Virus record (IMG/VR): IMGVR_UViG_3300020448_000620 | Coordinates: 1-21,861 of that record | Direction: 5' to 3' (one strand) | DNA from: a virus | DNA length: 21,861 nucleotides | Shown: positions 1-21,861 of the stretch, piece by piece | Numbering within the stretch: the stretch's first letter is position 1 | Layout: every line of letters starts with the position of its first letter | Translations under genes and position numbers: made by a program | Notes under the pieces: model-generated | Told to the model about the DNA's origin: nothing | Databases searched by the model: none | Seen by the model: only the letters and a program-made list of their open reading frames with translations

Positions 1-252
1 ATGGCAATTGGTATGGGATATTTTATCTGGTATGTTTGGAAGTATGTGACAAAAGAACTAAAACCAAAAATTAGTGCTTCACATAAGACTCTCATTAAAT
101 TATTAGACCAGATTAGAATGCTTGACAATGACTTGATACGATTACAACAAAAAGTAAATACTGTAATCGAATACAGGAAACAAGAAGAATTAAAAAAACA
201 AGGTAAAAAAGATGAAAATATTAATACTAGTCGCAAGTCTACTCGTAAGTAA
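1..252 (+). CDS. Small membrane-anchored coiled-coil protein, possibly holin-like (5' end may be cut)
   Basis: Not recognised with certainty. The 83 residues start with a short hydrophobic aromatic segment (about residues 3-15, rich in W, Y, F and I). A predicted coiled coil with regularly spaced Leu/Ile follows (about 30-58), then a highly basic tail. One membrane helix plus a charged coiled coil resembles small phage holins of the BhlA/UviB type, but this is a topology argument, not a sequence match. The ATG lies exactly on the first base of the window, so the true start could be upstream. The 3' end overlaps csgF by 41 nt, making it the first visible member of the curli-like operon. It could instead be an inner-membrane accessory of that system. 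Confidence 0.5.
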   Translation: MAIGMGYFIWYVWKYVTKELKPKISASHKTLIKLLDQIRMLDNDLIRLQQKVNTVIEYRKQEELKKQGKKDENINTSRKSTRK

Positions 253-679
253 TGTATTTGCTGACCAAATAGTCCATAAGTTTAAATCACCATCATTTAG
301 TGGTATCGGGACTAGTTCACATTACTTGACTATAGAAAACCAACAAAAGTCTCGTAGAGACAAAATTCAAGAAGATGTTGAATCTGCAATTGCAAAAGCA
401 GAACGTGAATCAGAAAGTACAACCCATGCTAAATTTCTTAGAAACTTAGAATCAAGAATTTATGCTCAAATATCAAAACAATTAGTTGACCAAATGTTTG
501 GTGATGGAATAAATGAAGGTGAGATATCAGGTTTCTTTGATATGCTTGGTAATACAGTTGCATATGATTTATGCACTGGTTGTGGTGAAGATGGTATTGA
601 TGTAATTAGAATCACTATAACAGGTGATGACGGAACAATAACAACGTTAGATGTACCAGTAGGTAGTGGAGCATTTTAA
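212..679 (+). CDS. csgF: CsgF-like curli assembly protein
   Basis: In bacteria CsgF is exported, inserts its N-terminus into the outer-membrane CsgG pore and helps anchor curli fibres. Here a Sec signal peptide (residues 1-17, ending VFA) is followed by the family hallmark at the mature N-terminus, F-K-S-P-S-F-S-G (E. coli has F-R-N-P-N-F-G-G), the part that enters the CsgG channel. A helical region and a C-terminal beta region ending in V-G-S-G-A-F match the family layout. At 155 aa it is slightly longer than E. coli CsgF (about 138). A C-x-x-C pair near residue 117 is unusual. AAGG sits 8 nt before the ATG at 212. The stop TAA shares its last base with the csgG start, so the two are translationally coupled. 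Confidence 0.88.
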   Translation: MKILILVASLLVSNVFADQIVHKFKSPSFSGIGTSSHYLTIENQQKSRRDKIQEDVESAIAKAERESESTTHAKFLRNLESRIYAQISKQLVDQMFGDGINEGEISGFFDMLGNTVAYDLCTGCGEDGIDVIRITITGDDGTITTLDVPVGSGAF

Positions 680-1551
680 TGAAAATATTTTTATTGGTAG
701 GACTATTAGTTCTATCAAGTTGTGCTAGTATACCTTCTTATTCTCGTATAGATTGCGATGATGACCAACTAGCATGTAGAGAAAGTGCAACTGTTGAAAG
801 GTTGCCATCTACATATGAATTAAAAAATGTACCGGGTCCAGATAATAACAAACCTGTAGTAGTTGCAGTTTATGGTTTTACAGATAAAACAGGGCAAAGA
901 AAAAGTAGAGATACATTTTCAGATTTTTCTACCGCGGTAACACAAGGTGCAGATTTACTTGTTATTGATGCACTTAAAACTGCAGGTAATGGAGAGTGGT
1001 TTAGAGTAGTTGAAAGAACTAATATAGATGCTCTCATAAGAGAAAGACAAATAATAAGAAGTTCTAGAGAAGAGTTTAATGAAGACAAAGCACTAGGTTC
1101 TTTAGTATTTGCAGGAATTTTAATTGATGGTGGTGTTGTTGGATATGACACTAACATCGAAAGTGGTGGTCGTGGAGCAAGATACTTAGGTGTCGGACAC
1201 AATACATCATATAGAAGAGATTCAGTAATTGTTAGTCTAAGGGCAACCTCAACACTAACAGGTGAAATTTTAATGAATGTTCAGGCGAAAAAAACTATTT
1301 TGTCTGTCGGTGGTGGTTATGATTTATTCCGATTCTTTGATATGGACACAAAGTTATTGGAATTTGAAGACGGTAATGGATTTAACGAGAGTGTGACTTT
1401 TGCAGTTCGCTCCGCTATTGAAGTTGCAGTATTAGAACTTATTTACCAAGGCCACGATAGGGGTTATTGGCAAATAAAGAGTGGTCATCGTCACCCACAT
1501 CTATCAGATGGAGTTAACGATAAACACTCATTAATTAAGGAGAAAGAATGA
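679..1551 (+). CDS. csgG: CsgG-like outer-membrane curli secretion channel lipoprotein
   Basis: CsgG forms the nonameric outer-membrane pore that exports curli subunits (type VIII secretion). The 290-aa protein has a lipoprotein signal with lipobox L-S-S-C (Cys15). The family core is clear: F-S-T-A-V-x-Q-x-A at 83-91, a V-E-R-x-N-I-x-A-L-I-R-E-R-Q-I-I-R block near 111-127, and S-G-G-x-G-A-R-Y near 162-169. Length is close to E. coli CsgG (277 aa). The Phe of the E. coli constriction (Phe56) aligns with F83, while the neighbouring constriction Asn appears replaced by Asp82; this alignment was done by eye. The stop overlaps the next ATG (ATGA). Presence beside csgF supports a complete pore-plus-cap unit. 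No csgE is visible. Confidence 0.93.
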   Translation: MKIFLLVGLLVLSSCASIPSYSRIDCDDDQLACRESATVERLPSTYELKNVPGPDNNKPVVVAVYGFTDKTGQRKSRDTFSDFSTAVTQGADLLVIDALKTAGNGEWFRVVERTNIDALIRERQIIRSSREEFNEDKALGSLVFAGILIDGGVVGYDTNIESGGRGARYLGVGHNTSYRRDSVIVSLRATSTLTGEILMNVQAKKTILSVGGGYDLFRFFDMDTKLLEFEDGNGFNESVTFAVRSAIEVAVLELIYQGHDRGYWQIKSGHRHPHLSDGVNDKHSLIKEKE

Positions 1552-2465
1552 GAACTTTAATTCTCGCTTTATTATTAACAGTAAGTGCATTTGCATTTGC
1601 AGATAATGAGATATATATCGAGCAAGTTGGAGAAGGTGTAGAAATTATTATTGAACAAACAGGTAATGGAAACTTGATTGGACAAAATACTAACACTGGT
1701 GCTAATGCGACCGATATGAAACTACAAATAGGTAACAGTAATGCATACTGGTTATTTAATGGCAGTAATAACTTATTATTTGGTGATATCAATTCAGATG
1801 GGTCAAACATAGATTACAATCTAGTAGGTTCAAATAACAGAATTAATCAATTGATTGGTACTGTAGATGGTAATACTAGTAGCAACTATAGTGCAGATGC
1901 TATTGATATGAATGTAGATGTTCAAGGTAGTTACAACCAAACTGCATTTAGATTGGGTAATAAATCTGAAACTTATAACACACCTTATAATTTAGGTGAT
2001 GGTGCATTTTTTAACAATAGTGCAGGTTTTAGAACTTACTCTGCTCATACATTTACTGGCAGTAATATCACTGGTTATGGAACTTATGGTGGTAATGCTA
2101 CAAGTAATTATGGGTCAAATGCCGCATATTGGGACGCCTGGAATATCACAGAAGGTAGTGCTGATGGTGCCAACATTGACTTACTAGTTGATGGTAGTGG
2201 TGCTTCAAATACTATTGGTGCTTTTATAAACTCTTCAAATGCTATTTGGGATTGGGACATAACTGGTTCAAACAACTGGATATTAACAACTCAAGAGGAT
2301 GGAAGTGATAATAAAATATCTGTTGATTTAACAGGTGATAAAAACTATGTGTTTGTTGGTCAAAGAACAGGTACAGGTTTAAATAGTACAGAGGCGATAT
2401 TAGATGCAAGTTTTGTTACAGACGGTTCAGAAATTACGATTATTCAACAAGATACTGGCGAGTAA
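1548..2465 (+). CDS. Curlin-like (CsgA/CsgB-type) secreted repeat protein, paralogue 1
   Basis: Probable substrate of the adjacent CsgG pore. A signal peptide (1-18, ending FAFA) is followed by a mature region that starts D-N-E-I-Y-I-E-Q-x-G-E-G. The body is rich in Asn, Gly, Ser and Thr, with imperfect beta-strand/turn units carrying G-S-N-N, G-N-x-N or Q-x-G-x-x-N turns at roughly 20-30 residue spacing (near 38-42, 61-65, 71-75, 93-97, 126-130, 240-243). This is typical of curlin repeats but more degenerate than E. coli CsgA. It is 305 aa, about twice CsgA length, and lacks cysteine. It ends in a short I-T-I-I-Q-Q strand. The ATG overlaps the csgG stop. A nucleator (CsgB-like) or non-amyloid adhesin role is equally possible. 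Confidence 0.75.
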   Translation: MRTLILALLLTVSAFAFADNEIYIEQVGEGVEIIIEQTGNGNLIGQNTNTGANATDMKLQIGNSNAYWLFNGSNNLLFGDINSDGSNIDYNLVGSNNRINQLIGTVDGNTSSNYSADAIDMNVDVQGSYNQTAFRLGNKSETYNTPYNLGDGAFFNNSAGFRTYSAHTFTGSNITGYGTYGGNATSNYGSNAAYWDAWNITEGSADGANIDLLVDGSGASNTIGAFINSSNAIWDWDITGSNNWILTTQEDGSDNKISVDLTGDKNYVFVGQRTGTGLNSTEAILDASFVTDGSEITIIQQDTGE

Positions 2466-3555
2466 TCTAATACTAATAGGGTCTGTTTATGCAGACTCTA
2501 TTGGTGATATTCGTGAACACACTGGTAGTGCCGCACTTGAAAGACAATCTGGTGAAGAACTAATTGTTTCAGATGCGAGTTTACCTGATGTAGAAATGAA
2601 TGATACTGCCGTTACTGGTAATGGTAGAATGTTAATTGAATTCAAAGATGAAGAAGAATTAGCATTAACTGAACATACAAGAATTTACATTGACGAAGTA
2701 TATTATGACCCAGACCCATCGTTATCTAAGATGACAATGCGAATGGCAATGGGTACTGCTAGATTTACTTCTGGCACAGGTGCAAGAATTGATAAAGCAA
2801 ATATCGATATCTCTACACCTACTGCTCAGATAGGTATTCGTGGTACAGATTTTACGACCACTGTTGATGAACTTGGCAGAACGTTAGTTGTATTATTGCC
2901 TGATGAAAATGGAAATTCATCTGGTGAAATAATTATTACAAATGCTGGTGGGACAATTACATTGAATGAGGCATATCAATCCATGATGTTACAATCATAT
3001 GATGTTATGCCACAAAGAACAGTTATTCTTGAAGGTATTACTCCTGATTCAATTAATAATATGTTTATTGTCAATCCACCAAAAGAAATAAAAGAAGTAG
3101 AAGCAGAAAGAGAAAGTAAAGAAGATGATGCTCAAGGTATTTTAGATGTCGATTTTTTGGCATATGATGCCTTAGAAGAAGATGCTTTAGAAGATAAAGG
3201 AGAATTAGAATATACTGAACTAGATATTGATTTACTAGATGTTGAGTTTCTTCAAGACTTATTAGACATTACTGCAGAACTTGACAGAATAAATGAGATT
3301 GATAGAGAAGTCGCAGATATAGGTAATGTTAACATTGAAGGCACTCAAGTAGGGTTTGATGATGATAGTCAGTATAGTACGTTTGTTAATAAAGAAGAAG
3401 AAACAATTGTTATGACTAGAGAAGTAGAAGGTATTATTAGAATAACTCATGCAATTTATACTAATGCAGTTATTGAAACATATACTAACCAAAAACCAAG
3501 CGAGATAACTTTAGGAGATGGTTCAGATACAAGAATCATAATAACACAAGAATGA
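2404..3555 (+). CDS. Secreted FecR-domain protein with acidic middle region
   Basis: FecR domains are periplasmic or cell-surface modules, often found beside sensors. An N-terminal signal (about 1-30, basic start then hydrophobic stretch ending VYA) leads into a FecR-type beta domain at about 60-155, with the hallmark S-T-P-T-A-Q-I-G-I-R-G-T-D-F (137-150). A strongly acidic stretch (about 226-300) follows, then a beta-rich C-terminus ending I-I-I-T-Q-E. The gene starts inside the upstream curlin gene (62-nt overlap); CAGAGG at 2389-2394 sits 9 nt before the ATG at 2404 and supports this start. Its stop overlaps the next ATG. Proteins of this kind often neighbour CHASE2 cyclases, as here (from memory). 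Ligand and partner are unknown. Confidence 0.8.
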   Translation: MQVLLQTVQKLRLFNKILASNLILIGSVYADSIGDIREHTGSAALERQSGEELIVSDASLPDVEMNDTAVTGNGRMLIEFKDEEELALTEHTRIYIDEVYYDPDPSLSKMTMRMAMGTARFTSGTGARIDKANIDISTPTAQIGIRGTDFTTTVDELGRTLVVLLPDENGNSSGEIIITNAGGTITLNEAYQSMMLQSYDVMPQRTVILEGITPDSINNMFIVNPPKEIKEVEAERESKEDDAQGILDVDFLAYDALEEDALEDKGELEYTELDIDLLDVEFLQDLLDITAELDRINEIDREVADIGNVNIEGTQVGFDDDSQYSTFVNKEEETIVMTREVEGIIRITHAIYTNAVIETYTNQKPSEITLGDGSDTRIIITQE

Positions 3556-4397
3556 TTAAATATTACATACAACGTATCAAAGAAGAAATATCGCCACAAG
3601 GACTTAAAACTATTATAACAATGTGGATTTTATTTTCGATTGGTATTGCAAGTTGTGAATATGCATATGCTGATAATGAAATATATATTACTCAAAGTGG
3701 TGAAGGTACAAAGTTGTTTATCGAACAAGAAGGTAAAGACAACAAAGTAGACTTTTCAATGCAACACCAAGGCAACGAAGTAAAAATAATCCAGCATGGA
3801 CATAATAATAAAGTAAGTTATGGGCATTGGGGTAGTTTAAGTAGTGGTGATATAGACGGTACATTTAATAATTTAGACTTTGCACAAATATGTGGTCGTG
3901 GTTCACTTTGTAAAGAATCTCACATAGGTCTTCACATTTATGGTGACGATAACAATGTTCGTTGGGGTCAAGGATATATTTTAAGTTCTTTAAATGATAC
4001 AACTTTTGCATGGGACGGAAGTGAAGGTGGTGGTCATGATGTAACTATTGATATTCATGGAGATAATAATAATCTTGCAGGTAGTCAAAGAAATTCATCT
4101 GCAGGTATCTATAGTGAACATCAAGCAACATTTTATCTTTACTCTGATAATAATAATGTATTCTGGAGACAAAATACTGATGGTGTAAAAACTGTAAATT
4201 TATACACATACAATGATGGAAACAATGTTACAGGATATCAAAGTGGTTATGCAACACATACTGCAAATATATCTTTAACTGGTTCTAGTCCAACAACATT
4301 AAATTTAAGTCAACAAGGCAATTCTGCTCAGTCTTATTCACTATCACAAAACTGCCAAACTATGGGTGGTTGTAGCATTTCTGTTGCACAACAATAA
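3552..4397 (+). CDS. Curlin-like secreted repeat protein, paralogue 2
   Basis: Second curlin-like protein (281 aa). A long N-region precedes a hydrophobic signal segment (about 21-40, ending YAYA). The mature start D-N-E-I-Y-I-T-Q-S-G-E-G closely matches paralogue 1, then the bodies diverge. Turns such as G-D-D-N-N, G-D-N-N-N, S-D-N-N-N and Q-Q-G-N-S recur between strands. The C-terminus (about 240-281) is the most curlin-like part, ending S-I-S-V-A-Q-Q. Unlike paralogue 1 it has two C-x5-C pairs (C114/C120 and C268/C274), possible disulfides in the oxidising envelope. The ATG at 3552 overlaps the preceding stop (ATGA). An internal ATG at 3621 would give a shorter signal peptide without a basic N-region, so 3552 is preferred. 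Confidence 0.75.
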   Translation: MIKYYIQRIKEEISPQGLKTIITMWILFSIGIASCEYAYADNEIYITQSGEGTKLFIEQEGKDNKVDFSMQHQGNEVKIIQHGHNNKVSYGHWGSLSSGDIDGTFNNLDFAQICGRGSLCKESHIGLHIYGDDNNVRWGQGYILSSLNDTTFAWDGSEGGGHDVTIDIHGDNNNLAGSQRNSSAGIYSEHQATFYLYSDNNNVFWRQNTDGVKTVNLYTYNDGNNVTGYQSGYATHTANISLTGSSPTTLNLSQQGNSAQSYSLSQNCQTMGGCSISVAQQ

Positions 4398-4402
4398 AGA
4401 CG

Positions 4403-6229
4403 ATGTACAATTGGAAAGTTGTTCTCATAACAATACTGTTATTAGTTGGTGTTCGTGTTGCTGACCCTAAATTAGTAGAACAGTTTCGTTTAAACTATTT
4501 TGATTCACTACAATATCTACAAACACCTGTAGACTCTGGTATTGTTCTAGTTGATATCGATGAAAAGTCTCTAGAAAAGTTTGGACAGTTTCCTTTTCCA
4601 CGTGAAGTCTATGCAAAAGAATTAAGCAAAAGTGGTCCTCTATCTTTGTACGTAATGAACATGAGTTTCACAGAAACAGACAGATTTGGTAGCGATGAAG
4701 ATTTAGCAAACACGATGATACATAGAGAAGTTATATTATCTTCTATTCCTACAAACGTATCTAATAAAGGCGACAAACCTTTTCTTGGTTTTGGTAAACT
4801 AGGTAAAGGTGACCCTAGTGACTGGTTGTACACTTATAAAGGTATTTCTACACCCATAAAAGAATTAAATCCTGTTGGTGTCGGTGTTGTAAGTGCGGCA
4901 CCAAGTGTTGATGGTATAGTTCGTGAAGCGCCATTAATGGTAATTGCAAATGGTCATATTTATCCTTCTCTCGCACTAGAAACTTTACGTGTTTGGAATC
5001 GTCAACCTAATTATGCAATGAAAGTAAAAGAAGCAGGTGTTGAATGGGTAAGAATGGGTAAACTAGATAAGATGTCCACTACACCTAACTCTAATATACA
5101 AATTGCATATTGGAATAATTTTAAACGTATCTCTTTTGGTGAACCAATGCCAGATGGACAAATGTATATCATTGGTTTATCTGCTGGTGGACTAGTAAAT
5201 CCAATACCAACGCCAATGGGTGCAATGTACCCACATGATGTTCAAGCAAACTTAATTCAAACTGTTGTAAGTGGTGTACAAATACAAAGACATTTCTTTC
5301 TTGAACAATTAGAGATACTTGTTTTGACAATGAGTATGTTATTGATACTACTTATGGTATATAGATTGCCTACGTATTTAAGTGGCATATTATCTCTTGC
5401 TATGATTGGTGGTATAATCGCAACAGGACTATATTATTGGTATACTGCTCTATTGCTTATTGATGTAGTGTACACGTCATTGGCATCGCTTCTAGTGTTC
5501 GGACATGCATCATTTAACAAGTATTACGTTACATACAAACTTAAAGAAATGATAAAAGGTCAGTTCAAAACGTATCTATCGCCAGACATGGTAGATAAAC
5601 TTGCAGAAGACCCAAGTCTATTAAAACTTGGTGGTGAGAAAAAGAACATGACATTCTTTTTTATGGACATAGTTGGGTTTACACCAATATCAGAACATTA
5701 CAAAAACAATGATGACCCCGAAGGTCTAGTGGAATTAGTTAATAACTTTTTAGATAGAACGTCTAATATCATACTACGTAATGGAGGTACAATTGATAAA
5801 TACATGGGTGATTGTATAATGGCGTTTTGGAATGCACCATTAGACAATACGTATCATGCAGAAATGGCATGTATTTCTGCAGTAGAAATAGAACAAGAAC
5901 TAGAGATAATACAAGATGAATTTAAAAGAAAAAATCTTCCTAGCATCAATGTCGGCATTGGTATTAATACTGGTGACTGCATCGTTGGCAACATGGGTTC
6001 TGTTTCCCGATTTGATTATTCAGTCATCGGAGATGCAGTTAATCTCGCCGCTCGTTTGGAAGCACTAGCGGCCAGAGGCAAATATAAAAACAATAGAATA
6101 CTTATCAGTTTAGATACTGTAAACTCTATTCGTCAATATGGATATAGTCGTAAAGATTTTTTATTTAAAAAATTAGATACAATTAAAGTAAAAGGTAAAG
6201 AAGAAAAAATAGAAATATATTCACCATGA
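4403..6229 (+). CDS. CHASE2-domain class III adenylate cyclase
   Basis: Predicted inner-membrane receptor that makes cAMP from ATP. One N-terminal membrane helix (about 5-20), an extracytoplasmic CHASE2 domain (about 30-290, with V-D-I-D-E-K-S-L near 50-57), three membrane helices (about 302-370), then a class III cyclase domain (about 412-600). Catalytic residues are intact: metal aspartates D422 (M-D-I-V-G-F-T) and D470 (Y-M-G-D), adenine-selecting K466 and D538, and transition-state N547 and R551 in N-L-A-A-R-L-E. The Lys/Asp pair argues for adenylate rather than guanylate cyclase. At 608 aa it is full length. The start lies 5 nt after the curlin stop and the end overlaps the next gene (ATGA), so it belongs to the operon. 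It is likely governed by the envelope signal sensed by CHASE2, perhaps through the FecR protein (inference). Confidence 0.93.
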   Translation: MYNWKVVLITILLLVGVRVADPKLVEQFRLNYFDSLQYLQTPVDSGIVLVDIDEKSLEKFGQFPFPREVYAKELSKSGPLSLYVMNMSFTETDRFGSDEDLANTMIHREVILSSIPTNVSNKGDKPFLGFGKLGKGDPSDWLYTYKGISTPIKELNPVGVGVVSAAPSVDGIVREAPLMVIANGHIYPSLALETLRVWNRQPNYAMKVKEAGVEWVRMGKLDKMSTTPNSNIQIAYWNNFKRISFGEPMPDGQMYIIGLSAGGLVNPIPTPMGAMYPHDVQANLIQTVVSGVQIQRHFFLEQLEILVLTMSMLLILLMVYRLPTYLSGILSLAMIGGIIATGLYYWYTALLLIDVVYTSLASLLVFGHASFNKYYVTYKLKEMIKGQFKTYLSPDMVDKLAEDPSLLKLGGEKKNMTFFFMDIVGFTPISEHYKNNDDPEGLVELVNNFLDRTSNIILRNGGTIDKYMGDCIMAFWNAPLDNTYHAEMACISAVEIEQELEIIQDEFKRKNLPSINVGIGINTGDCIVGNMGSVSRFDYSVIGDAVNLAARLEALAARGKYKNNRILISLDTVNSIRQYGYSRKDFLFKKLDTIKVKGKEEKIEIYSP

Positions 6230-6435
6230 AAGATTTTTTAAATTCAGTTCGTATGCCATATCAAGATGCGATTGTATTTGCGACTAGACTATATGATTTT
6301 CATATTGAACAGTCTATGAAAGATTTAAAAAATAAAGACTTTCATATAAAACAAGCACATAGAATGAAAGATTGGATAACTGATATGAAAGAGTTTATCG
6401 TTTCAAATGAGTCTTGTCATGAACGTGAAGCATAA
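6226..6435 (+). CDS. Small hypothetical protein, last gene of the curli-like operon
   Basis: Not recognised. The 69 residues are helical and charged, rich in Lys, Asp, Met and His, with no signal peptide or membrane segment, so probably cytoplasmic. The ATG overlaps the cyclase stop (ATGA), the same coupling used throughout the operon, which supports it being real. Its last 41 nt overlap the end of the convergent gene on the other strand. Confidence 0.55.
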   Translation: MKDFLNSVRMPYQDAIVFATRLYDFHIEQSMKDLKNKDFHIKQAHRMKDWITDMKEFIVSNESCHEREA

Positions 6436-6679
6436 TCAAGGCATAGTGGATAACTTTTAATAAGTCTTGTCTATTATACCCATTTTTATTTCCATATCGT
6501 TGTGCATATTTCATAATATTACCGATACAAAAACCTTCACCATGACCACCATCAATGATAAATTCAGTTGCTTGAAACTTGTTTTTAGAATAATGTTGCT
6601 CGTAAGTCGAGTTAACATATTTTAATAATTCAAGAATATTATCATTCTCATTATATTTGTATTTTATTTTTTTTGCCAT
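6395..6679 (-). CDS. DUF3310-like small phage protein
   Basis: The 94-aa protein has a central motif F-C-I-G-N-I-M-K-Y-x-x-R-Y-G (about 50-63) followed by an L-L-K-V-I-H-Y-A helix. This resembles the G-N-x-x-K-Y-x-x-R-x-G ... D-L-x-K-A signature of DUF3310, a family common in phages and of unsettled function (sometimes annotated as nucleotide-kinase-associated). No membrane segment. It is preceded by a perfect consensus promoter whose -10 ends only 8 nt before the ATG, with AGGA in between, so the mRNA may be nearly leaderless. It is the last gene of the minus-strand block and overlaps the convergent plus-strand gene at its 3' end. Confidence 0.7.
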   Translation of the reverse strand: MAKKIKYKYNENDNILELLKYVNSTYEQHYSKNKFQATEFIIDGGHGEGFCIGNIMKYAQRYGNKNGYNRQDLLKVIHYALIMLHVHDKTHLKR

Positions 6680-6687
6680 TGTCCTAT

Positions 6688-6716
6688 ATTATACACTAGT
6701 TGTCATTAGTTGTCAA
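6688..6716 (-). promoter_or_regulatory. Perfect consensus sigma70 promoter for the DUF3310-like gene
   Basis: On the minus strand TTGACA (6716-6711) is followed by a 17-nt spacer and TATAAT (6693-6688), exact consensus at both boxes. The -35 lies in the last codons of the upstream gene. Only 8 nt separate the -10 from the ATG at 6679. Confidence 0.85.
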
Positions 6717-7328
6717 GTCTTCAATTACTTCATTTAAATAATCTATGTTAGTAAACTTTACTGCCATTGTAAACCTATCACACGAAGTATATGCAGAATG
6801 CCAACAATGATTTTCTGGGTCATTCTCTTTACCAAAATGAAACCAACGACATTGCCAACCTTTCTTATCTGGTATAGTGACTATTTCATTTGTTTTATTA
6901 TCTAAATAATTAAAATACCCATCACCTTTTAAACTGTATGTAAATAACATTTGATAGGCAGATGCATTCCAATTTGTATGCCAACCTATAAATCCACCTG
7001 GTGGATAATAATTTAATAAAGCATTATGTTTTGCACCAATTTCTGGTGGAAATTCGTATTTATAATATTCATAAAATTTTTTCCAACCACTTGGGTTTTT
7101 TTCTAATGCATGACTTATAGAAGTACTATAAAATGCATCGGGGTATCCGTCATGACTTCTTGACATAATATCATTTAAGTATTCTCTAGAACAATAATAT
7201 TCACCATTATCTAAATCGCCTCTAATTCTATTATAATCCATATTGTCGTAATCTAAAGAATAAAAATCATCTATTAGATTATCTAACATGTTAGTATAAT
7301 AAGAATTATTAATTACTATTTCTGCCAT
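6696..7328 (-). CDS. Putative 2OG-Fe(II) oxygenase-fold protein with HxN variant
   Basis: The 210-aa cytoplasmic protein has a C-terminal half laid out like a double-stranded beta-helix dioxygenase: Y-Y-P-P-G-G-F-I-G-W-H-T-N-W (H117, N119), then a distal H177 and an R185 placed like the 2-oxoglutarate-binding Arg in C-D-R-F-T-M-A-V-K-F. The usual H-x-D/E iron ligand pair reads H-x-N here, so activity or metal binding may differ from canonical members. The N-terminal third is Asp/Tyr rich and unrecognised. Overlaps the upstream gene by 20 nt, so they are co-transcribed. The substrate cannot be told from sequence; a peptidyl or small-molecule hydroxylase is possible. Confidence 0.6.
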   Translation of the reverse strand: MAEIVINNSYYTNMLDNLIDDFYSLDYDNMDYNRIRGDLDNGEYYCSREYLNDIMSRSHDGYPDAFYSTSISHALEKNPSGWKKFYEYYKYEFPPEIGAKHNALLNYYPPGGFIGWHTNWNASAYQMLFTYSLKGDGYFNYLDNKTNEIVTIPDKKGWQCRWFHFGKENDPENHCWHSAYTSCDRFTMAVKFTNIDYLNEVIEDLTTNDN

Positions 7329-7587
7329 ACCAATTTATTAAATCATCACCTGTTCTTTCTATACCAAATCTACAAACTTCTTTATCATTTCTTGTTCTGA
7401 TAATAAGTCCATTATTGTATGTTGTGTCTGTAACTGCTCCATTTTTTATTAGTTCTGCTTTAGTTTCTGCAGTATCATAATGCATTGATGTTAGTGAATG
7501 AAAATGTATACAACTAATGCCTTTCGCCCATTTTTCTACTTCAAGTAATAGTTTTTGTTGTTCTACTGCTTCGTTATACTCAGTCAT
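7309..7587 (-). CDS. Hypothetical protein
   Basis: Not recognised. The 92 residues are mixed alpha/beta with a helical N-terminus (about 5-22) and a C-terminal I-I-R-T-R-N-D-K-E-V segment. No signal peptide or membrane helix. The ATG immediately follows the stop of the SDR gene (7588) with no gap, and its own end overlaps the oxygenase-like gene, so it is a coupled member of the run 8740 to 6696. Confidence 0.55.
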   Translation of the reverse strand: MTEYNEAVEQQKLLLEVEKWAKGISCIHFHSLTSMHYDTAETKAELIKNGAVTDTTYNNGLIIRTRNDKEVCRFGIERTGDDLINWYGRNSN

Positions 7588-8262
7588 TTATGCACCATAA
7601 ATTTCTAGGTTTGTAACTAAGTCCATAAAAACTTCTACTCTACTTCTATCTTTCCAATCTCTGTTTTGTTCAATTGCAACTTCAAACTGTTCTAAGTATA
7701 ATTTATTTTCTACGTCTTTCCACATTCTCTGAGCAACATTATCTGGGTCTAACATTGGATAGTTTTTATGTTTTGTTGGGTCAAAGTCACCATTCGTGTC
7801 TCTATTTGTTAAACCAGTTTTAGTCATACCAAGACTATAGTTTGTCCAGTATACATTTTTTGCTTCTTTATTTCTTACTTTCCACATAAATGCTTCTAGT
7901 AATAATTTTGCTTTAGTATCACTATAGTGCATATATGGTTGACTTATTAGACCATCATAAAATCCATCAAGATTATCTGCTAAATGAGTATATGCAAGAA
8001 CAGAACCAGTTGTAATCATAACACCTTTTTCAAATCTATCTACAAACCAAGTAGCAATCTGATTTTGATTGCCATCTCCCCAAACATTATTGAAGAATAC
8101 ATCTGGTTGATATTCTTTTATGAAACCAAGAACATCTGCAAGATTATTAACAATGTCATAACCTGTTGTACGAGAAATGCCTTGCACTTCGTAATCACTA
8201 GGACAATTTTCTAGTATTGCTTTACCAATACCAGAAGTATGTCCAGTAATTAATACTTTCAT
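7588..8262 (-). CDS. Short-chain dehydrogenase/reductase (SDR)
   Basis: NAD(P)-dependent oxidoreductase of the Rossmann-fold SDR superfamily, 224 aa. The cofactor loop T-G-H-T-S-G-I-G is at 6-13, the catalytic Ser at S87 (T-T-G-S) and the catalytic Y-x-x-x-K at Y113/K117. The usual N-N-A-G motif reads N-N-V-W-G (58-62). The catalytic set looks intact, so it is probably active. The substrate is unknown; nucleotide-sugar enzymes in the same block make a carbohydrate substrate conceivable. The ATG overlaps the stop of the preceding gene by one base (TAATG-type coupling), and the next gene starts right after its stop. Confidence 0.8.
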   Translation of the reverse strand: MKVLITGHTSGIGKAILENCPSDYEVQGISRTTGYDIVNNLADVLGFIKEYQPDVFFNNVWGDGNQNQIATWFVDRFEKGVMITTGSVLAYTHLADNLDGFYDGLISQPYMHYSDTKAKLLLEAFMWKVRNKEAKNVYWTNYSLGMTKTGLTNRDTNGDFDPTKHKNYPMLDPDNVAQRMWKDVENKLYLEQFEVAIEQNRDWKDRSRVEVFMDLVTNLEIYGA

Positions 8263-8528
8263 TAAACTCTTTCTATTACCGATGTTGCTTCTTCATATGC
8301 TTTAGCAACATCTTCGTGTGTATCGACTACTAAAACAACTTGTGGTTTTTTAATTATGAGTTCTTCTGGTGATTCTACAGAAGTTACACAAACACCTTTA
8401 GCAAAACCAAAACCTTTCTCTGATTGTATAACCATTCTAGGGTTTTTCATTCTGATTACATCTGCGCCTTCTTCAATTGCACCTATATATTCTCCATAAG
8501 TAGTCACAACAGTTTTTATATCTGCCAT
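8262..8528 (-). CDS. Conserved-looking hypothetical protein
   Basis: The 88-aa protein of unknown function alternates beta and alpha (V-V-T-T-Y-G-E-Y-I-G near 7-16; P-Q-V-V-L-V-V-D near 62-69; C-terminal acidic helix), suggesting a small compact cytoplasmic fold. No catalytic motif seen. It is linked to the SDR gene by a one-base stop/start overlap and lies 8 nt from the small membrane protein upstream; GGAG lies about 6 nt before the ATG. Confidence 0.55.
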   Translation of the reverse strand: MADIKTVVTTYGEYIGAIEEGADVIRMKNPRMVIQSEKGFGFAKGVCVTSVESPEELIIKKPQVVLVVDTHEDVAKAYEEATSVIERV

Positions 8529-8536
8529 ATTTTCTC

Positions 8537-8740
8537 CTATAATTTTACTGCTAACACAACTAATATTGCTAACTGTATTAATATAACTATCAACAATTCA
8601 ATACCCAAGATAGTATGATACCATATCCATCTAGTTTTATATGCATTGTCAACACTTAATTCTTCTGGGTCTGGTTCACCAGATATACCTTTGTCTGGCG
8701 CACCCCATAATGTGTCTTTTACTTTATCTACTATTCCCAT
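8537..8740 (-). CDS. Small C-tail membrane protein
   Basis: The 67-aa protein has a soluble polar N-terminus with a conserved-looking G-E-P-D-P-E-E-L stretch and one strong C-terminal transmembrane helix (about 43-66). Its start overlaps the end of the gp41 helicase gene by 10 nt. Small membrane proteins next to gp41 are seen in marine T4-like phages (from memory). Function unknown; membrane tethering of replication or envelope modification are possibilities only. Confidence 0.6.
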   Translation of the reverse strand: MGIVDKVKDTLWGAPDKGISGEPDPEELSVDNAYKTRWIWYHTILGIELLIVILIQLAILVVLAVKL

Positions 8741-10119
8741 TTAAAATCTTTAAATTTTTCTGAACTCACTCGTTCACCTGATGTTGACTTATCAAATACA
8801 GGTGTATCATCATTATTTACTACAACGTTTTGATTATCATCATCTGCTAATCGCATTTTACTTCTATCAACTTTTAGTGTAAATCTATTGTATTTAGTTG
8901 GGTCGTTATATCTGTTTTTCAATTGTTTAACAAGTATCTTACCCATTGTATTTAATTCTTCATTTGATATTAATGCAAACATTAAGTCAGCAGTTGCTGG
9001 CAAACCAAACGATTCAGAAGTATCTTCTAGACCAGGGTCGTCACTAGTAAAACCACTTCTGTTTGTTTGTGTTGCACTCATAATCGGGACATTAAATTCT
9101 ACTGCAAGACCTCGCATTTCTTCTGCAATACTCTTGATATAAGAATAAGAGTTGATACTACCACCAATCATCTTCATTCTACTTGATGCACATATGTTTA
9201 GATAGTCAACGAAGATTATTTCTGGTATAAAGTTTTTCTTAAGTTTTAATTCATTGAGTAATGCACGAAAGTGTGAAGTGTTTGCTTGACCTGTTGGATA
9301 TTCTTTGATAATTAATTTACCATCTGTCTTTGCAGTTATCTGAGATACTTTATCTTTAAACATATCTTTAGATAGATTCTCAATCTGGTCGATTGGTATA
9401 TTTAATAAGTTAGCATCGATTCTTTCTGCAATCTTTTCTTCTGCCATTTCCATAGTAATATATAAAACGTTTCTACCTTGTGCTAATATATTAGATGCTA
9501 AGTGACACATGAATAAAGATTTACCAACACCTGTACCAGCAAGTGCGATGTTTAACGTTTTATTTGGTAAACCACCTTTAGTTATTTTATTGAAGTTTTC
9601 TAAGTCAAATGGTATTCGTTCTTCTTGTTCATGATAATAATCATATCGTTCATCTACTTGTTCAAGATAATCGTGACCAATATTAGTATCAAAAGAAACA
9701 CCAAGTGCTTTTGATAAAACATCAGGGATTGCATTCTTTTGAAGTGTTGCATGTTTACCATCGATGATAGATATAGATTCCATAACTGCATTATATACAG
9801 AACGGTCTTGACACCACTTTTCAGTTCTTTCAACTAACCAGTCTAGATTTTCAGATTCAGCAGTAAAAATATTAGGCAACATTTCAATTGCTTGTCGATA
9901 GTTTTCTTCACTTAATCTATTGCCTTCATCGACTTCAATTTTAAATGATTCAAGAGTTGGTATCTTATTATACTTAGATACAAACTTTGCGACTTCTTTA
10001 AATAAGTCTTTGTAAACACCTTCGAAATAATCAGGTGCTAGAAATGGTAATACTCTACGTGTGTATTCTTCATTAGTAAGAAGATTTCTAAGTATCGTCT
10101 GTTCTAGATTTATATTCAT
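8731..10119 (-). CDS. 41: T4 gp41-like replicative DNA helicase (DnaB family)
   Basis: Hexameric 5'-3' replicative helicase of the phage replisome. The 462-aa protein (T4 gp41 is 475) has an N-terminal helical domain (about 1-150) and a RecA-like core. Walker A A-G-T-G-V-G-K-S is at 194-201, Walker B I-I-F-V-D-Y-L at 301-307 with D305, and the DnaB Q-T-N-R motif near 351-354. A Ser/Asp-rich C-terminal tail follows, as in T4-like phages where it contacts partners. The start overlaps the preceding unknown gene by 32 nt. Order UvsX - unknown - gp41 is usual in marine T4-like phages. Confidence 0.95.
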   Translation of the reverse strand: MNINLEQTILRNLLTNEEYTRRVLPFLAPDYFEGVYKDLFKEVAKFVSKYNKIPTLESFKIEVDEGNRLSEENYRQAIEMLPNIFTAESENLDWLVERTEKWCQDRSVYNAVMESISIIDGKHATLQKNAIPDVLSKALGVSFDTNIGHDYLEQVDERYDYYHEQEERIPFDLENFNKITKGGLPNKTLNIALAGTGVGKSLFMCHLASNILAQGRNVLYITMEMAEEKIAERIDANLLNIPIDQIENLSKDMFKDKVSQITAKTDGKLIIKEYPTGQANTSHFRALLNELKLKKNFIPEIIFVDYLNICASSRMKMIGGSINSYSYIKSIAEEMRGLAVEFNVPIMSATQTNRSGFTSDDPGLEDTSESFGLPATADLMFALISNEELNTMGKILVKQLKNRYNDPTKYNRFTLKVDRSKMRLADDDNQNVVVNNDDTPVFDKSTSGERVSSEKFKDFKWE

Positions 10120-10471
10120 TTTCTGCCCATTCTAAATTTTCTTTTGTTGCAAGAACTTCTTTATTCTCTTTGTCCCATGCCATCATTGACCCATCGGCAA
10201 TAGATGCCTCTATAATATTACTTAGTATTCTCCCACAGTACTCTTGGAATTCAAAGTTGCCTTCTATTTCTAACTCAGGGTCAGGACTGCTAACTATATT
10301 ATAGTTAAAAGTAAGTGCATCTTGTTTACCATCGAATGCAACATTACCATAACGTATAACAGTTTCAGGAAACTCTTCTAGTAGTCTTACGTCCCAACCC
10401 TTTTCATCTAACGAACTTGGAATAATTTCATAGTGAATGCCTTCACTAAGTTTATCTACGATATCATTCAC
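10088..10471 (-). CDS. Hypothetical protein between uvsX and gene 41
   Basis: Unrecognised 127-aa acidic protein, cytoplasmic, with a G-W-D-V-R-L-L strand near 25-31 and an acidic helical end. It starts with an 8-nt overlap with the uvsX end and overlaps the gp41 start by 32 nt, so translation of the three is coupled. A gene of this size in this slot is a recurring feature of marine T4-like phages (from memory), suggesting a recombination/replication accessory role, which is inference. Confidence 0.6.
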   Translation of the reverse strand: MNDIVDKLSEGIHYEIIPSSLDEKGWDVRLLEEFPETVIRYGNVAFDGKQDALTFNYNIVSSPDPELEIEGNFEFQEYCGRILSNIIEASIADGSMMAWDKENKEVLATKENLEWAENEYKSRTDDT

Positions 10472-11513
10472 TAACGATTTCTTCCATATCTACTTTTGAC
10501 TGTAGACCAATCGAGTACTGACTTTTAACAAACTCTTTGAAGTCTGTATCAGCAAAGATAGGATTCCAGAACTCACTTGTTAAAGTATCTTTTTCTCTTA
10601 GTTTACTGCCAATCATTTCACCAGATTCTTTGTTCACTACTTGGTACCAACCATTACTAGGTTTTACTACATAACCACCAGCAAGTGCAACATCAAGTAG
10701 ACCACTAAATCTTTCTATGCCACCTTCCCATGATACTGCGATAGGTATTTTAGATTTCTCTTTGACATATCTACTCTTTTCAATGTTAACAACAAATTCA
10801 TAACCAGTAACTTCTGTGCCTGTTTTTTGTTGTCTTCTACCTATAATCCAAATGTTGTCTGCAGAATAATAGATACCAGTACCACCACCAACAACGTCTT
10901 TAGGGAACAAACCAATTTCTTTATAAGTATGATTTACCGCAAGAAGTGGTATGTTTTTCATTTTTAAATAAGGTGTTGTCATTCTAAATAAACCTTTCAA
11001 TGATTTTGCACGAGACATATCTGCAACAGATTTTTCATTGAATGTATCTTCAAGTTCTTTTTTACTTGCAAGGTTACCGATAGAATCAATCACAACTATT
11101 ACATCATCATTTCTTTCTAATTCTTCTAGTTGTCTAATCAAGTCAAACTTTAATTCTTCTACGTTAGTAATAGGTGTATGTAAAACTCTTTTTGTATCAA
11201 TATCAAATTGTTCAAAATAAGATTGTGGTGAACCAAACTCTGAATCATAAAACAACAGTACTGCATCTTTCTTTTCTTTTAAATAAGATGATGCCATCTT
11301 TAATGCAAACGATGTTTTAAAGTGTTTACTTGGTCCAGCAAGAACAGTAAGACCTGGCATTACACCACCATCAAAGTTACCACTCAATGCCACATTAATC
11401 ATGGGTACATCTGTAGTTACCATATCTGATTCAGTAAAAAATTTAGAATCAGAAAGTACTGCAGTATTTCCTAGTGTTGAATTTTTCTTCAACTTATCCA
11501 TTATAGATGCCAT
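10464..11513 (-). CDS. uvsX: UvsX RecA-like recombinase
   Basis: Strand-exchange recombinase used for recombination-dependent replication and repair. The phage-type Walker A G-P-S-K-H-F-K-T (60-67) matches the T4 UvsX form G-P-S-K-S-F-K-S; Walker B V-I-V-V-I-D-S lies at 138-144, and A-V-N-H-T-Y-K near 192-198 is the RecA-family switch region. A reading frame extends 5 codons further to a TTG at 11528, but the ATG at 11513 is preferred: GAGG lies 9 nt before it and it leaves a 1-nt gap after the upstream stop at 11515. Length from this start is 349 aa (T4 UvsX about 390). Confidence 0.95.
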   Translation of the reverse strand: MASIMDKLKKNSTLGNTAVLSDSKFFTESDMVTTDVPMINVALSGNFDGGVMPGLTVLAGPSKHFKTSFALKMASSYLKEKKDAVLLFYDSEFGSPQSYFEQFDIDTKRVLHTPITNVEELKFDLIRQLEELERNDDVIVVIDSIGNLASKKELEDTFNEKSVADMSRAKSLKGLFRMTTPYLKMKNIPLLAVNHTYKEIGLFPKDVVGGGTGIYYSADNIWIIGRRQQKTGTEVTGYEFVVNIEKSRYVKEKSKIPIAVSWEGGIERFSGLLDVALAGGYVVKPSNGWYQVVNKESGEMIGSKLREKDTLTSEFWNPIFADTDFKEFVKSQYSIGLQSKVDMEEIVSE

Positions 11514-11514
11514 A

Positions 11515-12369
11515 TTATTTATCCTCAAAATTTATGTTGTTAGATTTCTCTCGTTCATCGAGTTCATACTCTTCTCGCATTTTGTTGTTTATTTTAACAG
11601 ACTCGGCAATCAAAGTCAAGTCTTCATCAAACTTAGTAAATGCATTCATGTCTTTTGGTAAACATGCACCACCAAACCCACGTTTGCCATCATACCCAGG
11701 GACTCTAGAATGAGCAAAACCTATTCTACCATCACTACAGATACCATTAATTATTCTTTGAGCATTCAAACTCTGTTTTTTTGCACTATCATGTATTTGA
11801 TTCATGAATGTAACTTTCAAACCAAGAAAACTGTTGACTCCATATTTTACCATTGCCGCTTCTTGTGGTGTCATACTAATCCAAGAAAGATTAATACATA
11901 AACTAAATGTACTATAAAAAGTTATAATTCTTTGGCAAGATTCTTCTGTTGGACCACCAATAATTCTCATTCTAGAATTTATAAATTGTTCTTTTGCATT
12001 ATTTTCTGTTAAAAATTCTGGATTGTGTGTAATTCTAGGTTTATCGTCATCGTGTACTGAATTATATAATCTAGTTAGAATATCTGGCGTTACTGTTGAT
12101 TTGATAACAATAAGTGCATCTGTATGTTGGATAAGTTTTAATACTGCATCTTCAACGATGGCACCATCAACTGTTCCATTATCAGACATTGGTGTTGGCG
12201 CACATACAAACACACATGTTGGATTCCATTTACATAAATCGTCTATGTTTGTTTCTAGTTTTGGGTCTACATAAAACTTTTCTAAGTCATCATTAGTAAA
12301 TGCATAATCAATTGCTTGACCTACAAATCCATAACCGACAATTCCTAATTTAAATTTACTTTTTGCCAT
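11515..12369 (-). CDS. UDP-glucose/nucleotide-sugar 6-dehydrogenase-like protein, short form
   Basis: The family oxidises UDP-glucose (or GDP-mannose) to the uronic acid with two NAD+. The Rossmann loop G-x-G-x-x-G is at 12-17, N-P-E-F-L at 116-120, the catalytic Lys/Asn in V-K-Y-G-V-N (K175, N179), and the catalytic Cys in G-F-G-G-A-C-L-P-K-D (C236). All key residues of the first two domains are present. The protein stops at 284 aa, whereas typical members are about 390-450 aa, so the C-terminal sugar-nucleotide-binding Rossmann domain is missing. Its end abuts uvsX cleanly, so this is not an obvious frameshift. It sits one base from the epimerase gene, implying successive pathway steps. Confidence 0.85.
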   Translation of the reverse strand: MAKSKFKLGIVGYGFVGQAIDYAFTNDDLEKFYVDPKLETNIDDLCKWNPTCVFVCAPTPMSDNGTVDGAIVEDAVLKLIQHTDALIVIKSTVTPDILTRLYNSVHDDDKPRITHNPEFLTENNAKEQFINSRMRIIGGPTEESCQRIITFYSTFSLCINLSWISMTPQEAAMVKYGVNSFLGLKVTFMNQIHDSAKKQSLNAQRIINGICSDGRIGFAHSRVPGYDGKRGFGGACLPKDMNAFTKFDEDLTLIAESVKINNKMREEYELDEREKSNNINFEDK

Positions 12370-13337
12370 TAATTAACCTCATGATAATCTTTATACCAAC
12401 TTACAAATTCTGCTACACCTTCTTCAATGTCAACTACAGGTTGATATCCAATCTTTTCAATCTTAGATGTATTACTCCAAGTTTCAAGTACGTCTGCGGG
12501 ATGTGGTGGTGTTTTTATAATATCTGGTTCTCTATTTAATTCAATTCCTATTCTATTTATAAAATGTATTAGGTCGACTTGTTTGCCTCTACCGATATTA
12601 AAGATTTCATCTGAACGTATGTCTTGATTAAAAATACATAATTTAATACCAGCAATAATATCAGATATATACGTAAAGTCTCTTTTCATTAGACCCCAAT
12701 TAAATGCCCTAACAGGATTACCAGCAACAATATCTTTTGTCATATCGTACAATGCCATGTCGGGTCTACCCCATGGTCCATATACTGTAAAAAATCTTAG
12801 ACCTATATTATGTAGACCAGACATTTTAAACTGACACTCATTTACATACTTAGTGTATGCATATGGATTCTTTTGATGTGGTTGAACTATTTCTTCTGTC
12901 CATGGTAATGTTTTTGTGCCACTATAGACAGATGATGTTGATGCATAAATTACTTTGGTGACGTTATGTAACTTACATACGTTAATTAAATTTTGTGTGC
13001 CATCTATGTTATCTCTATGATATAAGTGTTCATTACCAACACTTTGGCGAACTCCAGCACGTGCCGCCAAATGCACAACAATATCAGGTTCATAATCCGC
13101 AAAAAGATAATCTAGTTTTTCAAAATCATTTAAATCACAATTTCTTATTTCTAATCCAAACTCTTCGCATCTATCTTGTTTTAATTGTGGGTCATAGTAA
13201 TTATTAAAGTTATCAATACCAACACAATATAAATCATATTCTTCTGTTAACAAAGAATGCATTAAATGACTACCAATAAACCCTGCGCCACCCGTAACTA
13301 ATATTTTCACAACTTTAGTTTCTGTTTCTGTAGACAT
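12369..13337 (-). CDS. NAD-dependent epimerase, probably UDP-glucuronate 4-epimerase
   Basis: Extended-SDR sugar-nucleotide epimerase, 322 aa. T-G-G-A-G-F-I-G (15-22) binds NAD; S135 and Y159-x-x-x-K163 are catalytic. The segment G-L-R-F-F-T-V-Y-G-P-W-G-R-P-D-M-A (179-195) and A-A-R-A-G-V-R-Q-S (91-99) are diagnostic of the CapI/GAE type that converts UDP-glucuronate to UDP-galacturonate. With the adjacent dehydrogenase this gives a two-step route from UDP-glucose, presumably to change cell-surface or phage-coupled glycans. The start overlaps the primase-like gene by 23 nt; a GTG at 13307, just before K-I-L-V-T-G-G, would also fit the family's usual N-terminus. Confidence 0.88.
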   Translation of the reverse strand: MSTETETKVVKILVTGGAGFIGSHLMHSLLTEEYDLYCVGIDNFNNYYDPQLKQDRCEEFGLEIRNCDLNDFEKLDYLFADYEPDIVVHLAARAGVRQSVGNEHLYHRDNIDGTQNLINVCKLHNVTKVIYASTSSVYSGTKTLPWTEEIVQPHQKNPYAYTKYVNECQFKMSGLHNIGLRFFTVYGPWGRPDMALYDMTKDIVAGNPVRAFNWGLMKRDFTYISDIIAGIKLCIFNQDIRSDEIFNIGRGKQVDLIHFINRIGIELNREPDIIKTPPHPADVLETWSNTSKIEKIGYQPVVDIEEGVAEFVSWYKDYHEVN

Positions 13338-14268
13338 ATTCTAGTGCCCTATCTGCTTCTCGTACCATATCTCTGTTTTTATACCAACCACCAGTTTCTG
13401 CATCAAACTCTTTACATAGACTTGCAATTTGTTGAGCAGTAATTGGATAACCTTTCGATACTGCATTACCAGATGTTGCAACCATAATCTGATACATTTT
13501 ATAATACCAACCGCTTTCTGTTATAGTTCGATATTCTGTTTCGAGTTTCTTTGACCAGAAAGGACAATCTCTATAACCAGACCAATTAATATTAGTATTA
13601 TCTAGTTTGCTTTTACGATGTTCGACAACTGCTTTCTGTAATTCTGGTGGTAATCTATCTAGAAAGTTTACACCCTTGTTTTCAATATAAGAATGTTTCT
13701 CCATTAACATTTCTGGGTCAAGTTTGACACCATCATTAGTAAAGATAAAATTAAATGCATTTGGATATTGTGCAGGTACATAATACATACGGGCAAGGTC
13801 TTTTGTTTGTTCATCACCAATTTCTTTGAATTGTTTGTTCATCGCAAACCAGAAATGTGATAAGTCTTTCGCATCTACTTCTTTAGTAAGAGGAAAGACT
13901 AAACGAAACTTTGGTCGTTTTTCTGTAGATGATGCAGTACTATAACATACGTAATGATAAGCACCGAACTTTTCATACAACTCTTTCTTTAATTGCACAA
14001 GAACATCGCCAGATGTATCAGCAAGTATATAACTATCAACATCAAGACAAGACCAAGCACCCCATTTATTAACACTCTTATTACTTCTTGTCCGACCTTC
14101 GTCAAACCTAGCAGGACTAATAAGAGCAGAACTATTATTTCCACCTTTTGCACCTCGTTCATTAGATAATTTGTATAGCAACTCTTCAAATTTATCCCAT
14201 GAGTCAAAACTCATAGTTCTATGAGTCTTATTATCATAAGTATTTTTGAATATTGTTAAACTATACAT
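13315..14268 (-). CDS. Archaeo-eukaryotic primase (AEP)-like protein
   Basis: Candidate DNA primase/polymerase, about 317 aa. The pattern fits AEP proteins: C-L-D-V-D-S (D77, D79 as metal pair), S-T-A-S-S-T-E-K-R-P-K-F-R-L-V-F-P-L (111-128), then D-L-A-R-M-Y-Y-V-P-A (148-157), like the third metal Asp and Arg of these enzymes. The C-terminus (about 253-316) resembles a PriCT-type helical domain. T4-like phages normally use a DnaG-type primase (gp61), so an AEP would be an additional or replacement enzyme. GTG at 14271 directly precedes ATG at 14268; the ATG is preferred. A consensus promoter ends 8 nt before the ATG. The family assignment is by motif reading only. Confidence 0.6.
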   Translation of the reverse strand: MYSLTIFKNTYDNKTHRTMSFDSWDKFEELLYKLSNERGAKGGNNSSALISPARFDEGRTRSNKSVNKWGAWSCLDVDSYILADTSGDVLVQLKKELYEKFGAYHYVCYSTASSTEKRPKFRLVFPLTKEVDAKDLSHFWFAMNKQFKEIGDEQTKDLARMYYVPAQYPNAFNFIFTNDGVKLDPEMLMEKHSYIENKGVNFLDRLPPELQKAVVEHRKSKLDNTNINWSGYRDCPFWSKKLETEYRTITESGWYYKMYQIMVATSGNAVSKGYPITAQQIASLCKEFDAETGGWYKNRDMVREADRALEYVYRNRN

Positions 14269-14276
14269 CACCTGTT

Positions 14277-14305
14277 ATTATACATTATATAACAATGATT
14301 GTCAA
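14277..14305 (-). promoter_or_regulatory. Perfect consensus sigma70 promoter for the AEP-like gene block
   Basis: Minus-strand TTGACA (14305-14300), 17-nt spacer, TATAAT (14282-14277). The -35 contains the TGA stop of the upstream small ORF. The ATG at 14268 starts 8 nt after the -10, with AGG in the gap, predicting a nearly leaderless transcript. It probably drives the long run primase-like, epimerase, dehydrogenase, uvsX, 41. Confidence 0.85.
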
Positions 14306-14433
14306 TCAGAAGAATCTCTCCAATGCATACAACCCTGCTCTTTCCATATCTTGCGATATTTCTTCATTCTTTTTTCGTGTTCTTCTTGTAACTTTTTTTG
14401 TTTTTTTGTAAACTTACCCAAACTTCGCTCCAC
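14302..14433 (-). CDS. Very small basic protein (tentative)
   Basis: Reading from a GTG at 14433 gives 43 residues, very rich in Lys, Arg, Glu and Gln in a single helix-like stretch, ending in a C-M-H-W-R-D segment. A TTG at 14421 preceded by GGAG with 7-nt spacing is another possible start (39 aa). No ATG start covers the frame except an internal one. The start overlaps the preceding small membrane gene, in keeping with the packed layout. Function unknown; the high charge would suit nucleic-acid or protein binding. Confidence 0.4.
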   Translation of the reverse strand: MERSLGKFTKKQKKLQEEHEKRMKKYRKIWKEQGCMHWRDSSD

Positions 14434-14569
14434 TATTTACATCATTTTTCTTTTTCTTTTTAAACGTAAAAAATCTTTTCAAACCACCACTTAGTCCCCA
14501 TATGGTAAACAGATATACTAAGGTTAGTATACCTATCATTTGTAAGATTGCTTCAATCCACTCTATCAT
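14414..14569 (-). CDS. Small single-pass membrane protein (51 aa)
   Basis: Translation from the ATG at 14569 gives 51 residues: an N-terminal hydrophobic helix (about 4-26), then a strongly basic tail with five consecutive Lys (37-41), ending at TAA 14414. Positive charge after the helix predicts a cytoplasmic C-terminus (N-out). It overlaps the preceding 35-aa gene by 17 nt. No family recognised; the layout is like many phage small inner-membrane proteins. Confidence 0.55.
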   Translation of the reverse strand: MIEWIEAILQMIGILTLVYLFTIWGLSGGLKRFFTFKKKKKNDVNSGAKFG

Positions 14570-14660
14570 TATTTTGTGCTTCTTTTATACCTGCTTGTTT
14601 ACCTACAAAGTAACCAATTACAAAAGGTATAACAAGGACAAATATTCCTATTAGTTCCAT
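14553..14660 (-). CDS. Very small membrane protein (35 aa)
   Basis: The ATG at 14660 directly follows the TAG stop of the 125-aa gene, with no spacer. The 35 residues form one hydrophobic helix (about 3-20, with Pro12 and Gly16) and a short polar tail. Stop-to-start packing and overlap with the next small membrane gene support it being translated. Function unknown. Confidence 0.5.
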   Translation of the reverse strand: MELIGIFVLVIPFVIGYFVGKQAGIKEAQNNDRVD

Positions 14661-15038
14661 CTACCATTTCTCCACTGTTATAAATTTACCTGTGTTATAG
14701 TCCCAACCATGAGTTTTATGTACTTTGGTCTCACCATTTTCATCTTTGTACACAACTTCTTGACTCATAGGTTGCGATACTGACATTGGGTCATGTTTCA
14801 CTATTATCTCTGTTGTGCCGTCTTCATTAAATTGTTTTTCTCTACCTAAATATTTAAATGCAGTAGACCCTTCTGAATATCCACCTTGACCAGATAGTTT
14901 CATTGCGGGTACATGGTCAAATTCATATTCGCATTCACAATCATTTTCAACACTATAAAGACCAATTGCTTTATTGGTGCCATAAACATATTCACCATTT
15001 GTCATTTTCATATAAATCATTTCATGTACTTGTGACAT
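14661..15038 (-). CDS. Hypothetical soluble protein
   Basis: Unrecognised 125-aa protein with a beta-rich look. The N-terminal Y-M-K-M-T-N-G-E-Y-V-Y-G resembles the first strands of a small Sm-like or beta-barrel fold (weak impression). A C-E-C pair lies at about 34-36, and the C-terminus has H-G-W-D-Y-N-T-G-K. No signal peptide or membrane helix. Its ATG directly follows the TAA of the 59-aa membrane protein upstream, and its own stop touches the next start, so it is part of a stop-to-start chain of small genes. Confidence 0.55.
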   Translation of the reverse strand: MSQVHEMIYMKMTNGEYVYGTNKAIGLYSVENDCECEYEFDHVPAMKLSGQGGYSEGSTAFKYLGREKQFNEDGTTEIIVKHDPMSVSQPMSQEVVYKDENGETKVHKTHGWDYNTGKFITVEKW

Positions 15039-15218
15039 TTAAAATTTCCCGTTTCCTTTATTGTTTCCTGAGTCGTATTCTCTAAGTGCTTTCCAATATT
15101 CTTTTAATTTTACACGAACTTTATACCAAAAGATATTCATACCTCTTGGGTTTGAGTTTTCGCCTATCATTGCGATTATGCATAAAAATAATAATGTGTA
15201 TAGTAAAAATTCGGCCAT
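15039..15218 (-). CDS. Small membrane protein (59 aa)
   Basis: Translation from the ATG at 15218 yields 59 residues: an N-terminal hydrophobic helix (about 3-19) followed by a basic, aromatic cytoplasmic part (V-K-L-K-E-Y-W-K near 36-43) and a Gly/Asn/Lys tail. A strong AGAGG lies 6 nt before the ATG. The gene sits 9 nt after the gp43 stop and its TAA directly abuts the next ATG. Function unknown. Confidence 0.65.
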   Translation of the reverse strand: MAEFLLYTLLFLCIIAMIGENSNPRGMNIFWYKVRVKLKEYWKALREYDSGNNKGNGKF

Positions 15219-15227
15219 CCTTAACCT

Positions 15228-17702
15228 CTAACTAAAAAAATCCTCTAATGATGCTTTAGGTTCTGCCGACCAATCAATCGCATCAAAGATTGGTTCAAGC
15301 GGTTCAAGAAAAGTTTTTTCAAACATTGTATCATAGTCAATGTATTTATGCAAATTAAACTCTTCGGGTAATCTTGTTTTAAAAGAAATAACATTTTCAT
15401 TTATTGGGTTTGGTGTTTTTAGATAACAAAATTTAATCTTTTCACCATTACCAATCATTTCATATCTTTTAGTCAATTGGTGTTTTTCTATGTAATGATT
15501 ATGTAGCAAACTGCCTCTAGAATGTATTGGTGTACCTTTGGTATAAATCTTTTTCTTGTCTTTATATTTTTTTACGTGACGAACACCACGAGGAAATGCA
15601 ATATCTTCTGGACGTATTTCACTAAACTCTTTACGAAAGTTTGCAACGAAACTTTGTGCTTCATCTTGAGTTTTACCAACTAAGATAGGAAACAACTCTT
15701 TCATTTTGTTACGAACTAATTCTGGTGTAGAAGATTTAATTGCTTCAATGCCCATAATTTTTAGTTTTGGTTTTGCATATTGAACACCTTCTGAGTTATG
15801 TACATTTAGAATATATCTTTTCTTTGCCTGCCAAATGCCCTTGTCTGCAATAACTTCTCTACCCATTTCCATACGATTACTCATTGCACCAGAATAATCT
15901 GCAAACTCTTGATATGAATCTGTTAAGACTTTTTCAAAATGAGTTTTAGATATCTCGTCCAGAAACTTAACAGGATTTTTAGGATTGAATTTCTGGACGA
16001 GTTCACCCATACGAATGTATAGTGAATCTGTGTCAATTGCTATGACATAATCTTCTTCATCTGTTTCTAATAATTTATTCATTTCTTTGTTGACAGTTCG
16101 TTCTGCCCAAAGAATTGCTAACTGACCCGACATCGTGATAGATTCTGCAACACGTTGGTCAAAGTATCTAAACCAACGATTACCTAATGCGCCATAAAGT
16201 GAGTTCATTAAAATCTTAATTGCCATTTGTTCATTATACAAATGTGATATTTTATTTGACAAAGATTTAGTTGGTGTAGATTCATACTCTTGTTGTAATT
16301 TCAACATTTCTTTTTTAATCTCTACACGTTCTTCATAATATTTCTGAATAACAAATGGGATTACACCTTGTCTATTCTTTTTAAATCTTGCACCATTTGG
16401 TGTAGTTGCATACGTTGTATCAATGTCTGTTTGTTTTCTTAGCATGTGTTCAATAGATGTATCAACTAGTCCATCAACTACAGTTTCGGGTGACATATTG
16501 TTTTGTACAATGATATTAGGATATAGTGAGTTCAAGTCAAACGATACTACCCAATCATGGGCACCAATCTGAGGTTCTTTAACATATGCACCAACAAAAT
16601 CTGATTTACTCTTTTCTATTTTAGGTGGACAAACAACTTTGTTTTGTTGAAGTATACGATAGATGATAGTGTCCCATATCATTGTTGTGCCTAGCACGTC
16701 TCTGTAGTTAACACCACCACGATATGCCATAGTCAATGCTAACGTAATAAGACCTAACTTCTCTTCAAATCTGTCAACTAATTCAACGTCTTTAATATTG
16801 TATTCAATAAACTTTTGATAATCATTTTTATATAATGAAAATAAACTGCCCTCTTCTTCATATGATAACTTACCTTCGCCAAGTTCTACGTGTGCAATAT
16901 GATTCAATGAATACATTTCTTGTTGTACATACGTAAACTTTTTGTATAATTCTAAATAGTCAAGTTGAGTTATGCCCATAATATCATAAGCATAATTTGT
17001 ATTACCAGTAATTTTATCTTTTCTATTATCTTCTTTGACATTACCCCAGGGCGATAATTTTTTGATTTCTTCTTCACCATAAACTTTTCTAATTCTGTTA
17101 ACGATGTATACCATATCAAACCCAATACTATTCCAACCAGTAACAATGTCTGGATAGTTATCTTTCCAATACTCTAGAAATTTGTGAAGCAGGGCCGCTT
17201 CGTTTTTACATTGTATATAAACTACATTGTCTGCTGGATTAAACTCACCAAAACCCCATGTGCGATAAACTTTTTCTTTACTATTCTTGATTGTGATTGC
17301 AGTTATCGGCCATTCTGCTAAATGTGGTTCAGGGAAACCTTGGTCTGATTGACACTCGATATCAATTGTTGTGACAGATATATCATCACGATTAAATTTA
17401 ATTTCTTCTGGATATTTTTGTGCAATAAATTGTGAGACAAAATTATTCATGCCATAAACTGTAAAGTCATCTACGTTTTCGTATCTCTTTACAAAGTCTG
17501 TTGCATCTTTCATAGAATCAAACTCTATTGGTTCTACTAGAAGATTATCTAAAGTTGCATAACTACCTTCAGATGTACTCTTAGATGTTTTTATGTATAA
17601 TTTTGGTTTGAATGGAATTCTTTGCTTGACTCTTTGTCCACCTTTGTAACCTATGTAGAGCAAACTGTTGCCATAACGGGTTACGTTAGTATAAAAATTC
17701 AT
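15228..17702 (-). CDS. 43: T4 gp43-like family B DNA polymerase
   Basis: Replicative DNA polymerase with 3'-5' proofreading. The 824-aa single frame is intact (T4 gp43 is 898; marine relatives are shorter). Exo I T-I-D-I-E (D114, E116), Exo II N-S-I-G-F-D (D196) and Exo III Y-N-I-K-D (D305) are present. Polymerase motif [10 protein letters not shown] (D389), motif [10 protein letters not shown] (496-504) and motif C D-T-D-S (D557, D559) are all canonical. AGGA 7 nt before the ATG supports the start. A consensus promoter just upstream gives it its own transcript, downstream of the hsp20 terminator. Confidence 0.97.
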
Positions 17703-17726
17703 AATATAATCCTGTAGTTATTGTGT

Positions 17727-17755
17727 ATTATACTAGGTTAAACAAAAAATGTCAA
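17727..17755 (-). promoter_or_regulatory. Perfect consensus sigma70 promoter for gene 43
   Basis: Minus-strand TTGACA (17755-17750), 17-nt spacer, TATAAT (17732-17727). Predicted start of transcription is near 17720, giving a leader of about 18 nt with AGGA before the gp43 ATG. The -35 box is the 3' arm of the hsp20 terminator hairpin, so the two elements overlap. Confidence 0.88.
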
Positions 17756-17777
17756 GGGATATTTCTACCCCTTGACA
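17744..17777 (-). terminator. Rho-independent terminator after hsp20
   Basis: Inverted repeat TGTCAAGGG / CCCTTGACA (17750-17758 and 17769-17777), a 9-bp perfect stem with a 10-nt loop. On the minus strand it is followed directly by six T (17749-17744). It begins 10 nt after the hsp20 stop. On the plus strand no T-run follows, so it works in one direction. Confidence 0.9.
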
Positions 17778-17786
17778 CAAATACTA

Positions 17787-18197
17787 TTATTTAATTTTAA
17801 TAGTTTTAGGTTTTTTCTCTTCGGGTATATTTTTTATCAATTCAATTGATAATATACCATCATCAAGTTCAGCAGATTTTACTTCGACAAACTCTGCAAG
17901 TGCAAAAGTTTTTACAAAGTCTTTTGTTGAAATACCTTTGTGTATTATTTCAGCAAATTTATCTTCTGACTTAGCGATAACAGATATCTTAAGTGAAGAA
18001 TCTTCTACTTCGATGTTGATATCCTTCTTTTGAAAACCTGCGACTGCAAGTTCAACAAAATAACTTTCGCCTTTCTTGACGATGTTATATGGAGGATAGT
18101 TTGATTGAGGAACCGATACTCTTTGTAAAGTATCAAAGATAGAATCGAATCCCACCGAGAATGGTCTGAATTGACCAAATGCTTCTATTTGTGTCAT
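17787..18197 (-). CDS. hsp20: Small heat-shock protein (Hsp20/alpha-crystallin)
   Basis: ATP-independent holdase chaperone of the IbpA type, 136 aa, a common accessory gene of marine T4-like phages. N-terminal R-P-F-S-V-G-F-D-S-I-F-D (11-22), an alpha-crystallin domain at about 34-121 with V-E-L-A-V-A-G-F (48-55) and the signature A-E-L-D-D-G-I-L-S-I-E-L (109-120), and a C-terminal I-K-I anchor used for oligomer assembly. AGGAG lies about 6 nt before the ATG. It is a single-gene transcript bounded by a strong terminator. It probably protects phage or host proteins during infection. Confidence 0.93.
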   Translation of the reverse strand: MTQIEAFGQFRPFSVGFDSIFDTLQRVSVPQSNYPPYNIVKKGESYFVELAVAGFQKKDINIEVEDSSLKISVIAKSEDKFAEIIHKGISTKDFVKTFALAEFVEVKSAELDDGILSIELIKNIPEEKKPKTIKIK

Positions 18198-18306
18198 ATT
18201 AACTCCTAATATTAAGCAAGTTTATGTGTATGCCGAACCATTCGCACATACTACTATTATATATATGTGTATGAATTTCTAAATTTCAACCCCTAAAGTA
18301 AAAAAA
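18198..18306. promoter_or_regulatory. Divergent intergenic region between hsp20 and the plus-strand gene
   Basis: This 109-nt AT-rich spacer must carry promoters for hsp20 (minus) and probably the 72-aa gene (plus). A TATAAT lies on the minus strand in the A/T run near 18253-18258, without a matching TTGACA; TTGAAA occurs 22 nt further upstream. The decamer TATGTGTATG is present twice (near 18223 and 18263), and an imperfect hairpin (GTATG/CATAC with CGAA/TTCG) lies near 18228-18251. No consensus promoter as good as the other four was found. Confidence 0.35.
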
Positions 18307-18525
18307 ATGCCAGCAAAGTTTAAACCTACAGAAAAAATTGTTGATAGAGCAACTAAAAAAGTGACTGTAAAACATTATTATCTTAAACAAGTGCCTCAAA
18401 ATGAATTGTTTTCAGCACTTAACAATGATTCTACACCAAATAAAAAGAAACAAAAGATTCGTAATGAATTGGTTCGTAGAGGTGTAAAAATAGTTTATGC
18501 TTCAAAAGAAGCAGGTATCTGTTAA
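18307..18525 (+). CDS. Small basic hypothetical protein on the opposite strand
   Basis: The 72-aa very basic protein has N-terminal M-P-A-K-F-K-P-T-E-K and K-H-Y-Y-L-K segments and a helical R-N-E-L-V-R-R-G-V-K end. Similar short Lys/Arg-rich proteins beginning with a K-F-K-P/E type motif occur in marine T4-like phages (from memory), but function is unknown. It is the only plus-strand gene inside the replication block, and its stop overlaps the stop of the convergent cupin-like gene by 4 nt. The ribosome-binding site is poor (A-rich, no clear GGAG). Confidence 0.6.
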   Translation: MPAKFKPTEKIVDRATKKVTVKHYYLKQVPQNELFSALNNDSTPNKKKQKIRNELVRRGVKIVYASKEAGIC

Positions 18526-19007
18526 CCTTCAATCCCAAAAGAATAAGTTACACGAGATTGTAATGGAGTTATTTCGTGGTCAGTACCTCGGGGTATATAA
18601 ACGACATCGCCTACATTCATAACTTTATTTATTTCTCCTACTGTTAACTTAATACGACCTTTTACTTGTAATAATAAAACGTCCATTTTATCTCTGTGTA
18701 ATGGAAAACTTTTATGTTTACCAAAACCTATAAATGCAATATTTGTAATTATTTTATCTGGACAAATATCTTCTAATAAAGAGATAATTTGTTTTACAAT
18801 AGGTTTAACTGATTCTCTTAGATGTAATTTTTGTAACTCAGTCCTATTTTTATGAGATTCTACTTTGATATATTCTTTAGGGTGACTATCAATCATATTA
18901 ACGATTGTAGTCCAGTTTTGATGGATTAATTTGGGTTCAATACTTGTTTCGAAAACACGATTATTTTGTATTGCCGATGTTATATTTTGGACAAAGTTCC
19001 CATTCAT
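18522..19007 (-). CDS. Cupin/JmjC-like Fe(II)-dependent oxygenase-fold protein
   Basis: The 161-aa protein has a C-terminal jelly roll that reads F-P-L-H-R-D-K-M-D (H104, D106), L-K-L-T-V-G-type strands, G-D-V-V-Y-I-P-R-G-T-D-H-E-I (133-146, H144) and a final V-T-Y-S-F-G. The H-x-D...H set fits the metal triad of cupin or JmjC-type hydroxylases. The N-terminal half is unrecognised and helical. Substrate unknown. Its start overlaps the end of regA by 47 nt, an unusually long overlap, and its stop overlaps the convergent gene. It may instead be a non-catalytic cupin. Confidence 0.6.
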   Translation of the reverse strand: MNGNFVQNITSAIQNNRVFETSIEPKLIHQNWTTIVNMIDSHPKEYIKVESHKNRTELQKLHLRESVKPIVKQIISLLEDICPDKIITNIAFIGFGKHKSFPLHRDKMDVLLLQVKGRIKLTVGEINKVMNVGDVVYIPRGTDHEITPLQSRVTYSFGIEG

Positions 19008-19374
19008 TCTTTTCTTTAAAAGGTATTATTTTAATTTGTTTTAGAGAACTACATTCTTTTACTTTTTCTGTATTTTGTATTTCAACTAGTCCCCAATCAC
19101 TTAACAATGTTGCTATAGTATTTCTACGTTCTAAATCCGATTGCTCTAAATTAGATTTCTTTCCGTCTAGCATAAACAATTCTTTAAAGTGTACTATGAA
19201 GTATCTACCTTGTTTGTGTAATATATGACACGATTGAAATAATTTATTTTCTTTTCTTGATGCAACACCGATACGTGTTAATGTTTCTCTGACTTTTAAA
19301 AAGTCATCTGGTTCTGCAATTGTTACTTCTAACATATCTGCAGGTGACCATGTTATTATATTATTTTCTTCCAC
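18961..19374 (-). CDS. regA: RegA translational repressor
   Basis: RNA-binding protein that represses translation of early phage mRNAs, including replication genes, in T4. The core closely follows T4 RegA: P-D-D-F-L-K-V-R-E-T-L-T-R-I-G (21-35), S-C-H-I-L (48-52), Y-F-I-V-H-F-K-E (58-65), L-L-S-D-W-G-L-V-E-I and the end W-E-L-C-P-K-Y-N-I-G-N. The start is ambiguous. GTG at 19374 (GGTGAG 5 nt upstream) adds 13 residues; ATG at 19335 would match the T4 N-terminus and length (124 versus 122 aa) but has no visible ribosome-binding site. Overlaps gp62 by 14 nt with the long start, and the cupin-like gene at its end. Confidence 0.93.
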   Translation of the reverse strand: MEENNIITWSPADMLEVTIAEPDDFLKVRETLTRIGVASRKENKLFQSCHILHKQGRYFIVHFKELFMLDGKKSNLEQSDLERRNTIATLLSDWGLVEIQNTEKVKECSSLKQIKIIPFKEKNEWELCPKYNIGNTK

Positions 19375-19738
19375 CTTTACTCACCTTCTTTCTTAATACA
19401 TCTAATTGTTGAGGTGTAAGTAGTTGAATAACTTGTCTTGCTTTTTCATTGCTATATCCATAGTATTCTTTAACCACTTCAACATTATTTTCGATTTCTG
19501 GTTTAATCCATTTACTAAATCGTTTTCTCTTTCTAATAGTATTTATAAGAAATGCGAATTGTAGACGTGATTCTAGGTGGCCATATCTATTCATTTCATT
19601 AGCAAGTGCGACTGTATCAGGAAAATAAGACAATGACCTATTAATTATGAAAGGTACATATGCTTTTTCTGTTTCTTCATCTACCATGATATTTCTTTTA
19701 CCATAGTTGATTTCGTTTAAATATTTAAATGGATTCAT
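19361..19738 (-). CDS. 62: T4 gp62-like clamp loader small subunit
   Basis: Partner of gp44 in the clamp loader that opens gp45. The 125-aa protein has the marine-phage gp62 pattern N-P-F-K-Y-L near the start, I-N-R-S-L-S-Y-F-P-D-T (32-42), K-R-K-R-F-S-K-W (70-77) and V-K-E-Y-Y-G-Y-S-N-E-K-A (89-100). It is clearly shorter than T4 gp62 (187 aa), as in cyanophage relatives. Placed between the gp44-side oxygenase gene and regA, matching the T4 order 44-62-regA with one insertion. Confidence 0.88.
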   Translation of the reverse strand: MNPFKYLNEINYGKRNIMVDEETEKAYVPFIINRSLSYFPDTVALANEMNRYGHLESRLQFAFLINTIRKRKRFSKWIKPEIENNVEVVKEYYGYSNEKARQVIQLLTPQQLDVLRKKVSKGGRK

Positions 19739-19744
19739 TATTTT

Positions 19745-20218
19745 TTAAAAGTCCATCGCTATACATATTCTACCATCTAGTGAAGGTTCAACACCATGTA
19801 TTAAATTAGCATTAAACATTACAAATAAATTTTCTTTAGGTTCTATTGTAATACCTTCATCTGGAAAAATTAAATTACCTGATTCATCACCAACTTGTAA
19901 ATAGTATATTGCACTCATTTTAACATCATCTTTTTCATGATGATGAAACATACAACCTTCACCGTTTGTGTATTCAATACTCCACATTTCTGAAATTTTC
20001 ATCTTAGCATGTTTTTCAATTTCTTTTGTCATTATAGTCCAAGAAAGCGGTATTTCTTTATTAGATTTATTCCACTCATACGTTGGTTGCCATATTTTAC
20101 CACCAAGTAATCTACTAATATTTGCGCCTGTTCTTGACTGGTCACGATGGGCATTTTCTTGAATTTGTTCTATAATCAAGTCTTTGTTTCTTATTTCAAG
20201 TTTACTTAAACTCAACAT
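19745..20218 (-). CDS. 2OG-Fe(II) oxygenase-like protein inserted between genes 44 and 62
   Basis: The 157-aa protein has a double-stranded beta-helix pattern: F-H-H-H-E (H92-H94), S-A-I-Y-Y-L-Q-V-G (102-110), S-G-N-L-I-F-P-D, then L-F-V-M-F-N-A-N-L-I-H-G-V (131-143, H141) and G-R-I-C-I-A-M-D-F (R150 as the probable 2-oxoglutarate contact). This fits the small phage 2OG oxygenases common in marine T4-likes. Substrate unknown. Its start overlaps the gp44 end by 17 nt and gp62 follows 6 nt after its stop, so it is embedded in the clamp-loader operon, which T4 lacks. Confidence 0.8.
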   Translation of the reverse strand: MLSLSKLEIRNKDLIIEQIQENAHRDQSRTGANISRLLGGKIWQPTYEWNKSNKEIPLSWTIMTKEIEKHAKMKISEMWSIEYTNGEGCMFHHHEKDDVKMSAIYYLQVGDESGNLIFPDEGITIEPKENLFVMFNANLIHGVEPSLDGRICIAMDF

Positions 20219-21137
20219 TTGCCATAATCTCTGTTAAACATGCTACCATATTTAGTTCATGGTCAGCAACAAATGAATTCTTATATTGATAGTCAGCAAG
20301 TATAATTACAAGTTGTGGTATGCTTTCTGGTTTGACATTCTCGTGCATAGTATCATAGACACCACGAATAATTGCCACTGGGTCAATATCAATATTGTTC
20401 ACAACCCATGTTCGCATACGTTTAAAATCTTTTGCTTTCAGGGCAGGATATAAATCATTGAAACTGTCATCTTGTCTTATTAAAACTTCTGCATCAATTG
20501 TACCACCGATAGAATTACGTTGACACTCATTTAAAACTCTACGCCAATCTGGTGCATGTTTACTGATAAGTTCTGCAATTACATCTTTATTATATTTTAT
20601 ATTTTCTTGAGTAAGAATATCTTCAAGACGTTTCATAAACTGCATACACAACTGTGCCATAGTTTTCTTATCAGTATTAAATTCATAAACACCACATCTT
20701 GAATGCAGTGGTTCAATCACACGATTCTTAAAATTACATGTGAGAATAAATCTACAGTTCTGAGAAAACTCTTCGATAAAACCACGAAGTGCTGGTTGTG
20801 TTGATTGTGGATTCAAATAATCTGCTTCATCTAGTATGACTACTTTGTAACCACCTTGTAATGAGATAGAAGATGCAAACTGTTTTATCTTACCACGAAG
20901 TGTATCTATATTACCTTCTTCTGACCCATTGATAACAATATAATCAAGTTGAAGTTGTTCGCATATTGCTTTTGCTACAGTTGTCTTACCAAGACCTGCA
21001 GTACCAGTGAATAACATATTTGGTATTTCACCAGATTCGACAATCTTAGTAAATGTGTCTTTTAGTTGTTTTTGAAGTATTGTCTGCTCGACAGTTTTTG
21101 GTCGATACTTCTCGACCCATAGGAAATCATCATTCAT
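20202..21137 (-). CDS. 44: T4 gp44-like clamp loader large subunit (AAA+ ATPase)
   Basis: ATPase that, with gp62, loads the gp45 clamp. The 311-aa protein (T4 gp44 is 319) starts W-V-E-K-Y-R-P-K. Walker A G-T-A-G-L-G-K-T-T is at 45-53, Walker B V-V-I-L-D-E-A-D at 99-106, sensor 1 L-T-C-N at 132-135, and the clamp-loader S-R-C arginine-finger motif at 146-148. The gene has a private promoter (21237-21265) and an unusual leader of about 90 nt containing a 12-bp inverted repeat. No clear ribosome-binding site precedes the ATG, so translation may depend on that structure or on RegA. Confidence 0.96.
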   Translation of the reverse strand: MNDDFLWVEKYRPKTVEQTILQKQLKDTFTKIVESGEIPNMLFTGTAGLGKTTVAKAICEQLQLDYIVINGSEEGNIDTLRGKIKQFASSISLQGGYKVVILDEADYLNPQSTQPALRGFIEEFSQNCRFILTCNFKNRVIEPLHSRCGVYEFNTDKKTMAQLCMQFMKRLEDILTQENIKYNKDVIAELISKHAPDWRRVLNECQRNSIGGTIDAEVLIRQDDSFNDLYPALKAKDFKRMRTWVVNNIDIDPVAIIRGVYDTMHENVKPESIPQLVIILADYQYKNSFVADHELNMVACLTEIMANVEFK

Positions 21138-21155
21138 AATATAAAGTTCAAAGGT

Positions 21156-21220
21156 GAGAGTTGTAAGAAAGCGTTGTGTATAATATTACTGTGACACCTA
21201 GCAATGTGCTTACAACTCTC
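21156..21220 (-). promoter_or_regulatory. 12-bp inverted repeat in the gene 44 leader
   Basis: Arms GAGAGTTGTAAG (21156-21167) and CTTACAACTCTC (21209-21220) are perfectly complementary, with a 41-nt interval. The element lies between the predicted start of transcription (near 21230) and the gp44 ATG (21137), so the mRNA leader would fold into a stem with a large loop. No T-run follows, so it is not a terminator. It could be a translational operator or a stabilising 5' structure. Confidence 0.7.
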
Positions 21221-21236
21221 GAAATTAAAAAAGAGT

Positions 21237-21265
21237 ATTATAACAGGTCTAACTAGACTTGTCAA
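21237..21265 (-). promoter_or_regulatory. Perfect consensus sigma70 promoter for gene 44
   Basis: Minus-strand TTGACA (21265-21260), 17-nt spacer, TATAAT (21242-21237). The -35 and part of the spacer lie inside the last codons of the upstream 75-aa gene. Expected to drive gp44, the oxygenase-like gene, gp62, regA and the cupin-like gene. Confidence 0.88.
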
Positions 21266-21476
21266 GACCTTGCTTAGATTGAAATTGTTCGCACAATTGT
21301 ATAATCTGAGTTGCTTGGTCTCTAAGTTGACCTATAGTTGTCAACTCTTCTCCTTTGAAACCACCTCTTTGTACTACTGTATCAATAACTGCTACTGTTG
21401 AACGTGCAACTCTATTTGATACTTCGTATATTTGCGAGTGGTCGTCTTCTTTCTTTTCAGGTACTGGTTTTGCCAT
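21249..21476 (-). CDS. Small hypothetical protein between genes 45 and 44
   Basis: The 75-aa protein has a charged N-terminus (K-P-V-P-E-K-K-E-D-D) and a mostly helical body with R-V-A-R-S-T-V-A-V-I-D-T-V and R-G-G-F-K-G-E-E-L (36-44 approximately). Such a gene recurs beside gp45 in marine T4-like phages (from memory); function unknown. A longer frame reaches 21512, but the ATG at 21476 is preferred: GGAG lies 6 nt before it and it begins 1 nt after the gp45 stop. Its 3' end contains the gp44 promoter. Confidence 0.7.
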   Translation of the reverse strand: MAKPVPEKKEDDHSQIYEVSNRVARSTVAVIDTVVQRGGFKGEELTTIGQLRDQATQIIQLCEQFQSKQGLDKSS

Positions 21477-21477
21477 T

Positions 21478-21861
21478 TTATGCTCCGTATGTTGAAGATT
21501 TCTCAAGTGCAATAAAATATTCTATGTCACTCTGAGTACTTGTAAATTGTGAAATTAATTTTGAAGAGATTGCTACATGAAAGTCTTCATCAATAACTTT
21601 TAAATTATTTACGTTCATTATAAAGTTGAAGTTTACACCTTCAGGGTAAGTACCTTCAACATCTATGCTAAACAAGTTCGAAGTTGCATTTGATATATCA
21701 GCAATTGATAATCTTACTGCACCCTGAGTATTAGAGATAGACAATTCACTATGCCCTAAAACACCAGCGGCCTTACGAACTCTTGCAAGTGTATCACTAT
21801 CTAGTGTAAAATTAACTTCTGCTTCTGGCATAACAACATCTTTACCAGATGAAGTCAACAT
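21478..21861 (-). CDS. 45: T4 gp45-like sliding clamp, C-terminal part (gene continues past the window)
   Basis: Trimeric DNA polymerase processivity clamp that in T4 also activates late transcription. Only 127 residues are visible, against about 225 for the family. The C-terminal clamp domain is clear: L-S-I-A-D-I-S-N-A-T-S-N near 51-62, F-N-F-I-M-N-V-N-N-L-K near 78-88, V-A-I-S-S-K-L-I-S-Q-F (95-105) and the end E-Y-F-I-A-L-E-K-S-S. The ATG at the very edge is likely an internal Met or chance, with the true start beyond 21861. It is followed by the 75-aa unknown and gp44, the T4-type clamp and clamp-loader neighbourhood. Confidence 0.88.
   Translation of the reverse strand: MLTSSGKDVVMPEAEVNFTLDSDTLARVRKAAGVLGHSELSISNTQGAVRLSIADISNATSNLFSIDVEGTYPEGVNFNFIMNVNNLKVIDEDFHVAISSKLISQFTSTQSDIEYFIALEKSSTYGA

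Follow-up and report, generated by a model that had tools for sequence, protein, structure and literature searches.

Genes of the phage curli operon

IMG/VR supplied the DNA analyzed here (the window), a 21.9-kb fragment of what is described as a marine T4-like phage. It contains a six-gene set for amyloid (curli) fibers, csgF-csgG-curlin-1-FecR-curlin-2-CHASE2 cyclase, with all genes on the plus strand at positions 212–6229. The first gene, csgF (212..679), encodes a curli export accessory protein (PF10614, E-value = 7.4e-10) and occupies the same place in the pelagiphages HTVC008M and Melnitz. It is followed by csgG (679..1551), which encodes the outer-membrane curli export pore (PF03783, E-value = 4.9e-46), and by curlin-1 (1548..2465), an exported curlin-repeat protein with the ending ITIIQQDTGE, which was recognized by a weak PF07012 match together with strand and C-terminal motifs. 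The gene for a FecR-domain protein of 383 amino acids (2404..3555; PF04773, E-value = 3.7e-9) overlaps curlin-1 at its 5' end by 62 nt, and a Shine-Dalgarno-like GAGG lies 9 nt upstream of its ATG. Curlin-2 (3552..4397), an exported curlin-repeat protein of 281 amino acids ending in CSISVAQQ, overlaps the FecR gene by 4 nt and is separated by a 5-nt gap from the gene for a 608-residue CHASE2 class III adenylate cyclase (4403..6229; PF05226, E-value = 1.1e-28; PF00211, E-value = 3.3e-20). A plus-strand small open reading frame (ORF) of 69 amino acids in the ORF list (6226..6435), for which no convincing family was found, overlaps the cyclase stop by 4 nt.

The PF07012 scores of the window curlins are below the family cut-off (curlin-2, E-value = 0.01); curlin-2 has repeat and tail motifs, with clear QxGxxN strands. 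Such strands occur 1.7 times per curlin in 155 curlins, versus 0.03 in shuffled sequences. The components of a curli (type VIII) secretion system, namely the CsgG pore, CsgF, and curlin-repeat subunits, were thus all found, and a Pfam scan of eight operon proteins detected neither the CsgE gate nor the CsgD regulator, which are likewise reported absent from the pelagiphage curli module in PMC9599517. The original prediction had singled out 2404–6229 as one module of FecR, curlin-like, and CHASE2 cyclase genes joined by overlaps or a 5-nt gap. Our ORF scan recovered all three ORFs at exactly these positions, and coordinates and Pfam domains agree with that description. These genes form the second half of the operon, and the proposed module starts too late since csgF, csgG, and curlin-1 (212–2465) belong to it as well.

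The frequency of the T4-like late promoter motif TATAAATA was not above chance, and 39 sigma-70-like sites were counted in positions 1–6800 versus 36.1 in shuffles. The remainder of the window, on the opposite strand, is a T4-like replication region with DNA polymerase, a DnaB-like helicase, and UvsX.

The gene set itself is already known from pelagiphages. Earlier reports describe a pelagimyophage operon of CsgG/CsgF plus hypothetical genes (PMC7029224) and, in 2022, pelagiphage curlins, FecR, and adenylate cyclase, the last two being called putatively regulatory and not present in every curli region (PMC9599517). HTVC008M and Melnitz have the identical order csgF-csgG-curlin-FecR-curlin-cyclase, so that the known module resembles the window in all six genes, including FecR, the second curlin, and the cyclase. 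In the searched text of PMC7029224, PMC9599517, and PMC9004378, CHASE2 is unmentioned; compared with what these texts contain, CHASE2, its matching with FecR, the curlin-type end of FecR, and the adhesin-anchor match described below are named only here. The evidence for matched evolution of FecR and the CHASE2 half and for a curlin-like FecR end appears to be new.

To analyze the distribution of this operon, viral contigs were scanned with FecR, cyclase, and CsgG queries, and the best 80 matches of each scan, which represent a sample of near relatives, yielded 229 loci, some of them overlapping. The order csgF-csgG-curlin-FecR-curlin-cyclase was observed in 132 of the 229 loci, and nearly all others show that order cut short. 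Among the CsgG-fetched loci, all 46 that extend at least 3.5 kb further have FecR after csgG, and 29 of the 32 that extend 8 kb have the cyclase as well. A fourth scan, centered on HTVC008M, returned the same gene order again. Because this fixed order recurs in HTVC008M, Melnitz, and essentially all related contigs of sufficient length, a chance neighborhood was rejected. In the sampled phages these genes do not occur independently of each other, as the original prediction required.

In a phage collection, the cyclase matched only HTVC008M, Melnitz, and one contig labeled Acinetobacter phage. The annotated genes of this last contig look chromosomal.

Anatomy of the FecR protein and the CHASE2 cyclase

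AlphaFold2 modeling of the FecR protein (pLDDT 80 on average and above 90 where folded) suggested a signal peptide (residues ~1–31), a FecR domain (31–210), an acidic, low-confidence linker (210–310), and a C-terminal beta domain (311–383). The protein ends in a curlin-type strand, IIITQE. This tail follows the pattern hydrophobic-x-hydrophobic-x-Q in 78/78 phage operons, which are related, so that the count reflects conservation and not 78 independent events; in a second operon set it was found in 53 of 54. The same motif is present in curlin-2 (74/77), compared with 0/78 for CsgF, 0/78 for CsgG, and 1/78 for the cyclase. Curlin-1 has a similar ending a few residues further in (e.g., INQKDS). 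The background was 18 of 1053 other ORFs and 1 of 32 bacterial FecR neighbors. The C-terminal domain (311–383), searched as part of the whole protein, gave no confident fold match.

Fold comparison of the phage FecR gave two matches: PupR (6ovk) with a Z of 15.6 and, over 74 residues, 5ix9 with a Z of 9.6. The latter is also the sole confident PDB sequence match of the phage FecR profile (E-value = 3.7e-5), covering the first ~100 residues. Its entry title reads "Cell surface anchoring domain; Antifreeze protein," and we take it to be the domain by which the RTX adhesin of Marinomonas primoryensis is anchored to the membrane. The curlin-type C-terminal strand and the RTX-adhesin anchor match together support a link of FecR to fibers or their export.

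The product name in an earlier annotation would imply that FecR acts as a FecR/PupR regulator of the TonB pathway and senses iron. We regard this as very improbable. The phage protein does share the FecR-domain fold with the PupR/FecR cell-surface signaling regulators, as the match to the PupR CSS region (6ovk) indicates, but in the model its domain comes directly after the signal-like helix, and the N-terminal cytoplasmic anti-sigma part and transmembrane (TM) helix of those regulators are absent. Moreover, its best sequence match is the adhesin anchor 5ix9.

In PMC13090378, the RTX-adhesin anchoring domain is described as a conserved anchor. Like the retention module of RTX adhesins with LapD/LapG (5ix9; PMC13090378), which the phage FecR matches in both sequence and fold, the phage pair would tie a periplasmic domain of a surface fiber to a second-messenger membrane protein. 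However, the phage FecR is not part of a T1SS adhesin and lacks the LapG-type site [T/A/P]AAG: reading the 383 residues by eye revealed no AAG, and the Pfam scan found no RTX family. Signaling would also run outside-in through a cyclase, whereas LapD/LapG runs inside-out through c-di-GMP.

The cyclase polypeptide carries a CHASE2 domain and TM helices together with a class III catalytic domain. Its AlphaFold2 model (pLDDT 89) contains a first TM helix (residues 4–20), a periplasmic CHASE2 domain (21–297), three TM helices (300–388), and the cyclase domain (412–607). When the cyclase was searched against PDB sequences, matches were confined to the catalytic part. Metal, substrate, and transition-state residues are present, with Ser540 at the second substrate position. 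In 130 distinct relatives, D422 was found in 129, K466 and D470 in all 130, Ser540 in 125, N547 in 126, and R551 in 128. This conservation is consistent with an active adenylate cyclase, and the intact catalytic residues, which are the evidence here, support cAMP as the predicted output. The cyclases of Melnitz and one relative, L060, belong to a different subtype in which Ser replaces the transition-state Asn547.

The cyclase protein is a mosaic. Between the window and HTVC008M, identity is 0.315 in CHASE2 and 0.637 in the cyclase half; between HTVC008M and Melnitz, it is 0.519 in the CHASE2 half and 0.365 in the cyclase half.

Matched evolution of FecR and CHASE2

Mantel-type distance correlations in 78 non-redundant operons, in which relatedness is left uncorrected, gave 0.71 for FecR and CHASE2 after removal of CsgG and CsgF, and -0.11 for FecR and the cyclase domain once CHASE2 was also removed. 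FecR is strongly correlated with CsgG/CsgF too (raw r 0.9, full set). The correlation with CHASE2 holds evenly over the length of FecR, and curlin-1 immediately upstream does not show it. At a finer scale, inside two subgroups, curlin-1 also tracks CHASE2 (partial r about 0.6).

A tree-based comparison used one CsgG clade of 51 operons with four CHASE2 types. The FecR tree needs three type changes, the minimum possible, versus 8 for CsgG, 8 for the cyclase domain, 9 for curlin-1, 12 for CsgF, and 15 for curlin-2, which is repetitive and hence gives noisy trees. Shuffled type labels on the FecR tree required 21.9 changes on average, and a 681-column tree of CsgF, CsgG, and curlin-1 still required 8. 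Approximately unbiased (AU) tests rejected CHASE2 type 6 as one clade for CsgG (P-value = 0.024), the cyclase domain (P-value = 0.0003), and curlin-2, the last of which rejected type 1 as well; for CsgG, type 2 was not rejected (P-value = 0.36) and type 1 was borderline (P-value = 0.085). The quick FecR tree built for these runs recovers type 1 as a clade with support 91 and type 2 with support 94; a type 6 clade was not rejected. This congruence supports a probable coupling of FecR to CHASE2, as judged from sequence comparison. Column mutual information in the 51 operons indicated that FecR residues 125–130 (2776..2793, plus strand) separate the CHASE2 types best, and this loop is a candidate contact site with CHASE2.

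It might be argued that FecR and the CHASE2 half are matched only because homologous recombination moves them jointly, the breakpoints falling ahead of the FecR gene and within the conserved linker that precedes the cyclase domain, so that direct signaling would not be involved. The two are near neighbors that one tract could carry, the strong conservation of the linker and of the cyclase domain would favor crossovers, and the cyclase domain has indeed been exchanged, as the identities among the window, HTVC008M, and Melnitz illustrate. We nevertheless consider this explanation rather unlikely. Curlin-2 sits between the two, yet it needs 15 changes against 3 and rejects the grouping in AU tests. 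In addition, the FecR half farther from CHASE2 tracks it better than the nearer half (three changes for the N-terminal part or the FecR domain alone, six for the C-terminal part), and the FecR-CHASE2 pair recurs in bacteria without curli.

FecR-CHASE2 pairs in bacteria and a possible sensing mechanism

The bacterial set comprised the 80 nearest CHASE2 cyclases (29–38% identity), mostly from Alphaproteobacteria. A FecR gene is located beside 31 of the 80, often 4–154 nt upstream, and several of these FecR partners are large RTX/cadherin adhesins. No natural FecR-CHASE2 fusion was present at the 80 loci, and none of csgG, csgF, or curlin was found in their fetched flanks. In 26 bacterial genomes that were picked for carrying such a CHASE2 cyclase, FecR lies within 8 kb of 26 of the 51 CHASE2 genes versus 0.7 expected, and of the FecR genes on the same strand as their CHASE2 neighbor, 21/21 are upstream. 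These data bear out the earlier claim that FecR and CHASE2 proteins are recurrent neighbors in bacteria. On the other hand, the association with curli genes holds for the sampled phages and does not extend to bacteria, where the pair stands without curli genes in the flanks fetched. The pair is thus probably an older unit than its association with curli. Most simply, we infer, phages combined curli with a FecR-CHASE2 pair of earlier bacterial origin, whose FecR frequently belongs to a surface adhesin.

We think it somewhat probable that FecR couples curli export or fiber display to CHASE2 and thereby sets cAMP. CsgG, CsgF, and the curlins belong to known families: the first two make up the outer-membrane pore, and both curlins serve as its fiber substrates. 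The FecR protein, exported to the periplasm and presumably fitted to the curlins by its end strand, may associate with curlins or the pore through its C-terminal domain, while its N-terminal FecR/adhesin-anchor domain would face the periplasmic CHASE2 domain and modulate the class III cyclase to which CHASE2 is fused. Fiber export or display might in this way be signaled inside the infected cell as cAMP. The original prediction had likewise suggested that FecR monitors export or fiber assembly in the periplasm and signals through CHASE2 to raise cAMP, with a second phage or the envelope state as conceivable stimuli; tree congruence favors the coupling, the tail strand and the anchor match favor the fiber link, and the cAMP step is predicted from the catalytic residues.

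Alternatively, the operon could be a fiber or pore device, serving for sibling capture, as a barrier to superinfection, as a pore for nutrients, or as a lysis pore formed by CsgG, with an independent cyclase that, for example, sets host cAMP for phage metabolism. Such roles are proposed in PMC7029224, PMC9004378 (a lysis-related pore), and PMC9599517. The cNMP-binding family PF00027 was not found in the whole genomes of HTVC008M and Melnitz, which agrees with an independent cyclase and means that any reader of cAMP must come from the host or belong to a different family. This alternative seems improbable to us: it leaves unexplained both the curlin-type end of FecR and why a FecR-matched sensor is retained through changes of the cyclase domain. 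As a side observation, a class-wide PF00027 search returned many small genomes without the family, a set in which SAR11 was not distinguished.

Should FecR prove to be the CHASE2 partner, a small reporter system in laboratory E. coli could address the CHASE2 signal, which is stated as unknown in PMC5192318, as well as the purpose of phage curli. The coupling of FecR to CHASE2, if true, would represent a virus that encodes an outside-in sensor of a structure it builds on the host surface. A more speculative and rather doubtful extension is that CHASE2 reading of a FecR/adhesin-anchor domain is a general, unrecognized way in which Gram-negative bacteria sense the display of their own surface fibers or adhesins, with exchangeable outputs (cyclase or histidine kinase); marine phages would have acquired such a pair and adapted it to curli through a curlin-type FecR end, possibly threaded through CsgG. 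A histidine-kinase version was sought in podophage MW574966, where bases 1–50000 contain no annotated curli genes. In the Burkholderia BiofilmReg operon (PMC5192318), a FecR-LysM gene is next to a CHASE2 histidine kinase. Similar to the phage operon, a periplasmic FecR-domain gene directly precedes the CHASE2 sensor, whereas the output there is the histidine kinase with a response regulator and the operon lacks curli genes.

Curlin-type strand and the FecR family

The FecR protein ends in a curlin-type C-terminal strand motif (3538-3555, + strand), which it has in common with curlin-1 (2432-2462, +) and curlin-2 (4371-4394, +). Across 78 non-redundant operons, this motif was absent from CsgF and CsgG and was detected in one of the 78 cyclases. 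In bacteria, Pfam assigns FecR to the N-terminal part of RTX/cadherin adhesins (L250:5335-9885, L264:6027-9707 and L240:11494-14574). Since the phage FecR profile hits 5ix9, a solved RTX anchoring domain, retention modules of adhesins may be among the sequences that Pfam calls FecR.

A second cyclase subtype

The cyclases at L002:8935-10986 and, in a viral relative, L060:11892-13919 form a distinct subtype, preceded by a CHASE2 domain of the same kind as in the other cyclases. Their substrate position is occupied by Asp and the transition-state Asn is replaced by Ser; this subtype may use a different substrate.

Replication region

The DUF3310 gene, which reads leftward (6395-6679, - strand), has a perfect sigma-70 consensus immediately upstream of it (TTGACA-17-TATAAT; 6688-6716, - strand). 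Also on the - strand, a UDP-glucose/GDP-mannose dehydrogenase-like gene adjoins an NAD-dependent epimerase gene (11515-13337), and this pair of nucleotide-sugar genes inside the replication region adjoins uvsX. An Hsp20-type small heat-shock protein (17787-18197, -) adjoins the phage DNA polymerase, and two genes close to the sliding-clamp-loader end of the region (18522-19007 and 19745-20218, -) encode a cupin/JmjC-like protein and an oxygenase of the 2OG-Fe(II) type.

Follow-up and report, generated by a model that had tools for sequence, protein, structure and literature searches.

A predicted CHASE2 adenylyl cyclase and its FecR-domain neighbour in the curli module of a T4-like phage

Adenylate cyclases have been reported in phages before, in the setting of curli genes. 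The available part of Wittmers et al. 2022 (PMC9599517) describes an adenylate cyclase and FecR in the curli clusters of podo- and myo-pelagiphages, reports that they are widely distributed, and documents curli-gene expression in metatranscriptomes. Regulation is suggested there by analogy with cAMP-CsgD and FecR is taken as an iron regulator; that part of the text makes no mention of the CHASE2 domain or of FecR being paired with it. Annotated cyclases occupy the equivalent place in HTVC008M (KC465899; AGE60353.1) and in four Melnitz isolates (for Melnitz, MZ577097; QZI94833.1). Curli genes are also taken up by Zaragoza-Solas 2020 (PMC7029224) and by the Melnitz paper (PMC9004378), which leave the cyclase out of their discussion. 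The Melnitz paper states that csgA and csgB are absent, yet the Melnitz annotation lists two curlin-associated repeat proteins. In bacteria, the gene clusters of Campylobacterota CHASE2 cyclases include a FecR-domain outer-membrane protein (PMC9239204), the CHASE2 cyclases of S. meliloti respond to a protein signal sensed via an outer-membrane barrel (PMC13001267), and a CHASE2 kinase occurs with a LysM-FecR protein in a Burkholderia biofilm operon (PMC5192318).

The preliminary description of the locus analyzed here held that a receptor-type adenylate cyclase had no described role in T4-like phages. This claim of novelty fails because of the HTVC008M and Melnitz homologues and because the available part of Wittmers et al. 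2022 (PMC9599517) already reports such cyclases. The enzyme class is already known in phages, and what we add is a link between FecR, CHASE2 and secretion, together with the puzzle of a missing receptor. Curli modules occur in phages that rank among the most widespread in the ocean.

A CHASE2 cyclase in a phage curli operon

The source record, from a marine phage, is a linear fragment of 21.9 kb, and its whole 21,861 nucleotides are referred to here as the window. The curli operon lies at its start on the plus strand, and the rest of the window carries T4-like replication genes (gp43 DNA polymerase, UvsX, DnaB-like helicase and clamp loader), which bears out the T4-like phage setting proposed earlier. 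The backbone is nearest to Phage C48C1, whose record gives no host (DNA polymerase 59% and UvsX 75% identical), and not to HTVC008M. Phage C48C1 also shares the gene order of the Hsp20, UDP-glucose dehydrogenase and nucleotide-sugar epimerase homologues of the window (17787-18197, 11515-13337).

Genes in the operon follow the order csgF-csgG-curlin-fecR-curlin-cyclase, and a 69-aa ORF comes next. CsgF (212-679; PF10614, E 7e-10) and the outer-membrane curli pore CsgG (679-1551; PF03783, E 5e-46) were identified by Pfam. The two curlin-like repeat proteins (1548-2465 and 3552-4397) had no Pfam match and were assigned only by their repeat pattern and by homology to annotated phage curlins, which for the first are those of HTVC008M and Melnitz (position and profile); the C-terminal hxhxQ pattern discussed below, carried by the first, is further evidence for both. 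Together these components correspond to a curli (type VIII) secretion system. Directly 5′ of csgF is a small single-TM/coiled-coil protein (1-252), a homologue of which stands there in 65 of 72 csgF-bearing loci. It carries the motif LIxLIDRIRMLDNDLIRLQQK and may be the "histidine kinase" that the literature places ahead of phage csgF, though it is far too short for one. Upstream of the operon, neither sigma-70 promoters nor the T4 late promoter motif TATAAATA turned up above chance when scanned for.

The cyclase ORF (4403-6229; 608 aa) is intact and falls into phrog_35576, annotated there as of unknown function. Pfam matches far above the cut-off were obtained for a periplasmic CHASE2 sensor domain at aa 10-315 (4430-5347; PF05226, E 1.1e-28), which the model also contains, and for a class III catalytic domain at aa 413-605 (5639-6217; Guanylate_cyc, E 3.3e-20). 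Hydropathy and the secondary structure of the model place three transmembrane helices at aa 300-389 (5300-5569), the last continuing into the cyclase. The predicted structure (mean pLDDT 87.6) comprises an N-terminal helix, a periplasmic alpha/beta domain, transmembrane helices at 300-321, 324-349 and 356-389, and the cyclase domain; an N-terminal transmembrane segment, a periplasmic CHASE2 domain, three further transmembrane helices and a cytoplasmic output domain are the layout of a CHASE2 receptor cyclase. The modelled cyclase domain superposes on CyaB and CyaC with TM-scores of 0.81-0.86 (normalised to the target), and the fold matches listed for the model are cyclase structures, with no solved relative of the CHASE2 domain prominent among them. 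Because the intact ORF, the Pfam matches and the model topology agree, the earlier claim of a complete CHASE2-3TM-class III cyclase stands.

The accompanying list of active-site residues was correct for D422, K466, D470, N547 and R551. Its adenine-selecting residue, D538, is rejected: alignment on P. aeruginosa CyaB places S540 in the column of the base-selecting Thr (RFDYSVIGDAVN / RMDYTIIGREVN). The K466/S540 pair is therefore a class IIIb-like adenylyl signature and differs from that of the guanylyl cyclase Cya2, which has E and G at the two columns; bacterial relatives retain K with S or T there. Judged from its residues, namely two metal Asp, Lys with Ser, Asn and Arg, the enzyme is predicted to be a class III nucleotidyl cyclase of the adenylyl type, and we infer cAMP as its product. 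A functional membrane-bound class III adenylyl cyclase is one part of the explanation preferred below, to which as a whole we give an even chance. The HTVC008M cyclase keeps the full set of catalytic residues. The Melnitz cyclase (L035, 8935-10986) has D at position 540, S in place of the transition-state Asn (N547S) and a C-terminal extension, and may be changed in activity.

Conservation and gene neighbourhood

The search for CHASE2 cyclases in other phage genomes that the preliminary description suggested recovered homologues at more than 100 viral loci. Conservation was assessed on 89 distinct viral sequences and 80 relatives from bacteria, the denominators being the viral sequences with a letter at the position. 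Among these, D422 is found in 85/86 (Y in L081), S540 in 85/86 (D in Melnitz), N547 in 83/84 (S in Melnitz) and R551 in 84/84; K466 and D470 are each present in 86/86, a figure that is partly ascertained because both, unlike the other residues, fall within the search motifs. Median pairwise dN/dS was 0.05-0.15 in the CHASE2 and cyclase domains alike. These near-invariant catalytic residues and the low dN/dS indicate that the enzyme is maintained. With the ORF intact as well, we rejected the reading of the gene as a degenerate remnant. In a tree with 50 sampled bacterial cyclases, all those from viruses group together as a single clade (SH-aLRT 100). In the cyclase-bearing records labelled "Acinetobacter phage MD-2021a", the match to the window is limited to the catalytic domain.

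Every cyclase-seeded viral locus of adequate length has the order csgF-csgG-curlin-fecR-(curlin)-cyclase. When CsgG was the seed instead, so that no bias towards the cyclase entered, FecR was found in 48/48 and the cyclase in 31/33 of the loci with sufficient downstream sequence. The 69-aa ORF (6226-6435), predicted to be helical, accompanies the cyclase on either side of it, as seen over 26 cyclase-seeded loci, and the cyclase is also present in 11 of the 12 CsgG-seeded loci that have the ORF; it is possibly a small regulator or reader.

The FecR-domain protein (2404-3555; PF04773, E 3.7e-9) begins with a signal-peptide-like segment and continues with an N-domain (aa 31-210), a linker modelled as disordered and, at the C-terminus, a small beta domain ending in hxhxQ. 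Confidence in its model is moderate (pLDDT 69). The N-terminal part shares its fold with the PupR cell-surface signalling domain and, across 64 columns with a TM-score of 0.73 (normalised to the target), with the "cell surface anchoring domain" 5ix9. The hxhxQ end was found in 70/70 distinct phage FecR proteins and 82/128 curlins, against 0/66 CsgG, 0/61 CsgF, 0/79 cyclases and a background of 17/1668 other ORFs. This common end suggests, short of proof, that FecR docks on the curli fibre or travels with it.

Bacterial relatives offer a comparison outside phages. The 80 nearest, mostly from alphaproteobacteria, are 31-36% identical to the window cyclase, and 72 of them have at least 1.2 kb of upstream sequence. 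FecR lies directly upstream in 25/72 and the type I secretion protein HlyD in 16/72 (union 41/72), leaving 31/72 with neither; where full flanks are available, FecR or HlyD is present in 33/42 loci. The bacterial FecR proteins examined are large VCBS/RTX/Bap-like adhesins, several of them of the Bap/LapA-like or RTX kind; their matches to the LapA retention module are weak and fall below threshold. Profiles built from the phage csgF, csgG and curlin genes matched nothing within 10 kb of the cyclase in any of the 80 loci. Our reading of these neighbourhoods is that exported surface proteins bearing FecR repeatedly have a CHASE2 cyclase as partner, with curli probably replacing type I secretion as the exporter in phages. 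Because the nearest bacterial cyclases so often adjoin genes for FecR-domain giant adhesins or type I secretion, the phage FecR is more likely an envelope partner of the cyclase than an iron regulator.

At six bacterial loci, the cyclase-adjacent HlyD has an N-terminal cNMP-binding domain (two by Pfam, four by similarity), making it a possible cAMP-gated exporter. These fusions (L115, L116, L122-L124 and L127) stand directly upstream of the CHASE2 cyclase, and further cNMP-binding-like ORFs lie downstream.

A cyclase-less relative of the window phage (L246) serves as a natural experiment. Its DnaB and UvsX are 98% and 97% identical to those of the window, but its second curlin abuts a DUF3310 gene, with a clean absence of both the cyclase and the 69-aa ORF. 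Its curlins are 79-80% and its CsgG 73% identical to the window, and its FecR N-domain only 51%, compared with about 70% predicted from 114 cyclase-bearing loci (z -4.6). The prediction comes from a regression of FecR N-domain identity on CsgG identity (slope 0.96, residual SD 0.041, the latter slightly optimistic because some contigs contribute two of the 114 rows). Across the cyclase-less clade, the FecR N-domain falls 4.3-4.9 SD below the regression line, whereas the C-domain, at 54-55% identity, is not below that of cyclase-bearing phages at similar distance. In addition, the 90 cyclase-associated FecRs all have G124 and P139, and the 8 cyclase-less ones all have Ser in these places. This pattern fits the loss of a FecR-CHASE2 interface; the fetched cyclase-less contigs form one clade, so the absence counts as a single evolutionary event, and an unrelated recombination that swapped the FecR N-domain would give an identical pattern.

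These comparisons bear on whether the cyclase belongs functionally to the curli module or is a general-purpose enzyme (an ATP drain, a mimic of a host stress signal or a means of interfering with nucleotide-based defence) whose neighbourhood is an operon accident. The cyclase and the 69-aa ORF do behave as a removable cassette, and a signalling role is less obvious in hosts without a cAMP receptor. However, csgG-fecR linkage is near-universal (31/33), constraint on the CHASE2 sensor is as strong as on the catalytic domain, and the FecR N-domain diverges where the cyclase is missing; we therefore argue for a module-specific role and regard a general-purpose enzyme as unlikely.

Candidate readers of cAMP

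We then considered which proteins could respond to cAMP in an infected cell. SAR11 genomes were picked with four 16S FISH probes, whose sequences we take to be those of the SAR11 probes; all four match perfectly in two genomes (G330 and G241). Across 58 SAR11-order genomes we detected no class III cyclase and no HTH_Crp domain over the cut-off, with weak partial HTH_Crp matches in seven, and the only cNMP-binding matches were four weak ones in an 870-aa acyltransferase-like protein. Applied to another marine alphaproteobacterial order with similarly small genomes, the identical search detected cNMP-binding domains in 32/32. No cNMP-binding domain was detected in 23 related phage records, which include the complete genomes of HTVC008M and Melnitz. 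A CRP-type receptor was thus found neither in the SAR11-order genomes nor in these phage records.

Under the regulation suggested by Wittmers et al. 2022, phage cAMP would work on curli genes via a CRP-type regulator and FecR would be iron-responsive. It draws on the control of csgD by cAMP-CRP in enterobacteria, as given in the available part of that paper (PMC9599517), and the cNMP-binding proteins of the other marine order are in its favour, as the host of the window phage may lie outside SAR11. HTVC008M was isolated on Pelagibacter and has a complete active site; since neither the SAR11-order genomes nor the related phages offered a receptor, the cAMP-CRP model lacks one at least for the SAR11-infecting members, an argument that may not apply to the window phage because the nearest record, Phage C48C1, gives no host. 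The phage FecR also begins with a signal peptide and has no cytoplasmic anti-sigma part, and no sigma factor adjoins it, unlike in FecI-FecR systems. Taking both sides together, we consider CRP-mediated control quite unlikely. A different product, such as cGMP or the kind of pyrimidine cyclic nucleotide used in Pycsar, with a receptor of unrecognised type would account for the lack of a cAMP receptor in the SAR11-order genomes and phage records, but we find it very improbable given a K466/S540 pair that fits adenylyl cyclases, differs from the E/G of Cya2 and is kept as K with S or T in bacterial relatives.

A possible export sensor and its known counterparts

The explanation that we prefer, at the even chance stated above, is that the cyclase and a secreted FecR form a secretion-coupled sensor unit that reports the state of the pore or fibre in the phage curli module. 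Phages would have acquired this unit within the curli (type VIII secretion) module. FecR would be exported to the periplasm, where its N-domain, kin to envelope-signalling and anchoring domains, would contact CHASE2, while its curlin-like C-terminal strand would engage the CsgG/F pore or a curlin fibre under assembly. Through CHASE2 and the three transmembrane helices, the state of pore or fibre would then reach a homodimeric cyclase, which would make cAMP within the infected cell. We infer both the FecR-CHASE2 contact and the sensing of fibre or pore from the comparisons above. Counting against this sensor unit are the 31/72 bacterial loci with neither FecR nor HlyD directly upstream, the lack of a recognised receptor where the host is SAR11, and the retention of the module in Melnitz despite N547S in its cyclase. 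The earlier proposal that phage-made cAMP sets the timing of the curli-like output can be reconciled with the evidence, although our data favour sensing of the fibre or export state over transcriptional timing. Its companion idea, that cAMP might reprogram host physiology, would lack a canonical receptor in a SAR11-like host.

A wider version, which we put forward tentatively and rate as less probable, is that the phage monitors its own export machine through FecR with a second messenger, that a non-CRP receptor reads the cAMP in hosts from an order with no cAMP system of its own, and that the same principle operates in alphaproteobacterial type I secretion. If true, a FecR-bearing exported adhesin, its exporter and a CHASE2 cyclase would constitute a common principle, with the exporter subunit itself predicted to bind cNMP at the six alphaproteobacterial loci. 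Apart from this wider version, our comparisons recast FecR, a supposed iron regulator, as probably the partner through which the cyclase senses, and tie both to surface-protein export in bacteria as well. What stands out as a sharp puzzle is that the known SAR11 hosts apparently have no receptor for the cyclase product.

Among described systems, FecI-FecR-FecA cell-surface signalling shares the FecR domain, and the window FecR model matches the PupR signalling domain; the phage protein differs in being predicted to be secreted, without an anti-sigma domain and without a FecI or FecA partner in the module. The Burkholderia operon (PMC5192318) likewise pairs a periplasmic FecR-domain protein with a CHASE2 sensor and regulates biofilm, but its output is a kinase and response regulator where the phage has a cyclase. 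Alike in domain order, in FecR or outer-membrane partners and in coupling envelope sensing to cAMP are S. meliloti CyaD1, CyaD2 and CyaK and the CHASE2 cyclases of Campylobacterota (PMC13001267, PMC9239204). Bacterial enzymes of this kind signal to CRP-type regulators such as Clr, and the 80 bacterial loci gave no match to the phage curli profiles within 10 kb. The cyclases of the pelagiphage curli clusters are homologous and share the synteny: the window gene, 42% identical to that of HTVC008M and 34% to that of Melnitz, stands likewise behind csgF-csgG-curlin-fecR-curlin, in a backbone that is nearest to Phage C48C1 rather than to HTVC008M.
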